NCBI RefSeq assembly: GCF_008932115.1 | Contig: NZ_CP044543.1 | Location: forward strand, 6,206,501-6,270,500 | Length of the DNA: 64,000 bases | Source of the DNA: Bradyrhizobium betae | GTDB lineage: Bacteria > Pseudomonadota > Alphaproteobacteria > Rhizobiales > Xanthobacteraceae | Direction of reading: 5' to 3' | Made by a program: the position numbers and the translations under genes | Shown here: positions 1 to 64,000 of the stretch, one piece after another | Numbering within the stretch: the first letter of the stretch is position 1 | Layout: each line of letters begins with the position of its first letter | Notes under the pieces: generated by a model | What the model was told of the DNA's origin: nothing | Databases searched by the model: none | Seen by the model: only the letters and a program-made list of their open reading frames with translations

Positions 1-523
1 CGTTCGGATGGTTCTTCAGGAGATATTGCGCGTAGATCCGGCCTTCGACGAGGTAGGAGGGGTTGAAGCCCATGGTCCAGGGAAAGTTCTTCGGATCGGT
101 GAAGCGCGCCGCGCCCGTCGCCGCGAAGAGTTGCGGGACCTTCTTGGCGTTGAGATATTTCTGCACGGCGACGTTTGGCGCCGTGCCGATGATCTGAAAG
201 GTCAGCAGCACCTCGTCGCTCTCGACCAGCCTGCGGGTCTGCTCCACGGTCTTCGGCGGCGAATAGGCGTCGTCATACTGGATCAGCTCGATCTTGCGGC
301 CGTTCACGCCGCCCTCGTCGTTGATCATCTTCATGTAGGCAGCCTGGGTCTTGCCGATCACGGCATAGGCCGATGCCGGACCGCTGAGCGGCACGGTCTG
401 GCCGACCTTGATCTGGGCGTCGGAGGCGCCAGGATCGTATTTCTTCTGGGCCTGGGCGGCCGGGATCGACAGCGCGAGAACCAGCGCGGAGGCCGCAGCG
501 CATTTGAGAAGTGCTTTTTTCAT
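1..523 (-). CDS. Branched-chain amino acid-type ABC transporter substrate-binding protein (3' part outside window)
   Basis: Periplasmic binding protein of the LivK/Peripla_BP_6 type; only the N-terminal ~174 residues are in the window. After a lysine-containing signal peptide (MKKALLKCAAASALVLALS) the mature part has the family pattern 'IKVGQTVPLSGPAS' and later 'DEGGVNGRKIELI'. I chose the ATG at 521-523 because AGGA lies about 7 bases upstream; the in-frame ATG at 527-529 leaves no room for it. It is the last visible gene of a minus-strand set headed by the IclR regulator, after the TctC-like gene (22-base gap). No permease or ATPase gene is visible beside it. The ligand cannot be read from sequence; an organic or aromatic acid is possible given the neighbours (inference). 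Confidence 0.85.
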   Translation of the reverse strand, partial: MKKALLKCAAASALVLALSIPAAQAQKKYDPGASDAQIKVGQTVPLSGPASAYAVIGKTQAAYMKMINDEGGVNGRKIELIQYDDAYSPPKTVEQTRRLVESDEVLLTFQIIGTAPNVAVQKYLNAKKVPQLFAATGAARFTDPKNFPWTMGFNPSYLVEGRIYAQYLLKNHPN

Positions 524-545
524 ATCCATTTCCTGCTCGTTACGG

Positions 546-1532
546 TCATTCGCCCTTGAGGCCGGCCTCGCGGATCAGCCCGGCCCATTTCTGCGTCTCG
601 CTGTCGATGAACTGGCCGAATTCGGCGGCGCTGCCGGCGCGTACCTCGAGGCCCTGGGCGGTCAGCCTGTCCTTGATCGCGGGCACGGCGAGCGCGCGCA
701 GAATCTCGTCCTGCAGCTTGTCGACGGTCGCGCGCGGCGTCGTCGATGGCACCATGAAGCCGTACCAGCCGGCGGCAGCCACATTGGGAAAGCCCTGCTC
801 GCGCAGGGTTGGCGCCTGCGGGTAGAGCGCGCTGCGCTCGGGTGAGGCGACGCCAAGCACGATGAACTTGCCGCTCTGGATATAGGGCAGCGCGGTCGGC
901 AGCGCCGTCAGCGTGGCGTCGACGCGCCCGGCGAGCAGCTCGGTGTAGGAGGCCGCGTCGCCGCGGAAGGGGATGTTGAGGCCCTTGACGCCGGCATCCC
1001 GGAACAGGAGCTCGCCGGCGAGATGCGGCTGCGAGCCGGCGCCGGGCGAGGCGAAGGTGAGGCCGTCCGTTTTCGATTTGCCGTAGGCGATCAGCTCCGG
1101 CAATGTCTTGAACGGCGCATCGGCGCTGATGATCAGGAACAGCGGCGCGATCACGGCCATCGCGACCGGCTGGAGATCCTTGCGGTCGTATGTCAGCTTG
1201 CCAAACAGAGCTTCCGCAGTGGCATAGGGCGCGGCGACGTAGAGGATCGTATAACCATCGCCAGGCGCATGCGCGACGAGATCGTTCGCAATGCGCGTGC
1301 CCGCGCCCGGCTTGTTTTCGACGATGAACTGCTGATGAAGGCTGCGGCCGAACTCTTCAGCCAGCAGGCGGAGCGAGATGTCATTGGAGCCGCCGGGCCC
1401 GTAGGGCGAGATCAGCCGCACCATGCGCGACGGCCAGGCGTCCTCGGCGCGCGCCGTCAGGCCCGGGCCGGCGGCAAGCCCGCCTGCGAGTGTGCCCAGC
1501 AGGGTTCGGCGTGTGACCTTGAATGATGCCAC
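546..1532 (-). CDS. Bug/TctC-family tripartite tricarboxylate transporter substrate-binding protein
   Basis: Periplasmic receptor of the Bug (TctC) family, 328 aa, the usual length. The N-terminus has twin arginines (residues 8-9, 'TRRTLLGTLAGG') and an Ala-rich cleavage region ending TARAE, consistent with Tat or Sec export. Mature landmarks are 'WPSRMVRLISPYGPGG', 'IVENKPGAG' and 'LLAGRVDATLTALP'. Family members bind carboxylates and feed TctAB permeases, but no tctA/tctB is adjacent, so this is an orphan receptor, as is common in rhizobia and Bordetella. It sits 39 bases after the CoA-transferase gene on the same strand, so co-transcription and binding of the carboxylate activated by that enzyme are likely (inference). 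Confidence 0.9.
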   Translation of the reverse strand: MASFKVTRRTLLGTLAGGLAAGPGLTARAEDAWPSRMVRLISPYGPGGSNDISLRLLAEEFGRSLHQQFIVENKPGAGTRIANDLVAHAPGDGYTILYVAAPYATAEALFGKLTYDRKDLQPVAMAVIAPLFLIISADAPFKTLPELIAYGKSKTDGLTFASPGAGSQPHLAGELLFRDAGVKGLNIPFRGDAASYTELLAGRVDATLTALPTALPYIQSGKFIVLGVASPERSALYPQAPTLREQGFPNVAAAGWYGFMVPSTTPRATVDKLQDEILRALAVPAIKDRLTAQGLEVRAGSAAEFGQFIDSETQKWAGLIREAGLKGE

Positions 1533-1571
1533 TGTTCTCTTCCTCCCTTTTGTTATTGTCTTGTTTCGACG

Positions 1572-2768
1572 TCAGATCACCTTTCGCTCGGTGAGCTGTT
1601 CGATCTCCCGGTCCGAGAGGCCCAGCCAATCCCGGAAGACCTCGCGATTGTCCTGGCCGATGTCGCCGGCGGCGTGACGTAGTCGCGCGGGGTCGACGGC
1701 GAAGCGCGGAACGACGTTGGTCATGGCGACGGTGCCGAAATCCTTGTCCGCGACGCGCGTGATGACCTTGCGCGTCACCACTTGCGGATCGCTCGCGATC
1801 TGGTCGATCGCATAGATCGGTGCGAGCGTGCCCTGCGCGGCATTGAATTTGGCGAGGACCTCGTCGAGGGGATGCGCCGCACACCAGGCGGCGAAGACGT
1901 CGTTGAGCTCGCCGGCGTGCGCGACGCGCTGGTCGTTGGTGGCGAAGCGCGGATCGTCGATGAGATCGGGCCGTCCGATCGCCCGGCAGTTCGCCGCATA
2001 GAGTGCGTTGGTCGATCCTGCGAGCGTCACCCAGTGATTGTCGCTGGTCCGAAACACGGCGGCCGGGGCCGAATAGCCGTTGGCGTTGCCGATGCGGCCG
2101 CGAACGGAGCCGAGCTGGTCGTGCTCGATGGCGAGGACGTCGAGCAGCCGGAAGACGGCTTCGGTCAGCGCGAGGTCGATCTCCTCGCCGGGCGCATCCG
2201 GGTCACGTGCCCGCTTCCACAGCGCCGCGAGCACGCCGACGGCGCCGAACAGGCCGCCGATCGAATCCCCGATCGGGTAACCGGGGTGGGTCGGTTCGCC
2301 GTCGCTCTCACCGGTGATGTAGGTGAGCCCGCCCATGGCCTCGAAAATGCGGGCGAAGCCGGGTCGGTCGCGGTAAGGCCCATCCTGCCCGAAGGCGGTG
2401 GCGCGCAGAATCACGAGGCGCGGCTGGATCGACCACAGCACCTCTTTGGAAAGGCCCCAGCGATCGAGCGTTCCCGGACGGAAATTCTCGACCAGCACGT
2501 CGAAACGCGGGAGCAGCTGCTTGAAGAGCGCAAGTCCGTCCGGTGTGCGCAGATCGAGGGTGGCAAACTTCTTGTTGCGGTTGGCGGCTTTCCACCACAG
2601 CGGCTTGCCGTCCTTGAACGGCGGAAACGATCGCACGCCGTCGCCATGTCCGGGCATCTCGATCTTGAGCACCTCGGCGCCGTAGTCGGCCAGCAATGTT
2701 GCGGCAAACGGCGCGGCGATGATCGTCGCGATGTCGAGAACCTTCAATCCGTCGAGCGGACCAGCCAT
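1572..2768 (-). CDS. CaiB/BaiF family (class III) CoA-transferase
   Basis: Cytoplasmic class III CoA-transferase, 398 aa, moving CoA between organic acids. It opens with the typical 'MAGPLDGLKVLDI', followed by 'ADYGAEVLKIEMPGHGD' and 'NRNKKFATLDL'. The probable catalytic Asp is D168 in 'PIGDSIGG', matching Asp169 of formyl-CoA transferase. The gene begins 17 bases after the IclR gene stop and precedes two periplasmic binding proteins, which suggests uptake and CoA activation of one carboxylate under IclR control. The substrate pair is unknown; the family includes formyl/oxalate, carnitine, succinyl/mesaconate and bile-acid enzymes, and nothing visible separates these. Confidence 0.92.
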   Translation of the reverse strand: MAGPLDGLKVLDIATIIAAPFAATLLADYGAEVLKIEMPGHGDGVRSFPPFKDGKPLWWKAANRNKKFATLDLRTPDGLALFKQLLPRFDVLVENFRPGTLDRWGLSKEVLWSIQPRLVILRATAFGQDGPYRDRPGFARIFEAMGGLTYITGESDGEPTHPGYPIGDSIGGLFGAVGVLAALWKRARDPDAPGEEIDLALTEAVFRLLDVLAIEHDQLGSVRGRIGNANGYSAPAAVFRTSDNHWVTLAGSTNALYAANCRAIGRPDLIDDPRFATNDQRVAHAGELNDVFAAWCAAHPLDEVLAKFNAAQGTLAPIYAIDQIASDPQVVTRKVITRVADKDFGTVAMTNVVPRFAVDPARLRHAAGDIGQDNREVFRDWLGLSDREIEQLTERKVI

Positions 2769-2785
2769 GGCATTTCCTTGGATCC

Positions 2786-3658
2786 CTATGATTTTCTTTG
2801 TTGTTTACGCAGTGGCATCGCGGGTGCCGCTTGCTTGACGACGGCGCGGATGCTGTCGGCCAGCGCCACGATGCGCGGGCCGATCTCGCTCTCCAACTGG
2901 CCCGGCTGGAGCCGGAACGCGGGGATGCCGCAATTGATGGAGAACGACCGCTTCGTCTCGCTGGTGTGAAACAGCGGCGCGGCGACTGCGTGGATCGAGG
3001 CCATGTACTCGCCCCAGCAGGTGCAGAAGCCGCGGCTCGTGGATTGCACGATCCCCGCGCGGAATCTGTCGCGGAACGCCGACCATAGTTCGGCGTCGTC
3101 GGCCTCGATGCGCCTTTCGAGCAAGGCGGAATCGGCCGGCGGCAGGGTTGCGGCCGCGGCACGGCCCATCGCGGTCATCACCACGGGGATGGGCATGCCG
3201 ATATCGGGGACGTGCGGGCCGACGTCGCCGGAGCGCGCGGTCTCGACATAAATCATCGATGTGCCGTCGAGCAGGCCGATCGAGACCGTGCCGCGCACGC
3301 TCTGCGCCAGTTCCTGCATCATCGGGCGCGCGACCTGTCGGAAGGGCATGTCGGCGAGCAGCGGATGGGCCATGCGTAGCGCATGGGCGCCGACGCGATA
3401 TTTCGCGCGCTCGGATTCGTAAGTGAGGTAGCCGAGCTCGGCCAGCGTATGCGTCAGTCGCGCCACCGTCGGTCGCGGAATCCCCGTGAGCGTCGACAGC
3501 TCCATGTTGCCGAGCAGCGTCGTCCCGGCTTTGAAGGCTTCGAGCACCACGAGGCCTTTTGCGAGTGTCGATGCGAAGGCGGCGTCATCGGCGCTCGACG
3601 CCAGCACCGTGGCGGCGGAGGAGGAGGCATGGGGCGGTTTGGACGCGGTCTGAGCCAT
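2786..3658 (-). CDS. IclR family transcriptional regulator
   Basis: 290-aa IclR-type regulator. The winged helix-turn-helix lies at about residues 25-85 ('STLTGIPRPTVARLTHTLAELGYL'), followed by the GAF-like effector domain with 'VSIGLLDGTSMIYVETARS' and the C-terminal 'NCGIPAFRLQPGQLESEIGPRI'. It is the first gene of the minus-strand set with the CoA-transferase and binding proteins, so it probably controls its own operon. The upstream gap contains GTCCA/TGGAC repeats that could be its operator (see 3664-3734). Effector unknown. The first ~20 residues are low-complexity Ala/Ser and the start could be slightly downstream. Confidence 0.93.
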   Translation of the reverse strand: MAQTASKPPHASSSAATVLASSADDAAFASTLAKGLVVLEAFKAGTTLLGNMELSTLTGIPRPTVARLTHTLAELGYLTYESERAKYRVGAHALRMAHPLLADMPFRQVARPMMQELAQSVRGTVSIGLLDGTSMIYVETARSGDVGPHVPDIGMPIPVVMTAMGRAAAATLPPADSALLERRIEADDAELWSAFRDRFRAGIVQSTSRGFCTCWGEYMASIHAVAAPLFHTSETKRSFSINCGIPAFRLQPGQLESEIGPRIVALADSIRAVVKQAAPAMPLRKQQRKS

Positions 3659-3663
3659 CCACG

Positions 3664-3734
3664 ATTAATGGACCGGCAGGCACCGTCTGTCCAATAGATT
3701 CAGGAAATGCGCTTGTATCGTCCAATATGTGGAC
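3664..3734. promoter_or_regulatory. Candidate IclR operator: repeated GTCCA/TGGAC motifs
   Basis: The gap between the IclR gene and the divergent membrane protein gene contains the palindrome GTCCA-ATATG-TGGAC (3720-3734) plus a second inverted pair, TGGAC at 3669-3673 and GTCCA at 3690-3694. The segment TGTCCAATA recurs at 3689-3697 and, with one change, at 3719-3727. IclR proteins bind short palindromes near their own promoters, so this is a reasonable operator. Assignment is by position and symmetry only. Confidence 0.4.
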
Positions 3735-3867
3735 AAAGCCGCGTATCTCCGGCGCAGACAAAAGATGCGCGCAGAGCGCCCCGCACACAGAATTTTGTCG
3801 TGATTGCATGGCCTGTTGTGACAGGATTATTACGAAGACGTGTCACATCGATTACACGGAGCGATTC

Positions 3868-4710
3868 ATGTTGCAGTGGCAGGCGCGATCCAATCCCCTC
3901 GCATGGTGGTGGGGGTCGCTGACGCTTGTCAGCAACGTCAACATCCTGGTCTGGTTCATGCTGTACCGGGAGTTCTACCAGCCGGTCGGCGGCAACTTCG
4001 CCGTGCCGTCGGGGATGGGCGTGATGCTGGTGCTCTGCGCAGGTTACGTCTTCGGCTGCGCCTTCCGTTCGTTCCTGCCGCGTGCTGACGTGCAGCGCAT
4101 CTGCCTGTTCGACACCTGGCTCTCCAGCGTGTTCGTCGGTCGCACCGTGGCGACCGTCGCCGAAGTCTGTTTCGCCGCGCAATGGGCCATCATCCTGTAT
4201 CAGCTCGGCAGCATGGCCGGTGCCGAGACCACGGTGAATATCGCGCTCGTGATCGTGCCCGTGATCATCATCGCGGAGTGCTTCTCCTGGTACGCGGTCG
4301 TGACCACCAACTATCTCTACAACGCGATCGAGAATTCGCTGTGGGCGGTGACCTTCTTCCTCGTCGGGATCGCGCTGTGCCGCCTGATGCCGGAATTCCA
4401 GGGGCCGGTGCGCTGGGCGCTGATCGCGGGGATCTTCGGCATCGCCTGCTTCCTCGCCTTCCTCGTCACCGTCGACGTGCCGATGTATCTGAGCCGCTGG
4501 CGGGCAGGGCATGCCGAGGGCGGTAGATTTTTGGGCTTCCTCGAAGGCCTGCATGACGTCTCGACGCGCTGGGTGGTGACCCACGACATCGCGCACTGGA
4601 AGGGCGAGTTGACCTGGATGTTCCTGTATTTCAGCGCCGCGGTGTGGTCGAGCCTTGCGCTTTGCGCGCTCTACGCCATGGAAGGCTATCTCACGCGTTA
4701 CTTGGCCTAA
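3868..4710 (+). CDS. Polytopic membrane protein of unknown function
   Basis: 280-aa integral membrane protein, not recognised as a named family. About seven hydrophobic segments are visible, for example 'WWGSLTLVSNVNILVWFML', 'MGVMLVLCAGYVFGCAF', 'TVNIALVIVPVIIIAE', 'LWAVTFFLVGIALC' and a C-terminal 'WMFLYFSAAVWSSLALC'. The ATG at 3868 is chosen because GGAG stands six bases upstream and the protein starts with a short polar head before the first helix; the frame is open further upstream but lacks such a site. It is divergent from the IclR gene and convergent with the binding protein at 4714. A role with either catabolic set is possible but unsupported. Confidence 0.8.
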   Translation: MLQWQARSNPLAWWWGSLTLVSNVNILVWFMLYREFYQPVGGNFAVPSGMGVMLVLCAGYVFGCAFRSFLPRADVQRICLFDTWLSSVFVGRTVATVAEVCFAAQWAIILYQLGSMAGAETTVNIALVIVPVIIIAECFSWYAVVTTNYLYNAIENSLWAVTFFLVGIALCRLMPEFQGPVRWALIAGIFGIACFLAFLVTVDVPMYLSRWRAGHAEGGRFLGFLEGLHDVSTRWVVTHDIAHWKGELTWMFLYFSAAVWSSLALCALYAMEGYLTRYLA

Positions 4711-4713
4711 CCA

Positions 4714-5925
4714 TCATTTGCCGATCAGGCTGCACTTGCTGCGGTCGAGCGGACGGAACGCCTGGTCGGGCGGGATGGTCGCGACCAGCTTGACGAAATC
4801 CCAGGGACCTCTGGACTCTTCCGGCGTCTTGACCTGCACCAGATAGAGATCGTGCACCATGCGCTGGTCCTCGCGGATGCGGCCGTTGGTGGTGTAGGCA
4901 TCCGACACCGGCGTCGCCTTCATCTTCGCCATCACGGCCGCGCTGTCGTCCGAGTCGGTGTCCTTGACGGCCTGCAGATAGTGGCGCACGGCGGAATAGA
5001 CGCCGGCCTGGATCTGCGACGGCATCGCCTTGCGTCGGGCATAGAATGCGTCGGAGAATTTCCGAGCCGCCGGCGAGACGTCCTCGAAGAACGAGGTGAC
5101 GATGAGATCGCCGCGCGTGGCCTTCAGCCCGACCGCCTCGACATCGACATTCTGGAACGACATCGGCACGATCTTCATGCCCTGCGCGGCGAGACCGAAT
5201 TCCTCAGCCTGCTTGATCGCGGTGGCGTTGTCACCGGCGACATTGATCGCGAGGATCTTGGCGCCCGAGGACTGCGCCTGGAGCAGGAACGAGCTGTAGT
5301 CGGGCGTACCGAGCTGCGCCTTGACGCCGCCCGCGACCTTGCCGCCGAGTTCAGTGATACGGGCGCGCGCGGTTGCCTCGATCGAATGGCCGAAGGCATA
5401 GTCGCCGGTGATGAAGAACCACGGTTCCTTGCTGGTCTGCATGATGCCGGAGACGACCGCGGTCGCGGTGGAATAGGCGTCCTGGGTCCATTGCACGCTG
5501 GTCGGCGCGCAGGCTTCGTCGGTGAGCTGGTTGGCGCCGGCACCGGAGACGAGGAAGACCTTGCCGTTGCCGCGCACCAGTTCCTGCACCGCGAGCGCCG
5601 CGCCGGAACTGCCGCCGTCCGCGATCGCCTGCACGCCGTCGCTGAACCATTTGCGGGCGAGCGATGCGGCGAGGTCCGGCTTGTTCTGGTGATCGGCCTG
5701 CAGGATCTCGATCGGCTTGCCGTTGATCTTGCCGCCGAACTCCTCCGCCGCCATCCGCGCCGCCTCGAACGAGCCCGGGCCCATGGCGGTCGCGAAAATG
5801 CCGTTCATGTCGGTGAGGACGCCGATGCGGATGGCATCGCCCTTGATCTCGGCGCGCGCGGCGGTGCTGGCGAGCGCCAGCGTGACCAGCAGGATGGCGG
5901 TCGATGCAGTGCGGAGTGTGGCCAT
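4714..5925 (-). CDS. ABC transporter substrate-binding protein (branched-chain amino acid/urea type)
   Basis: 403-aa periplasmic binding protein of the Peripla_BP_6 class with a cleavable signal ('ILLVTLALASTAARA'). Mature landmarks are 'IRIGVLTDMNGIFATAMGPG', 'ILQADHQNKPDLAASLARKW', 'WFFITGDYAFGHSIE' and a C-terminal 'SRGPWDFVKLVATI'. It is the last gene of the IclR > monooxygenase > FAH-hydrolase > binding-protein set, 46 bases after the FAH gene, so it most likely captures the aromatic or related substrate handled by these enzymes (inference). No permease or ATPase genes adjoin. It is clearly paralogous to the damaged binding protein at 37.6-38.8 kb; both carry 'ADHQNKPD'. Confidence 0.9.
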   Translation of the reverse strand: MATLRTASTAILLVTLALASTAARAEIKGDAIRIGVLTDMNGIFATAMGPGSFEAARMAAEEFGGKINGKPIEILQADHQNKPDLAASLARKWFSDGVQAIADGGSSGAALAVQELVRGNGKVFLVSGAGANQLTDEACAPTSVQWTQDAYSTATAVVSGIMQTSKEPWFFITGDYAFGHSIEATARARITELGGKVAGGVKAQLGTPDYSSFLLQAQSSGAKILAINVAGDNATAIKQAEEFGLAAQGMKIVPMSFQNVDVEAVGLKATRGDLIVTSFFEDVSPAARKFSDAFYARRKAMPSQIQAGVYSAVRHYLQAVKDTDSDDSAAVMAKMKATPVSDAYTTNGRIREDQRMVHDLYLVQVKTPEESRGPWDFVKLVATIPPDQAFRPLDRSKCSLIGK

Positions 5926-5971
5926 GGCGTTTCCCGATTTTGTTGTCGTTGCGATTGATCGGCGTCGAAGG

Positions 5972-6823
5972 TCAGGCCGTCTCGGCGATGACCTTGTTGC
6001 GCAGGATTCCGATGCCGGAGATTTCGACCTCGACGGTGTCGCCGGGGCGCATCCACAGCGGCGGCGTGCGCTTGGCGCCGACCCCGCCCGGCGTCCCTGT
6101 CACGATGACGTCGCCGGGGACGAGCGGGCAGATCGTCGAGATGTAGGCGATCAGCTCGGGGATGGCGGTGATCAGGAGGTCCGTGGTGGTGTCCTGCACC
6201 ACGGTGCCGTTGAGCCGCGTCTGCAAGGTGAGCTTTGACGGATCGGGGATCTCGTCCGCCGTTACCAGCCATGGACCGAAGCTGCCGCTCTCCGCAAAAG
6301 TCTTGCCGGAGAGGAACTGGCTGGTGTGGCGCTGCCAGTCGCGGATGCTGCCTTCATTGTAGCAGGAATAGCCGGCGATATGCTCAAGCGCACGGCCTGC
6401 CGGGATGTGGCGGCCTTCCTTGCCGATGACGAGCGCCAGCTCGCCTTCATAATCGAAATCGTCGCTCACTTTCGGCTTCACGATCGGCTGGAGGTGGCCG
6501 ACCTGGCTGCAGGGAAAGCGGACGAACAGCGCCGGCTTCTCGGTGACGGTGCGTCCGGTTTCGGCGACGTGGTCGCGATAGTTGAGGCCAACGCAGATGA
6601 TCTTGCCGGGATCGGGGATGACAGGTGCGAAGGCGATCTTGTCGAGTGCGTGATCCGGGGCCGTGGACGCGACTAGCCTGGCCGCCTCGGCAACGCGGCC
6701 AGATTCGAGCAACTGCCGCAGTGTGGTGCAGGGCGCCATGCGCGTGCCGAGATCGACTACGCCGTCGTCCTTGACGGCTCCGAAGGAGGCGCGTCCGCCG
6801 GCGATGAAAGAGAGCAGCTTCAT
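5972..6823 (-). CDS. Fumarylacetoacetate hydrolase (FAH) family protein
   Basis: 283-aa member of the FAH superfamily, cytoplasmic metal-dependent C-C bond hydrolases and decarboxylases. Landmarks: 'KIICVGLNYRDHVAETG' (about residues 74-90) and the metal-binding 'FDYEGELALVIGK' (about 123-135), with 'GDVIVTGTPGGVG' near the C-terminus. The start at 6823 (MKLLSFIAGG) has AGGAC just upstream; the frame stays open for 41 more codons but that would run into the monooxygenase gene. Between a flavin hydroxylase and a binding protein, it fits hydrolysis of a ring-cleavage product (fumarylpyruvate/acylpyruvate-type) or a 4-oxalocrotonate-pathway step. Exact substrate unknown. Confidence 0.9.
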   Translation of the reverse strand: MKLLSFIAGGRASFGAVKDDGVVDLGTRMAPCTTLRQLLESGRVAEAARLVASTAPDHALDKIAFAPVIPDPGKIICVGLNYRDHVAETGRTVTEKPALFVRFPCSQVGHLQPIVKPKVSDDFDYEGELALVIGKEGRHIPAGRALEHIAGYSCYNEGSIRDWQRHTSQFLSGKTFAESGSFGPWLVTADEIPDPSKLTLQTRLNGTVVQDTTTDLLITAIPELIAYISTICPLVPGDVIVTGTPGGVGAKRTPPLWMRPGDTVEVEISGIGILRNKVIAETA

Positions 6824-6842
6824 GAGATGTCCTGGTGTTCGG

Positions 6843-8354
6843 TCAGGCCGCGGACGGCGCTTGGTTTGAAGAAATCTGGGTTGGAGGCGAGATGGCGGCG
6901 ATGAGCCGGTCGAGATCGGTGTCATCGTGCGCGGTGCCGCGGACATAACGGTCGGGGCGAACCAGCGCGGCGATGATGCCGTGCGCGCGCAGCCAGGGTC
7001 CGACGCCGTCGGCGTCGTCGGCGGCCAGGATCTTGATTCCTGCCCGCGGAACAGCGTGACGCGCGGCGCTGTCGATGAGCAGCACGTGGTCGTAGCCGAT
7101 CGCGTCGTCGCCGCGGCGGCCGTCCTTCATGTCGAATTGCGGCGCGAGATGGCCGGCCAATCGCAGATCGCCGAGCGCGAGCCCGGGGCCGAGCAGGGGC
7201 TTTTTTACCTCGAGCTTGACCGGCGCATTCTCGCGGGCTTGCCCGGCGGCAAGGCCGGCCTCGATCGCCTTGGTGTTGATGACGCCGCCCAGACGGATGG
7301 CGAGTTCGATGAACTCGCGCACATGCGGCTGGCGCTCGCTTTGATAGGTATCGAGCAGGTCAGGCGAGGCGCCGTCGCGGATGATCGCGGCCAGCTTCCA
7401 GGCAAGGTTGGCGGCATCGCGGATGCCGGCGCACATGCCCTGGCCGAGGAAAGGCGGGGTCTGGTGCGCGGAATCGCCCGCCAGCAACAGCCGTTCATCT
7501 CGCCACTGCTGCGCGATGACGGAATGAAACGTGTAGACCGCGGCGCGCTCGATCTCGGCATCGTCGGGGGTGATCCAGCGCGACAGCAGCTCCCAGACCC
7601 GGGCCGGCTGCGCCACCTCCTGGGAGTCCTCATTGGGGAGGACCGTGATCTCCCAGCGCCGCCGCGTGCCGGTGCCGCGGACATAGGTCGCCGGCCGCCC
7701 GGGATCGCAATGCTGGAGACTGTAGTCGCCGAGATCGTCGCGCGCGCGCTTGAGCAGCACGTCGATCACCAGCCAGCGCTCGTGAAAGCCGAGATCGTCC
7801 ATGCCGGAGCCGATGAAGCGGCGGACCAGCGAGCGGGCGCCGTCGCAGCCGATGACATAGGCCGCGCTGACCTCGCTGAGCTTGCCGCTCGAGAGGTCCT
7901 CGTAGCGGACGCGCACGCCGGTCTCGTCCTGGTCCAGCGCGAACACGTCGCAGCGATTGCGCAAGGTAACATGCGACCAGCGCGAAAGGCCGGCGATCAG
8001 GACGTCCTCCAGGTCGGGCTGGTGAAAGCGATAGCTGAGATTCCATCCCATCGGCGTCAGCGTCTGCGGCCGTGACCAGTCCAGCAGCATCCGGCCGTCC
8101 GCGTCGAGGAACAGCATGCCGGGGCTGAGGATGACATGCGGCAGGACGGCGTCGGCCAGGCCAATGGTCTGGAACACGCGCATGCATTCGTCGTCGAAAT
8201 GCACCGCGCGCGGCAAATGATACGTCCGCGCCTCGCGCTCCAGCACCAGGGTCCGCACGCCGCAGAGGCCGAGCAGGTTGGCCAGCGTGGCGCCGACCGG
8301 GCCTCGGCCGACGATGACGACATCAAACTCTTCGGGGACGGATTTATCTTGCAT
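6843..8354 (-). CDS. MhpA-like FAD-dependent aromatic monooxygenase
   Basis: 503-aa class A flavoprotein hydroxylase, best likened to MhpA (3-(3-hydroxyphenyl)propionate hydroxylase). The N-terminal dinucleotide fold has 'VGRGPVG' (residues 15-21), the DG motif is 'IGCDGARSLV' (D171-G172) and the GD motif is 'LLLAGDSAHQTPPFLGQGM' (G293-D294). The Gly-Arg-Gly in the first motif replaces the usual GAG. It would add a hydroxyl to a phenolic ring using NAD(P)H and O2, giving a catechol-type substrate for the divergent extradiol dioxygenase. The FAH gene follows after 19 bases. The regulator is probably the IclR protein upstream, separated by a 143-base gap with a repeat. Confidence 0.9.
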   Translation of the reverse strand: MQDKSVPEEFDVVIVGRGPVGATLANLLGLCGVRTLVLEREARTYHLPRAVHFDDECMRVFQTIGLADAVLPHVILSPGMLFLDADGRMLLDWSRPQTLTPMGWNLSYRFHQPDLEDVLIAGLSRWSHVTLRNRCDVFALDQDETGVRVRYEDLSSGKLSEVSAAYVIGCDGARSLVRRFIGSGMDDLGFHERWLVIDVLLKRARDDLGDYSLQHCDPGRPATYVRGTGTRRRWEITVLPNEDSQEVAQPARVWELLSRWITPDDAEIERAAVYTFHSVIAQQWRDERLLLAGDSAHQTPPFLGQGMCAGIRDAANLAWKLAAIIRDGASPDLLDTYQSERQPHVREFIELAIRLGGVINTKAIEAGLAAGQARENAPVKLEVKKPLLGPGLALGDLRLAGHLAPQFDMKDGRRGDDAIGYDHVLLIDSAARHAVPRAGIKILAADDADGVGPWLRAHGIIAALVRPDRYVRGTAHDDTDLDRLIAAISPPTQISSNQAPSAA

Positions 8355-8430
8355 GGGGCTATCTCTTCCCCAAGCCGCGCCGCAGCATCAACGCCGCCGC
8401 GCCAAGTGTCCGCCCAGCGGACGCTCCCGC

Positions 8431-8461
8431 CGTCATGGCCGGGTCAAGCCCGGGCATGACG
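8431..8461. repeat. Short palindromic repeat (CGTCATG...CATGACG)
   Basis: Imperfect palindrome: CGTCATGGCCGGG at 8431-8443, TCAAG loop, then CCCGGGCATGACG to 8461. The same core recurs as the larger inverted repeat at 30409-30494. It lies between the IclR and monooxygenase genes on the minus strand, where the hairpin may affect transcription or mRNA stability (inference). Confidence 0.75.
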
Positions 8462-8497
8462 AAGTGGAGGTGTCAGCGCAAAAGGCCAATCACGCCG

Positions 8498-9289
8498 CTA
8501 CACCTCGACCGGAATGGCGGCGGCCGTCTCCTGGAGCTGGCTGGCAAACTGCGCCACAGCTTCTTCGATCCTCAGCGCCGAGCGGATCCAGATGATGGAG
8601 ATGCAGCCGTAGACAGCCCCGTTCCGAACGATGGGAACGGCGATCGACGCCGTCTTCGGATTGTATTCGCCCTCGCTGCGGATCGCGTAGCCCTGCGCCT
8701 GCACCTCCACGATCATACGGTCGAGGCGGGCTTCGTCGAGGAAGGGGCGGTCGTCGGCCTCGTCGATCCGGCGCAGATGACCGACGATCAGGTCGCGCTC
8801 GCGCGCCGGGCAGGCGGCGAGATAGGCGCGGCCCGCGGACGTCCGCAGCATCGGCAGGCGCTTGCCGATCATGCCGCGGTCGATCGACAGAGGGCTGCGC
8901 GAATGGGTGGTCTCCTGCACCACCATCGCGGCGTTCTCGTAAGTCGACAGATCGACCGGCCAGACCAGGATCTTGCTGAGTTCGGCGAGAAAAGGCGCGG
9001 CCGCCTGGCAGATCACCACGCCGGGGTCATAACCGTCGCCGAGACTGAGCGCGCGGCGCGTGACGCGAAAGCGATCGTCGCTGGCGCTGCGCGCGACATA
9101 ACCGAGTTCCTCCAGCGTTTCGAGCAGGCGGTAGACGGTCGGGCGGGGCAGGTCGAGCGCGCGGGCGACGTCGCCGGCGCGGATGCCGCCGGAGCGGTTG
9201 ACCTCCTGCAGCACGTCCAGCCCGCGCTTGAAGGCGCGGACGCCCTCCGACTGCCGCGGCCGATCGGCACGCGTCCGCTCCTTGGACAC
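8498..9289 (-). CDS. IclR family transcriptional regulator
   Basis: 263-aa IclR-type regulator. The winged HTH is near residues 20-75 ('AFKRGLDVLQEVNRSGG', 'DVARALDLPRPTVYRLLETL'), and the effector domain carries 'TSAGRAYLAACPARERD' and 'GYAIRSEGEYNPKTASIAVP'. IclR proteins with this HTH pattern (PcaR/MhpR-like) often control aromatic catabolism. It stands directly between the monooxygenase gene set and the divergent extradiol dioxygenase gene (158-base gap), the ideal position to control both. I see no unambiguous palindrome in the gap. Confidence 0.93.
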   Translation of the reverse strand: MSKERTRADRPRQSEGVRAFKRGLDVLQEVNRSGGIRAGDVARALDLPRPTVYRLLETLEELGYVARSASDDRFRVTRRALSLGDGYDPGVVICQAAAPFLAELSKILVWPVDLSTYENAAMVVQETTHSRSPLSIDRGMIGKRLPMLRTSAGRAYLAACPARERDLIVGHLRRIDEADDRPFLDEARLDRMIVEVQAQGYAIRSEGEYNPKTASIAVPIVRNGAVYGCISIIWIRSALRIEEAVAQFASQLQETAAAIPVEV

Positions 9290-9447
9290 TTCGCATTTCC
9301 TCCCTTGTGCCGCGTCGCCTCGCGACTATCGTCGTTGCAAACGCGAAGCGATTGCGGAGGCCACCGTAGGAGCGTGCGCGGTTGGTATCAAGTTCGCCGC
9401 ACTGCAGCGGATGCGATGCCTTAATGCGATTCCTTGGGAGGAGTTCG

Positions 9448-10431
9448 ATGGAAATCACCGCGCTCGGCTATGTCGGGATCAACTCGACCCAGCTCGATCA
9501 GTGGGGCCGGATGGCGACCGGACTGCTCGGCATGCAGCAGGTCGATCGTGGCGGCAAGATGCGCGCGTTCCGCATGGACGATCGCAAGCAGCGGTTGATC
9601 GTCGACGGCAGCAGCGATGCCGGGCTCGCGGTGATGGGATGGGAAGTGCCCTCGACCGCCGAGCTCGACCGTCTCGCCGGCCGCCTGGAAAGCCACGGCG
9701 TGAAGGTGACGCGCGGCTCGCGTGCGCTCGCCGACGAGCGCCATGTCGCCGAACTGATCGGGTTCGCGGACCCCGCCGGCAACCGGCTCGAGGCCTTCTG
9801 CAAGCCGGAGCTCGCGAGCGAACCCTTCAAGCCGGGACGGCCGATCTCGGGTTTTCGCACCGGCGCGCTCGGCATGGGCCATGTCGTGCTCAACGTCGAG
9901 GACGTCGAGCCGCTGCTGCCGTTCTACCGCGATGTGCTCGGCTTCCACGTCTCCGACTTCGGCCTGAAGCCCTATGGGCTTTATTTCTTCCACGTCAACG
10001 GCCGGCACCACAGCTTTGCGATGGTCGGCTCGGGACGAAAGGCGCTGCACCATTTCATGGTCGAGCTCGGCAGCCTCGACGATGTCGGGCAGGGCTACGA
10101 CCTCGCGCAGATGGACGACGGCCGCATTGCCTATACGCTGGGCCGGCACACCAACGATCACATGACGTCGTTCTACGTGAACACGCCGTCGGGTTTTTTC
10201 ATCGAGTATGGCTGGGGTGCGCGCGTGATCGATCCCGAGACCTGGCAGCCGCACGAGACTTTTGACGGGCCGTCGCTGTGGGGCCACGAGCGGCTTCACA
10301 TGCCCGAAGAGCAGCGCAAACGCCTGCGCGACATGCGGCTGGATGCGGCCGCGCGCGGTGTCCGCGTCGCCGATCCGCGCGTGCCGCCGCTCAACTGCGC
10401 CTGGCTCGACGCGGTCGTTGCGCGCGAATGA
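9448..10431 (+). CDS. Type I extradiol ring-cleavage dioxygenase (VOC fold)
   Basis: 327-aa two-module vicinal-oxygen-chelate protein of the 2,3-dihydroxybiphenyl dioxygenase type. Expected Fe(II) ligands are present in the C-terminal module: H145 ('GMGHVVLNV'), H202 ('LHHFMVELGS') and E253 ('FFIEYGWG'). Second-sphere residues equivalent to BphC His195, His241 and Tyr250 appear as H187/H188, H234 and Y243. This points to a working enzyme that cleaves a catechol next to its hydroxyls. The start at 9448 has a strong GGGAGGAG site (9436-9443). Divergent from the IclR regulator and partner of the MhpA-like hydroxylase and FAH hydrolase. The physiological catechol is unknown. Confidence 0.9.
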   Translation: MEITALGYVGINSTQLDQWGRMATGLLGMQQVDRGGKMRAFRMDDRKQRLIVDGSSDAGLAVMGWEVPSTAELDRLAGRLESHGVKVTRGSRALADERHVAELIGFADPAGNRLEAFCKPELASEPFKPGRPISGFRTGALGMGHVVLNVEDVEPLLPFYRDVLGFHVSDFGLKPYGLYFFHVNGRHHSFAMVGSGRKALHHFMVELGSLDDVGQGYDLAQMDDGRIAYTLGRHTNDHMTSFYVNTPSGFFIEYGWGARVIDPETWQPHETFDGPSLWGHERLHMPEEQRKRLRDMRLDAAARGVRVADPRVPPLNCAWLDAVVARE

Positions 10432-10449
10432 TCTGCGGCTGCGAAGCGA

Positions 10450-11112
10450 TCAGGCCTCGCCGAGATCGACCTGCGTCAACAGTCCCTGACGCAGCGCCAG
10501 CCGGACCAGCTCGATGTCGGAGCCGACGCCGAGCTTGTCCTTGATCAGCGAATGCAAATTCGCCACCGTCTTCGGGCTGACGTGGAGGGTCTCGGCGATC
10601 TCGTCGGTCGTCTTCTCGGCCAGCAGCAGCCGCAGCACCTCGAACTCGCGCGGCGTGAGCACGTCGGCGGCCGAGCTCTCGCCCGCAAGGCGGCTGAGCG
10701 CAAGCTCGTGGTCGATGTCGGGGCTGATGGCGATCCTGCCGGCGAGCACGTCCATCACCGCGCGCACCAGCGTCTCCGGCGGGCTCATCTTGGTGACATA
10801 ACCCCTTGCGCCGGCGCGGATCGCCTGCACGGCGAATCCGGCATTCTGGTGCATGGTGAAGACCAGGATCCTTGCCGCCTTGTCCCATTGCCGGATGCGC
10901 CTGACGGCCTCGATGCCGCCGATCCCGGGCATGCTCAGATCCATGATGACGAGGTCGGGCGCCTCGGACTTGAACAGGCGATAGGCTTCGGCGCCGTCGG
11001 CGGCTTCGGCGATGACGCGAAGGCCCGGCTGCTTCTGAAGCACCGAGCGATAACCCTCGCGGACGACGGAGTGGTCGTCGACCAGCAGGATCGTCGCGTC
11101 GGCCGCGCTCAT
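10450..11112 (-). CDS. NarL/LuxR-type response regulator
   Basis: 220-aa response regulator: receiver domain at 1-125 with acidic pair D12-D13, phosphoacceptor D58 ('VIMDLSMPG') and the conserved Lys in 'YVTKMSPPETL', then a LuxR-type HTH at about 155-215 ('LTPREFEVLRLLLAEKTTDEIAETL'). The start overlaps the stop of the sensor kinase by four bases, so the two are translationally coupled. The probable target is the divergent secreted protein gene at 12687 or its own operon; no binding site was identified. Confidence 0.95.
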   Translation of the reverse strand: MSAADATILLVDDHSVVREGYRSVLQKQPGLRVIAEAADGAEAYRLFKSEAPDLVIMDLSMPGIGGIEAVRRIRQWDKAARILVFTMHQNAGFAVQAIRAGARGYVTKMSPPETLVRAVMDVLAGRIAISPDIDHELALSRLAGESSAADVLTPREFEVLRLLLAEKTTDEIAETLHVSPKTVANLHSLIKDKLGVGSDIELVRLALRQGLLTQVDLGEA

Positions 11113-12494
11113 GCCGCGCGCTCCAGCACCGGCTGATCGTTGGCCGAGATCGGAATGACGACGCGCAGTGCGGAGCCGCCGCCCGGGCCGGTCTCAAAGC
11201 TCAACCGGCCGCGCAAGGCCGCGACGCGCTCGCGCATGCCGAGCAGGCCCATTCCGGATTTGGCGACGGGGTCGTTTGAACGTCCGTCATCGTCGATCGC
11301 GAGCGCGATCTCGCCGGCCCGCATCGTCACTTCGAGGCTGACCCGCGTGGCGCCGGCATGCTTGGCGGCGTTGGTGAGGGCTTCCTGCACGATGCGGTAC
11401 AGGTTGTCGCTGATCGCGGCCGGCAGGGTCTCGAACGCGCCGTCGAACCGGATCGAAAAACGCGTCTCGCCGCGGCTGCGCCCGTTCCAGCCTGCAACGA
11501 GGCCTTCGAGGCTGGCGACAAGTCCGAGTTCCTCGACGTCGGGCGGGCGCAGCCGGAACAGCGTGCCACGCAGCGTCTCCATCATCCCGGTTGCGGTCCG
11601 CGCGATGCCGTCGCATTCAGAGAGCAGGGAAGGGCACTCCTGCGCCGCTGTGGTCCGGGCGGATGAGGCCAGCGCACGGATCGCTGCCAGCGACTGGCCA
11701 AACTCGTCGTGCAGCTCGCGCGCGAGATGGCGGCGCTCCTCGTCCTGCAGTGCGATCAGCTTCCGCGTCAGCTCGGCGCGCTCGGCAAGCGCTGTGTCGA
11801 GGCTTTCGGCGAGATGGTTGAAGACGTCGCGGACGGCGGACAACTCGGCGAGATCGAACGGCGGCAGCCGCGCGCTGAGATCGTTGGCGGCGATCCGTTC
11901 GAGGCCGTGGCGGATCATGCGGGTCGGGCGCAGCGCGCGGGCGAGCACGGCATAGACCAGTGCGCACAACAGCGGCAACGCGATCGCCAGCGCGATCATC
12001 AAGCGGCCGGCCTCGTGCCAGGCCTCCGCCGTCTGCACGGCCGGATCGACCGAGACCACGACGTCGCCGAGCTTCGCGCCGCGCACGACCACGGGCCTCG
12101 CCGCCTCGCGGCCGGGGTCGAACATGCCGCGATAGAAGGCCGCGAAAGCCTGCGGCGGCAGGTCCGCAGGATTGGGCGCGCCACTGCAGAACCGCTGCAG
12201 CATGTCGCCGCTGGTGCCGCGAAATGCCAGGCACAGCCCGGGCGTCATCACGTAGGCTGAAACCGGGTCGAGGTTCGGGAAGTCCGAGCGCGGGCTCGCC
12301 ACCCACTGGATCTTGCCCTGTTGCAGCTCCAGCGTCTTGGCCACGATGGCGGCGATGCCGTCGATCCGCGCATGCGCCGCGCGGTCAGCCGTGACAAGGA
12401 AATAGGCTGATATCACGGCGAAGCAGGCGGCCGATATGGCGGCCACGCGTAGCGTCAGACGGACCTTGAGATCGAATCTCGGGCGGTTCCACAT
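11109..12494 (-). CDS. NarX/DegS-type sensor histidine kinase
   Basis: 461-aa membrane kinase. Two transmembrane segments (about 15-35 and 165-187) bracket a periplasmic sensor region of about 125 residues containing Cys88 and Cys103. A HAMP linker (~188-240) leads to a HisKA_3 domain with phospho-acceptor H262 ('HLARELHDEFGQSL'), and the C-terminal ATPase domain has 'QEALTNAAKHAGATRVS' and 'GMGLLGMRERVAALRG'. The pair with the overlapping NarL-type regulator is complete. The divergent neighbour is a secreted DUF3280/DUF2380-like protein, a possible sensing partner or target (inference). The signal sensed is unknown. Confidence 0.93.
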   Translation of the reverse strand: MWNRPRFDLKVRLTLRVAAISAACFAVISAYFLVTADRAAHARIDGIAAIVAKTLELQQGKIQWVASPRSDFPNLDPVSAYVMTPGLCLAFRGTSGDMLQRFCSGAPNPADLPPQAFAAFYRGMFDPGREAARPVVVRGAKLGDVVVSVDPAVQTAEAWHEAGRLMIALAIALPLLCALVYAVLARALRPTRMIRHGLERIAANDLSARLPPFDLAELSAVRDVFNHLAESLDTALAERAELTRKLIALQDEERRHLARELHDEFGQSLAAIRALASSARTTAAQECPSLLSECDGIARTATGMMETLRGTLFRLRPPDVEELGLVASLEGLVAGWNGRSRGETRFSIRFDGAFETLPAAISDNLYRIVQEALTNAAKHAGATRVSLEVTMRAGEIALAIDDDGRSNDPVAKSGMGLLGMRERVAALRGRLSFETGPGGGSALRVVIPISANDQPVLERAA

Positions 12495-12686
12495 CGGCGG
12501 GCACCTGCTGCGAACGGGTTTGTCGCCTCCGCATTAGACGGCAGAACGGAAGCGGCGGAAAGCGCTACGCCATGCCGCGGTGCAGCGTCGTGAAATTTTC
12601 CCGGCGCTCGCCGGGACGGGCACGGCTGCATGACGCAAAGCCATGGTCCAGATATGCGGGGCCGCTCCGTCATGCGAGGCCCGTTC

Positions 12687-13553
12687 ATGCAGCTCTCCCG
12701 GTCGATCCTCCCTGCGCTTCTCCTCTTCGTCCTCCCGGCGGCGTATTCCCCGGCGGGGGCCGAGGCCGCCATCGGCGTTGCCATCGACGACTTCAGCTAT
12801 ACCGATACGTCGGCCGAGCCGGCCAACCAGACCGCCGCCCACGAGCGGCGGCTGTCCGCGTTCATGGCCGCGCTCAGGCGGGATATCGGCGCGGACGGCC
12901 GCTACCGGCCCGTGGCGTCGGCTCAGGACGGTGCGGCGTTCAAGGTCATCGGCGGCATCCAGAAGACGAGCACCCTGGTGCAATGGGCCAAGGTCGCCGT
13001 GATCGACGTCGGCGCCAGGAAGCTGGTGATGGACAAGCTCTATACCTTCCGCGGCGACAATGATGAATCCTGGGAGCGCGCCGAGATGTTCGTGTCGCGC
13101 GAAATCATGGCTGCGCTCGCCACACCCGCACCGGTGGCGCTGGCGGTGTTCGAATTCGAGCTCGAGGACACCACCGCCGCTTCGGTGGGCGCTTCAGCTG
13201 CGTCGGATGCGTCATACCTGGCCGAAGTCACCACCAGCGTGCGCGAAGCGCTCGGCCAGTCGGGCCGCTATCGCATCGTCGAGGTCGGCGGCGAGGCGAC
13301 CAAGGCGCGCGTCTTGCGCGACTGCGGTGGCTGTGAGACGGCGATCGCGCAGAAGCTCGGCGCGGACCAGTCGCTGATCGGCGTGGTGCGGCGGGTCAGC
13401 CGCACCGAATACACGCTCGGCTTCCAGGTGCGAGATGCCAGGACCGGCGCGGTGCTGGCGCGCGGCGACAGCGGCCTGCGCCTTGGCGCGGACTATTCGT
13501 GGAAGCGCGGCGCCGTGCGGCTGGTCAGCGAACGGCTGGTCGAGAGCAAGTAG
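12687..13553 (+). CDS. Secreted DUF3280/DUF2380-like protein
   Basis: 288-aa exported protein of unknown function resembling the DUF3280/DUF2380 group. Signal peptide 'MQLSRSILPALLLFVLPAAY'; the mature part has 'IGVAIDDFSYTDTS', a second similar beta-rich 'LAVFEFELEDTTAASVG', and the characteristic 'RDCGGCETAIAQKLGADQ' with two cysteines three residues apart, then 'LGFQVRDARTGAVLARGDSG'. The start at 12687 is picked for the signal peptide and an upstream GAGG; in-frame ATGs at 12630, 12654 and 12672 are alternatives. It is divergent from the two-component pair at 10.4-12.5 kb, which may regulate it. Confidence 0.75.
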   Translation: MQLSRSILPALLLFVLPAAYSPAGAEAAIGVAIDDFSYTDTSAEPANQTAAHERRLSAFMAALRRDIGADGRYRPVASAQDGAAFKVIGGIQKTSTLVQWAKVAVIDVGARKLVMDKLYTFRGDNDESWERAEMFVSREIMAALATPAPVALAVFEFELEDTTAASVGASAASDASYLAEVTTSVREALGQSGRYRIVEVGGEATKARVLRDCGGCETAIAQKLGADQSLIGVVRRVSRTEYTLGFQVRDARTGAVLARGDSGLRLGADYSWKRGAVRLVSERLVESK

Positions 13554-13565
13554 CGCCGACTTGGC

Positions 13566-14597
13566 TCAGAACGTCAGCTGCACCTTCATCGACTGCGAGC
13601 GGTCGCTGGCAAGCTCGAACGCCGCGACCGCGTTCTCGAACGGCATCGTCGCCGTGATCAGCGGCTTCACGTCGATCAGGCCTTCGCCCATCAGCCGCAC
13701 CGCGAGCTCGAACTCGGGATCGAAGCGGAAGGTGCCGCGCAGCTGCAATTCCTTGGCGACGATGGAATTGATCGGCAGCGTCATCTCGCCGCCGAGGCCG
13801 AGCTGCACCAGCGTCGCGCCGGGCCGCAGCACGTCGAGCGCGGTGCGGAGCGCGGCCTGGTTGCCGGAGGCTTCGAACAGCGTGTCGAACACGCCCTTGC
13901 CGGCGCGCCATGGATCGAGCGCGGCGGCGTCGGTCGCGACATTGATCGCGTGCGTGGCGCCGAGCTTCCTGGCGACGGCGAGCGGCGCATCGGCGACATC
14001 GGTCACCACGATCTCGGCGGCACCGCCGAAGCGCGACACCAGAATCATCAGCGCACCGATCGGGCCGCAGCCGGTGATCAGCACGCGCTTGCCGAGCAGG
14101 GGGCCGGCCTGCTTGCCGGCATGCAGGCACACCGCGAGCGGCTCGGCGACCGCGGCTTCGGCCAGCGAGAGCTTGTCGGAGATCGGCACGGCCTGCGTCG
14201 CATCAACGGTGACGTATTCGCGAAAGCCGCCTTGCACATGGGGAAACCGCATCGCGCTGCCGAGGAAGCGCATGTCGAGGCACTGGTTGCGCATGCCCTC
14301 CTGGCAATGCAGGCATTGGCCGCACGGCTTGCTCGGATTGACCGCAACGCGCGTGCCCGCACTGACGCTGGTGACGCCGTCACCGACGGCCGCGACGACG
14401 CCGGCGATCTCGTGCCCCAGCGCCATCGGCTGCTGGATGCGGACGACGCCGAAGCCGCCATGGTGGTAGTAGTGCAGGTCGGAGCCGCAGATGCCGCCAT
14501 TGGCGATTCTAACGCGGACCTCGCCCGGGCCGGGTGCCGGATCGGGGTAGCTGTCGATCCGCAAATCCTTCGGGGCGTGGATGACGACGGCGCGCAT
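13566..14597 (-). CDS. idnD: Zinc alcohol dehydrogenase, L-idonate 5-dehydrogenase-like
   Basis: 343-aa MDR-family dehydrogenase. The catalytic zinc site is C37 ('ICGSDLHYYHHGG') and H62-E63 ('LGHEIAG'); the structural zinc cluster is C92, C95, C98 and C106 ('PCGQCLHCQEGMRNQC'). The NAD(P) fold follows ('VLITGCGPIGALMI'). The 'GSDLHYYHHGGFG' motif and the adjacent gluconate 5-dehydrogenase-like gene point to L-idonate 5-dehydrogenase (L-idonate to 5-ketogluconate). The start at 14597 has AAGGAG upstream; the same frame stays open further but only as antisense-like sequence over the next gene. Substrate assignment is by homology and context, so polyol or sugar-acid specificity may differ. Confidence 0.85.
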   Translation of the reverse strand: MRAVVIHAPKDLRIDSYPDPAPGPGEVRVRIANGGICGSDLHYYHHGGFGVVRIQQPMALGHEIAGVVAAVGDGVTSVSAGTRVAVNPSKPCGQCLHCQEGMRNQCLDMRFLGSAMRFPHVQGGFREYVTVDATQAVPISDKLSLAEAAVAEPLAVCLHAGKQAGPLLGKRVLITGCGPIGALMILVSRFGGAAEIVVTDVADAPLAVARKLGATHAINVATDAAALDPWRAGKGVFDTLFEASGNQAALRTALDVLRPGATLVQLGLGGEMTLPINSIVAKELQLRGTFRFDPEFELAVRLMGEGLIDVKPLITATMPFENAVAAFELASDRSQSMKVQLTF

Positions 14598-14617
14598 GGT
14601 TCGCTCCTTGTTCGCGA

Positions 14618-15385
14618 TTACATCGCGGCGATCATGCCGCCGTCGACATAGATGATCTGGCCGTTGACATAGGTCGAGGCGTCCGACGCGAGGAAGATCG
14701 CCGCGCCGACCAGCTCGTCCGGCTTGCCCCAGCGCTTGCTGGGGATGCGGCCCATCAGCCAGGTGTTGAACTCGGTGTTGTTGACCAGCGCCTCGTTCAT
14801 GTCGGTGAGCATGTAGCCGGGGCCGATCGCATTGGCCGTGATGCCGTGCTGGGCCCATTCCACCGCCATCGAGCGGGTCAGGTTCTTGATGCCGCCCTTG
14901 GCGGCGGTGTAGGGCGCGATGGTGGGGCGCGCGAGCTCGCTGCCGAGCGAGCCGATATTGATGATCTTGCCGTGCTTGCGCGGGATCATGCGCTTGGCCG
15001 CCTCGCGGCCGATCACGAAGGCGCTGGTGAGATTGGTTTCGATCACCTTGCGCCATTCGTCGGTGGTGAATTCGACCAGCGGCTTGCGATGCTGGATGCC
15101 GGCATTGTTGACGAGAATGTCGACGGCAATGCCCTTCTTGTCGAAGTCGTCGAACGCGGCGACGATCGCGGGCTCGTCCGTGACGTTGAACGCGGCGCCT
15201 TCGGCCTGATGGCCGGCGGCACGAAACTCGGCAACGGCCTGCTCGACACGCTTGGGATCGACGCCGTTGATGATGATCTTCGCTCCGGCCTTGGCCATAC
15301 CCTCGGCAATGGCGCGGCCGAGGCCGCGGGAGGAGCCGGTGACGAGTGCGGTGCGGCCGGAGAGGTCGAACAAAGCGGTGCTCAT
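14618..15385 (-). CDS. idnO: Short-chain dehydrogenase, gluconate 5-dehydrogenase-like
   Basis: 255-aa classical SDR. Cofactor motif 'TGSSRGLG' (16-23), 'LVNNAGIQHR' (91-100) and catalytic S146, Y159 and K163 ('YTAAK'). The stretch 'NNAGIQHRKPLVEF' is typical of gluconate 5-dehydrogenases, which interconvert 5-ketogluconate and gluconate. It lies between the L-idonate dehydrogenase-like gene (20 bases) and the enolase-superfamily dehydratase gene (12 bases), so the three genes form one minus-strand operon for sugar-acid use. Confidence 0.88.
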   Translation of the reverse strand: MSTALFDLSGRTALVTGSSRGLGRAIAEGMAKAGAKIIINGVDPKRVEQAVAEFRAAGHQAEGAAFNVTDEPAIVAAFDDFDKKGIAVDILVNNAGIQHRKPLVEFTTDEWRKVIETNLTSAFVIGREAAKRMIPRKHGKIINIGSLGSELARPTIAPYTAAKGGIKNLTRSMAVEWAQHGITANAIGPGYMLTDMNEALVNNTEFNTWLMGRIPSKRWGKPDELVGAAIFLASDASTYVNGQIIYVDGGMIAAM

Positions 15386-15397
15386 CTCAAATAATCC

Positions 15398-16597
15398 TCA
15401 GACGTTGGAACGGCGCACGGTGAGATCGCTGCGATCGAACACCGCGGGCAGGAGGTCGACGCCGAGGCCGGGTCCTTCCATCGGATAGACAAAACCGTCC
15501 TTGATCGTCGGCATCGTGGTCACGAGTTCATTGTACCAGCCCTTGTAGAAGGCGCGCACCGATTCCTGGATCAGCGTGTTGGGCTGGCTGAACGACATGT
15601 GGATGGCGGCGATGAAGCCGATCGGGCCGATGCAATCGTGCGGCGCGAACGGCCGGTGATAGGTCTCGGCCATCGCTGCGATCTTGCGGCCTTCGGTGAG
15701 GCCGCCGGTCCAGCACAGATCGGCCATCACAACATGCATGGCGTCGCGGTCGAGCATGTCCTTGTAGGGGAAGCGCGAGCCCAGCGTCTCGCTGGCGCAG
15801 ACCCAGACGTCGGTCGAGCGCGCATATTCGGCCAGCGCCTGCGGCGAGTTCATGCGGATCGGATCTTCGTACCAGGTCGGCTTGTAGGGCTCGATCGCGC
15901 GCGCGATCTGCTTGGCGGTCGGCAGGTTCCAGAGCGAATGGAGCTCGACCATGATCTCCATCCTGTCGCCGACGGCCTTGCGGATCTTTTCGAACGGCTC
16001 GAGCGCCTGCTTCATCTGCGCGGCGGTGATGTAGAGTCCCTTGTTCTCCTGGGCCGCCGGATCGAACGGCCAGATCTTCATCGCGGAGATGCCGCTTTCC
16101 AGCAGGCTTTCGGCCAGTGCATCGGCGTGGTTCATGAAGCCGTCGAGGTCTTCATACGGCCCCTTGGAGGCGCCGAGATTCCAGTTGGCGACCGGGCTGA
16201 TATTGGTCGAGCGGACATATTGCGTGCCGGCGCAGGTGTTGTAGATGCGCTGCTTGTCGCGGCAGAGGCCGCCGAGCATCTGGTGCACCGGTTGATTGCA
16301 GACCTTGCCGAACAGGTCCCACAGCGCGATGTCGATCGCGGAGGCCGCGCGATATTCGACGCCGGTCGATGACTGCGCCATCGGCAGGTTCAGCATGTCG
16401 CGATGGATGGCTTCGATATGCAGGGGATTGCGGCCGAGCAGGCGGCCGGCAAAGGTGTCGTGGATCTGCGCTTCGACCGCGCCTGCGCCGTAGAAGGTTT
16501 CGCCGAGACCGATCATGCCTGTGTCGGTGTGAACGCGAACCCAAATGACGTTGGAGAATTCCTCGGTACGCAGCGTCTCGATCGACGTGATCTTCAC
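15398..16597 (-). CDS. Enolase-superfamily (mandelate racemase type) sugar-acid dehydratase
   Basis: 399-aa mandelate racemase/muconate lactonizing-type enzyme. Likely Mg ligands are E218 ('IMVELHSLWN'), E244 ('WYEDPIR') and E270 ('CASETLGS'). The base pair of the MR subgroup is visible as D293 ('VMADLCWTGG') and H320 ('PFAPHDCIGP'); K174 sits in 'AMKIWPFD' at the second-strand position. This composition fits an acid-sugar dehydratase. A GTG start at 16597 is preferred, with GGGAGGAAC nine bases upstream. It is the first gene of the operon with the two dehydrogenases and faces the divergent GntR gene across two AACATGTT boxes. The exact sugar acid is unknown; the operon suggests a hexonate. 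Confidence 0.85.
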   Translation of the reverse strand: MKITSIETLRTEEFSNVIWVRVHTDTGMIGLGETFYGAGAVEAQIHDTFAGRLLGRNPLHIEAIHRDMLNLPMAQSSTGVEYRAASAIDIALWDLFGKVCNQPVHQMLGGLCRDKQRIYNTCAGTQYVRSTNISPVANWNLGASKGPYEDLDGFMNHADALAESLLESGISAMKIWPFDPAAQENKGLYITAAQMKQALEPFEKIRKAVGDRMEIMVELHSLWNLPTAKQIARAIEPYKPTWYEDPIRMNSPQALAEYARSTDVWVCASETLGSRFPYKDMLDRDAMHVVMADLCWTGGLTEGRKIAAMAETYHRPFAPHDCIGPIGFIAAIHMSFSQPNTLIQESVRAFYKGWYNELVTTMPTIKDGFVYPMEGPGLGVDLLPAVFDRSDLTVRRSNV

Positions 16598-16648
16598 GGC
16601 AATGTTCCTCCCGTCACAGGCGCCTCGCGCCCGTCGTCTCGTTTTGCA

Positions 16649-16710
16649 CTGCAACATGTTGCAGATGGCGCGGAAGTCTTACCTCTGCTTGTAATATATC
16701 ACAACATGTT
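16649..16710. promoter_or_regulatory. Candidate GntR operators: two AACATGTT palindromes
   Basis: Between the divergent dehydratase and GntR genes lies a perfect 16-base palindrome, CTGCAACATGTTGCAG (16649-16664), and a second AACATGTT core (16703-16710, within CACAACATGTTTT). The two centres are 50 bases apart, nearly five helical turns, which would suit cooperative binding or looping by a dimeric FCD-type GntR protein. Both lie in the only intergenic space of the locus. Confidence 0.7.
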
Positions 16711-16774
16711 TTAAGGCTGCGACAAATAGGGCGCCATCCAGCAACGAGAGCGCGGGCTGACGGGAGAGAACGAC

Positions 16775-17542
16775 ATGGCAAAGCGCAAGCGCGCGCTCGA
16801 GGTGGTGAGAAACGACGACGACGGCGAGGGCAAGCCCTCGCGGCGCAACCGGCTCAATTTCTTCGAGCTGGCCTATCAGAAGATCGAAGAGCTGCTGGTC
16901 CACTGCGAGCTCAAGCCCGGACAATTCATGACGATGCTGGAGTTGCAGCACATCACCGGCTTCGGGCGCACGCCGGTGCATCACGCCGTCAATCGTCTCT
17001 CCGCCGACACGCTCATCATCATCCGTCCGCGTCACGGCCTGCACATCGCGCCGATCGATCTCGCCCGCGAACGCATGCTGCTGGCGTTGCGCCGCGACAT
17101 GGAGCGCTTCGTCGTCCGGCTTGCGGCCGATCGCGCCAGCCTCTCGCATCGCAATCAGGCGCTGCACATCGAGCGTGTCTTGCGCGAGCGCCGCGGCAGC
17201 CTGACCCTCGACGAGTTCAACAGCATCGATCGCCGCATCGACGCACTGGTGCTGGAAGCAGCCGGCGAACCCTTCCTGGTGCACACGCTGCGGCCGCTGC
17301 ACACGCTGTACCGCCGCATCGGCTACATCCACCACCGCTTCATGCCGGGACAGGCCGAGCTGTCAGGCACGATCGATCGCCACCTCGCCATCCTCAGTGC
17401 GGTCGCCGGCCGCCATGTCGAGGACGCCGTGAAGGCGAGCGATGCGCTGATCGAGTACATGGACCAGATGTTCACGGGCATGGAGGCAGGGATCGATCCG
17501 CGCCTGCTCGATTGCAGCATCGAACCGCTGCTCGACGCGTAG
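16775..17542 (+). CDS. GntR family transcriptional regulator (FCD subfamily)
   Basis: 255-aa GntR-type regulator. The N-terminal winged HTH is at about 25-95 ('AYQKIEELLVHCELKPGQF', 'TGFGRTPVHHAVNRLSADTL', 'RPRHGLHIAPID'), and the C-terminal all-helical FCD-like domain has 'DIDR/RIDALVLEAAGEPFL' and 'RRIGYIHHRFM'. It is divergent from the sugar-acid operon and 27 bases upstream of the MFS gene, so it probably represses both units through the AACATGTT boxes and is released by a sugar acid (inference). Confidence 0.92.
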   Translation: MAKRKRALEVVRNDDDGEGKPSRRNRLNFFELAYQKIEELLVHCELKPGQFMTMLELQHITGFGRTPVHHAVNRLSADTLIIIRPRHGLHIAPIDLARERMLLALRRDMERFVVRLAADRASLSHRNQALHIERVLRERRGSLTLDEFNSIDRRIDALVLEAAGEPFLVHTLRPLHTLYRRIGYIHHRFMPGQAELSGTIDRHLAILSAVAGRHVEDAVKASDALIEYMDQMFTGMEAGIDPRLLDCSIEPLLDA

Positions 17543-17569
17543 CAAGTTTGGAAGAAAGGACCCAAGAAA

Positions 17570-18934
17570 ATGTCGACGATGGCCATGCCACAACCGACCG
17601 CGAGCGAAGCCGCGGTCCGCTACCTCATCACCAACTACAGTCCAAAGGGCAACAAGGTCGGCTGGCTGATGATGGCCTCGATCCTGGTCGAGGCCTGGGA
17701 CCTCTATTCGATCGCCTTCGTGCTGATCTTCATCAAGGAGCAGTACAATCCCGATCCCTTGATGTTGGGCCTTGCCGCCGCCGGTACGCAGGGCGGCGCC
17801 CTGATCGGCGCGCTGCTCGGCGGCTGGCTGTCCGACAAGATCGGCCGCCGCGTGATGTTCCTGGTGACGATGGTGATGTTCATCGTGCTGGCGCTGGCGC
17901 AGGCCTTCGTGCCGAACGTGACCTGGCTGATCGTGATCCGCTTCCTGCTCGGCATCCCGCTCGGCTCGGACATCTCGACCGGCTACACCTACATCATGGA
18001 ATCCATGGCCAAGGGTGAGCGCGAGGTCATGGGCAACCGCTGGCAGTTCATGTTCGCGGTCGGTGAAGTCCTCACCATCGGCGTCATCGTGATCTTCCTC
18101 CTGATCGACATGAACCACGAGATGCTGTGGCGCGTGACGCTCGGCCTCGGCGCGGTGCCGGCGCTGATCATCCTGATCATGCGTCACGACGTGCCGGAGA
18201 CGGCGGTGTGGCTGGTGCAGAAGGGACGCTACCGCGAGGCCAAGAAGGTCGCGCGCGAAATGTTCAACGACGATCTCGCCATGCTGCCGGATCAGGACGT
18301 GGTGATGCCGAAGGTCTCTACCAGCGCCTTCATCGCCGATCTCAGGAAGGATCCGATCCGCTGGCGCGCCACGATTTACGGCTGGATCGCCTGCTTCGTG
18401 CAAGCCAGCGAGTTCTCGACCTTCGCATTCTATCTGCCGGTGCTCTTTGTCATGGTCGGCGTGTCGAGCATTCTGGGCATCAATCTGGTGACGATGGCGC
18501 TATTCTCCTTCGCCGCGCTGTCGGGCTGGGTCGGTCCGCTGCTGACGCCCAAGATCGGCCACCGTGGCATCTCGATCGCGGGCTTCTCGATCGTGCTGGT
18601 CTCGCTGCTGGTCGCGGCGTTCGCGCTCTACACCGACAACAAGATCCTGCTGCCTTTCGCGGCGGCCGCGATGTTGTGGGGCCATTACTGGGACGCGTCG
18701 AACTGCATGACGATCCCGACCATGGTCGCCAAGCCGAAGTACCGCGGCACCGCCAGCGGCTTCGCCTACATGTTCGTGAAGCTGCCGTCGTTCCTGGCGA
18801 TCTTCCTGTTCCCGACGGTGTTCGCCGCCATCGGGCAGGCCAATGCCACGCTGATGGTCGCGATCTTCCCGCTGATCGGATTGCTCGCCGCAATCTTCAT
18901 CCTGCCGGAAGTCTACGGCTACGAGAACGACTGA
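17570..18934 (+). CDS. MFS transporter, probable sugar-acid:H+ symporter
   Basis: 454-aa major facilitator with about twelve transmembrane segments. The first intracellular loop carries 'GGWLSDKIGRRVMF' (the MFS loop 2-3 signature), and 'RFLLGIPLGSDISTGYTYI' matches the metabolite:H+/sugar-porter group. It follows the GntR gene by 27 bases with an AAAGGA-type site and faces the dehydratase operon, so uptake of the sugar acid degraded there is the simplest role. An 8-bp hairpin follows at 18951. Confidence 0.92.
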   Translation: MSTMAMPQPTASEAAVRYLITNYSPKGNKVGWLMMASILVEAWDLYSIAFVLIFIKEQYNPDPLMLGLAAAGTQGGALIGALLGGWLSDKIGRRVMFLVTMVMFIVLALAQAFVPNVTWLIVIRFLLGIPLGSDISTGYTYIMESMAKGEREVMGNRWQFMFAVGEVLTIGVIVIFLLIDMNHEMLWRVTLGLGAVPALIILIMRHDVPETAVWLVQKGRYREAKKVAREMFNDDLAMLPDQDVVMPKVSTSAFIADLRKDPIRWRATIYGWIACFVQASEFSTFAFYLPVLFVMVGVSSILGINLVTMALFSFAALSGWVGPLLTPKIGHRGISIAGFSIVLVSLLVAAFALYTDNKILLPFAAAAMLWGHYWDASNCMTIPTMVAKPKYRGTASGFAYMFVKLPSFLAIFLFPTVFAAIGQANATLMVAIFPLIGLLAAIFILPEVYGYEND

Positions 18935-18950
18935 CGATGCAAGATACCCG

Positions 18951-18982
18951 GTCGCGGCCGCCACGGCCGCGATCGGTTCTTT
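18951..18982 (+). terminator. Probable terminator of the MFS gene
   Basis: Perfect 8-bp stem TCGCGGCC/GGCCGCGA (18952-18959 and 18965-18972) with a five-base loop, followed by TCGGTTCTTT. It lies between convergent genes (MFS, and the 78-aa protein). The T-run is weak, so strength is uncertain. Confidence 0.5.
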
Positions 18983-18985
18983 CCG

Positions 18986-19222
18986 CTACGGGCTCAGGAA
19001 GACGGGATCGATCCCGGTGCCATGGCTGAGCAGGCCGATGGCCTGAAGCTGGGCGCTGTGCAGATCGACTTGCACGATCGCGAACAGGGCCAGCAGCACG
19101 ACGACCGAGACGATCAGCAGGGGATGGGACGTCTCCGCGCGGCCTTGCTCAGGTGCGGTGAGGCTCTGAATCGAGCGGCGCAGGGAGAAGCTCTGCGGCA
19201 ATGCCTTTGACTGGATCTGCAT
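18986..19222 (-). CDS. Small single-pass membrane protein (hypothetical)
   Basis: 78-aa protein with one clear transmembrane segment, 'PLLIVSVVVLLALFAIVQV' (about 34-52), a basic/polar N-terminal part and a short C-terminal tail. No family recognised. The strongest evidence that it is real is a near-perfect ribosome binding site, AAGGAGGTCC, ending five to six bases before the ATG at 19222. It lies 95 bases downstream of the ArsB-type permease gene on the same strand and may be an accessory membrane subunit of it (inference). Confidence 0.65.
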   Translation of the reverse strand: MQIQSKALPQSFSLRRSIQSLTAPEQGRAETSHPLLIVSVVVLLALFAIVQVDLHSAQLQAIGLLSHGTGIDPVFLSP

Positions 19223-19317
19223 GATGGACCTCCTTGCCGCGCCGTATTAGTGCGCGACAAGTTGAAGTATAGGCCCGCCGCAGCCGGCGACATTGATGCG
19301 CCGCAAATTGCGCGCGG

Positions 19318-20568
19318 TTACCGGATTGCGGCGGCCAGTGCGCCGATCAAGGCGGGCGGCGTCACCAGCATGCCGAGCTTGAGGAACGGCCAGGCGCCGA
19401 CCTCGATCTTCTCTCGCCGCAGCGCGACCAGCCACAGGATGGTAGCGAGCGAGCCTGTCACCGACAGATTGGGTCCGAGATCGACGCCGATCAGGATGGC
19501 GCTGACGACAGGCGCGGGCAGATGATCGCTGGCGGCGACGGAGCCAGCGACGAGGCCGACGGGCAGATTGTTGGCGATGTTGTCGGCGATCGCGGTGGCG
19601 AGGCCGACGCTCCAGGCCGCCTTCGTCACGGATTGCGCGACCGCCTGGTGCAGCAGCGCGCTGAGCTGCCCGATCACGCCGGTCTTCACCAGCGTCTCCA
19701 CCATGACGAAGAGGCCGCCGACCAGCGGCAGCACGCTCCAGGACACGCCCCGCAGCACGGGCAGCGGCGATTGCCGGCTGATGAGCAGCACGATCGCTGC
19801 CGTCGCCACGCCGCAAATGAAGGTCGGCAGGCCGAGCTGCTTGTCGAGCGCGGAGGCCGTGACCAGCACGACGCCGATGGCGACGATGCCGAGCGCGGTC
19901 AACTTGCCGCCGCGCCCGAGTTTGGGATGCGGCACGCTGCGCGCGATGGTCTCTTCCTTGAGCGCGCGGTGCTGGGTGAGGCGCAGCACGATGTAGGTCA
20001 GCAGGATCGAGGCCGCCGACGGCAGTGCGAACAGGCGTAGCCATTCGGTCAGCTGCGGCATGCGGGCGCCGAACACGACGAGATTGGCCGGATTGGAGAT
20101 CGGCAGCACGAAGCTCGCGGCGTTGGCGATGAAGGCGCAGACGAACAGATAAGGCAGCGGCTTGGCGCCGGCGGCGCGCGTCGCGGCGTAGACGGCGGGC
20201 GTCAGCACGATCGCGGTGGCATCGTTCGAGAGCAGCACCGTCACCACCGTGCCGACGATGTAGATCAGCAGGAACAGCCGCTGCGGTGAGCCGGCCGCAT
20301 ATTCGACCGCGAGCGCGGCCAGATAATCGAACAGGCCTTCGAGCCGCGCCAGTTCGGCGATCAGCATCATGCCGATCAGGAAGAGATAGACGTCGACGCC
20401 TTTCTCGATGCCGACAAGCGCTTCCTGCCACGGCAGGAATCCGAGCAGCACGAGCGCCGCGGCGCCGAGCACGGCCCAGATCGCCTCCGGGAAGCGAAAA
20501 GGGCGGATGATGACGCCTGCGGTCGCGGCGACGATGATGCTCCAGGCCCAGATGGCGTCAGACGGCAC
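19318..20568 (-). CDS. ArsB/SLC13-type anion permease
   Basis: 416-aa integral membrane protein of the ion-transporter superfamily that includes ArsB arsenite pumps. Landmarks: 'FPEAIWAVLGAAALVLLGFL', 'GVDVYLFLIGMMLIAELARL', 'VTVLLSNDATAIVLTPAV', 'ISNPANLVVFG' and 'DNIANNLPVGL'; the length agrees with ArsB. I give a GTG start at 20568 with GAGGA about eight bases upstream, but the frame is open straight through into the receiver-domain gene up to 20988, so a 556-aa fusion is also possible. No arsR or arsC is nearby, so arsenite is not assured as substrate. Minus-strand unit: kinase, receiver, permease, small membrane protein. Confidence 0.85.
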   Translation of the reverse strand: MPSDAIWAWSIIVAATAGVIIRPFRFPEAIWAVLGAAALVLLGFLPWQEALVGIEKGVDVYLFLIGMMLIAELARLEGLFDYLAALAVEYAAGSPQRLFLLIYIVGTVVTVLLSNDATAIVLTPAVYAATRAAGAKPLPYLFVCAFIANAASFVLPISNPANLVVFGARMPQLTEWLRLFALPSAASILLTYIVLRLTQHRALKEETIARSVPHPKLGRGGKLTALGIVAIGVVLVTASALDKQLGLPTFICGVATAAIVLLISRQSPLPVLRGVSWSVLPLVGGLFVMVETLVKTGVIGQLSALLHQAVAQSVTKAAWSVGLATAIADNIANNLPVGLVAGSVAASDHLPAPVVSAILIGVDLGPNLSVTGSLATILWLVALRREKIEVGAWPFLKLGMLVTPPALIGALAAAIR

Positions 20569-20988
20569 GATCAGTCCTCGGGATACGGATTCATTCGGCA
20601 GCGATAGCGGATGCGGACGCCGCTGTCTTCCCCCGCGGGCGCGGACCGCCATCCGCGATTTGCCGCGTTTCGGGCAATTCGGCTTGCTGAGGTGATCGAA
20701 GGCGCCGAGGCGCATCGCCTCGATCGTGTTGGCGGCGCTGGCGAAGGCCGTCAACACCACGACAGGCGGTGCGTCGGTTCGCGTTCTTATCCGGCGAAGC
20801 ACCTCGATTCCATCCATGCCGCCCGGCATGCGCAGATCGAGCAACACGACGTCGACCTCGCCGTCGAGCGCGGCCAGACCCTCGCGGCCAGACGCAGCGA
20901 GGCGAGGCGAATGGCCGAGATCGGCGAGCGCTTCGGCGAGACCCTCGCGCAGCGCCGCGTCGTCGTCGACGATCAGGACTGTCGCCAT
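20569..20988 (-). CDS. Receiver domain of an NtrC-like response regulator, continuous in frame with the permease
   Basis: N-terminal receiver domain of a two-component regulator: acidic D8-D10, phosphoacceptor D51 ('VVLLDLRMPGG'), T80 and K102-P103 ('DHLSKPN'). Directly after the conserved Lys-Pro the sequence stops resembling a receiver (last helix replaced by a basic, Pro/Arg-rich stretch) and there is no AAA+ or DNA-binding domain. The frame runs without stop into the permease at 20568. A +1 shift just after K102-P103 would read 'KPIAR' and end at a TGA (20573-20571) two bases before the permease GTG, so a single-base indel or a larger deletion may have created the join. It overlaps the 3' end of its cognate kinase by 16 bases. 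Confidence 0.65.
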
Positions 20989-22436
20989 GGCACTTCGATC
21001 TCGAAAATCGCGCCGCCGACGTCCCGGAGCAGGCGAACATTGCCATGATGATGTCGTGCGATTTCGCGAACGATGGCAAGTCCGAGGCCAGTGCCGTCGG
21101 CGCGTCCGGTGACGAACGGCTCGAACAGGCGCTCCCGTACCTCGTCGGCAATGCCTGGGCCGGTGTCTGCCACCCGCAGCAGCAGGCTGCCGTCCCGCCG
21201 GCCTGCGTCCACGGCGATCGTCCCGCCGGCCGGGGTGTTCTGGATGGCGTTGATGATCAAATTGTCGAGCGCACGCTGCATCTGGGACGGATCCAGTTGC
21301 GGCAACGGCGAGGATGCGGGCCCGGTCCCCGCGGTGAGCGCGATGCCCCTGGAAGAAGCGAGGTCGCGATGGCTCTCGACCGTTCGCGCAAGGAACGTCT
21401 CAAGATCGACCTCCGCCATCCTGGGCTCGCGGGCCTGCGTCATCTCCAGGAGGTCGCGCAACAGGGTGTCGAGCCGGTCGACCTGCTGGAGAATGGCGTT
21501 CAGCGCCGCTTCGCTGCGTGAGCCGTCGGCAACGGCCAGCGCGTTCTCCGCCTTCAGCCGCATGGCGGCGATGGGGTTGCGGATTTCGTGGGCGAGACCA
21601 GCCGACATGCGACCGAGCGCTGCGAGCCGCTCTGCAGCAGCAGCGCGACGCCGCTCGAGCGACAGGCGCTCACCGGTGCTGTTGAGCGCATCGACCAGGC
21701 GGTCCAACTCGGGCGCTCCGGTCTGCGCCAGCCGCGGCAGATCGATCGCGCTTTCCCGGCTGTCGTCGAGGGCAGTTTCGATCTGGTTGATCTTGCGCGA
21801 CCAGACATAAAGCACGCGTGCGAGCCATGCCGCCGAACCGAAGATGGTCAGCGCAAGCACAGCAAGACCCGCGAGAAGCTGATTGTACGCGGGTCCTTCC
21901 GCCGCGAAGGCCCGCGTCATGGTCCATCCGGTGACCCCCGCCAGCGGACCGCGCAAGGGGCAGGCGTGAACGATCAGCACCTGGGACCGGCCGGGCTGCC
22001 GGATCGAGGCAGCGCGCCCCGATCGCAGTGCCTCGGCATTGACATCGCGGATGGTGTTGAGCTCGGCCGAGGGAAGGTCGGTCTTCGGTCCGGTGCCTTC
22101 ATAGGTCGGAAAAGCGTAGGCGAGGGAGCCCTCGTCGGCCTGCCAGACGCCGCCTTCGACGCCGGGAGCGTCTGCCAGCGCAGTCCGGGTGACGGTTGTC
22201 AGTTGCTGCTTCAACTGATCGTCGATCGGTTCGCCGGTCCAACCCACCACGAAGAACTGATAGCGGTCGGCGAGGTCGCGGCAGGCGCGCGCCACCAGTT
22301 CTTCGGACCGGGCGAGCCGGGCGTTGGCCGTCTGCTGGAAGGATTCAAACAGCAGATAGCCGGTGGCGACGCCGGATGCGACCAGCATGATCCAGAGGGC
22401 GAGCAATCGAGAGCGAAGCGAACGCATGCAGTTCAA
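20973..22436 (-). CDS. Sensor histidine kinase (NtrY/PAS-less, HisKA type)
   Basis: 487-aa membrane sensor kinase. TM1 is near residues 10-30, TM2 near 185-207 ('LLAGLAVLALTIFGSAAWL'), with a periplasmic domain of about 155 residues between. The HisKA box is 'GRMSAGLAHEIRNPIAAM'; the ATPase domain has 'LIINAIQNTPAGG', 'VADTGPGI' and 'GTGLGLAIVREIARHHHG'. The domain order matches kinases that pair with NtrC-type regulators, yet the only receiver gene downstream is the shortened one fused to the permease frame. The kinase itself looks intact. Confidence 0.92.
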   Translation of the reverse strand: MNCMRSLRSRLLALWIMLVASGVATGYLLFESFQQTANARLARSEELVARACRDLADRYQFFVVGWTGEPIDDQLKQQLTTVTRTALADAPGVEGGVWQADEGSLAYAFPTYEGTGPKTDLPSAELNTIRDVNAEALRSGRAASIRQPGRSQVLIVHACPLRGPLAGVTGWTMTRAFAAEGPAYNQLLAGLAVLALTIFGSAAWLARVLYVWSRKINQIETALDDSRESAIDLPRLAQTGAPELDRLVDALNSTGERLSLERRRAAAAERLAALGRMSAGLAHEIRNPIAAMRLKAENALAVADGSRSEAALNAILQQVDRLDTLLRDLLEMTQAREPRMAEVDLETFLARTVESHRDLASSRGIALTAGTGPASSPLPQLDPSQMQRALDNLIINAIQNTPAGGTIAVDAGRRDGSLLLRVADTGPGIADEVRERLFEPFVTGRADGTGLGLAIVREIARHHHGNVRLLRDVGGAIFEIEVPWRQS

Positions 22437-22460
22437 ACGCGCAACTTCTTGATCGGCGCC

Positions 22461-22901
22461 TCAGAACTTCACCGCGAGCAGCACCGCCCCGGCGCCGATC
22501 ATGGCGATCCCGACCCAGCCCTGCGTGGTCGGACGCTCGCCGAGAAAGGCGAAAGCGAACACGGCGACCAGCACGACGCTGAGCTTGTCGATCGGCGCCA
22601 CCAGCGTGGCGGGACCGAGCTTCAGCGCGCGAAAATAGCACAGCCAGGATGCGCCGGTCGCAAGCCCCGACAGCACCAGGAACAGCCAGGTCCTTGACGA
22701 GACCGCCGAGGGCACCGCGAACTGGCCGGTGAAGAATAGCAGCACCGCGAAGGCGATCAGCACCACGATGGTGCGGATGAAGGTGGCCAGATCCGGATTG
22801 ATGTTCTCGACGCCCACCTTGGCGAAGATCGCGGTGAGCGCCGCAAAGCAGGCCGAGAGCAGCGCCCAGCTCTGCCAGGCGGAGAAGAGGGCGGGTTTCA
22901 T
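22461..22901 (-). CDS. EamA-domain small transporter protein
   Basis: 146-aa membrane protein equal to a single EamA repeat (drug/metabolite transporter fold) with five hydrophobic segments, including 'WALLSACFAALTAIFAKVG', 'TIVVLIAFAVLLFFTGQF' and 'WVGIAMIGAGAVLLAVKF'. The motif 'CYFRALKLGPATLVAPIDKLS' is typical of this short EamA group. Small one-repeat members are thought to work as dimers. The start MKPALFSAW at 22901 is preferred; the open frame extends upstream into the repeat region. Minus strand, 24 bases ahead of the kinase gene, though a functional link is not evident. Confidence 0.82.
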   Translation of the reverse strand: MKPALFSAWQSWALLSACFAALTAIFAKVGVENINPDLATFIRTIVVLIAFAVLLFFTGQFAVPSAVSSRTWLFLVLSGLATGASWLCYFRALKLGPATLVAPIDKLSVVLVAVFAFAFLGERPTTQGWVGIAMIGAGAVLLAVKF

Positions 22902-22929
22902 GGCTGTGTTGCCTTCATCTGGTCGTTCG

Positions 22930-23095
22930 CACTCCGCTGTCGTCCCGGACAAGCGAAGCGCAGATCCGGGACCCATACCGCGGAATCCATCTTCGGGCAC
23001 ATACGTCGTCGTTCTTCGCCAAACACGATCCTGTGGTTATGGATCCCGGATCGGCGCGCCGCTTCGCGGCGCTTGTCCGGGACGACAGCGGAGTG
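22930..23095. repeat. Long inverted-repeat element with 26-base arms
   Basis: Left arm at 22930-22955 (begins CACTCCGCTGTCGTCCCGG, ends ACAAGCG) is perfectly complementary to the right arm at 23070-23095 (CGCTTGTCCGGGACGACAG onward to GAGTG). The inner 114 bases contain further paired pieces (CAGATCCGGGACCCATA against TATGGATCCCGGATC). It lies between two minus-strand genes and contains no open frame of note. It resembles the BIME-like dispersed repeats of Bradyrhizobium intergenic regions (established for the genus in general; copy number here not testable). Confidence 0.8.
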
Positions 23096-23107
23096 CGTGA
23101 CTCACAC

Positions 23108-25585
23108 TCACCTTGCCACCGACAGTTTCTCGCTGATCGCCTTGCGCAGGATGCGTGACAGCGACTCCACCGAATACGGCTTCTGGATCAGCTCGAAGCC
23201 GCGATGGGCGTTTTCGGCAAGCACGTTGCTGTAGCCGGAGGTGAGCACCACGGGGAGACCCGGATAGCGCTCGCGGATGATGCCGGCGAGCTCGACGCCG
23301 TTCATGCCGGGCATGATGACGTCGGAGAAGACGAGGTCGACGGCGAATTCGTCTTCGCTGAGGATGGCGAGCGCGGCATTGGCGTTGGCGACGCGGCGGA
23401 CGACATAGCCGAGATCTTCCAGCAGTTCGGTCGAAAACTGGCCGACATCGTCATTGTCCTCGACCACCAGCACGCGATAACCGCGCCCTGTCGTTGCGGC
23501 CTCGCTGGTCAGCGCCGCGGCTTCCTTCTCCGCGGCAGGGCTGTGCGCTTGCGGCAGGTAGATGGTGAAGGTCGCGCCCTTGCCTTGCGTGCTCGTGACC
23601 GCGATGTCGCCCTCGGACTGCTTGGCGAAACCGAACGCCTGGCTGAGGCCAAGGCCGGTGCCCTTGCCGACTTCCTTGGTGGTGAAGAACGGCTCGAAGA
23701 TGGCGTCGATGTTTTCCGGCGCGATGCCGCTACCGGTATCGGTGACGGAGATCGCGACATAGTCGCCGCCGCGCGCCGACTGCGCGCGAAGGCCCGGGAT
23801 GCCCTCGACCTTGCGCACGGCGATGGTCAGGCAGCCTTCGCCGTCCATGGCGTCGCGGGCGTTGATGGCGAGGTTGATCAGCGCGGTCTCGAATTGCGCG
23901 ATGTCCGCGACGGTGAAGCAATCGGCATCGTCGATCTCGACGACGATTTCGATGCGGCCACCGACCAGCGGGCGGACCAGCTGCGCCACGCCCTCGACCT
24001 GGGTGCCGACGTTGAAGATCTGCGGCTTCAGGGGCTGCCGGCGCGCGAAAGCCAGCAGCTGCGCGGTCAGCTTGGAGGCGCGCTCGACGGTGTCGGAGAT
24101 GGCGTCGACATAGCGGCGGCGGCGCTCCTCCGGCAGCTCGCGCCGACGCAGGAAGTCGGTCGCCGAACGGATGATGGTGAGGAGGTTGTTGAAATCGTGG
24201 GCGACGCCGCCGGTGAGCTGGCCGATCGCCTCCATCTTCTGAGACTGGCGCAGCGCTTCCTCGCCGCGGCGGCGTTCGGTGATGTCGACCAGTTCCGGGA
24301 CCGCGCCGGTGATGTTGCCGTGGCGATCGAGCACCGGGCGCATGCCGAACTCGAAATCGCGCTCGCCGACTGGAAGCCGCAGTCGTATCTCCATCCGCAC
24401 CGCTTCGCCTTTCAGCACGGTGTCGAAGGCCTCGCGCACGGTCGCGCTCATGCCCTCGGTGGTCCTGAACCAGGGCGTGTCCCAGAACGGCTTGCCGATC
24501 ACATCGGCGGAGCTCGCCTTGATGCCGTCGAGCGCGGTCTTGTTGGCATAGAGCAGTTCGCCCTTGAGATTGACCAGGCCCTGGTACTGGTTGCTGGTTC
24601 CCAGGATCGCGTGCAGCCGCGCCTCGTTGGATTCGAGCTCGGCGGTGCGCTCGGCGATGCGTTCCTCCAGCGTCTCGTTGAGCTGGCGCAGCTCGATCTC
24701 GGCCTGCTTGGCGGCGGTGATGTCGTGGGCGACGCCGATGAAGCCGATATGCTTGCCGGTCGGGTCCCAGCGCGGCTGCGATTCCGAGCGCAGCCAGCGC
24801 CACTCGCCGTGGGCGTCCTTGTAGCGCGCCTCCAGCACGAACGGTTTCAGCGAGGCTTCGCCCTGGACGGACTGCTGCAGCACATGCGGCAGGTCGTCGG
24901 GATGCAACACCTTGCGCCAGTCGAAGGCGATGGCTTCGTCGTAGGGCAGGCCGACGAAGTCGACATAGGCCTGGTTGGCGAAGGAGCGCGTGCGGTCGAG
25001 CTTGGTGACCCAGATCGGCACCGGCGCGCTGTCGGCGATCAGCCGGAAACGTTCCTCGCTCTCGCGCAGCGTCTCGCGCACCAGCATCTGGTCGGTGATA
25101 TCGATATGGGCGCCCACGAGTCGGATGGCGCGCCGGTCGCTGCCGCGCTCGATCTTGGCGACGACGCGGATCCAGCGGGTCTCGCCATCGCTCGGGCGGA
25201 TGATGCGGTATTCGGCCGTGTAGTCCTCGCTGGTCCCCGCCAGCGCCTCGAGGAAATGCTTGACCGTCGCGTCGCGGTCGTCAGGGTGGATGCGGTTGAC
25301 CCAGTCCTCGTGCGTCTCGTCGGTGGCTTCCGGAGGCAGCCCATGGAGCATCAAATATTCGGGCGAGCGGCGGTTCTTGAAGCCCTCGCGGAAATCGACC
25401 TCGAGACCGCCGACCCTGCCGATGCGCTGGATGCGCGCCAGCTCGGCCTCGCGCTCCTGGAGCGCGCGGTAGGCGTTGTCGCGCTCACGCGCGATTTCCT
25501 CGAGGTGCTGGCGCAGCCTTTCGGCGGCGATGGTGTCGGGCGAAGAATCGTTCAAGGCGTCGGCCGTTGTGATGCGGGAGCGCAC
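23108..25585 (-). CDS. Multi-PAS hybrid sensor histidine kinase with C-terminal receiver
   Basis: 825-aa cytoplasmic hybrid kinase with no obvious transmembrane segment. Order: N-terminal coiled coil (~15-50), PAS domains at about 45-165, 170-290 and 320-430 ('GLEVDFREGFKNRRSPEYLM', 'ADSAPVPIWVTKLDRTRSF', 'IGVAHDITAAKQAEIEL'), HisKA box '[19 protein letters not shown]' near 460, ATPase domain ('[13 protein letters not shown]', '[19 protein letters not shown]'), then a receiver ('VLVVEDNDDVGQFSTEL', phosphoacceptor in 'DLVFSDVIMPGMNGVELAG'). PAS segments may sense light, redox or small ligands; none is diagnosable by eye. It is paralogous to the hybrid kinase at 30.5 kb and has no adjacent output regulator. 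Confidence 0.93.
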   Translation of the reverse strand: MRSRITTADALNDSSPDTIAAERLRQHLEEIARERDNAYRALQEREAELARIQRIGRVGGLEVDFREGFKNRRSPEYLMLHGLPPEATDETHEDWVNRIHPDDRDATVKHFLEALAGTSEDYTAEYRIIRPSDGETRWIRVVAKIERGSDRRAIRLVGAHIDITDQMLVRETLRESEERFRLIADSAPVPIWVTKLDRTRSFANQAYVDFVGLPYDEAIAFDWRKVLHPDDLPHVLQQSVQGEASLKPFVLEARYKDAHGEWRWLRSESQPRWDPTGKHIGFIGVAHDITAAKQAEIELRQLNETLEERIAERTAELESNEARLHAILGTSNQYQGLVNLKGELLYANKTALDGIKASSADVIGKPFWDTPWFRTTEGMSATVREAFDTVLKGEAVRMEIRLRLPVGERDFEFGMRPVLDRHGNITGAVPELVDITERRRGEEALRQSQKMEAIGQLTGGVAHDFNNLLTIIRSATDFLRRRELPEERRRRYVDAISDTVERASKLTAQLLAFARRQPLKPQIFNVGTQVEGVAQLVRPLVGGRIEIVVEIDDADCFTVADIAQFETALINLAINARDAMDGEGCLTIAVRKVEGIPGLRAQSARGGDYVAISVTDTGSGIAPENIDAIFEPFFTTKEVGKGTGLGLSQAFGFAKQSEGDIAVTSTQGKGATFTIYLPQAHSPAAEKEAAALTSEAATTGRGYRVLVVEDNDDVGQFSTELLEDLGYVVRRVANANAALAILSEDEFAVDLVFSDVIMPGMNGVELAGIIRERYPGLPVVLTSGYSNVLAENAHRGFELIQKPYSVESLSRILRKAISEKLSVAR

Positions 25586-25807
25586 GTGCCGGAGCGATAT
25601 TCACACAGACGAAGCGTGATAGCCATTGCTCAAAGGGGAATGAATTGTCGGAAAGGCCCGCGGCCAGCCTGAACGCGGTAAAGTACGGTCAGCCAACGCC
25701 GGGTCTGGATATTTGTTCCAAAGATTGGAACGACGCGTCCGCGGACGCGTCTTTGCGAGGCGCCACAACTCTCATTGATAAAACTCTGTGTCCGAAGAGG
25801 CTAAATC

Positions 25808-26938
25808 TTGAAGCTCTTTGTCTGCCAGTCCTGCGGCAATGTCCTCTATTTCGAGAACCGCGCCTGCGAACGCTGCGGCCACCGGGTCGCCTTCCTGCCG
25901 GAGCGGGAGACGATGTCGGCGCTCGAGCCCGACGGGGCGGGCTGGGGTACGCTTGCCGACAAGGGCAGGGGGCGGATGCTGTGCCGGAACGCGGAGTACG
26001 ATTCCTGCAACTGGCTGACCGACGCGGACGACAGCACCGGCTATTGCCGCGCCTGCCGCCATAACGGCATCGTGCCTGACCTCTCCGACCCCGCGCAGCT
26101 CGCCGGCTGGCGCGAGCTGGAGGTGGCGAAGCACCGTCTGTTCTATTCCCTGATCCGCTGGAAGCTGCCGCTCCGGACCCGGCAGGAAGATGCCGAGCAC
26201 GGCCTCATCTTCAACTTCCTCGCTGACGATCCGAGCAGCGGACAGAAGATCCTGACCGGCCATGACAATGGCCTGATCACGATCGCGCTCACCGAGACGG
26301 ACGGTATCGAGCGCGAGCGGCGCAGGCTGGAGATGGGGGAGCCCTACCGGACGCTGCTCGGGCATTTCCGCCACGAGGTCGGACACTATTTCTGGGATGT
26401 GCTGGTGCGTGACGGCGGCAAGCTGGACCAATGCCGCGCCGTGTTCGGCGACGATTCGGTCGATTACGGCCAGGCCTTGCAGCGCCATTATGCCGAAGGC
26501 GCGCCGGCGGACTGGCAGCAGAACTACGTCTCGGCCTACGCCACGACCCACCCCTGGGAAGATTTCGCCGAAACCTGGGCGCACTACCTCCACATCGTCG
26601 ATACCCTGGAGATGGCCTCGGAGTTCGGCATGGAGGTGCGCCCCAAGGTCGACCGCGACGGGGAGTTGACGACGCGCATTCGTTTCAACCCCTATGAGGC
26701 CCGGGACGTCGAGGCGATCGTCAACGCATGGCTGCCCTTCACCTTCGCCATGAACAGCGTCAACCGCGCCATGGGTATGCGCGACCTTTACCCCTTTATC
26801 CTGTCGCCGGCCGTGGTCGCCAAACTGGGCTTCATCCATAGCCTGGTCCGGGACGTGGCCAAGGGCACGTCCAGGGAAACGTCCAAGGAAACGTCCAAGG
26901 CCACGTCAACGGACCTGCCCAAGCCCGGGAAGGCGTAA
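25808..26938 (+). CDS. Putative zinc-binding metallopeptidase with N-terminal zinc ribbon
   Basis: 376-aa predicted cytoplasmic zinc protein. The N-terminus is a zinc ribbon (C6-x2-C9 and C20-x2-C23), a second Cys set lies at C59, C67, C80 and C83, and the peptidase signature HExxH is at H189-E190-H193 ('FRHEVGHYFWD') with downstream 'WEDFAETWAHYLHI' possibly supplying the third ligand. This matches the 'putative zinc-binding peptidase' (DUF2248-like) family, whose substrate is not known. The C-terminus has short tandem 'ETSK'-type repeats from 12-base DNA repeats near 26870-26905. It is divergent from the hybrid kinase, with a 222-base gap. Confidence 0.85.
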   Translation: MKLFVCQSCGNVLYFENRACERCGHRVAFLPERETMSALEPDGAGWGTLADKGRGRMLCRNAEYDSCNWLTDADDSTGYCRACRHNGIVPDLSDPAQLAGWRELEVAKHRLFYSLIRWKLPLRTRQEDAEHGLIFNFLADDPSSGQKILTGHDNGLITIALTETDGIERERRRLEMGEPYRTLLGHFRHEVGHYFWDVLVRDGGKLDQCRAVFGDDSVDYGQALQRHYAEGAPADWQQNYVSAYATTHPWEDFAETWAHYLHIVDTLEMASEFGMEVRPKVDRDGELTTRIRFNPYEARDVEAIVNAWLPFTFAMNSVNRAMGMRDLYPFILSPAVVAKLGFIHSLVRDVAKGTSRETSKETSKATSTDLPKPGKA

Positions 26939-27111
26939 GCCGCCCAAGGGCTTGCCGGGCAGGCTTCGGTCTTGCGCTGGTACGCCAGAGGAGCCGGATT
27001 TAGACCGTTGCCTCCGGCCTATTTTGATGTACCACGGAGGGCACACGGCCCGTCCGAACGGCCCCAGCGGCCAGGGAAGGGTCCCGCCCAAGGTCGAGAT
27101 TCAAGAAAAGC

Positions 27112-29127
27112 ATGTTCAAGAAGATCCTGATCGCCAATCGCGGCGAAATCGCCTGCCGGGTCATCAAGACCGCGCGCCGCATGGGAATTCAGACGGTTGC
27201 GGTCTATTCCGAGGCCGACCGCGATGCGCTCCATGTCGAGATGGCCGATGAGGCCGTGCTGATCGGTCCGCCCGCCGCGGCCGAGAGCTATCTGGTGATC
27301 GAGAAGATCGTCGAGGCCTGCCGCAAGACGGGCGCCGAGGCGGTGCATCCCGGCTACGGCTTCCTGTCCGAGCGCGAGGCATTTCCGCGCGCCCTTGAAG
27401 CGGCCGGCATCGTCTTCATCGGCCCGAACCCGGGTGCGATCGCCGCGATGGGCGACAAGATCGAATCCAAGAAGGCCGCCGCCAAGGCCAAGGTCTCGAC
27501 CGTGCCGGGCTATCTCGGCGTCATCGAGGACGACAAGCACGCGGTCAAGATCGCCGACGAGATCGGCTATCCCGTGATGATCAAGGCCTCCGCCGGCGGT
27601 GGCGGCAAGGGCATGCGCATCGCGCATTCGACAGCCGAGGTCGCCGAGGGGTTCAATCTCGCCAAGGCGGAAGCGAAAGCCTCGTTCGGCGACGACCGCG
27701 TCTTCGTCGAAAAGTTCATCGTCGATCCCCGCCACATCGAGATCCAGGTGCTGGGCGACAAGCACGGCAACGTCATCTATCTCGGCGAGCGCGAATGCTC
27801 GATCCAGCGCCGCAACCAGAAGGTCATCGAGGAGGCGCCGTCGCCGCTGCTCGACGAAACGACCCGCCGCAAGATGGGCGAGCAGGCCGTCGCGCTGGCC
27901 AAGGCCGTGAATTACGATTCCGCCGGCACGGTCGAGTTCGTCGCGGGCCAGGACAAGAGCTTCTACTTCCTCGAGATGAACACGCGCCTCCAGGTCGAAC
28001 ATCCCGTCACCGAGCTCGTCACCGGCGTCGACCTCGTCGAGCAGATGATCCGCGTGGCCGCCGGCGAGAAGCTCGCGCTCACGCAGAAGGACGTCCAGCT
28101 GACCGGTTGGGCGGTGGAATCCCGCCTCTACGCCGAGGATCCCTTCCGCAACTTCCTGCCCTCGATCGGGCGCCTGGTGAAATACCGCCCGCCGGCGGAA
28201 GTCAGCAAGGACGGCATCACCGTCCGCAACGACACCGGCGTGCAGGAAGGCGGCGAGATCTCGATCCATTACGATCCGATGATCGCCAAGCTCGTCACCC
28301 ATGCGCCGTCGCGCGCCGCGGCTATCGAAGCGCAGGCGACCGCGCTGGACTCGTTTTATGTCGACGGCATCAGGCACAACATCCCGTTCCTGTCCGCGCT
28401 GATGCACCATCCGCGCTGGCGCGAGGGCAATCTGTCGACCGGCTTCATCGCCGAGGAATTCCCCAAGGGCTTTGCCGTGCGCGTGCCGGAAGGCGAGGTC
28501 GCGCGGCGCATCGCGGCGGTCGGCGCTGCCATCGATCACGTGCTCGGCGAGCGCAAGCGGCAGATCTCCGGCCAAATGGGCGGCCGTGTCGTGCAGCGCG
28601 AGCGGCGCCGCGCGGTCTGGCTCGACCGCCAGGAGATCTTGCTCGAGGTCGCCCGCGAGGGCGACGCGATCGCGATCCGTTTCATTGACGCCGAAGGCAA
28701 GGCCGGCAACGCGCATCTGTTGCAGTCGGCCTGGAAGCCCGGCGATCCGGTCTGGCAGGGCACCATCGACGACCACGTCGTCGCGGTGCAGGCACGTCCG
28801 ATCGCCAACGGCATCCGCCTCGCCCATCAGGGCGTCGAGGTCCCGGTCTATGTCTGGACCGAAGCGGAAGCCGCGTCCGCCCGGCTGATGCCGGTGACGA
28901 CGGCCTCCGACACCGGCAAGAAGCTGCTGTGCCCGATGCCCGGGCTCATCGTCTCGATCGCGGTGACCGAGGGGCAGGAGGTCAAGGCCGGCGAGACGCT
29001 CGCAGTGGTCGAAGCGATGAAGATGCAGAACGTGCTCCGCGCCGAGCAGGACGGCACCGTGAAGAAGATCCACGCCAGCGCGGGCGCGACGCTCGCGGTG
29101 GACGCGCTGATCTTGGAATTTGCGTAA
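27112..29127 (+). CDS. pccA: Acyl-CoA carboxylase biotin-carboxylase/biotin-carrier (alpha) subunit, propionyl-CoA carboxylase-like
   Basis: 671-aa alpha subunit: biotin carboxylase at 1-450 ('FKKILIANRGEIACRVI', ATP-grasp 'KASAGGGGKGMRIAH', 'FLEMNTRLQVEHPVTE'), a BT-like linker, and a C-terminal biotinyl domain with K637 in 'EAMKMQN'. The length and C-terminal region match propionyl-/acetyl-CoA carboxylase alpha subunits such as PccA, which carboxylate propionyl-CoA to methylmalonyl-CoA with a separate beta subunit. No beta-subunit gene is in the window, so it must be encoded elsewhere. The start is 173 bases past the peptidase stop. MCC- or acetone-type acyl carboxylases are less likely alternatives. 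Confidence 0.92.
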   Translation: MFKKILIANRGEIACRVIKTARRMGIQTVAVYSEADRDALHVEMADEAVLIGPPAAAESYLVIEKIVEACRKTGAEAVHPGYGFLSEREAFPRALEAAGIVFIGPNPGAIAAMGDKIESKKAAAKAKVSTVPGYLGVIEDDKHAVKIADEIGYPVMIKASAGGGGKGMRIAHSTAEVAEGFNLAKAEAKASFGDDRVFVEKFIVDPRHIEIQVLGDKHGNVIYLGERECSIQRRNQKVIEEAPSPLLDETTRRKMGEQAVALAKAVNYDSAGTVEFVAGQDKSFYFLEMNTRLQVEHPVTELVTGVDLVEQMIRVAAGEKLALTQKDVQLTGWAVESRLYAEDPFRNFLPSIGRLVKYRPPAEVSKDGITVRNDTGVQEGGEISIHYDPMIAKLVTHAPSRAAAIEAQATALDSFYVDGIRHNIPFLSALMHHPRWREGNLSTGFIAEEFPKGFAVRVPEGEVARRIAAVGAAIDHVLGERKRQISGQMGGRVVQRERRRAVWLDRQEILLEVAREGDAIAIRFIDAEGKAGNAHLLQSAWKPGDPVWQGTIDDHVVAVQARPIANGIRLAHQGVEVPVYVWTEAEAASARLMPVTTASDTGKKLLCPMPGLIVSIAVTEGQEVKAGETLAVVEAMKMQNVLRAEQDGTVKKIHASAGATLAVDALILEFA

Positions 29128-29214
29128 GCGCGTGGATGGGGAGGCGGCCTGCCTCCCCCAGCGCCGCAATGACGGAGTATGTTGCGGCCGCTGTGACCCA
29201 ACCGAGACAACGCC

Positions 29215-30081
29215 ATGGCCTTCCGTTCCCGCCGCGAGAAGCTGCGCTCAATCCTGTCAGGCGGGACTTGCGTCCATCCCGGCTCGGTCTATGACGCGAT
29301 CTCGATCCGCATCGCCGAGGATCTCGGTTTTCCCCTCGGCATGTTCGGCGGCTCGGTGGCCTCGCTCGCGGTGCTCGGCGATCCCGACATCACGCTGATC
29401 ACGCTTACGGAGCTGGCCGAGCAGATGCGGCGGATGTCGCGTGCCGCAAGCCTGCCTGTGCTGGTCGATGCCGATCACGGCTACGGCAATGCGCTCAATG
29501 TGCGCCGGACCGTGCAGGAGCTGGAGACCGCGGGTGCTGCCGGCCTCACCATCGAGGACACGCTGCTGCCGGCCGGCTTTGGCGAAGCGAAGGCGCAACT
29601 GATCTCTCTGGAGGAGGGCGTCGGCAAGATGAAAGCCGCGCTCGACGGTCGTGGTGATCCCTCGCTGGTCATCATGGGTCGCACTGGAGCTGCCTCCATC
29701 ACTTCGATCGAGGATACGATCCGCCGCGCCAGGGCCTATGAGGCGACCGGTGTCGATGCGCTGTTCTTCACCGGCATCAAATCACGCGCCGAGCTCGAGG
29801 CGATCGCGGCGGCGACGCGCCTGCCGATCGTGCTGGGCGGCGCGCCGGAGGACATGAACGCGCTCGACTATCTTTCCAGTCAACGCGTGCGCATCGCGCT
29901 CCAGGGCCATGCCCCCATCGCGGCGGCCATGCAGGCCGTCTACGAGACGCAGAAGGCACTACGTGAAGGCACGCCGCCGAAGGCGCTCAAGGGATTGCCC
30001 TCGGCGGAACTGACCAACCGCGTCATGCGCGAGGTCGACGTCAAGGCACGCAGCGCCGCTGTGCTCGGGCTGAAAAAATGA
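29215..30081 (+). CDS. Oxaloacetate decarboxylase (isocitrate lyase/PEP mutase superfamily)
   Basis: 288-aa enzyme of the isocitrate lyase/PEP mutase fold, matching the oxaloacetate decarboxylase group (EC 4.1.1.112) well known from Bradyrhizobium and Rhodopseudomonas. Features: '[20 protein letters not shown]' near the N-terminus, Mg-binding 'VDADHGYGN' (84-92) and '[11 protein letters not shown]'. It lacks the KKCGH lyase loop of isocitrate lyase, consistent with a decarboxylase/hydrolase role giving pyruvate and CO2. The stop overlaps the acylphosphatase start by four bases, so the two are coupled; it follows the carboxylase gene by 87 bases. Confidence 0.9.
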
Positions 30082-30377
30082 GCCATGCGATTCTCCAGGT
30101 CATGATCCGCGGCCGCGTCCAGGGCGTCGGCTACAGGGCCTGGGTCGAGTATCAGGCCACGACGTGCGGGCTGGAAGGCTGGGTCCGCAACCGCCGCGAC
30201 GGCGGCGTGGAAGCGCTGTTCGCGGGTCCGCCGAACCACGTCGCCGACATGGTCGCCTTGTGCCGCCACGGACCGCCGTCCTCGCGCGTGGACAGCGTCA
30301 CCAGCGAGACGGCGAGCGTGGACGAGCTGAACCTGCGCCGGGCAGGGGAAGCGTTCTCGGTGTTGCCGACGGTGTAG
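30078..30377 (+). CDS. acyP: Acylphosphatase
   Basis: 99-aa acylphosphatase, normal family length. The phosphate-binding loop is '[13 protein letters not shown]' with catalytic R20, and N38 ('[14 protein letters not shown]') supplies the second active residue. It hydrolyses acyl phosphates such as acetyl- or carbamoyl-phosphate in the cytoplasm. The ATG overlaps the preceding oxaloacetate decarboxylase stop (ATGA), indicating translational coupling. The long inverted repeat at 30409-30494 follows and may act as terminator. Confidence 0.95.
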
Positions 30378-30408
30378 GATCTTACGGTGGTGATGGTCTG
30401 TAAGAGTT

Positions 30409-30494
30409 CGTCATGCCCGGGCTTGTCCCGGGCATCCACGTTCTTCGTGCGACGCGGCTAGCCGTGGATGGCCGGGACAAGCCCGGCCATGACG
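30409..30494. repeat. Inverted-repeat element between convergent genes
   Basis: Left arm CGTCATGCCCGGGCTTGTCC... (30409-30440, ending CATCCACG) and right arm (30463-30494, CGTGGATGGCCGGG... ending GCCATGACG) form an almost perfect 32-base inverted repeat with a 22-base spacer. The element shares its CGTCATGNCCGGG core with the repeat at 8431. It sits exactly between the acylphosphatase gene and the convergent hybrid kinase gene, where it could terminate both. Confidence 0.8.
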
Positions 30495-30519
30495 CCGTGG
30501 AGGTTGGTGCGTCCAACAA

Positions 30520-32040
30520 TCACCGCGGCAACTTCGCGATGGCCTCGCTCAGCTCGTGGATCTCATAGGGCTTGCGCAGGATCGGGAAGTCGCCGCGCAC
30601 GTCGGCGGCGGCCTCGCTGTAGCCGGTGGCGAGCAGGATCGGCAGGCCGGGGTGGATCTGGCGCAAATGATGGGCGAGGCCGAGACCGTCCATCTTGCCG
30701 GGCATGACGATGTCGGAGAACACGAAGTCGACGCCGTTGTGCTCGAGCTCGCGCAATGCCGACTCGGCGTCGGGGACGCGGCGGACACGGTAGCCGAGCT
30801 GCTCGAGCAGCCCGATGCTGACGACCGCGACGTCCGGATTGTCTTCCACCAGCAGCACCGTGCCGCTGCCGCGGAACGGTGTGGCCTCCGCTATCGCCCT
30901 CGTCGGCGTATCCGTCCCGCGCGGCAACAGGACGGTGAAGGTCGTGCCCTTGCCGAGCTCGCTTGCGACCTTCACGGTGCCACCGGCCTGATGCGCGAAG
31001 CCGTGCACCTGCGAAAGGCCGAGGCCGGTGCCCTTGCCGATCGGCTTGGTCGTGAAGAACGGTTCGAAGATCTTGTCGACGACGTCGGAGGGAATGCCGA
31101 GCCCGGTGTCGGCGATGTCGATCGCGACGAACTCGCCGGTCAGCCGTGTCTCGTGCAGCACGACGTTGCGCGCGCTGACCGTCACGGCGCCGCCGTCCGG
31201 CATCGCGTCGCGGGCATTGATGGCGAGATTAAGCAGCGCCGTCTCGAGCTCGGAGGCGTCGGTCCTGATCGGCCAGACATCCTCGTCGATGTCGAAAGCG
31301 AGCCGGATGGAGCTGCCGACGCCGGCGTCGAGAACCTCGCGGATCGCCGAGATACGGTCCGCAAGGTCGATGGCCTGTGGATTGACGCTCTGCCGCCGAG
31401 CGAATGTGAGAAGCTGGCTGGTCAGCGCGGCACCGCGCTTGGTCGCGGTCTCGATCGCCGAAATTGCGCGCTGAAGCTTGGCGTCGTCAGTTGCCCCCTT
31501 TTTCAGGATGTGAAGACTGCCGCTGATGATCATCAGGAGGTTATTGAAGTCGTGGGCGACCCCGCCGGTGAGTTGGCCCAGCGCATCGAACTTCTGCGAC
31601 TCCGCGAGTTGCGTCTGCATCGCCTCGAGCTTGAGTTGCGTGTTTCGGCGCTCGGTGATGTCGCGGGTGATCTTGGCAAAGCCGACGATGGTGTCGTCCT
31701 CGTAGATCGGGTCGATCACGACGCTGGCCCAGAAGAAGGTGCCGTCCTTGCGGACGCGCCAGCCTTCCTCCTCGTAGCGGCCCTGGTCCCGGGCGATCCC
31801 AAGAGCGCGGGCGGGCCTGCCGTTGGCGCGGTCGGTCTCGGTGTAGAAGCGGGAGAAATGCTGTCCGACGATCTCCTCGGACGAATAGCCCTTGATGCGC
31901 TCGCCGCCGATATTCCAGCTCGTGACGATTCCGGAGGGATCGAGCATGTAGAGCGCGTAATCGACCACGCCTTCAACCAACAGTCGGAAACTCCGTTCGC
32001 TTTCGAACAAGTCTCTCTGTTGACTAAGCTTTTTAACCAT
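30520..32040 (-). CDS. PAS hybrid sensor histidine kinase with C-terminal receiver
   Basis: 506-aa soluble hybrid kinase. One PAS domain at about 10-135 ('[20 protein letters not shown]', '[20 protein letters not shown]'), HisKA with '[19 protein letters not shown]', ATPase domain ('[19 protein letters not shown]', '[20 protein letters not shown]') and receiver ('[19 protein letters not shown]', phosphoacceptor in '[15 protein letters not shown]'). It is a smaller paralogue of the kinase at 23.1-25.6 kb. The ATG at 32040 (MVKKLSQQ) begins close to the PAS domain; a TTG 12 codons upstream is possible. Ligand and partner are unknown. Confidence 0.92.
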
Positions 32041-32190
32041 TCCGGGACCCCGCCTCGATCGGGGCAAACGCAGCAAGGTCCGTTTGGTTCCCGTCGGCTG
32101 AAGGATTTTTGGGCAATTCCGTGCAGCGGTATACAGCGGGTAGAGGGATCTGGCAGCTTAACCGCCGGTCCTGATCCCAAGCGCGGGGCC

Positions 32191-33042
32191 TCACGCCGCT
32201 ATACTCTTGAAGGTGGCCGCAATGGTTCGCAGCGCTGCGAGTTTTGCGGGATCGCTGACCTTCGAGTGCAGCATCACTTTCGAGCTGCCGAGGTTGGGCA
32301 GCTTGTGGGCGGGCCCGATGTCGATCAGACCCGCCGGTGCGATCCGCCGCGCCAGCGGCGCGATCGCGAGTCCGGCAAAAGCCGCCGCCGCCACCGCCGT
32401 GACGCCGCCGCCGACAAAACGCTCGCGCCAGGCGATACCGGCCTTGTCGAGCGCGCGCACGGCGATGGCGCGCACGCCGCACGGCGGGGCGAGTGTCGCG
32501 AGCGGCAGCGCTTCGCCCTTCGGCAGGGCGAGGCGTCGTGACGCGAACCAGCCGAATTCGTCCTCCGTCAGCTTCTCGCCGCCGCGTCGGCTGCCTTCCT
32601 GGCGGACGATCACCGCATCGAGCCGGCCTGCGTCATAGGCGTCCTGCATCTCGCGCGAGAAGCCGATGGTGACGGCGAGGGTGAGGTTCGCCGACATCGC
32701 ATGCAGCCGTTCGAGCAGCGGCACCAGCTCGGGGCCCGCGGCATGGTCGGAGATGCCGAGCGAGAGCGATTGCGCGGCCGCTGCTTCGTCCGACAGCGCG
32801 CGGTCATGCGCCTCGATCAGCGCTCTGGCGCGATCGAGGAAGGCGGCGCCGTCGGCGGTGAGCCGGACCGCGCGCGGCGAACGCTCGACGAGGCGCCTGC
32901 CGAGCAAGGTCTCCAGCCGCTGCAGCTTGAGACTGACCGCCGCCTGCGTGGTGCCGAGCGCTTCCGCGGCGCGGGTAAAGCTCTGGAGGTCGGCGACCAG
33001 CAGGAAGGCCTTGATGGTGGCGATGTCGAGTGTGGTTGCCAT
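32191..33042 (-). CDS. LysR family transcriptional regulator
   Basis: 283-aa LysR-type regulator. N-terminal HTH at ~5-65 ('TIKAFLLVADLQSFTRAAEALGTTQAAVSLKLQRLE') and effector domain with 'LSLGISDHAAGPELVPLLERL' and 'PKGEALPLATLAPPCGVRA'. It is divergent from the tautomerase gene across a 113-base gap holding a canonical T-N11-A element, so it very likely controls that gene and itself. Inducer unknown. Confidence 0.94.
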   Translation of the reverse strand: MATTLDIATIKAFLLVADLQSFTRAAEALGTTQAAVSLKLQRLETLLGRRLVERSPRAVRLTADGAAFLDRARALIEAHDRALSDEAAAAQSLSLGISDHAAGPELVPLLERLHAMSANLTLAVTIGFSREMQDAYDAGRLDAVIVRQEGSRRGGEKLTEDEFGWFASRRLALPKGEALPLATLAPPCGVRAIAVRALDKAGIAWRERFVGGGVTAVAAAAFAGLAIAPLARRIAPAGLIDIGPAHKLPNLGSSKVMLHSKVSDPAKLAALRTIAATFKSIAA

Positions 33043-33058
33043 AACCGTTCATTATCAC

Positions 33059-33083
33059 TGGTATCAATATAGATAAGATACCA
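33059..33083. promoter_or_regulatory. LysR operator TGGTATC-N11-GATACCA
   Basis: Perfect 7-base inverted repeat, TGGTATC (33059-33065) and GATACCA (33077-33083), separated by eleven AT-rich bases. It contains the T-N11-A layout typical of LysR regulators and lies 17 bases upstream of the lysR start, between it and the divergent tautomerase gene. It stands out from the GC-rich surroundings. Confidence 0.8.
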
Positions 33084-33155
33084 AAATGACGGCGGAAGGT
33101 CTAGCTTCTCTCCAACGCCGCGCGAACACCGCGCCGCATCTTGAGGAGAACGACC

Positions 33156-33578
33156 ATGCCGCTGATCACCGTGTCCTATGCCTCGTCCCGTCAGTCGCCA
33201 TCGTTGAAGGCCGACATCGCGAGCGCCGTGTCCGAGCTCACCGCAAAAATCCTGCACAAGGATCCCAGGGTGACGGCCATCATCGTGAAGCCTGTGGATG
33301 CGAGCGACTGGTTCGCCGGCGGCCAGTCGCTCGCCGAGCAGAAGCTCGCCAGCTACTGGATCGACATCCACGTCACCGAAGGCACCAATACCAAGGACGA
33401 GAAGGCGGCCTATCTCGCCGCGATGTTCAAGCGGATGGCCGACATCATCGGCCCGCTGCATCCCGAAACCTACCTCCATGTCGACGAGGTCAAGGGCGAT
33501 GCCTATGGCTTTGGCGGCCTGACCCAGGAGCGCCGCTACATCGCCGGTAAGCTCGAGGTTGCGCTGCAGGCGGCGTGA
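33156..33578 (+). CDS. 4-oxalocrotonate tautomerase-family protein
   Basis: 140-aa tautomerase-superfamily protein starting Met-Pro ('MPLITVSYASSRQSP'); removal of Met exposes the catalytic Pro1. It is longer than the 62-residue 4-OT and resembles two-domain or trimeric tautomerases of ~130-140 aa. The ATG at 33156 is supported by GAGGAG (33143-33148) and by the need for the N-terminal proline. Divergent from a LysR gene with a clear operator between. Reaction unknown; enol/keto tautomerisation of an unsaturated keto acid is the family chemistry. Confidence 0.88.
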   Translation: MPLITVSYASSRQSPSLKADIASAVSELTAKILHKDPRVTAIIVKPVDASDWFAGGQSLAEQKLASYWIDIHVTEGTNTKDEKAAYLAAMFKRMADIIGPLHPETYLHVDEVKGDAYGFGGLTQERRYIAGKLEVALQAA

Positions 33579-33586
33579 AGCCGGAA

Positions 33587-33616
33587 GGCCGCGGGCAAGC
33601 CATCTCGCCCGCGGCC
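33587..33616. terminator. Hairpin between convergent tautomerase and DnaB-like genes
   Basis: Perfect 10-bp stem GGCCGCGGGC (33587-33596) with GCCCGCGGCC (33607-33616) and a ten-base loop, nine bases after the tautomerase stop and just before the convergent helicase gene end at 33623. There is no T-run on either side, so termination may be Rho-assisted. Confidence 0.5.
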
Positions 33617-33622
33617 CGATCG

Positions 33623-34336
33623 TCAGCTCGCCACCCGGAACTGAACTTCGGCGTTGTTCAGGAAGCACGTCTTGTCGAACAGCTTCAGATCAAGCGGGTT
33701 GGGCAGCCTGACATCGTCGAGGTCGGGGCAGGGCTTGATCGAGGGATCATAGGACCGGTCGATTTGCGAGATGAAGACCACGATCAACCCCTTGTCGCGT
33801 GCGAACGATTTCAACGCGCGCACCTGAACGGTCAGGTCCGGATTTTCCCGTCTCTGGTCGAGCAGTTGCAGATAGTCGATCACCACGACCGTGCCGCGGG
33901 GAGCTGCGGCCATCTGCTTGACGACGTGATCGGCGCTGATCGCGTCGGAGCAATCGACCTCGAACAGCTTATCGTACTCCGCCGGGTTGGCGCCGATCGC
34001 CCGGAAGCGATCCAGCACGTCTTTCTCGGTGTATTCGAGCGAGAAGAACGCGGCGCGATGGCCGGACTTCATGGCCTCCACCGCAAGCTCGAGGCTCATC
34101 AGCGTCTTGCCGTGGCCGGGGCGCGCCCCGACCAGCACCAGATCACCCGGCCGAAATTGCGGAAACAGCCGGCTGGCCGGCGTCACTGCGGCGGCTTTCG
34201 CGGCGAGCATGCTCCATGCGGAAAACCCTTCCGCATTGGCGATGCGGTCGAGCGCATCGTGGAGCGGGATGCTTTCTTCGCGCGACAGGCGCTTGGCCTT
34301 GCGCTTGAGATGATAGATCGGTGCAGACAGTCTCAT
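33623..34336 (-). CDS. Stand-alone DnaB-type RecA-fold ATPase (helicase C domain)
   Basis: 237-aa protein consisting of little more than the RecA-like domain of replicative helicase DnaB. Walker A is 'VGARPGHGKTLMSLELA' and Walker B 'TVVVIDYLQLLDQRRENP', followed by 'LIVVFISQIDRSYD' (motif with the sensor Gln). The N-terminal DnaG-binding domain of DnaB is absent and replaced by about 60 residues beginning MRLSAPIYHLKRKAKRL. The start at 34336 has GGGAGGTT upstream. It cannot be the main replicative helicase. It may be an accessory helicase/ATPase, or a domesticated phage or plasmid gene; flanking genes give no hint. Confidence 0.8.
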   Translation of the reverse strand: MRLSAPIYHLKRKAKRLSREESIPLHDALDRIANAEGFSAWSMLAAKAAAVTPASRLFPQFRPGDLVLVGARPGHGKTLMSLELAVEAMKSGHRAAFFSLEYTEKDVLDRFRAIGANPAEYDKLFEVDCSDAISADHVVKQMAAAPRGTVVVIDYLQLLDQRRENPDLTVQVRALKSFARDKGLIVVFISQIDRSYDPSIKPCPDLDDVRLPNPLDLKLFDKTCFLNNAEVQFRVAS

Positions 34337-34535
34337 CGTCAGAACCTCCCATTGCGAGCAGAAAGCGCAATCCCTCCTTATGCCTTGGCGCTCGAACAGT
34401 CGGTCCGATGATCGCATCGCCCGGCATGATCTGTACTTTCCCGGCGGAGGGGGGAGGCGTGGGCGACACCTGAAACAAGCATAGCCGATTCCGCGGCGAG
34501 CGGAGAACGCGCGGTCAGGCTCGAACAGAAAAAAG

Positions 34536-35297
34536 CTACACTGCGGCTTCCGGCAGCAGTGCACGCGTCGGCCCGAACAGCTCCTCGAACGCCTGCCGGA
34601 GCGCGATATCGACATCGGCCATGGCCACGAGCTGGCCGAGGTCGACCAGCGACGTCACGCCGTAGCGGGGATCGGCGACGCCGCAGGGCACGATGCCTGC
34701 GAAATGGGAAAGCTCCGGCTCGACATTGATGGCGATGCCGTGGAACGAGACCCAGCGCTTCAGCCGCACGCCGATCGCCGCGATCTTGTCCTCGTGCTCT
34801 GCGCCCTTGTCGGGTCGCTTCACCCAGACGCCGACCCGGTCCTCGCGCCGCTCGGCGCGGACGTTGAAGGCCGCGAGCGTGCGCAGGATCAATTCCTCCA
34901 GGCTCGCGACATAGGCCCGCACGTCCGGCCGGCGCCGCTTGAGGTCCAGCATGATGTAAGCCACCCGCTGGCCGGGCCCGTGATAGGTGAGCTGGCCGCC
35001 GCGTCCCGTCGCAAAGGTCGGGAAGCGGGGATCGAGCAAGTCGGACGCCTTGCCCGAGGTGCCGGAGGTGTAGAGCGGGGGGTGTTCGAGCAGCCAGACC
35101 AGTTCCGGCGCCTCGCCCGCCGCGATCTCCGCGACTCGGGCCTCCATCGCGGCCACGGCGTCCGGATAAGGCACCGGCGAGTCCGAGATCCGCCATTCGA
35201 CGGGGGCGCCGTCCGTGGCGGAAAACGACGTCAAATCCAAGTCTTCGCGAGGGTCTTGGCGCTGGTCTTGGCGGGGGTTTGGAGGCGAATTAACCAT
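34536..35297 (-). CDS. lipB: Octanoyl-[acyl-carrier-protein]:protein octanoyltransferase LipB
   Basis: 253-aa LipB, transferring octanoyl groups from ACP to lipoyl domains of 2-oxoacid dehydrogenases. Signature '[13 protein letters not shown]' (98-110) and the catalytic pair K171 ('[11 protein letters not shown]') and C205 ('[15 protein letters not shown]'). Longer at the N-terminus than E. coli LipB by ~30 residues of polar Gln/Arg/Asp-rich sequence, so the start may be internal. Divergent from the FliN-like gene. Confidence 0.95.
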
Positions 35298-35358
35298 TGG
35301 CTAACCATAACGTGGTGATGATCGCAGGTGCAAATGCCAGTCTCCAGTTGCGGTGGTC

Positions 35359-35607
35359 ATGACAGTGCCGACACTCGATAAAGTCACCGTGGATCTCATG
35401 GTCGTCCTCGGGACGACCACCATGCCGATCCATCAAGTATTACGTCTTTCCCGCGGCGCCATCATCGAGCTGGACGCAACCGAGGCCGACGAGGTGAAGG
35501 TTTTGGCCAACAATCTCCCCGTCGCCTCCGGCGTCGTGCTGGTCGATCGCAACCGCATCGCGGTCGAGGTCAAGCAGATGCTGCCGCGCACGACCGGCAC
35601 GCGGTAG
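35359..35607 (+). CDS. fliN: Orphan FliN/FliM C-terminal (SpoA) domain protein
   Basis: 82-aa protein equal to a SpoA/FliN C-terminal domain: 'VTVDLMVVLGTTTMPIHQVL', 'LSRGAIIELDATEADEV', 'VASGVVLVDRNRIAVEV'. FliN forms the flagellar motor switch C-ring with FliG and FliM. No other flagellar gene is near, lipB is divergent and a tRNA follows, so this is an isolated copy rather than part of a flagellar operon. An in-frame GTG at 35353 is an alternative start. The stop codon lies inside the first unit of a 19-base tandem repeat. Confidence 0.85.
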   Translation: MTVPTLDKVTVDLMVVLGTTTMPIHQVLRLSRGAIIELDATEADEVKVLANNLPVASGVVLVDRNRIAVEVKQMLPRTTGTR

Positions 35608-35649
35608 CGGCCGGGGCACGCGGTAGCGGCCGGGGCACGCGGTAGCTGC
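35596..35649. repeat. 19-base tandem repeat, ~2.8 copies
   Basis: The unit GGCACGCGGTAGCGGCCGG occurs at 35596-35614 and 35615-35633, followed by a partial third copy to about 35649 (GGCACGCGGTAGCTGC). The first copy contains the TAG stop of the FliN-like gene, so the repeat duplicated the end of that gene. It looks like local slippage. Confidence 0.85.
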
Positions 35650-35742
35650 AGGATGGGCAGGGCTCGGCACCCGATCGGGCCGATCCGGGCAGGAGGGCTG
35701 AACTTTCCTGCCAAGCTTGTGGAATTCGGGGCCTTTGCAGGC

Positions 35743-35771
35743 TTGTACCCCTCTGATGGATTTGTTAGATC
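35743..35771 (+). promoter_or_regulatory. Candidate promoter for tRNA-Leu
   Basis: TTGTAC (35743-35748), 17-base spacer, TAGATC (35766-35771), ending about 48 bases before the tRNA. It fits a sigma-70-type spacing but the -10 box is poor. Confidence 0.3.
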
Positions 35772-35819
35772 GGCGCCGTTGATCCGGCAGGCCTCAAGCC
35801 TTAAGCCGGCATCCCCAAA

Positions 35820-35904
35820 GCGCTCGTGGCGGAATTGGTAGACGCGCTGCCTTGAGGTGGCAGTGAGTAAAATCGTGGGGGTTCGAGTCCCTCCGAGCGC
35901 ACCA
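35820..35904 (+). tRNA. tRNA-Leu (GAG anticodon)
   Basis: 85-base class II tRNA. The acceptor stem GCGCTCG (35820-35826) pairs with CGAGCGC, discriminator A, and CCA is encoded in the genome (35902-35904). The anticodon arm is TGCC-TTGAGGT-GGCA, so the anticodon is GAG (reads CUC/CUU Leu codons). The long variable arm and GGTTCGAGTCC T-arm are typical of tRNA-Leu. No integrase or target-site duplication was seen next to it. Confidence 0.97.
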
Positions 35905-36072
35905 AAAGCCAATATTGGCATTGATATCCCTCAGTTTTCCAACTTTTGCCCGGGACCGGCGTTGCCTTGTCTCCGATCTGGCGGTGTGCGCTGCACGAGG
36001 TCGGCGAGCCCAGGCCCGATCGAGGCCGCCATCTCCCCCGGCTCACGGATGTTTCTCTCGATTCGTCCTCTG

Positions 36073-37011
36073 TCACGCACTCCGCGCCGACCGCCGCAGC
36101 GACTGCGGCGGATGACCGAAGGCGCGGATGAAGGCCCGGCGCATCCGCTCGGGATCCCGAAAGCCGGTGGATTGCGCGACGCGCTCGATCGCCTCGCCCG
36201 ACGACTGTACCCGCTCGCGCGCGACCTCGACCCGTAATCGCTCCAGCGCCTTGGACGGCGTGGAGCCGGTTTCGGCGATGAAGGAACGGACGAAATGCCG
36301 CGAGCTCAACCCCGCCCGCTCGGCAAGTGCGTCGACCGTGAGCTGCACATCCAGATTCTCGCGCATCCAGGACAACAGGCCACCGAAGCGGCCGTTCGGC
36401 GTCTTGAGCTCGAGCAAGGTCGAGAACTGCGATTGCCCGCCGCCGCGGCGATGATAGAGGACCAATTGCCGGGCGGTTGCCTGTGAGATCTCCTCGCCGT
36501 GGTCCTCGGCGATCATGGCGAGCGCAAGATCGATTCCGGCGGTGATGCCGGCCGACGTCCACACCCGATCATCCCGTATGAAGATCTGGTCCGGCTCGAG
36601 CCTGACATTGGGGTAGCGTCCGGTGAAGTCGCGCGCGCAGCACCAGTGCGTGGTCGCGCAGCGGCCGTCCAGCAGGCCCGCCTCGGCGAGCAGATAGGCC
36701 CCGTTGCAAACGCTGGCGATACGCACGCCACGCCTGGCGAGTCTGCGGATGAACGCGATCGTCGTCTTGCAGCGCGCCGCGGCCTCGACGCCTTCTCCGC
36801 CCGCCACGAAGAGCGTCGTGACGGCGCTGGCCGCGCGCAGGTTGCGCGCCAGCATCTCGGTGCCCGACGAGCTGCGCACCGCGCCTGCCTTGGCGGCGAT
36901 CGTGATGATTTGCGGCGCGTCCGGTGCGTGACGTCTGGCGATCTCGAACACCGAGATCGGGCCGGCCGCGTCCAGCAACTGGAATTCGGGAAAGATCAGG
37001 AAGCCGATCAT
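36073..37011 (-). CDS. GlxA-family AraC-type transcriptional regulator (DJ-1/PfpI + HTH)
   Basis: 312-aa regulator with an N-terminal DJ-1/PfpI-like domain (1-170; 'MIGFLIFPEFQLLDAAGPIS', 'GVRIASVCNGAYLLAEAGLL') and a C-terminal AraC double HTH (~215-310; 'LTVDALAERAGLSSRHFVRSF', 'IERVAQSTGFRDPERMRRAF'). The Cys at the DJ-1 nucleophile elbow is retained. The start at 37011 is chosen to match the family N-terminus; the frame extends 24 codons upstream without homology. It faces the truncated isonitrile-hydratase-like gene, a common partner of such regulators. Confidence 0.92.
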   Translation of the reverse strand: MIGFLIFPEFQLLDAAGPISVFEIARRHAPDAPQIITIAAKAGAVRSSSGTEMLARNLRAASAVTTLFVAGGEGVEAAARCKTTIAFIRRLARRGVRIASVCNGAYLLAEAGLLDGRCATTHWCCARDFTGRYPNVRLEPDQIFIRDDRVWTSAGITAGIDLALAMIAEDHGEEISQATARQLVLYHRRGGGQSQFSTLLELKTPNGRFGGLLSWMRENLDVQLTVDALAERAGLSSRHFVRSFIAETGSTPSKALERLRVEVARERVQSSGEAIERVAQSTGFRDPERMRRAFIRAFGHPPQSLRRSARSA

Positions 37012-37088
37012 GGACGCGTCCAAAAATGAGGGAATTACGCCTTTTCCGCAGCCTAGGCCAACATGGCACGCTGCAACCGTCAAGCGCG

Positions 37089-37652
37089 ATGCTGATCTGG
37101 AAACGCATCGAACCCGTGCCGAGCGATTCCGTGATTACGCTGACGCCGACGATCACCTTCGCCGATTGCCCGCAGCTCGACGTGATCTGCGTTCCGGGCG
37201 GCTACGGGACCGATGAGCTGATGCTCGACGAGGACGTCCTGGCGTTTCTGCGCAGGCAGGAGAAGGTCGCCCAATACGTCACCTCGGTCTGCACCGGCTC
37301 GCTCGTGCTCGGTGCAGCCGGTCTGTTGCAGGGCTATCGCGCGGCCACGCACTGGACGGCCACCGGCGCATTGCCGTTCTTCGGGGCGTCGGTGTCGCAC
37401 GAGAGGGTCTGCATCGACCGCAATCGGGTCACCGGCGGCGGCATCACCGCCGGCATCGACTTCGCGCTCACCCTGGTCTCGATGTTGAGAGGCCGTGCAG
37501 CAGCGGAGATGATTCAGCTCCGCATGGAATACAATCCCGCCCCACCGTTCGCGGCCGGCTCGCCGGACACGGCGGGCTCCGGTCGCGCTCGCCGAGCGGA
37601 GCGCGGCTGCCGACTTCTCCGGCGGGGTCATCAAGATCGGCATCGTCAATGA
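37089..37652 (+). pseudogene. Truncated isonitrile hydratase-like DJ-1/PfpI gene
   Basis: The readable protein begins 'MLIWKRIEPVPSDSVITL' and continues 'CPQLDVICVPGGYGTDELML', 'YVTSVCTGSLVLGAAGLL' and 'NRVTGGGITAGIDFALTL', matching the InhA-like PfpI family from about residue 33 onward. The first ~30 residues (which carry the catalytic Asp of isonitrile hydratase) are missing, although the Cys-Thr pair (C-T in 'SVCTGS') is present. At the 3' end homology stops around 'AGSPDTAG' (~37570) and the frame runs into the start of the binding-protein remnant in another frame. I regard it as decayed at both ends. Some sequence homology-based tools would still call it a CDS. Confidence 0.7.
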
Positions 37653-38763
37653 TCAGTCCGGTCCATTGTCGGACAATTCCGGCCCAGGCTCCGTCGTCGC
37701 CGCAAGGTTGGCCGTTGAGGATTTTCAGAGGGAAATCCCCGACATCAAGGTGGAGATCGTCTTCGCTGACCATCAGAACAAGCCGGATATCGGGGCCCAA
37801 CTTGTCCGCAGGTGGTTCGACGTTGACGGCGTCGACATGGTCGCCGACGTCGGCAATTCGGCGGTGGCGCTCGCCATCCAGTCGATCGCGCGGGACAAGA
37901 ACAAGATCGTCATCTACTCGGCGGTCGGCACCACCGAGATCGGCGGCAAGCAATGTTCACGCACCGGCCTGATGTGGTTGCACGACAATTACAACCTCGT
38001 CTCCGGATCGGTTCGCAGGCTGGTGTCACAAGGCTACGACAGCTGGTTCTTCATCGCGGCCGACTACGCGTTTGGACGCAACATGGTGGAGGTGTCCCAG
38101 CGTGTTCTTGCGGAAGGAAAGGCAAAGTCGCTTGGTGCCGTCTTTCATCCGCTCGGAAACGCCGATTACGGCTCGTTCCTGCTGCAAGCCCAGGCCTCGA
38201 AGGCCAAGGTCGTCGCCTTTGCCAATGCCGGTGAACAGCTGGTGACCGTGATGAAGCAATGGCACGAGTTCGGAATGAACGTGGGGTCGCAGAAGCCGGT
38301 CGCCGAGCTGATGTTCCTGACCGACGTGCACGCCATGGGCGTCGAAACGGCGAAGGGGCTGACGACCGTCACGGCCTGGTATTGGGGCCTCAACGAGGAG
38401 ACTCGCGCGTTCGGCCAGAGGTTCTACAAGCTCCACAAGGCGATGCCGACCGCGCCGCAGGCCGCCGTCTACTCCGCCGTGCTGCAGTATCTAAAGGCGA
38501 CCGCTGCGGCTGGGACGGACGAGACCAACGCGGTGCTCGAGAAAATGCGCGCCATGCCGGTGGACGATTTCTACGCGCGGGGCGCACGGCTGCGCGCCGA
38601 CAACAAGCTGGTGCACGATTTCTATCTGGTCGAGGTCAAGAAGCCCGAGGACCTCAAGACCCCCTGGGATTACTACAATGTCGTCGAGATGATTTCCGCC
38701 GATGACGCCTTTCTCCCTCTGAGCCAGAGCGAATGCCCGTTGCTCAAGACGTCGGCAAACTAG
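37582..38763 (+). pseudogene. ABC substrate-binding protein lacking start and signal peptide
   Basis: Peripla_BP_6-type binding protein. In this frame the mature start 'ADFSGGVIKIGIVNDQSG' is readable from 37609 and the rest is well conserved ('EIVFADHQNKPDIGAQLVRR', 'DSWFFIAADYAFGRNMVE', 'KLVHDFYLVEVKKPEDLK') to the stop at 38763. Upstream only 'PVALAERSAAA', which looks like the tail of a signal peptide, is left before it merges with the PfpI remnant. No ATG/GTG/TTG exists before the TTG at 37666, which lies inside the mature domain, so an exported product is not possible from this copy. Paralogous to the intact gene at 4714-5925. Confidence 0.72.
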
Positions 38764-38795
38764 CCCCGGGGATCCGGTGACCCAGGCGGGCCCGC

Positions 38796-39053
38796 TCAGC
38801 CATATTCCTCGCCGATCCCGTATTCCCGGTAGATCTCCAGCGGATCCGACTCCGGAAACAGGCGGCATTTGGCCTGGGCGAGGTGCAGGCTCACCGCTGC
38901 CGGCTCCTTGCCGCTCGCCAGCATCTTGCGGATGTCGTCCATATGCGCGCACGGCTGGTGCTTCGGGTCGAGCTGCTCCAGCGCGACCAGCGCGGTCGCG
39001 AGGGCTTCGGTCAAGACCCAGTCGTCGTGGCCCGTGATTCCCTTTTTCGGCAT
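38796..39053 (-). CDS. Small conserved-looking hypothetical protein
   Basis: 85-aa protein beginning MPKKGITGHDDWVLTEALAT, mostly helical, with two Cys (in 'HQPCAHMDDIRKML' and 'AQAKCRLFPESD') and an acidic C-terminus 'DPLEIYREYGIGEEYG'. No family recognised. Codon use and lack of a better reading on the opposite strand support a gene. A GGGG lies ~8 bases before the ATG at 39053; ATG 39068 is an alternative start. Convergent with the damaged binding-protein gene. Confidence 0.6.
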   Translation of the reverse strand: MPKKGITGHDDWVLTEALATALVALEQLDPKHQPCAHMDDIRKMLASGKEPAAVSLHLAQAKCRLFPESDPLEIYREYGIGEEYG

Positions 39054-39341
39054 CGGCAGACCCCACATCCGGCGGCTGGACCAGTGTACCTTAGCTCCCG
39101 CCAAATCTCCATTGCGCAGCGGCGGTGGAATACGGTCGCGACCAGGATCATGGCCGGCGGGCTTGCATTATGGCGGTGCGTGGCTAAAAGGCGCCAATTG
39201 CGCGGGCGATCGTATCTTTGTTGAAACAAAGTTGGCGTAGACGGGCCTCGCGCAACCTGCAAGCCGGCTGTCCCGGCCTGCAATCCCCGATCCTGAATTC
39301 CAAAAAGCCAGACGGTCATACCGTTCAAGGCTGGAGCCAGC

Positions 39342-39716
39342 ATGGTCTTTCTAAGCTTCGTCTACCGCTTCGTGACCAACTTCGCATTCATGGCGATGGT
39401 CTATTTCAGCCTCAACTTCATGGAGAAGTATCAGAACCGGGCGATCATCGCGATCCTGGTGCTGGTCTATGCCGGCATGCGCGCGGCCTCGACGTTGCGC
39501 GCGTTCTACTTCTTCCAGAAGATCGAGAAGCTGGAGGCCGAGACGAAGCGTCTGCAGGGGCCGATCAACGACGGCTCGGGCGGAACCAACGCGCGCAAGC
39601 AGGTGGTGGCCGACGTCGCCCGGCTGCGGCGGGACGGCGAGCTGAAGTCCTATATGGACCTGTTCTTCCTGGCGCTGATCGTACTGCTCTGCGTCGCCAA
39701 CATCATGCGGCAGTAA
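39342..39716 (+). CDS. Small membrane protein of unknown function
   Basis: 124-aa protein with two or three N-terminal hydrophobic helices ('FVYRFVTNFAFMAMVYFSLNF', read as two overlapping parts, and 'AIIAILVLVYAGMRAAS'), a charged coiled-coil-like middle ('FFQKIEKLEAETKRLQ') and a C-terminal anchor ('LFFLALIVLLCVANIM'). Family not recognised. Convergent with the polysaccharide deacetylase gene (three-base gap). Confidence 0.78.
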   Translation: MVFLSFVYRFVTNFAFMAMVYFSLNFMEKYQNRAIIAILVLVYAGMRAASTLRAFYFFQKIEKLEAETKRLQGPINDGSGGTNARKQVVADVARLRRDGELKSYMDLFFLALIVLLCVANIMRQ

Positions 39717-39719
39717 AGC

Positions 39720-41021
39720 TTACGGCGCGCGCTTCTTCAGGCTCGCCACGCGGGTCGGGTGCGCCGCGGCGCTCTTGGGGGCGGCACTCTTCGGTGACGC
39801 GCTCTTGGAAGCCGTGCTCCCGGCCTGCGCGGCATGCTTTGGCGCGCCGTGGGCAGCGTGAGCGCTCCGGGAGCCGTGTAGCTTGCCGGCCTTGCCCTTG
39901 GCCGCACGCGGCGTCTCGGCCGCCATCGCCATCCGCGTTGCGGCGCGCCGCGACAAGGTCGTCGACAGCAACACTTCGATCGAGCCTTCCGGGATCGCAA
40001 ACAGGTCGCGGCCCGGCACGGGCAGGGTGGCCGCGACATTCGCCTGCGCAATCGTCTTGCGCGGCAGCAGCGGCTGGTGCTCGGCCTGTGCGTTGAGATC
40101 GGCGAGGCTGGGCGCCGGAAGCGTCGGGGTCTGGGTGAACACGAAATTCGGTATGGCCGGCCAGCGCGCGATCGGCACGGTCTCGGTCGGCGGATGCAGC
40201 AGCCATTCCACCGGTGTGGTCGGCGTCGCCGGCAGCTCGGCGGTCGCCGGCACCACATGCACGATGCGATAGCCGCGCGCCTTGAGGTCGCGGATGATCT
40301 TCGGCAGCGCCGCCACCGTGCGGGCCTGGATGTCGTGCAGCAGCAGGATGCCTTTGCCCTTGGCCTCCAGCCGCTGGATCGCAAGCTGGTACACGCGGTC
40401 GGACGACACATGCCGCCAGTCGTCGGCCGGGAAGTCGGCGCTCCAGACCTGGATGCCGCGCGAGATCAGGTGGTTCTCGACGCCATCGGCGCGCATCAGG
40501 CCGGGAATGCGGAAGAACGGCGCGAGCTGCTTCGACGGATCGGTCATCGCGGCCGACGTCCACTCGATGCCGCCGTTGATCTCGGCTTCGGCCTTCTCGA
40601 TCGGCATCCGGTCGAACGTCAGCGGATGGTTCATGCTGTGGGTGCCGACGGTGTGGCCCGCCGCCACCAGCTTGCGCACGCCTTCCGGGTTCGCCTTGGC
40701 CTGGCCGCCGATGATGAAGAAGGTCGCCTTGATGCACTCGTCGTCGAGCATCTTGAGGATCTGGTTGGAATATTTCGGCAGCGGACCGTCGTCGAAGGTC
40801 AGCACGACCTCGTGGTCCTTCAGCGGCAGCGTCTCGCGGTACTGCATCGTGCCGATGCGCGGATGCTCGCGCGGATCGACGACGAGCGTACGGGACGTCC
40901 CGAGCGCGTCCGGATGGCCGGGGCATTCCCCCGCAAGCGCCGCCGGTGCGCCGACGGTCAGCAATCCGAGACAGAGGACGATCCACGATCGCGTCCGAAC
41001 AACAACGCTACTTCCGATCAT
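39720..41021 (-). CDS. Exported polysaccharide deacetylase with Ala/Lys-rich tail
   Basis: 433-aa NodB-homology (CE4) protein. Signal peptide 1-30 ('IVLCLGLLTVGAPAALA'), NodB domain ~70-270 with TFDDGP (75-80) and H128-x3-H132 ('THSMNH') for the metal, and later 'GILLLHDIQARTVAALP'. A ~130-residue C-terminal extension rich in Ala, Lys, Ser and Pro is not part of the fold. It likely N-deacetylates a chitooligosaccharide, peptidoglycan or exopolysaccharide in the periplasm. Tandem paralogue of the gene at 41184, 162 bases upstream on the same strand. Confidence 0.9.
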   Translation of the reverse strand: MIGSSVVVRTRSWIVLCLGLLTVGAPAALAGECPGHPDALGTSRTLVVDPREHPRIGTMQYRETLPLKDHEVVLTFDDGPLPKYSNQILKMLDDECIKATFFIIGGQAKANPEGVRKLVAAGHTVGTHSMNHPLTFDRMPIEKAEAEINGGIEWTSAAMTDPSKQLAPFFRIPGLMRADGVENHLISRGIQVWSADFPADDWRHVSSDRVYQLAIQRLEAKGKGILLLHDIQARTVAALPKIIRDLKARGYRIVHVVPATAELPATPTTPVEWLLHPPTETVPIARWPAIPNFVFTQTPTLPAPSLADLNAQAEHQPLLPRKTIAQANVAATLPVPGRDLFAIPEGSIEVLLSTTLSRRAATRMAMAAETPRAAKGKAGKLHGSRSAHAAHGAPKHAAQAGSTASKSASPKSAAPKSAAAHPTRVASLKKRAP

Positions 41022-41183
41022 GTACCCCGTCTGCCCTCGTACGCGATTGCCGCCATTAGGTGGTCGGAGACGCCTAAGAAAGGTTCAGGCGCAATATCCC
41101 GTCCATGTTTGCATGGCGTAGCATGAACAGATCGTTAATAGGGCCCAAATCACCCCATTTTGCGCCGGCGTGACATTCCGGCA

Positions 41184-41990
41184 TCAACGTGCGTCGGCGT
41201 TCTTCTGCGATGCGCCGGCCGGGACCACGTGAACCACGCGAAAGCCGTTGTCCCTGAGGTATCGCAGGAAGGCGGGCATGATCGCCGCCGTGCGCGCCTT
41301 GGGGTCGTGGAAGAGGATGATGCCCTTGCCGGCGGCGGCGAGGCGCTCGGTGACGAGCTTCAGTTCCTGCTCCGGCGTCATCTCGTTCCAGTCGCTGGCC
41401 CAGAGGTCGGCGCCGAACACGACGATGCCGCGCGATTGCAGCAGGTCGAGCTCGGCCTGCGTCGACTCGAAATAGGGGAAGCGGAAGAACGGCGTCGAGG
41501 GCGTCGTCGTCGAGACGCCCTTCAGCGCCATCTCGTCGGCCGCGATGCCGCGGTCGATCTCGCTCTTCGCCTTGTCGAACGGGATCCGCGCCATGAACGG
41601 ATGCGAGAATGTGTGGTGGCCGATGGTGTGGCCCTCGCGCGCGATGCGCTTGACCATGTCGGGGTGCTCGGAGGCGTGCAGGCCGATCAGGAAGAAGGTC
41701 GCGCGCACGCATTCCTGCGCCAGCGCCGCCAGCACCTTCGACGTCGTCGGCGGATGCGGGCCGTCGTCGAAGGTCAGCACGACCTCGTGATCGGCGAGCG
41801 CCAGCGTCTGTGGAAAGCTCTTCAAGCCCACGCGCGGCGTGGTCTTCGCATCGACGCTCAGGACCCGCGAGGTTCCCAATGCGTCCTTGCGCGGACAGTC
41901 CGCGGCCCCCGCCGACGCGATGCCGGCGACGGCCGAAAGGACCGCGCCCGCCGCGATCGAGGTCCAGCTCAGTCGAAGCATCTTTGTCAT
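41184..41990 (-). CDS. Exported polysaccharide deacetylase
   Basis: 268-aa CE4 deacetylase with signal peptide (1-30), TFDDGP (73-78), H126-x3-H130 ('HTFSH') and 'GKGIILFHDPKARTAAIMP'. It lacks the long C-terminal tail of its downstream paralogue and is close to a minimal NodB fold. Mature N-termini of the two share 'DALGTSR-L-VD', showing tandem duplication. Divergent from mgtE with an 83-base gap. Substrate unknown. Confidence 0.92.
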   Translation of the reverse strand: MTKMLRLSWTSIAAGAVLSAVAGIASAGAADCPRKDALGTSRVLSVDAKTTPRVGLKSFPQTLALADHEVVLTFDDGPHPPTTSKVLAALAQECVRATFFLIGLHASEHPDMVKRIAREGHTIGHHTFSHPFMARIPFDKAKSEIDRGIAADEMALKGVSTTTPSTPFFRFPYFESTQAELDLLQSRGIVVFGADLWASDWNEMTPEQELKLVTERLAAAGKGIILFHDPKARTAAIMPAFLRYLRDNGFRVVHVVPAGASQKNADAR

Positions 41991-42073
41991 TGCGCTGGCT
42001 GTTGCCTTGTGGGTATTGCCTGAACCATCAGCTCAGACCACCCGTTCCAACCTGTCAAACGGCGAGGCGCGCC

Positions 42074-43495
42074 ATGGATGAACATATGGACGGTGCCTCA
42101 TCCGCCGAGGCCTCGGTACTCGACCACGTGCCGATGCGCAATGAAGACGGCGAAATTCGTCACGAATTCGTCGAGGAAATTGCCCGTGCGATCGAGGCCG
42201 GCGACAGCGCCTCGCTGCGCGCCTGCGTCGCCGAACTGCACGAGGCCGATCTCGGCGATCTGATCGGCGCTCTTGCGCCCGACGACCGTGTCCGCCTGGT
42301 CGAGCTCACGGGCACCGACTTCGACTTCTCGGCACTGAACGAAGTCGACGAGGCCGTCCGCGAGGAGATCCTCGACGAGCTGCCGCCGGAGACGGTGGCC
42401 GAGGGCGTCCGCGAGCTCGAATCCGACGACGCCGTCGAACTGCTGGAAACCCTCGACGAGGACGAGCAGGAGGAGATCCTCGAAAAGTTGCCTCTGCAGG
42501 AGCGCGTCGCGCTCGAGCGCAGCCTGCTTTATCCGGAGAATTCGGCCGGCCGCCGGATGCAGACGGAGTTCATCGCGGTGCCCCAGGATTTCACCGTGGG
42601 GCAGGCGATCGACTACATGCGCGACACGCCGGATCTGCCCGATCGCTTCTACGAGATCTATGTCGTCGACAAGGATCGGCATTGGCAGGGCGCGGTCTCG
42701 CTCGACGTCCTGCTCCGCGCCCGCCGTCCGGTGCCGCTCGCCGAGCTCACCGACGAGGACCGCCGCCGCGTCTCCGTCCTGGAGGACCAGGAGGAGGTGG
42801 CGCGCATGTTCGGCAAGTACAATCTCGTCGCAGCGCCGGTGCTCGACACCCAGGATCGGCTCGTCGGCGTCATCACCGTCGACGACGTCGTCGACGTGAT
42901 CGAGGAAGAGGCGGACGAGGACCTCAAGGCGCTCGGCGGCGTCAACAGCGACGAAGAGCTTTCCGACACCGTTTTCACCATCGCCCGCGCGCGGTTCAAC
43001 TGGCTGCTGGTCAATCTCGCCACCGCGTTCCTGGCATCCTCCGTGCTCGGCCTGTTCGAGGGCCAGCTCGAGAAGATGGTCGCACTCGCCGTGCTGGCGC
43101 CGATCGTGGCGAGCCAGGGCGGCAATGCCGCGACCCAGACCATGACGGTCGCGGTGCGGGCGCTGGCGACCCGCGAGCTCGGCTCCTCCAACGCCTGGCG
43201 CGTGGTGATGCGCGAAGGCATGGTCGGCCTCGTCAACGGACTGGCCTTCGCCGTGATCACCGGCATCGCGGCGGTGGCCTGGTTCAAGATCGCGGGCCTC
43301 GGCATCGTCATCGGGCTTGCGATCATCGTCAACCTCGTCGCCGGCGCGCTCGGCGGCATCTTGATTCCGATGGCGCTCGAACGCGTCAGGGCCGACCCGG
43401 CGGTGGCCTCCGGCACCTTCGTCACCACGGTGACCGACGTGGTCGGCTTCTTCTCCTTCCTCGGCATCGCCACGTTGTGGTTCGGGTTGAGGTAA
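42074..43495 (+). CDS. mgtE: Magnesium transporter MgtE
   Basis: 473-aa Mg2+ channel. Acidic N domain (~35-150, with MgtE repeats such as 'ELHEADLGDLIGALAPDDR'), tandem CBS domains (~155-280, 'GAVSLDVLLRARRPVPLAEL', 'GVITVDDVVDVIEEEADED') and five C-terminal TM helices ('LAPIVASQGGNAATQTMTV' carries the conserved pore-side motif). The ATG at 42074 with GAGG upstream gives the usual length; the frame is open 88 codons upstream but runs over the divergent promoter. The cytoplasmic Mg-sensing gate works through the N and CBS domains. Confidence 0.95.
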   Translation: MDEHMDGASSAEASVLDHVPMRNEDGEIRHEFVEEIARAIEAGDSASLRACVAELHEADLGDLIGALAPDDRVRLVELTGTDFDFSALNEVDEAVREEILDELPPETVAEGVRELESDDAVELLETLDEDEQEEILEKLPLQERVALERSLLYPENSAGRRMQTEFIAVPQDFTVGQAIDYMRDTPDLPDRFYEIYVVDKDRHWQGAVSLDVLLRARRPVPLAELTDEDRRRVSVLEDQEEVARMFGKYNLVAAPVLDTQDRLVGVITVDDVVDVIEEEADEDLKALGGVNSDEELSDTVFTIARARFNWLLVNLATAFLASSVLGLFEGQLEKMVALAVLAPIVASQGGNAATQTMTVAVRALATRELGSSNAWRVVMREGMVGLVNGLAFAVITGIAAVAWFKIAGLGIVIGLAIIVNLVAGALGGILIPMALERVRADPAVASGTFVTTVTDVVGFFSFLGIATLWFGLR

Positions 43496-43519
43496 GGGGC
43501 GGGAGCGGAACGCTCTCCT

Positions 43520-43656
43520 CGTGTCCCGGGCGCGCTGCAACGCTCTTGGCGTTGCTGCGCAGGACCGGGACCCAGAAAGCGGCACGGTACTGCGGCGACG
43601 TGGGCCCCGGCTCTGCAGCGCACCGCTGAAGAAGCGCTGCGCCGCGTCCGGGGCAC
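43520..43656. repeat. Inverted-repeat element after mgtE
   Basis: Left arm CGTGTCCCGGGCGCGCTGC (from 43520) and right arm GCTGCGCCGCGTCCGGGGC (ending CACG, 43656) are imperfectly complementary. A smaller hairpin (GCAACGCTCTTGGCGTTGC) lies inside. Same style of intergenic palindrome as at 22930 and 30409 but a different sequence. Confidence 0.55.
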
Positions 43657-43719
43657 GGCCGCCATCATCTTTAATCCGAACTTAAGCGACCTGCCGCATC
43701 ATCGTCCGCGCTTGGGGGA

Positions 43720-44022
43720 ATGAGCATGCGTGTGCGGCTGAAGGCTGACGGACGGGTTGTCGAGCTGCGGGATGGGCAGGAGTTTCCAATCCAGCCTGCG
43801 GCCACCGCAGCGCCGGCCGATGCCAGCCCGCTCGCGGTGCGCGATCTGCGCCGCCGTGCCTGCCTCACCCAGATGGAGTTCGCGGCAAAACTCGGCGTTC
43901 CGGTCGAGACCATCCGCAACTGGGAGCAGGGCAAGCGCGCTCCGCGGGGACCCGCCCGCGCGCTGCTCGCGGTGATCGCGCATGCGCCGGAGACCGTGTT
44001 CCAGGCGCTCGCCAAAGCCTGA
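43720..44022 (+). CDS. XRE-family helix-turn-helix protein
   Basis: 100-aa DNA-binding protein with a C-terminal HTH at ~42-85 ('LTQMEFAAKLGVPVETIRNW', 'EQGKRAPRGPARALLAVIA'), as in HigA/MqsA-type antitoxins and NadS-like regulators. The N-terminal ~40 residues are short beta/linker sequence. No toxin-like gene is adjacent, so a lone regulator or a relic antitoxin are both possible. Start at ATG 43720; the ATG at 43726 fits a GGGGGA site at better spacing. Confidence 0.8.
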   Translation: MSMRVRLKADGRVVELRDGQEFPIQPAATAAPADASPLAVRDLRRRACLTQMEFAAKLGVPVETIRNWEQGKRAPRGPARALLAVIAHAPETVFQALAKA

Positions 44023-44170
44023 CGCCAAGGCTCTTGACGCACACCCCCCGTTAGCATTGCGCGCTGAATATCCGGGCTGACCGCTGCGGCGTCCGTTGGC
44101 AGTGTCACGGGCCGGGTCCATAATGACGCCTGGATGATGCTTGGGACGACCACAACAGAGAGGATTCCTC

Positions 44171-44989
44171 ATGCTGTTCGTCGAGGCCAATGGCGCAAAA
44201 ATACCGGCGATCGGGCTCGGGACCTGGGAGCTGACCGGTCGCCCCTGCGGACGCGTGGTCGAGCAGGCGTTGCGGCTTGGCTATCGCCACATCGACACCG
44301 CGCAGGTCTACGAGAATGAGCGTGAGGTCGGCGACGGCCTGCGCGCCTCCGGCGTGCGCCGCGACGACATCTTCCTCACGACCAAAGTCTGGACCAGCCA
44401 TTTCACGCCGCACGATCTCGAGCGCTCGGTCAAGGAGAGCCTCGTCCGGCTGCGGCTTCCGTCGGTCGACCTGCTGCTGCTGCACTGGCCCAATTCGCAC
44501 GTGCCGCTGGCGGAGACGCTTGGCGCGCTGGCGCATGCCAAGCGCATGGGCCTGACGCACCACATCGGCGTCTCCAACTTCACGGTGGCGCTCATCGAAG
44601 AGGCGGTGGCGCTGTGCCCGGAGCCGCTGGTCTGCAACCAGGTCGAATACCATCCCTATCTCGACCAGGCGAAGGTGAAGGCGGCCTGCGACCAGCACGG
44701 TCTCGCGCTGGTCGCCTACAGCCCGATCGCCCGGGGTCGCATCAAGTCCGACCAGACGCTTGGCGAGATCGGCCGTGCCCACCACAAGACACCGGCACAG
44801 ATCTGCCTGCGCTGGCTGGTGCAACAGAATGTCGCCGCGATCCCGCGCACCTCGCGCGTCGAACGCCTGTCGGAAAACATCGAGATCTTCGATTTCGAGC
44901 TCTCGGACGACGAGATGACCCGGATCGCCGCGCTGGCCAGTCCGAAGGGCCGTCTCACCGATTATGGTTTCGCGCCAAAATGGGATTGA
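44171..44989 (+). CDS. Aldo/keto reductase
   Basis: 272-aa NAD(P)H-dependent aldo/keto reductase of the 2,5-diketo-D-gluconate reductase-like class. Catalytic tetrad D42, Y47 ('HIDTAQVYENE'), K72 ('TTKVWTSH') and H105 ('LLLLHWPNS') are all present; 'GVSNFTVALIEEAV' and the C-terminal 'AAIPRTSRVERLSENI' cofactor loop follow. The start at 44171 has GAGAGGA upstream. Reduces aldehydes or ketones; substrate not inferable from neighbours. Confidence 0.93.
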   Translation: MLFVEANGAKIPAIGLGTWELTGRPCGRVVEQALRLGYRHIDTAQVYENEREVGDGLRASGVRRDDIFLTTKVWTSHFTPHDLERSVKESLVRLRLPSVDLLLLHWPNSHVPLAETLGALAHAKRMGLTHHIGVSNFTVALIEEAVALCPEPLVCNQVEYHPYLDQAKVKAACDQHGLALVAYSPIARGRIKSDQTLGEIGRAHHKTPAQICLRWLVQQNVAAIPRTSRVERLSENIEIFDFELSDDEMTRIAALASPKGRLTDYGFAPKWD

Positions 44990-45038
44990 GGGGCGGCCGG
45001 GGTATGGTAGGACCGCGGCGGCAACCCAAGATCGGGCG

Positions 45039-46013
45039 ATGGAACTGCGGAAGATCATACGAACGGACATTGCAGCGTCAGCGATCGCGCATTTGACGCT
45101 CGTCGGGCTGATCATCGTGATCAGCGAGGTGCATCCGTTTCACGCCGCGCCGCCCGAGACCGTGTCGGTCGACATCGTCACGCCGGAGCAGGTCAAGCAG
45201 GAGGAGGCCAAGGCGGAAGAAAAGGCCGAGGAGAAGGTGAAGGAAAAGCCGCCGGAGCCGCCCCTCGACCTGAAGCTGCCGAAGCTGGATTTCACCGACA
45301 AGGACAAGGCGGCCACGGCGCCAAAGCCTTCGGCCAAGCAGCAGGCCGCGGCGTCGTCTTCGAAGCAGCAGGCATCGCCTGAACCGTCGCAGCAGAAACA
45401 GCCGCAGCCGTCACCGCAGCAGCGTGAAGCCACCGCGCAGCCGCAGCCTCAACAACCGCAGCCTTCGCCGCCACAGCCGCAGCCATCGCAATTGCCGCCG
45501 CAACAGCCGATGCCGCAGGCGATGCAGCAGCCGTCGCCCGCCGCAATGTCGCAGCCACAGGCCGCGCCGCCGCCGGCCTATCAGGCGCCGGAGCCTGACG
45601 TCACCGTCAAGTATGGCGTCATGCTGGGTCTGCCGCCGGAACTGCCGCCCGAGCCGAAAGACGCTCCCAAGGACGACGGCGGCGACGGAAAGGAGTCGAT
45701 CGCCGCCAAGCTGCCGCCTGAAATCATCGCCGAGCTTCGTCGCCGCCTGAGAAGCTGTGCCAAGCTCCCGGCGGGCGTCTCGCCGACCGACAACGTCAAT
45801 ATCAAGCTGCGTGCGGTGTTCGCCACCGACGGCACGCTGGCGCGCCCGCCGATCCTGATCCAGGCCCCGCCGTCCGCGAAGGGCGTCGCCATCGTGAAGT
45901 CCGCGATCAGGGCGCTCGAATCCTGCCAGCCCTACAAGATGCTGCCCGCCAACCTGTATCAGGAATGGAAAGTGATGGACCTGCCGTTCAGCCCGCGGGA
46001 TTTCGGCGGGTAG
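45039..46013 (+). CDS. TolA/TonB-like energy-transducing envelope protein
   Basis: 324-aa inner-membrane protein: N-terminal TM anchor (~12-30, 'ASAIAHLTLVGLIIVISEV'), a charged Lys/Glu coiled segment (~45-80, repeats of 'EEKAE'), a long Gln/Pro-rich linker (~110-190) and a small C-terminal domain ('LRRRLRSCAKLPAGVSPTDN', 'KSAIRALESCQPYKML') with two Cys as in TolA/TonB C-terminal folds. tolQ, tolR, tolB, exbBD and pal are not nearby. It could reach through the periplasm to an outer-membrane partner (family role). The Q/P linker is compositionally repetitive. Confidence 0.8.
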   Translation: MELRKIIRTDIAASAIAHLTLVGLIIVISEVHPFHAAPPETVSVDIVTPEQVKQEEAKAEEKAEEKVKEKPPEPPLDLKLPKLDFTDKDKAATAPKPSAKQQAAASSSKQQASPEPSQQKQPQPSPQQREATAQPQPQQPQPSPPQPQPSQLPPQQPMPQAMQQPSPAAMSQPQAAPPPAYQAPEPDVTVKYGVMLGLPPELPPEPKDAPKDDGGDGKESIAAKLPPEIIAELRRRLRSCAKLPAGVSPTDNVNIKLRAVFATDGTLARPPILIQAPPSAKGVAIVKSAIRALESCQPYKMLPANLYQEWKVMDLPFSPRDFGG

Positions 46014-46019
46014 CTGGCG

Positions 46020-46745
46020 TCATTGAGCAGCACCGCGCTTCCGCATCGCTTCGCCATCCGCTGTCACTACCGGCGCCATCGCCTGCCACGCGCTTGAGGC
46101 GAACTGCCGTCGCCAGGTCACGACCACCACCGCAGCCGTGGTCACGAACAGTACCCAGGGGCTGACGAACCAGCCGAGATAGCCGAGCGCGAAAAAGAAC
46201 GCGCGCTGGCCGCGGTTGAAGTGGCGGCCGGCGGATTCGAACACGCGCGTGGTGCGGATGACGTGGGCTTCGGCCTCCGGCGTGTCACGCTGGGCAGCCG
46301 GCGGCATGCCGCCGAACAGGATCGCGACATAGTTGAACAGGCGATAGGCCCAGGCGAACTTGAAGAAGGCGTAGACGCAGATCAGCACGAGGCCGACGCA
46401 TTTCAGCTCCCACATCGCCGGCGAGGTGCTGAGGTCGATCGGCAGCTTGCTCAGGATGGTGATGGCGTCGTTGGTGGCGTGCAGCAGCGCCAGCGCGCCG
46501 CCGAGCGCGAACAGGCTGGTGGAGGCGAAGAAGGCGGTGCCGTTCTGGAGCGAGGCCATGATCTGCATGTCGACCATGCGGGTGTCGCGGTCGAGCAGAC
46601 GGCGGACCCAGACCTCGCGATAGCGGTTCATCCGCGCCGACAGGCTGTCGCGGCCATAGGCCGAATGCTCCAGCGTCAGGGCATAGACCAGCCATTCGAC
46701 GATGAAGAAGCCGACCGCGGTGATGTCGACCCAATGCCTGCTCAT
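46020..46745 (-). CDS. DUF599 family membrane protein
   Basis: 241-aa membrane protein of the DUF599 family. Landmarks: 'ALTLEHSAYGRDSLSARMN', 'REVWVRRLLDRDTRMVDMQI' (typical cytoplasmic-side motif), 'SLQNGTAFFASTSLFALGG' and C-terminal 'RGQRAFFFALGYLGWFVSPW'. Four or five TM helices. Function unknown. The start at 46745 has GAGGAG upstream. Convergent with the TolA-like gene (six bases) and divergent from GST. Confidence 0.88.
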   Translation of the reverse strand: MSRHWVDITAVGFFIVEWLVYALTLEHSAYGRDSLSARMNRYREVWVRRLLDRDTRMVDMQIMASLQNGTAFFASTSLFALGGALALLHATNDAITILSKLPIDLSTSPAMWELKCVGLVLICVYAFFKFAWAYRLFNYVAILFGGMPPAAQRDTPEAEAHVIRTTRVFESAGRHFNRGQRAFFFALGYLGWFVSPWVLFVTTAAVVVVTWRRQFASSAWQAMAPVVTADGEAMRKRGAAQ

Positions 46746-46867
46746 GTCGCTCTCCTCGCAACCATCGCAACGATTGCCACGCATGGCTGGTCGCGGCAAC
46801 GATTGATTGGCGGCAGGCGTTGGCGCTAAAAGCAGCCGCACAAACGGACTCGGGAAGGACCGGTGAC

Positions 46868-47530
46868 ATGGCAACGCTCAAGCTTGCGATCGGCAACAAG
46901 AACTACTCGTCCTGGTCGTTGCGGCCCTGGCTCGCGCTGCGCGCGAACGACATTCCGTTCGAGGAGACCGTCCTTCCGCTCTACACCGACAACCCCGCGG
47001 ACAAGCAGCGGATCCTCTCCTTCAGCCGCGCCGGCAAGGTGCCGGTGCTGGTCGATGGCGACATTACGGTGTGGGATTCGCTGAGCATCATCGAATACGT
47101 CGCCGAGCGTTATCCGGACAAGACGTTGTGGCCCGACGATGTCGCGGCGCGCGCGCATGCCCGTTCGGTGTGCGCCGAAATGCATTCCGGCTTCATGGCC
47201 CTGCGCAAAGAGTGCGGCATGAACCTGCATCGCCCGGTGCGGCCCGTGACGCTGTCGGCCGATGCGCTCGCCAACGTCGCGCGCGTGCAGGAGATCTGGC
47301 GCGAGTGCCGGGCGCGCTATGGCGCCGGGGGACCGTTCCTGTTCGGCGCTTTCGGCGCGGCGGACGCGATGTACGCGCCGGTCGTGCACCGTTTCCGTAC
47401 TTACGCGATCGACGTCGGGCCGGAGGCCAGGGCCTATATGGAGACGATGATGGCGCTGCCGGCGTTCCAGGAGTGGACCCGAGACGGGCTCGCCGAGACG
47501 CTGCTCATCGACAGGTTCGAGACCGTCTAG
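46868..47530 (+). CDS. Glutathione S-transferase family protein
   Basis: 220-aa GST: thioredoxin-like N-domain with 'LAIGNKNYSSWSLRPWLALR' (activating Ser near residues 13-15), 'FSRAGKVPVLVDGDITVWDS' (cis-Pro and GSH-binding) and an all-alpha C-domain ('FGAFGAADAMYAPVVHRFRT'). The NYSSWSLRPW motif defines the common bacterial subfamily. Start at 46868 with AAGGA upstream. Detoxification or stress role is inferred. Confidence 0.9.
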   Translation: MATLKLAIGNKNYSSWSLRPWLALRANDIPFEETVLPLYTDNPADKQRILSFSRAGKVPVLVDGDITVWDSLSIIEYVAERYPDKTLWPDDVAARAHARSVCAEMHSGFMALRKECGMNLHRPVRPVTLSADALANVARVQEIWRECRARYGAGGPFLFGAFGAADAMYAPVVHRFRTYAIDVGPEARAYMETMMALPAFQEWTRDGLAETLLIDRFETV

Positions 47531-47816
47531 GCCAAAATGCCAGCCGACCGGGAACCGCCCGGTGTCGGGACGCAGGTGAGTCTAGGTTGCTGGTGCTCCA
47601 ATACCGTCCGGAAGGGTTGGGTTCCAGCGGTATCATCGGCTGCCGGTTCGCTGACTATCGTCCTGAAATCACTGCGGGATCGGGACGTTTGCCATGCCTG
47701 TATACTGCTGGCCAAAACGGCTGGCCGCATGCTATAGGACAGGCCGGGTTTTCAGCCGGTCCGTCGCAGTGGGACCCTGGGCACGGCCGGCGCTGTTTGA
47801 GTGATGGAGATGGGCG

Positions 47817-48008
47817 TTGAAGCATAAATTTCCCGTGGGAACGCGCGTATTGTTCACCGCCAGCAATGTCGCGCGCCCGGCTGCGAGTGGCTCTTACGAG
47901 ATCATTCGCCTGCTGCCGACGGACGGCGACGACTGCCAGTACCGCATCAAGAGCTCGACGGAAGCCTTCGAGCGCGTCGCCAAGGAAAGCCAGCTCGCGC
48001 AGTCTTGA
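47817..48008 (+). CDS. Short conserved rhizobial hypothetical protein
   Basis: 63-aa protein starting with TTG ('MKHKFPVGTRVLFTASNVARP') preceded by GGAGATGGG; it has a KOW/SH3-like beta composition and ends 'RVAKESQLAQS'. Proteins of this kind are known from rhizobia without function. Small size and rare start make the call moderate. Confidence 0.65.
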   Translation: MKHKFPVGTRVLFTASNVARPAASGSYEIIRLLPTDGDDCQYRIKSSTEAFERVAKESQLAQS

Positions 48009-48163
48009 GGGGGCACGCTGCCGCGCATTGACGTTGCGAACGAATTGACTTGCTCGCCGTCAAAAGGCCCGCTTCGCCTCGACAGAGTCATTCGGGGGCA
48101 GCTACTGACTCGCGGTGCTCGCTTTGACCATTCGCTCTTTGCTCGCGTGAGGGGACATCGCGC

Positions 48164-49144
48164 ATGAACTGGGCATGGGCCACGTCGCTCGACCAAATCT
48201 GGCGCTCGCCGGCCTTTCCGATGTGGATGACGCTGGCGGCTGCCGGCTTCTTCGGATTGGTTCTGCTGATCACGCTGTTGCGCGCCGACAAGTCGGTCGC
48301 CAACGGCGCTCTGACCGTCATCGCGCTGCTCGCCATCGCCATCGCGGTGCCTGCCACCATGCGCGTCTACGGACCGGTGGGGCAGGCCGCTCCGGCCGAA
48401 GCGCGTGCTGTGCAGGCGACGGTGACGGCGAGCCTGCCGGCGCTGTCCTGCCTCGACGATCTCGCCGGAGATGCCGTGGCCGTCGGCTGCGAGAAGGCGC
48501 TGTTGGGTGCGCCCGACACTGCGGCTGCGGCCGTCGCCTACACCGCTTCCCGCATCGACCGGCTGACCGCGCTCGGTGATGCCGCCACCGCCGAGAAGAG
48601 CCTGACTCTGGAGATGAAGGTGCTGCGCAAGTCGCTGGAGCACGATCGCTACGGCCTCGTCGCGCAGGTGCTGGTCGCGCGCGATGGCTGCACGCAGTTC
48701 GATTGCCCGGCCTTCCGCTCGCTGACCGATCAGCAGCAGGTCGCCGCCAACATGGATTCCCATCTCTACGACGCGCTGGTCGCGCGCTATGCGCCGACCT
48801 GGAACGCGCCCGCGCCGGCGATGCCGGCGACAGGGCCGCTCGCCGGGCTGCCGCCGACGATGCCGACGGGCAAGCCGACCAATGCGGAGTTCCCAAGCGC
48901 GTCGTCGACGCCGCCGGTCAGCATCATGACCCCGGAGCCGCCCACGGCGACGACGCGCCAGGCGGCGCCCGCCGCAAACGCAGCGCCGGCTCAGCGCGCA
49001 CCCGCCGCGACCTCGGCCCAGGCGGCTGCACCCGCGGCCGCCGCCGCGAAGAAGCAGCCGGCTGCGAAGCGTCCGCCTGCGGCCGCACCGGTTCCGCTCG
49101 CGCCGCCGCCGGCCTCGGCTCCCGCGGCTGCGGATAACGAGTAG
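48164..49144 (+). CDS. Hypothetical membrane protein with Ala/Pro-rich tail
   Basis: 326-aa protein. Two N-terminal TM helices (about 20-40 and 47-65), then a periplasmic or cytosolic domain with four Cys ('LSCLDDLAGDAVAVGCEKAL' and 'DGCTQFDCPAF'), and a ~110-residue low-complexity Ala/Pro/Thr-rich C-terminus. No family recognised. The C-terminal half may be a flexible linker. Not evidently linked to its neighbours. Confidence 0.75.
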   Translation: MNWAWATSLDQIWRSPAFPMWMTLAAAGFFGLVLLITLLRADKSVANGALTVIALLAIAIAVPATMRVYGPVGQAAPAEARAVQATVTASLPALSCLDDLAGDAVAVGCEKALLGAPDTAAAAVAYTASRIDRLTALGDAATAEKSLTLEMKVLRKSLEHDRYGLVAQVLVARDGCTQFDCPAFRSLTDQQQVAANMDSHLYDALVARYAPTWNAPAPAMPATGPLAGLPPTMPTGKPTNAEFPSASSTPPVSIMTPEPPTATTRQAAPAANAAPAQRAPAATSAQAAAPAAAAAKKQPAAKRPPAAAPVPLAPPPASAPAAADNE

Positions 49145-49186
49145 ATCGGCTTTGAAAACAAGCGGCCGGCCCGCTAATGCTGGGGC

Positions 49187-49627
49187 ATGCCACTACATCT
49201 GATCAAGCTTGCCGTCGGCTGCGACTCCGTCAAGGAATTGAAGGGGTGGATCGCCGAACGGATGCAGACCGCCAAGAAGAAGGGTCTGCCGCAACATCAC
49301 ATCCACATCACCCGCATGGTGCCCAAGCGCGACGCCGAGATCCTCGCGGGCGGGTCGCTCTACTGGGTGATCAAGGGCGAGGTCGCCGCGCGCGAAAAGA
49401 TCATCGGCATCGAGCCGTTCCGCGACAAGGACGGCATCGGCCGCTGCCGGATCGTGATGCAGCCGAAGGTGATCTCCGTGTCGCCGCGGCCGATGCGGCC
49501 GTTCCAGGGCTGGCGCTATCTCGCCGACGATTCCGTGCCGCCCGATCTCGGCAAGTCCGCCGCGGGCTCGATCGCGGCGATGCCGGAGCCGATGCGGCGC
49601 GAACTGCGCGATCTCGGATTGCTCTGA
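49187..49627 (+). CDS. DUF1489 family protein
   Basis: 146-aa alphaproteobacterial DUF1489 protein: 'LIKLAVGCDSVKELKGWI', 'THMTRMVPKRDAEILAGGSL' region (sequence here 'ITRMVPKRDAEIL'), 'YWVIKGEVAAREKIIGIEPF' and 'RPFQGWRYL'. Function unknown, cytoplasmic, conserved in the class. The stop codon overlaps the start of a palindromic repeat at 49626. Confidence 0.9.
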   Translation: MPLHLIKLAVGCDSVKELKGWIAERMQTAKKKGLPQHHIHITRMVPKRDAEILAGGSLYWVIKGEVAAREKIIGIEPFRDKDGIGRCRIVMQPKVISVSPRPMRPFQGWRYLADDSVPPDLGKSAAGSIAAMPEPMRRELRDLGLL

Positions 49628-49674
49628 GCATGATCCGGAAAAGTGTGAAGCGGTTTTCCGAAAAGATCATGCTC
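49626..49674. repeat. Palindromic repeat GAGCATGATC...GATCATGCTC
   Basis: 49-base near-palindrome: GAGCATGATCCGGAAAAG on the left and CTTTTC...GATCATGCTC on the right (TTTTCCGAAAAGATCATG), with a central GTGTGAAGCGG. It overlaps the DUF1489 stop (TGA at 49625-49627) and ends 10 bases before the convergent panC stop. This sequence is a widespread dispersed repeat in Bradyrhizobium/Rhodopseudomonas-type genomes (knowledge of the genus) and here can serve as a bidirectional terminator-like hairpin. Confidence 0.85.
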
Positions 49675-49684
49675 AAGACATAAC

Positions 49685-50536
49685 TCACACCGCGATATTG
49701 TCGATCAGGCGCGTCGTGCCGAGCTTGGCCGCAACCAGGATGCGCAGGGGGCCGTCCTTGCGTGAGGTGACGGGGGCCAGCGTCTCGGCGTGGCGGGCCT
49801 CGAAATAGTCGAGCGCAAAGCCGGCCGCCTCGATCGTCCTGGCACCGCGCGCCATCGCGGGCGCGATCGCTTCGCCGGCCCGGATGCGGCCCGCGCTGTC
49901 CTTCATGGTGCGGTAGAGCACGGTCGCGGTCTGTCGCTCCTGCGGCGAGAGGTAGACGTTGCGCGAGGACATCGCGAGGCCATCGCGCTCGCGCACCGTG
50001 CGGGAGCCGATCACCTTGACGCCGAGGTTGAGATCCCGCGCCATCTGCGTCACCACCCGCAATTGCTGAAAATCCTTCTCGCCAAAGATCGCGAAGTCCG
50101 GCCGGCACTGCGTGAACAGCTTGCCGACGACGGTCGCGACGCCGCCGAAGAAATGCGGGCGGAAGCGGTCCTCGAGGCTGGCCAGCGCCGGCCCCTCGGG
50201 CACGATGCGGGTCGCAAAGCCCTCCGGATACATGGCCTCGACCCCGGGGTGCCAGACGACATCGACATCCTCGGCCGCGAGCTTGGCGATATCGGACTTC
50301 CAGGTGCGCGGATAGGCGCCGAAATCCTCGGTCGGAGCGAACTGGGTCGGGTTGACGAAGATCGACACCACGACGCGACTGGCGCGCCGCCTGGCGAGGC
50401 GCACCAGCGACACATGACCGTCATGGAGCGCCCCCATGGTCGGTATCAGCGCGATCGTGGCCTTTCGCTTGCGAAGATTGTCGACGGCGCGTCGCAGGGT
50501 GGGGATCGTGCGGGCGATCAAGGGGCTTGATGACAT
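49685..50536 (-). CDS. panC: Pantothenate synthetase PanC
   Basis: 283-aa pantoate-beta-alanine ligase. ATP-binding '[10 protein letters not shown]' (32-41, HIGH-like), '[11 protein letters not shown]', '[12 protein letters not shown]' and '[12 protein letters not shown]' are all present. It makes pantothenate, the CoA precursor, from pantoate, beta-alanine and ATP. The start [10 protein letters not shown] at 50536 is taken; the open frame extends 36 codons upstream without family similarity. panB and panD are not adjacent. Confidence 0.96.
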
Positions 50537-50820
50537 CAGGACTCGACTTGGTTGGGAATCGGAGCGGGCGCATCCCGGCGCCCCGGCGGCTAACCTTAAC
50601 AAGCGTCGGTCGTGGACGCCATGCATCCGGATGCGGCACAGCATTCCCTGTGAAGCCGCGCCGGATGTCGCGACATTGTGGGCTGGATCTCAGACGAAAG
50701 ACCGCGGCGCGATTCATGATGGGACACGACGCACTGCGAATTGCTTGTCCTGTCACGCATTTCACTTGACCGCCGACGCGGTCATCTCGAAGATATTCCA
50801 TAGGGGTGTTGAGGATCGCC

Positions 50821-51744
50821 ATGCTTGTGCAGGCTAGCCAAGGCCAATCCGGCTCGGCGCATGTGGTCGTGCTCGGCAACGAGAAAGGCGGCTCCGGCAA
50901 GTCGACGACCGCCCTGCACATCGCGGTCGCGCTTCTGAAAGCCGGCCAGCGCGTCGCCACCATCGATCTCGACTGCCGTCAGCAGAGTTTCACGCACTAC
51001 ATCAACAATCGTTCCGCCTGGGCGCGCCGCACGGGCCTCGGCCTCGAGCTGCCCACGCATCGCTGCATCAAGCTCGGCGAGACCATGCAGGTCGCCGAGA
51101 ACGAGAATTCCGAGTTCCTCCAGTTCATGGAAGCGGTCTCGGCTGTCGAAGCCAGCTTCGACTTCATCGTCATCGATACGCCGGGCACCGACAGCTATCT
51201 GATGCGCCTGGCGCACTCGATGGCCGACACGCTGGTCACGCCGATCAACGACAGCTTCCTCGATTTCGACGTGCTCGGCACCGTCGATCCCGCCAACTAT
51301 GCCGTGACGGGCGAGAGCCACTACGCCGAGATGGTGCGGGATGTCAGGCGCAAGCGCCGCCAGCTCGACGGCTCCTCGACCGACTGGATCGTGGTGCGCA
51401 ACCGCCTGTCGATGCTCGGCTCCCGCAACAAGCAGCTGGTCGCCGACGGCCTGAAGGATTTGTCGCTACGGCTCGGCTTCCGCTACGTCGACGGTTTCGC
51501 CGAGCGCGTCGTCTATCGCGAGTTCTTCCCGCGCGGCCTGACCGCGCTGGACGATATCGACGAGGCCACGCTGGGCATGCGGCCCAATCTCGGCCATCTC
51601 ACCGCGCGGGAGGAGGTGACGAGCCTGCTCCGCCAGCTCAAGCTGCCGCTCGACGAGCGTGGCCGCCGCCGTGCGGCAAATCGCGCCGAATGGTTCAGCC
51701 AGGTCGACAAGCCGCTCGAGGTTCACGACATCCTCGGCGCCTGA
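50821..51744 (+). CDS. mipZ: MipZ-type ParA/MinD family division-plane ATPase
   Basis: 307-aa ATPase with deviant Walker A 'NEKGGSGKST' (K22 and K27), 'ATIDLDCRQQSFTHYINNR', 'FIVIDTPGTDSYLMRLAHS' and 'ANYAVTGESHYAEMVRDVRR', all characteristic of MipZ, which dimerises on DNA in a bipolar gradient and inhibits FtsZ so that division occurs at mid-cell in alphaproteobacteria. Start at 50821 (MLVQASQGQ) with GAGGA upstream. Stands alone, divergent from panC. Confidence 0.94.
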   Translation: MLVQASQGQSGSAHVVVLGNEKGGSGKSTTALHIAVALLKAGQRVATIDLDCRQQSFTHYINNRSAWARRTGLGLELPTHRCIKLGETMQVAENENSEFLQFMEAVSAVEASFDFIVIDTPGTDSYLMRLAHSMADTLVTPINDSFLDFDVLGTVDPANYAVTGESHYAEMVRDVRRKRRQLDGSSTDWIVVRNRLSMLGSRNKQLVADGLKDLSLRLGFRYVDGFAERVVYREFFPRGLTALDDIDEATLGMRPNLGHLTAREEVTSLLRQLKLPLDERGRRRAANRAEWFSQVDKPLEVHDILGA

Positions 51745-52088
51745 CGCGGCGGTATGCCGCTACTTCAGGTCGATCGAAACAGCCGGTTCCCGCGGGAACT
51801 GCGGCTTCGCTCGGCCGTTTTCATCTCACGTTTACCGCGAAATTGAACCGACCCGAGACTGGTTGCGTCCGATGGTGACCTGCACCCCGACGTAGCCGTA
51901 TGAGAACGGGATGCCCAAGAAACGTGTGCGACGCACAATGAAAGGGCTGCCAGTTCACAATATTTGGCCTTCCTGTCACGCGGCCGTGACGTATATTAGG
52001 GAATAGGCGACCAGGGGCCGAAAAGCCCCGGAAGAACACGATTTTCAACAGGGGTTCAGGCCGGAAGTGCCTGAGGCTGAGGACGAAA
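51745..52088. other. Intergenic stretch after mipZ (344 bases)
   Basis: No gene seen. It contains a perfect palindrome GTTCCCGCGGGAAC (51786-51799) inside a longer imperfect stem flanked by AGCCG/CGGCT, probably the mipZ terminator, and an AT-richer stretch (around 51985-52005, with TATATTAGG) likely to hold the promoter of the hydrolase gene. Open frames on either strand lack family similarity or good start sites. Confidence 0.5.
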
Positions 52089-52949
52089 ATGAAGCGTGGA
52101 ATTGCCGTTCTGGTTTCGGTCAGTGCCCTCTGCGGCATCGCCTATTTCACGGCGAGCAAGTGGGCGATCAGGCACGAGACCATCACCTTCTACGACGCCT
52201 CGCGCGACAACCGTCCCGTGCCTGTCGATATCGCGATCCGTCGCGACAAGGAAATGCAGGCCAATGCCGGCATGATCACGATGCCGGTTGCCGTGATCAA
52301 TCACGGCAACACCGTCAAGAACACCGAATACGGTTTCCTCGCCAACGTTTTCGCGGCGCGCGGCTATCTCGTCGTCAGCCCGCAGCACGATCTGCCGACC
52401 GATCCTCCGATGGTGACCAAGCCGGGCGAGCTCTATGTCGGCCGTTTGCCGCAGATCCTTCGCGGCGTCGCCAACATCCATCTCGCCATGCAGGAGATGA
52501 AGAAGGTTCAGCCCAACGCCGACTATGAAAAGGTGACGATGGTCGGCCATTCCATGGGCGGCGACATCACGATGTATTTCGCCAAGCAGTACCCGGATGA
52601 GGTCAAGAAGGTCGTCACGCTCGACAATCTGCGCGTGCCCTTCGTCACCGCGGGCAAGTTCAAGATCCTGTCGTTCCGTTCGTCGGATCCGCAGTTCAAG
52701 GTCGATGCGGGCGTGATCCCGACCGACGAGGAATGCGAAAAGGCCGGAATCCAGGTCGTGAAGACCGAATTCCAGCACAACGACATGCGTGACACCGGTC
52801 CGGATGCCGCCAAGAACTCGATCCAGGGCATGCTCGATAAATTCCTGAGCGACACCGACAGCGAGGTGGGCCCTGTCGACACGCGCTCGTCGCCTCCCAA
52901 TATCCTCGAGCCCGGTCCGGTCGCCTTGATGGCACCAGCCAAGAGCTAG
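52089..52949 (+). CDS. Exported or membrane-anchored alpha/beta hydrolase
   Basis: 286-aa alpha/beta hydrolase with an N-terminal hydrophobic anchor/signal (2-20, 'GIAVLVSVSALCGIAYF') and nucleophile elbow G-H-S155-M-G-G ('MVGHSMGGDITMYFA'). The oxyanion loop is 'INHGNTVKN' and the Asp/His partners may be in 'TLDNLRVPF' and 'EFQHNDMRD'. Substrate unknown; a chlorogenate/dienelactone or lipase-like activity cannot be told apart. The Ser region is intact. Confidence 0.88.
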   Translation: MKRGIAVLVSVSALCGIAYFTASKWAIRHETITFYDASRDNRPVPVDIAIRRDKEMQANAGMITMPVAVINHGNTVKNTEYGFLANVFAARGYLVVSPQHDLPTDPPMVTKPGELYVGRLPQILRGVANIHLAMQEMKKVQPNADYEKVTMVGHSMGGDITMYFAKQYPDEVKKVVTLDNLRVPFVTAGKFKILSFRSSDPQFKVDAGVIPTDEECEKAGIQVVKTEFQHNDMRDTGPDAAKNSIQGMLDKFLSDTDSEVGPVDTRSSPPNILEPGPVALMAPAKS

Positions 52950-53087
52950 CTACAACTCAGCTAGCGGCAACTCGCAGCGATTCCCGACCTTCAGAGCCTC
53001 CGCCGGCCACCGCCTGCGGAGGCTTTGCACATTGACCGGGCCGTGTGCGCTGACCACATTAGCCGCTCACGGAAGGTCAAAGCAGGA

Positions 53088-53837
53088 ATGTCGGGCGAAC
53101 CCATCAAACCGCGCGGCCGCGGTGCCGTCTCGGCGCAGCAAGAGGGCGCGCTGCCGCAGGCCAGGACCTCGACCGCGGAGGATATCGCCGCCTTCGTCGC
53201 CAAGGCGCAGGCGCTGTCGCCGCATGCGCCCGGCGCCAGGGGGCGGTTGATCTTCGCGCTCGATGCGACGATGAGCCGGCAGCCGACCTGGGACATGGCC
53301 TGCGCACTCCAGGCCGACATGTTCCGCGAGACGGCCGCGCTCGGCAGTCTCGACATCCGCCTGGTCTATTATCGCGGCCTCAACGAGTGCCGCGCCTCGG
53401 GCTGGATCTCCGACAGCGCCAGGCTCGCGACGCTGATGAGCAAGATCGATTGCCGCGGCGGTGACACCCAGATCGGCAAGGTGCTGAGCGAGGCGCGGCG
53501 CGAGGCGGTCGCCTCCGGCGTGCGGGCCGTGGTGTTCGTCGGCGACGCCATGGAGGAGAAGGTCGACGATCTCTGCGCCAAGGCCGGCGAGCTCGGCATG
53601 CTCAAGGTGCCCGTATTCCTGTTTCAGGAGGGCCACGACGCCGCGGCCGAGCAGGCGTTTCGCGAGATCGCTCGGCTGACCGGCGGGGCCTGGTGCCGGT
53701 TCGATCCAGGTGCCGCGGCGCAGTTGCGCGAGCTGTTGCGGGCTGCTGCGGCCTATGCCGCCGGCGGCCGCGAGGCGCTGCTGAAATTGGCGAAGAGCGC
53801 GAGCGGCGCGGCGAAGCTGATCGGCCAGATGAAGTAA
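53088..53837 (+). CDS. VWA-like domain protein
   Basis: 249-aa protein with a von Willebrand A-type fold (~45-225). The MIDAS motif D-x-T-x-S is 'ALDATMSRQPTWD', the second and third loops 'CRGGDTQIGKVLSEA' and 'VVFVGDAMEEKVDDL', and the C-terminus 'AAAYAAGGREALLKLAK'. It begins at 53088 (MSGEPIKPRG); the frame is open 21 codons upstream. It ends five bases from the convergent TehA-like gene; a DnaJ-domain gene follows. No signal peptide seen. Confidence 0.85.
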   Translation: MSGEPIKPRGRGAVSAQQEGALPQARTSTAEDIAAFVAKAQALSPHAPGARGRLIFALDATMSRQPTWDMACALQADMFRETAALGSLDIRLVYYRGLNECRASGWISDSARLATLMSKIDCRGGDTQIGKVLSEARREAVASGVRAVVFVGDAMEEKVDDLCAKAGELGMLKVPVFLFQEGHDAAAEQAFREIARLTGGAWCRFDPGAAAQLRELLRAAAAYAAGGREALLKLAKSASGAAKLIGQMK

Positions 53838-53841
53838 CTGG

Positions 53842-54837
53842 TCAGGCTGGCGTCGCTTGCGTCGGAGGTGGTGCTGCGACCGACGGTGGTAACAGCCGTC
53901 CTTGCAGGATCAGGCGCAGAGTGCCGAGCGCGATCAATCCGACCACGATGTTGGCGGCTCCGAACAGATACGGCGCAAGCAGCGCGATCGCTCCGGTGTC
54001 GCCGTGTCCGGCCATGCGGATCGGCGCGATCGCAAGCGCGGTGGCACCGAAGGTGAAGCCCCAATACGACACGGAGAACGGCTGCTCCATGATCCATGGC
54101 AGCAGTCGAAGCAGCAGGAGCGCCATCATCAGACCGTAGCCGACCAGGACATGCGCGACCATGTCGGGCACGCCGCCATTGATGGCGAGATAGGCGACCG
54201 CGCCGACTGCGGGCGGTGCGAGCTGGATGCCGAGCGTCGGCCGCAGCGCGACCGGAAGCGTCGCGGCCGTGTAGAGCCGGTGCAGCAGCACGGATTCAAT
54301 CGCGAGCCAGGAGAACAGCGCGACACCGAAGGCGAGCTGTCCCCAATCGGGATAACCGAGCACGGAAGAGGCCGCGGCGGTGACGAAGCCACCGGCAACG
54401 GTCGGCAGGTAGAGGACCGGCGTCGTCGAGGTGTGGTCACGGTTGCCCCGCCACAACAGGCCGGTTCGCCACAGGGCGAAGCCGAGCGTGAACGTTGCGC
54501 CAAGGCCGAACAGGATGACGGCGGAAGGCCGCGAATAGGGTTCCGCGGCGATCGCGATCAGCATGGTGGAGACGCCGGCGAGGCCAATGAAGCAGCACTG
54601 TATCGGGTGATGGGCTTCGCCGAGCGACTCGGCGCGCGCGAGGATCCAGCGCAGGATGAAGAGAACGAGCAGGAGCGCCCAGACGATGAAGGCGAGGGCG
54701 AGCAGGATCTCGCCGACGATCGCCGGCAAGTGCCAGACCTGGTGCGCGGCGCGCCATGCATTGCCGAGGCCAGCGAACCCGAGCACGATGCCGAAGAAGG
54801 CGGCCGGCACGATTGGCGGCTTGAATCTCTGGCTCAT
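53842..54837 (-). CDS. TehA/SLAC1-family anion channel/transporter
   Basis: 331-aa membrane protein with about ten TM helices in the SLAC1/TehA (tellurite-resistance/dicarboxylate transporter) family: 'PAAFFGIVLGFAGLGNAW', 'LYLPTVAGGFVTAAASSVLG', 'LRPTLGIQLAPPAVGAVAYL', 'YWGFTFGATALAIAPIRM'. Family members export tellurite or passively pass anions such as malate. The start at 54837 (MSQRFKP) has GGGAAG upstream. Convergent with the VWA gene and divergent from the DnaJ-domain gene. Confidence 0.88.
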   Translation of the reverse strand: MSQRFKPPIVPAAFFGIVLGFAGLGNAWRAAHQVWHLPAIVGEILLALAFIVWALLLVLFILRWILARAESLGEAHHPIQCCFIGLAGVSTMLIAIAAEPYSRPSAVILFGLGATFTLGFALWRTGLLWRGNRDHTSTTPVLYLPTVAGGFVTAAASSVLGYPDWGQLAFGVALFSWLAIESVLLHRLYTAATLPVALRPTLGIQLAPPAVGAVAYLAINGGVPDMVAHVLVGYGLMMALLLLRLLPWIMEQPFSVSYWGFTFGATALAIAPIRMAGHGDTGAIALLAPYLFGAANIVVGLIALGTLRLILQGRLLPPSVAAPPPTQATPA

Positions 54838-54982
54838 CGTCTTCCCTGATATCCACCTGGACAAGCGTGTGATTGCCGACGCGCCGGACTATCGGGCAAA
54901 CCAACTCATGCTGTCACCATCCAGCGGTGGACGCACCGAAGGACGCCATGCTTTTTGACAAGAGGGCGACTATATTCCGGCC

Positions 54983-55717
54983 ATGACCCTGATCCTCGGC
55001 GCTGTCGCTGTTATCACGCTTTATCTGCTGCTCCAGATGTTCCGATCCGCCAACCCGGCGGTGCTGGCGCGCACCATCAAGTTCGGTGGCGGCGTGCTGG
55101 CGCTGGCTGTCGCAGCCTTCACGGGCCTGCGGGGCGAGCTGGTGGTGGCAATCCCGCTCGGGATTTTCGGTGCCGGGCTGCTGGGCTGGACGCCATTGGC
55201 GAACGCCGGCTTCGGCAATATCGGCGGGTTGTTCGGCGGCGGCGGCGGCGGTGCGACGCGCCCGGCCGGTCAGGCCTCGCGCGTGCGCTCGCCATTCCTG
55301 GACATGCGGCTCGACCACGATTCCGGTCAGCTCGCAGGCCAGATCGTCGCGGGGCCTCATGCCGGGCGCGATCTCGACGAGTTCGATCTCGCCGGCCTGT
55401 TGGCGATGGCTCCGGGGTTCGACGCCGAGAGCGTGGCCTTACTTGAAAGCTATCTGGACCGCCGGTTTCCCGCCTGGCGTCAGAACGCGCAAGGCGATGC
55501 GGCAGGGCGGCAGCGCCACACGGCGGCGAGCGGCAAAATGACGGCGGAGGAAGCCTATCAGATCCTTGGCTTGCAGCCGGGCGCGGGGCGCGACGACATC
55601 AGCCGGGCTCACAAGTCCCTGATGAAGAAACTCCATCCCGACCAGGGGGGCTCGACGTATCTCGCTGCCCGTGTGAACGAGGCCAAGGATACTCTGCTTC
55701 GTACGCATAACGGCTAA
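54983..55717 (+). CDS. Membrane-anchored DnaJ-domain protein
   Basis: 244-aa J-domain protein. Two hydrophobic segments at the N-terminus (1-18 and 33-75 region), a Gly-rich stretch ('GGLFGGGGGGATR'), a middle acidic domain, and a C-terminal J domain (~187-244) with the essential HPD motif at H218-P219-D220 ('KLHPDQGGS'). The order (TM anchor, C-terminal J domain) resembles Tim14/Pam18-like type III J-proteins and is opposite to DnaJ itself. It would recruit a DnaK at the membrane. Divergent from the TehA-like gene. Confidence 0.92.
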   Translation: MTLILGAVAVITLYLLLQMFRSANPAVLARTIKFGGGVLALAVAAFTGLRGELVVAIPLGIFGAGLLGWTPLANAGFGNIGGLFGGGGGGATRPAGQASRVRSPFLDMRLDHDSGQLAGQIVAGPHAGRDLDEFDLAGLLAMAPGFDAESVALLESYLDRRFPAWRQNAQGDAAGRQRHTAASGKMTAEEAYQILGLQPGAGRDDISRAHKSLMKKLHPDQGGSTYLAARVNEAKDTLLRTHNG

Positions 55718-55885
55718 CTCCGGCACCACGCTACAAACGCCCGTCCGTATAAGCTCCGCTTGCTCTGTCTGCCGTCGCCCCGATGCCCGCCATTGTCGGC
55801 GTGGTCGATCCCTTGAGTAAAAATTTAACCGTAAATCGTTGACGAGAGGTTGTCGCGGAACCGGCATCGGTGCCCGCCCAAAACA

Positions 55886-55914
55886 AAAATGCCCGCGCAA
55901 GGCGCGGGCATTTT
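55886..55914 (-). terminator. Intrinsic terminator of the D,D-carboxypeptidase gene
   Basis: Stem GCCCGCGC/GCGCGGGC (55891-55898 and 55902-55909), extended by AAAAT/ATTTT to 13 pairs, loop AAG. On the minus strand it is followed by TTTTTGTTTTGG, a typical intrinsic terminator, 20 bases after the carboxypeptidase stop. Confidence 0.85.
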
Positions 55915-55934
55915 GATTGGGGCGGTACGAAAGA

Positions 55935-57776
55935 TCAGTTGCGGACGGTGATGCAGGAGATGTCGGCGCGCTTCAGGGCGCGGCAGACGGCTTCGGCCTG
56001 GTCACGTTCGAGCCCGGCGAAGCGGGCGCGGTAGAGCTTGCGGTTGTCCTTGGCGACGACAGGCTCGGTGAACGGATCGGCCTTGCTGAGCAGGCCGCGG
56101 GCCGAGCTGCGCGCGGCATCGATGCGCTGCTGGGCTTCGTTCTCGCTCTCGAGCGCACCGACCTGAACGATCCACCCGCTGTGCATGACGACCGGCTTGG
56201 TGGTGGCGCTCATCTGGATCGGCTGCGGCGCCGGATCGGCGGACGCAAGCTTCGCCGTGGCAGGGGCGGGCGCGGCGGCGGTCGCGGCCGGCAGCACGCC
56301 GAGGATGCCGTTGCCGGTGCCAAAGCCCGCCGGCTGACGGGGCATTTCGTTGCGGGCAATCTCGGCCTTGGGCGTTTCCGGCTGGCTTGCGATCTCGGGC
56401 TTGTTGATGAGATCGGCGCGGGCGACGACGGCGCCGGAGGTCTCCGCGACGTCGGAGCGGGACGCAATCGTGTTGGTCACCTGCGGGGCAACCTGAGCTG
56501 GCGCGGCGGAGGCGAGCTTCACGGCGCCGGCCTTGACCTGAACGGTCTTGACCCGAACCGGCTTCATCGGCTCGGACGACCCGGGGATGATCGAGAGCGG
56601 CTGGCTCGAGATCACGCCATTGGTGAGCGGCGCGGGTTCGATCTTGGACTCAGTCGGCCGAACTTCAGGCTTGGCTTGAGCCGGCGGCATCGCAGCGGTC
56701 GCAGCGGCAAGCGCCGACAGGCGCGAGGCGAGGCGCGACGGAGCGGCCTCGGGAGCAGGGGCGGCCGCTGCCTGAACCTGCGGAGCAGCGGCGCGGACCG
56801 GGGTGTCCGACGCATTGGCGACCTCGGTGTTGGCCTCAGCGCCATTGCGCTCGGTCACCGCGGCGACGGTATGGGTGGTGGCGCCCTTCTCGAGATTCTC
56901 GGCGAGCAGGTTGCGCATGATGGCATCGCGCGAGCCGCCGCTGCGGCCGCCCAGCACCACGCCGATCAGATGACGGTTGCCGCGGCGCATCGAGGTCACG
57001 AGATTGAAGCCGGAGGCGCGGGTGTAGCCGGTCTTGATGCCGTCCACGCCCTCGACGCTGCCGAGCAGGTGATTGTGGTTGCGGATCGACTGTCCGCGCC
57101 AGTTGAACGTCGAGGTCGCGAAATAGCGATAGTAGCGCGGGAAGCGTTCCTGGATGGCGCGGCCGAGCGTCGCCTGGTCGCGTGCGGTCGTGACCTGCTC
57201 GTCGTTGGGAAGGCCGTTGGCGTTGCGGTAGACCGTCTTGGACATGCCGAGCGAGCGCGCCTTGCGCGTCATCATCTGGGCGAAGTCGTCTTCGTCGCCG
57301 GCGATCGCTTCCGCGATCACCACGGCTGCGTCGTTGGCGGAGCGGGTGACGAGACCCTTGATCGCGTCCTCGACGCGAATGGTCTGGCCGGCGCGCAGGT
57401 TCAGCTTGGTCGGATCCTGATCGGCGGCGTGCTGCGACACCGGCATCTCGGTGTCGAGCTTCATCTTGCCGGAGTCGAGACGCTCGAACAGCAGATACAG
57501 CGTCATGATCTTGGTGAGCGAGGCGGGGTGGCGGATCCCATCGGGGCTGTTTGCCTGAAGCACGGAGCCGGAATTGCCGTCGACGATAATCGACGCGAAT
57601 TTCGGGCTGGAACTTTCGGACACGTCGCGCTGCACCCGGTGGTGCGCGTAGGAGCGATGCCGATGGCGCCGCGCCTCGGCTGCATCGGTGGTGAAGATGA
57701 CCGCGGCTGTGACCGTAAGAAGCCCGAAAACGCCAACCCGCGCCAAGCGCGAGGAAGACAAGTTTTTACGAAGCAT
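55935..57776 (-). CDS. D-alanyl-D-alanine carboxypeptidase (PBP5/6 type) with C-terminal SPOR domain
   Basis: 613-aa low-molecular-mass penicillin-binding protein. Signal anchor 1-33 and then the SxxK-active site S86-L-T-K89, SxN S146-A-N148 and K248-T-G250, diagnostic of D,D-carboxypeptidases (S11). After the catalytic half (~1-310) comes a 220-residue Ala/Pro/Glu-rich linker, and the last ~75 residues form a SPOR domain ('GWIVQVGALESENEAQQRID', 'LYRARFAGLERDQAEAVCRAL') that binds denuded peptidoglycan at the septum. It trims pentapeptides in the periplasm. Typical SPOR-fused alphaproteobacterial architecture, longer than E. coli DacA. Confidence 0.94.
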   Translation of the reverse strand: MLRKNLSSSRLARVGVFGLLTVTAAVIFTTDAAEARRHRHRSYAHHRVQRDVSESSSPKFASIIVDGNSGSVLQANSPDGIRHPASLTKIMTLYLLFERLDSGKMKLDTEMPVSQHAADQDPTKLNLRAGQTIRVEDAIKGLVTRSANDAAVVIAEAIAGDEDDFAQMMTRKARSLGMSKTVYRNANGLPNDEQVTTARDQATLGRAIQERFPRYYRYFATSTFNWRGQSIRNHNHLLGSVEGVDGIKTGYTRASGFNLVTSMRRGNRHLIGVVLGGRSGGSRDAIMRNLLAENLEKGATTHTVAAVTERNGAEANTEVANASDTPVRAAAPQVQAAAAPAPEAAPSRLASRLSALAAATAAMPPAQAKPEVRPTESKIEPAPLTNGVISSQPLSIIPGSSEPMKPVRVKTVQVKAGAVKLASAAPAQVAPQVTNTIASRSDVAETSGAVVARADLINKPEIASQPETPKAEIARNEMPRQPAGFGTGNGILGVLPAATAAAPAPATAKLASADPAPQPIQMSATTKPVVMHSGWIVQVGALESENEAQQRIDAARSSARGLLSKADPFTEPVVAKDNRKLYRARFAGLERDQAEAVCRALKRADISCITVRN

Positions 57777-58167
57777 GGAACCCCGTCCCCGTTTCTGACT
57801 TGATCACCGGCTCGTGAGGCGAAATTGTGCCCATGGACCCGGGATCATTACCTGCTCAGGCTGTCCCTCCGCTGGTGTTCACTGCGGGAGACGTTGGGCC
57901 TGAGCCGCTATTCTGGCTAAGGTGATGTTCTCAAACGGCTTTCGGCCGCTCTCTGAAGATGAACACGTCCAGGGAATCAGGGTAGGGGCCTGGAGTTTCC
58001 AAAAGCTTAAGGAACCATTGCGGGAAAGCCCGGGAATCTCCGCGACTTGCATCTATTTTTGTGCGTCGCACAAAGATTCTTGACATATTTTGTGCGTTGC
58101 ACTATTTTTGGGCGAAGTCAGGGAGCCGGGGCTTCCGGACGAAAGCTAGGGATAAAGGGATTCCGAG
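57777..58167. other. Intergenic stretch between carboxypeptidase and phasin genes (391 bases)
   Basis: No gene seen. The part next to 57777 must carry the carboxypeptidase promoter (minus strand), and the part before 58168 the phasin promoter and operator (see 58058-58108). Some GC-rich imperfect stems (for example GGGAAAGCCCGGG near 58022) are present. Confidence 0.6.
58058..58108 (+). promoter_or_regulatory. phaP: Phasin promoter with overlapping GTGCG-type palindromes
   Basis: TTGACA (58080-58085), 17-base spacer and TATTTT (58103-58108): a near-consensus sigma-70-type promoter, ~60 bases before the ATG. Immediately upstream is a perfect 17-base palindrome TTTGTGCG-T-CGCACAAA (58058-58074), and within the spacer a second similar box TTTTGTGCGTTGCAC (58088-58102). 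Both contain TGC-N3-GCA (TGCGTCGCA, TGCGTTGCA), as expected for the TGC-rich PhaR-type sites reported upstream of phasin genes in alphaproteobacteria. The repressor identity is an inference. Confidence 0.75.
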
Positions 58168-58506
58168 ATGTTCAAGGTTGAAGACATTCAGAGCTACGGC
58201 AAAGAGCACTTCGAGCAGTGCGTTGCCTCCGCGACCACGGTTCAGCACGGCCTCCAGGCGATCGCCAGCGCTTACGGCGACTACACCAAGAAGTCGTTCG
58301 AAGACACCAAGTCCTTCGTCGAGAAGCTTTCCGGCGTGAAGTCGCTGGACAAGGCGATGGAAGCGCAGACCGATTTCGCCCGCTCCGCCTACGAGACCTT
58401 TGTTGCGGAATCGCAGAAGATCGCCGGCCTCTACAGCGACCTCGCCAAGCAGGCTTTCAAGCCGGTCGAGACCATCGTGTCGAAGTTCACCCCGGCCGCC
58501 AATTAA
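58168..58506 (+). CDS. phaP: Phasin family protein
   Basis: 112-aa phasin, the small amphipathic surface protein of polyhydroxybutyrate granules. Helical throughout: 'YGKEHFEQCVASATTVQHGL', 'DYTKKSFEDTKSFVEKLSGV' and 'SAYETFVAESQKIAGLYSDL', which is the phasin_2 signature. No signal peptide. Strong promoter with palindromic boxes upstream, intrinsic terminator downstream, so it is monocistronic. Expression probably linked to carbon storage. Confidence 0.93.
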   Translation: MFKVEDIQSYGKEHFEQCVASATTVQHGLQAIASAYGDYTKKSFEDTKSFVEKLSGVKSLDKAMEAQTDFARSAYETFVAESQKIAGLYSDLAKQAFKPVETIVSKFTPAAN

Positions 58507-58950
58507 CGCTTTCTGGAAGTCCTGGAATCAAGAAGCCCGGCTGATGCAGCCGGGCTTTTTCTGTTTGCGCAACGGAGTCCCTGCCGGGTTCCTGGCCAAC
58601 ATGTTCTAAACAGGCTGGCCGGAAATTTTTGTCAAATCGGTCCGGATTGATTAACCTCGGACAGGATCGTCTGGGCCGGGAATCGGCGGCGCCGCTGCCG
58701 CAGAGGCCGGACCTTTGCGCGCTTGCGGCAGGCCGGGGGCAGGCCCATATTGCTTGCAATCGATCCGGATTTGACCGGACCGGTTGGAAGCGGCGATCCA
58801 ACAAGGCGGTGCGCCTGTGCGAGGCTCCGAAGGGCAGGGTCGCGCGGCGGACCGTTATTCGCTTCTGTGGGGAATTTGAACGCCTGAGCCATGCCGCACC
58901 TGACTTCCAGACTCGACCTGTCCGCGCCAGCCGCTGTCGACGCTCCCATT
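58507..58950. other. Intergenic stretch between phasin and clpS
   Basis: No gene seen apart from the terminator at 58533. GC-rich sequence with no convincing start site in either direction; part of 58891-58950 may be coding if clpS begins at the upstream ATG. Confidence 0.5.
58533..58562 (+). terminator. Intrinsic terminator of the phasin gene
   Basis: Stem AAGCCCGGCTG (58533-58543), loop ATG, CAGCCGGGCTT (58547-58557), followed by TTTCTG. An 11-bp perfect stem with a T-run, 27 bases after the phasin stop. Confidence 0.9.
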
Positions 58951-59283
58951 ATGAGCAATGACGAGAACCGTTCGGGCGGCCCGACGGGTCCGAATACATC
59001 CGTCATAACCAAGGTCAAACCGAAGACCAAGCGGCCGAACCTGTACCGTGTGCTGATCCTGAACGACGACTACACGCCGATGGAATTCGTCGTCCACGTG
59101 CTGGAGAAGTTTTTCCAGAAGGACGTGGAGGCTGCGACCAAGATCATGCTGCACGTCCATCATCACGGCATCGGCGAGTGCGGCGTGTTCACCTACGAGA
59201 TCGCCGAAACCAAGGTGACGCAGGTGATGGACTTCGCCCGCAAGCACCAGCATCCGCTGCAATGCGTGATGGAGAAGAAATAA
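58951..59283 (+). CDS. clpS: ATP-dependent Clp protease adaptor ClpS
   Basis: 110-aa ClpS, adaptor that delivers N-degron proteins to ClpAP. Landmarks '[20 protein letters not shown]', '[19 protein letters not shown]' and '[14 protein letters not shown]'; the hydrophobic N-end pocket residues (N-D-D-Y-T-P-M) are intact. The N-terminus is a flexible Asn/Gly-rich tail. The ATG at 58951 gives the family length; the upstream ATG at 58891 would add 20 residues and neither has a clear ribosome site. It precedes clpA, its partner, on the same strand with a 305-base gap. Confidence 0.95.
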
Positions 59284-59588
59284 GAAGCCTCACGATGCTC
59301 TCGTAGGCGGTCTTTGCGTCCGTCCAAACTTTGCGTGCGTCATTGTGTGATCGTCGCATGATGCCTGCGCGATGCCCGTTCCAGCCGACCAGCGTACGGA
59401 AAATCTGTCTCGGCGCCGATCCCGCCCAAATCGGAACGGGTTTTGCATCGAAAATACCGCAAGTGTGTACCCGCTCGAGTCGCGGAACCGGTCTTTCGCC
59501 GCGATCTTGGATAACTATATGTGACAAAGGTTGTTGTTGCCTGACCGGGCGATGGCGATCATGATGGTGGGGGCCATAGAGGACGCGA
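59284..59588. other. Gap between clpS and clpA (305 bases)
   Basis: No open frame with family similarity. The length suggests that clpA has its own promoter, and TTGCAT at 59443 and TATATG near 59516 are possible parts, but I see no clear heat-shock (sigma-32) element. Confidence 0.4.
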
Positions 59589-61988
<2,400 letters not shown>

Positions 61989-62010
61989 TCGCGAGCGTCA
62001 TCAATCGAAG

Positions 62011-62037
62011 AAGGCCGGCTGCAAAGCCGGCCTTTTT
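62011..62037 (+). terminator. Intrinsic terminator of clpA
   Basis: Stem AAGGCCGGCT (62011-62020), loop GCAA, AGCCGGCCTT (62025-62034), followed by TTTGTTTG. Perfect 10-bp stem, 22 bases after the clpA stop. Confidence 0.92.
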
Positions 62038-62059
62038 GTTTGTGTCGTGGTGCGGGAAA

Positions 62060-62518
62060 CTAGGTGCCCGTGTCAGGCGCGGGTGCTGCCGGCGGCCTCG
62101 GTTTTCTCGGCGCGGGCGGCCGCGCGCGGGCAGGGGCTGACGGCTGCATCGTCACGATGACCGGATTCGGCTTGTGATCGGTTGCCGCCCCCGTCGCGGC
62201 ATCGACGCCCATGCCGACGACACCGCCCAGCAAGAGATTGCCGGCAAAGCCGGCGGCGCCGGAGCTCGGTATGTCCCGGCTGAGCGGCACGATCTGCGGC
62301 TCATAGCCTTCCTTCTGGAAGGTGATCGAGATGTCGGCGTTGCGCTTGACGACCACGGCGCAAGGCGTCGTGCAGGTCGTCGGAACCTCCAGTCCGCTGA
62401 TGATGGCTTCCACGCCTGATGGTGTCGATGAGATGCTGATGTTTTCGGTCGTGCCGCGCGTGACAGACGCGCAGCCGCCCAGCATGACGCTGAGCGCCAC
62501 AATTCCAAATGAACGCAT
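62060..62518 (-). CDS. Putative lipoprotein
   Basis: 152-aa protein with a lipobox at residues 12-15 ('VMLGGC', signal MRSFGIVALSVMLGGCAS), so it should be lipid-anchored in the envelope. The mature part has 'ENISISSTPSGVEAIISG' and 'TTCTTPCAVVVKRNADISIT' (a PEGA-like fold), then a hydrophobic Gly-rich stretch 'GFAGNLLLGGVVGMG' and a Pro/Ala-rich tail. No specific function known. AAGGGG lies upstream of the ATG at 62518. Minus strand, convergent with clpA. Confidence 0.82.
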   Translation of the reverse strand: MRSFGIVALSVMLGGCASVTRGTTENISISSTPSGVEAIISGLEVPTTCTTPCAVVVKRNADISITFQKEGYEPQIVPLSRDIPSSGAAGFAGNLLLGGVVGMGVDAATGAATDHKPNPVIVTMQPSAPARARPPAPRKPRPPAAPAPDTGT

Positions 62519-62646
62519 GAAATGCCCCTTGTCCCGGCCGCAGTGAAGCGCAACCTGCGCGCGAGTGCAATACGGCATTGATCCGGATAGTTAAGGCAGG
62601 CACGGGTTGTTTGCGGGAGTAGCGATAGCCTGGGCGTGGCCCGGGC

Positions 62647-64000
62647 CTATTCGCCCCGCAGCCGCTGGTCGTCCTGCACGCGGACGTGCTCGGCGCCGCG
62701 GGCGCCTGCGGGAGACAGCCGAAGCATGCTCAGCACTGCGCCGCAGAGTGCAAATCCAACGCCGGCGAGAAGCGCCAACCGCATTCCTTCGATCGGATAG
62801 CGGCCGAGCAGCAGCGCGACCAGCGCCGCACCCGTGGTCTGGCCGAGCAGCCGCGCCGTGCCCAGCATGCCGCTGGCGCCGCCGGCGCGCTCGCGCGGGG
62901 CGGCCGCGATCATGGTCCGGTTGTTGGGAGTCTGGAACAGGCCGAAGCCGGCGCCTGCGAGCGCCATGCGCCAGATGATGTCGAACGGCGTCGGGGCTGC
63001 CGGCAGCAAGGCGAGTGCCCCGAGACCGCAGGCGAACAGCGTGAGCCCGATGCCGCCGAGCAGGCCGGCTGGATAATGCTCGACCAGGCGGCCGGCCAGC
63101 GGTGCCGCGAACGCCACCGCGATCGGCCATGGCGTGATCAGCAGGCCCATATGCACCGCCGAATAGCCGAAGCGGCTCTGGAGATAGAAGGGGATCGAGA
63201 CGAAGGCCAGCATCTGCCCGCAGAACGAGGCGATCGAGGTCGCGATCGACAGCGCAAACACCGGGATGCGCAGCAGATCGACCGGCAGCAGCGGCGAGGT
63301 CATGTGGGTTTCGCGGTAGATCAGCAGCGCGCCTGCGACGATGGCGATTGCGAATTGAACGAGGCAGGTGATCACGGCCTCGCCATGGCCGACGCTGTCG
63401 ACGGCCGCGATCCCGACGCCGAAGGTGATCGCCGACAGCCCCGCGCTCTGCCAGTCGAAAGATCGGCCGGCGGGTGTCGTGTGAGGCAGGCTGCGCAGGC
63501 CCAGTACCAGCGTCACCACGCCGAGCGGGACGTTGATGGCGAACAGCCAGGGCCAGCTTCCGAACGCGAGGATGCCAGCGGCCAGCGTCGGGCCCACCGC
63601 GGCCGAGAAGGCGACGACGAGCGCGTTGAGTCCGATGCCGCGGCCGAGCTGGCTGCGCGGATAGGTGAAGCGCACCAGTGCCGCGTTGACGCTCATGATG
63701 CCGGCCGCGCCAAAGCCCTGGATGATGCGCGCGATCGTCAGCAACGGCAGCGTATCCGCCAGTGCGCAGAAGGCGGATGCAAGCGTGAACAGCACCAGCC
63801 CGACCAGATAGACGCGGCGATAGCCGATGATCTCGCCGAGCGAGGCCAGCGGCAGCAGCGAGATGGTGATCGCGAGCTGATAGCCGTTGACGATCCAGAT
63901 CGAGAAGGCCGGGCTCGCGTCGAGGTCGGCCGCGATCGTCGGCAGCGCCACGTTGGCGATGGCGCTGTCGACCACGGCCATGATGATCCCGAGCGCAATG
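62647..64000 (-). CDS. MFS transporter, DHA2/EmrB-like (start beyond window)
   Basis: Multidrug-type major facilitator; at least 450 residues, with 13-14 TM helices expected. Landmarks: 'MAVVDSAIANVALPTIAADL' after an incoming 'IALGI', 'WIVNGYQLAITISLLPLASL', motif 'LGEIIGYRRVYLVGLVLF' and 'ARIIQGFGAAGIMSVNAALV', and 'GLNALVVAFSAAVGPTLAAG' (motif C of antiporters). These identify a drug:H+ antiporter. The first methionine near 63981 is probably not the true start because the reading frame continues past the window edge and the preceding residues are those of TM1. No partner EmrA gene is visible. Confidence 0.88.
   Translation of the reverse strand, partial: IALGIIMAVVDSAIANVALPTIAADLDASPAFSIWIVNGYQLAITISLLPLASLGEIIGYRRVYLVGLVLFTLASAFCALADTLPLLTIARIIQGFGAAGIMSVNAALVRFTYPRSQLGRGIGLNALVVAFSAAVGPTLAAGILAFGSWPWLFAINVPLGVVTLVLGLRSLPHTTPAGRSFDWQSAGLSAITFGVGIAAVDSVGHGEAVITCLVQFAIAIVAGALLIYRETHMTSPLLPVDLLRIPVFALSIATSIASFCGQMLAFVSIPFYLQSRFGYSAVHMGLLITPWPIAVAFAAPLAGRLVEHYPAGLLGGIGLTLFACGLGALALLPAAPTPFDIIWRMALAGAGFGLFQTPNNRTMIAAAPRERAGGASGMLGTARLLGQTTGAALVALLLGRYPIEGMRLALLAGVGFALCGAVLSMLRLSPAGARGAEHVRVQDDQRLRGE

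Follow-up and report, generated by a model that had tools for sequence, protein, structure and literature searches.

A receiver-permease reading frame in Bradyrhizobium betae is probably the scar of a 3,760-bp deletion

A 556-codon open frame in the 64,000-nucleotide stretch of Bradyrhizobium betae DNA analysed here (the window) joins a receiver domain to a complete permease. Comparison with relatives, the closest one found being genome G008 (locus L038), indicates with a probability of about 90% that this frame is the scar of a single 3,760-bp deletion, and neither a selected signalling permease nor a one-base error. In the proposed course of events, one deletion in the window's lineage would have left the first 103 codons of an NtrC-type regulator gene fused to the 3' end of an MFS transporter gene just before the permease, with the frame staying open by chance. 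An eye-catching domain fusion in a single genome may thus turn out, as soon as relatives are compared, to be the scar of a deletion.

Layout of the receiver-permease frame

The frame starts with ATG and has no internal stop (Table 1), and Pfam matches Response_reg at residues 4-108 (88.6 bits), CitMHS from residue 163 and ArsB from residue 169. The sequence-only reading of this DNA had described a kinase gene followed by a receiver that continues unbroken into a permease, and both points hold, as domains of both halves are present in one frame and the kinase frame, which also has an ATG at codon 4, overlaps it by 16 bases. The kinase frame itself starts 24 bp downstream of the EamA-family gene. 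An Rfam scan of the window returned a tRNA at 35820..35901 and nothing else.

Table 1. Features of the receiver-permease region in window coordinates.
Feature	Position	Strand	Basis
EamA-family membrane protein gene	22461..23000	-	Pfam EamA, 84.8 bits; same place in G008
Sensor histidine kinase (HisKA, HATPase_c), 487 codons from TTG, unbroken	20973..22436	-	Pfam
Probably accidental 556-codon open frame (receiver remnant, linker, permease)	19318..20988	-	ORF list, G008 comparison
NtrC-type receiver remnant, codons 1-103 and one base	20679..20988	-	G008 regulator comparison
Probable deletion join; 3,760 bp of G008 (L038 4999..8758) missing	20678..20679	-	Alignment to G008
MFS transporter gene end, last 28 codons and stop (and one base)	20591..20678	-	G008 comparison
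GAGGA, likely ribosome-binding site	20579..20575	-	Six bases 5' of permease GTG 20568
Complete ArsB/CitMHS-type permease, 416 aa from GTG	19318..20568	-	Pfam, relatives

The permease is 95% identical to that of G008 and is matched over its length by CitMHS (142.9 bits, cut-off 31.9) and ArsB (90.4 bits, cut-off 22.2). It is of the same complete type as the "arsenic transporter" (ArsB/CitMHS permease) of Bradyrhizobium records, from which it differs in standing in frame with receiver codons. For the NCBIfam ArsB subfamily it reached 158.2 of the 457 bits needed (G008 orthologue, 163.6), far under the cut-off, so arsenite is not established as its substrate. The GAGGA, its spacing and the GTG are the same in G008 and G026, and 118 of the best 120 database relatives (8,000 candidates scored) are 416-424 aa long, i.e., the permease alone. 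The old MFS stop lies 22 bases 5' of the GTG, which now falls within a longer open frame. The earlier suggestion that a separate permease could still be made from its own GAGGA and GTG is supported by this kept start site.

Comparison with G008 points to a single deletion

One strand of L038 carries a kinase, a 453-aa NtrC-type regulator, proteins of 266 and 201 aa, a 423-aa MFS transporter and the 416-aa permease. The window aligned to this locus as two collinear blocks (91.9% over 2.8 kb and 95.6% over 4.2 kb), which meet at the join and skip what lies between. On its left side the join ends with the first base of regulator codon 104; on its right come one base and then the end of the MFS gene in another frame. 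Since the join enters the MFS end, the linker-like stretch before the permease is mostly out-of-frame MFS coding sequence, its MFS part being out of frame with the receiver and with the permease alike. A deletion that took an AAA+/HTH module had been among the options of the sequence-only reading, which was right about the deletion and too modest about its size: judged against G008, the regulator has lost the receiver end together with its AAA+ and Fis-type HTH domains, and a sigma-54-type promoter motif, both small genes and almost the whole MFS gene are gone as well. The direction of change appears to be loss here, not gain in the other genomes, a reading that rests on the cut regulator and MFS genes.

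A one-base indel, arising in sequencing or replication and breaking a normal receiver gene with a stop after it, had also been proposed. In its favour, the +1 frame was described correctly: it reads KP-IAR and ends in a TGA two bases 5' of the permease GTG. However, regulator codon 104 and the join point are 3.76 kb apart in G008, and the 200 bases past the join, which belong to the MFS gene, are identical to G008 at 193 positions when compared 3,760 bp further on, versus 51 when compared with the continuing regulator. These counts rule the indel out, leaving it practically no probability. "KPIAR" as a trace of the receiver was discarded as a coincidence because its bases come from the MFS gene.

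Another possibility is an assembly artefact, with the full operon still present in the strain. The join was seen in assembled sequence; the genome is in 2 contigs and 100% complete, and the deleted genes were found nowhere else in the assembly. Repeat collapse is unlikely because the longest word common to both breakpoint neighbourhoods in G008 (50 bases either side) is 7 bases and the two sides have no in-register homology at the G008 breakpoints. Taken together, we regard an artefact as improbable. Repeat-mediated deletion was rejected along with repeat collapse on the same observations. Relocation of the lost genes within the genome was rejected as well, as neither the regulator nor a copy of the missing DNA was found elsewhere in the assembly, the latter giving only 8 weaker matches, 6 of them at 65-68% and the other two short, at 72 and 82%. 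End joining (Ku/LigD) is one idea for how the blunt join came about.

The receiver remnant and the lost regulator

Up to the Lys-Pro, the receiver remnant equals the 453-aa regulator of G008 at 102 of 103 residues. Past this point nothing of note aligns; G008 reads IGRAELKDLLCRLPERMP there, and its sequence after the Lys-Pro, IGRAELKDLLCRL, which by the receiver fold would be the last helix, is replaced by the linker. It is this comparison that establishes the loss of the receiver end. Pfam is of little help here because the Response_reg profile has no more than 111 positions, and even in the intact G008 regulator the match ended at 108. In the G008 regulator, Response_reg is accompanied by Sigma54_activat, an AAA lid and HTH_8, whereas Pfam found neither the AAA+ sigma-54 interaction domain nor the Fis-type HTH DNA-binding domain in the 556-aa frame. 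The remnant is thus nearly identical to the matching part of the regulator that stands with a kinase in L038, and differs from that regulator in lacking the AAA+ and DNA-binding domains and the receiver end, which bears out the claim that the receiver loses its last helix and output domain right after the Lys-Pro. The best NCBIfam names for the G008 regulator and kinase (NtrC/AtoC and AtoS/ZraS) all scored under their cut-offs. We infer that the receiver in its truncated form no longer works as a regulator.

The join is found in one genome

A selected fusion was sought as an architecture present in more than one lineage; the 32-base join (at most 3 mismatches) was found in a single one of the 265 genus genomes, that of the window. 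Of these 265, 41 have a homologue that covers almost the whole regulator (59-100% identity), at 43 places and with zero internal stops; none was found in the window's genome at E<=1e-100. Among the matches listed for 195 genus genomes (the window's included), the window's own was the only stop-free match to the whole frame. The strongest other matches listed cover the permease half, most from about residue 81-143 and a few from 66-69, and some relatives, e.g., G008 and G026, have a receiver match at 96-97% about 3.7 kb upstream. Matches in G067 and G157 span residues 4-555/556 with one TGA inside; in both genomes (L046/L047), a hybrid kinase whose own receiver gives the match directly precedes the permease, from which a stop separates it.

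At the protein level, none of the best 120 of 8,000 scored database candidates has both halves, and these 120 cover 71-75% of the query, i.e., the permease. A search with residues 92-145 gave none at E<=0.001 among 106 candidates, a weak result as longer-N-terminus permeases such as P0001 were also missed. The window's own 556-aa frame appears in neither protein listing and is therefore probably not in the database as such. An 812-aa database protein (P0028) seems to be a wrong-frame MFS reading that runs into the permease.

These results bear on the possibility that the frame encodes a functional signalling permease, in which the kinase phosphorylates a receiver tethered to the permease N-terminus and so controls transport. 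The frame is open, and the receiver Asp and Lys residues, which usually form the phosphorylation pocket, lie within the kept part of the sequence. Kinase and receiver are without decay on the window branch (see below), and in the sequence the permease start is close to the first hydrophobic stretch and the linker is Arg-rich. However, the join is confined to a single genome, the receiver end past the Lys-Pro has been replaced, the linker is out-of-frame MFS sequence, the native permease start is kept and no two-half protein was seen among the best 120 hits. The real signalling-permease fusion entertained in the sequence-only reading finds no support in the distribution of the join or among the best 120 database proteins, and we consider it very unlikely. 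The same low probability is given to a one-step birth of a kinase-coupled transporter, in which a translated, membrane-located receiver-permease would be bound or phosphorylated by the unbroken kinase, with the permease on the kinase's transcription unit.

An open frame across the join is unremarkable

At the local base composition, 37 codons stay open with a probability of 0.47, and a third of joins have the right phase. The permease frame was open back to the equivalent point in 10 of 21 scorable loci of relatives, 9 of them with the window's phase (78 loci were given, of which 52 aligned only in part and 5 had no recognised start; the start was the first fitting ATG, GTG or TTG, and a few genomes occur twice). 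In G008 a TGA three codons 5' of the GTG closes it. The open frame of the window does not exceed chance expectation and is unremarkable.

That a deletion between adjacent genes of an operon can fuse them by accident is a general idea, and the window likewise has a clean loss between genes, a frame open by chance and a single lineage. It differs from the general case in that the permease has retained a start of its own and does not depend on fusion for its expression.

The missing DNA contains a sigma-54-type promoter motif

Motifs were scored against the sigma-54 consensus TGGCACG-N4-TTGCW in 21 fetched loci with an intact regulator (duplicates omitted), which cover part of the 41 regulator-bearing genus genomes. 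All 20 Bradyrhizobium-type loci examined, G008 and a record titled Frankia included, have a motif 46-47 bases past the regulator stop, and the Pseudomonas locus L132 has one 111 bases past it. Scores were 14-16 of 16; for each stretch no more than 3 of 300 shuffles scored as high, and 0-3 of the 104-190 160-base tiles per locus did so, the site's own tiles included; the general rate of scores >=14 was 1.7% of 3,398 300-base tiles. In all 23 loci with an MFS gene and no regulator, the 300 bp before the MFS gene were free of sites scoring >=14. Within the window, the best score was 11 of 16 between 20988 and 20569 and in 22437-22900. The regulator would act at this sigma-54-type site. Because the motif is inside the deleted piece, the regulator output domains and their likely target promoter were lost together. 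In G008 the motif (L038 7644..7659, reverse strand) and the first listed ATG of the 266-aa frame overlap, which makes a later start probable for this protein.

Expression and selection after the probable deletion

With the kinase frame so close to the EamA-family gene (24 bp), the kinase, receiver remnant and permease are probably on one transcript. After the deletion the kinase would have no output, and induction by it would be lost. The permease would be transcribed from the EamA-kinase side instead of from the putative kinase-controlled sigma-54 promoter, and translated mainly from its own GTG, although some 556-aa fusion may arise as a by-product. Most likely, then, the kinase's transcript now also serves the permease, which has lost its sigma-54 promoter and activator and starts at its own GTG, and the deletion has probably changed how the transporter is controlled.

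Base changes were polarised with 14 outgroup loci, giving approximate per-base counts. On the window branch, nonsynonymous/synonymous changes were 12/40 for the kinase, 2/8 for the receiver, 4/20 for the permease, 5/10 for the EamA gene and 15/36 for the upstream hybrid kinase (770 of 825 codons), compared with 21/45, 0/10, 13/30, 10/14 and 8/46, respectively, on the G008 branch. One of the two receiver changes keeps Arg as Arg, and the two receivers differ at one residue of 103, a count too small to decide. No clear relaxation of selection was seen on the window branch for kinase, receiver or permease, suggesting that the deletion is recent or that the parts are still used.

The intact unit in relatives

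Gene content was classified at 70 permease loci (L056-L125) from the best 80 loci of the scan. Most are from Bradyrhizobium, alongside a Rhodopseudomonas locus, two loci from alphaproteobacterial MAGs and a record titled Frankia; at 8 of the 70 the upstream sequence is too short for full judgement. Kinase, regulator and MFS gene are present at 17 loci, the MFS gene without kinase and regulator at 23 and none of these at 25, the rest being 4 with a partial MFS gene and no kinase or regulator and 1 with a partial regulator at a contig end. The kinase-regulator part is therefore often absent beside the permease, and the window is a case of partial absence.

Narrow literature searches returned no description of a unit of kinase, NtrC-type regulator, sigma-54-type motif, small-protein pair, MFS transporter and ArsB-like permease. 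This conserved unit of the intact relatives is possibly the more useful by-product of the analysis. The window's strain is a natural mutant without regulator and promoter, and its comparison with intact relatives could reveal what the system senses and moves.

The two adjoining small proteins of L038 (6214..6819 and 6855..7655, reverse strand) are related to each other (37% over 180 residues) and gave no Pfam or NCBIfam match. In L112, L115 and L132, both small-protein queries match one single place. At the Pseudomonas locus L132, kinase, regulator, one small protein, MFS transporter and permease are present with 32-59% identity, which extends the unit beyond Bradyrhizobium. The record titled Frankia sp. 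RB7 (L059) carries the operon at 80-95% identity to Bradyrhizobium-type genes, and its name or assembly is probably wrong.
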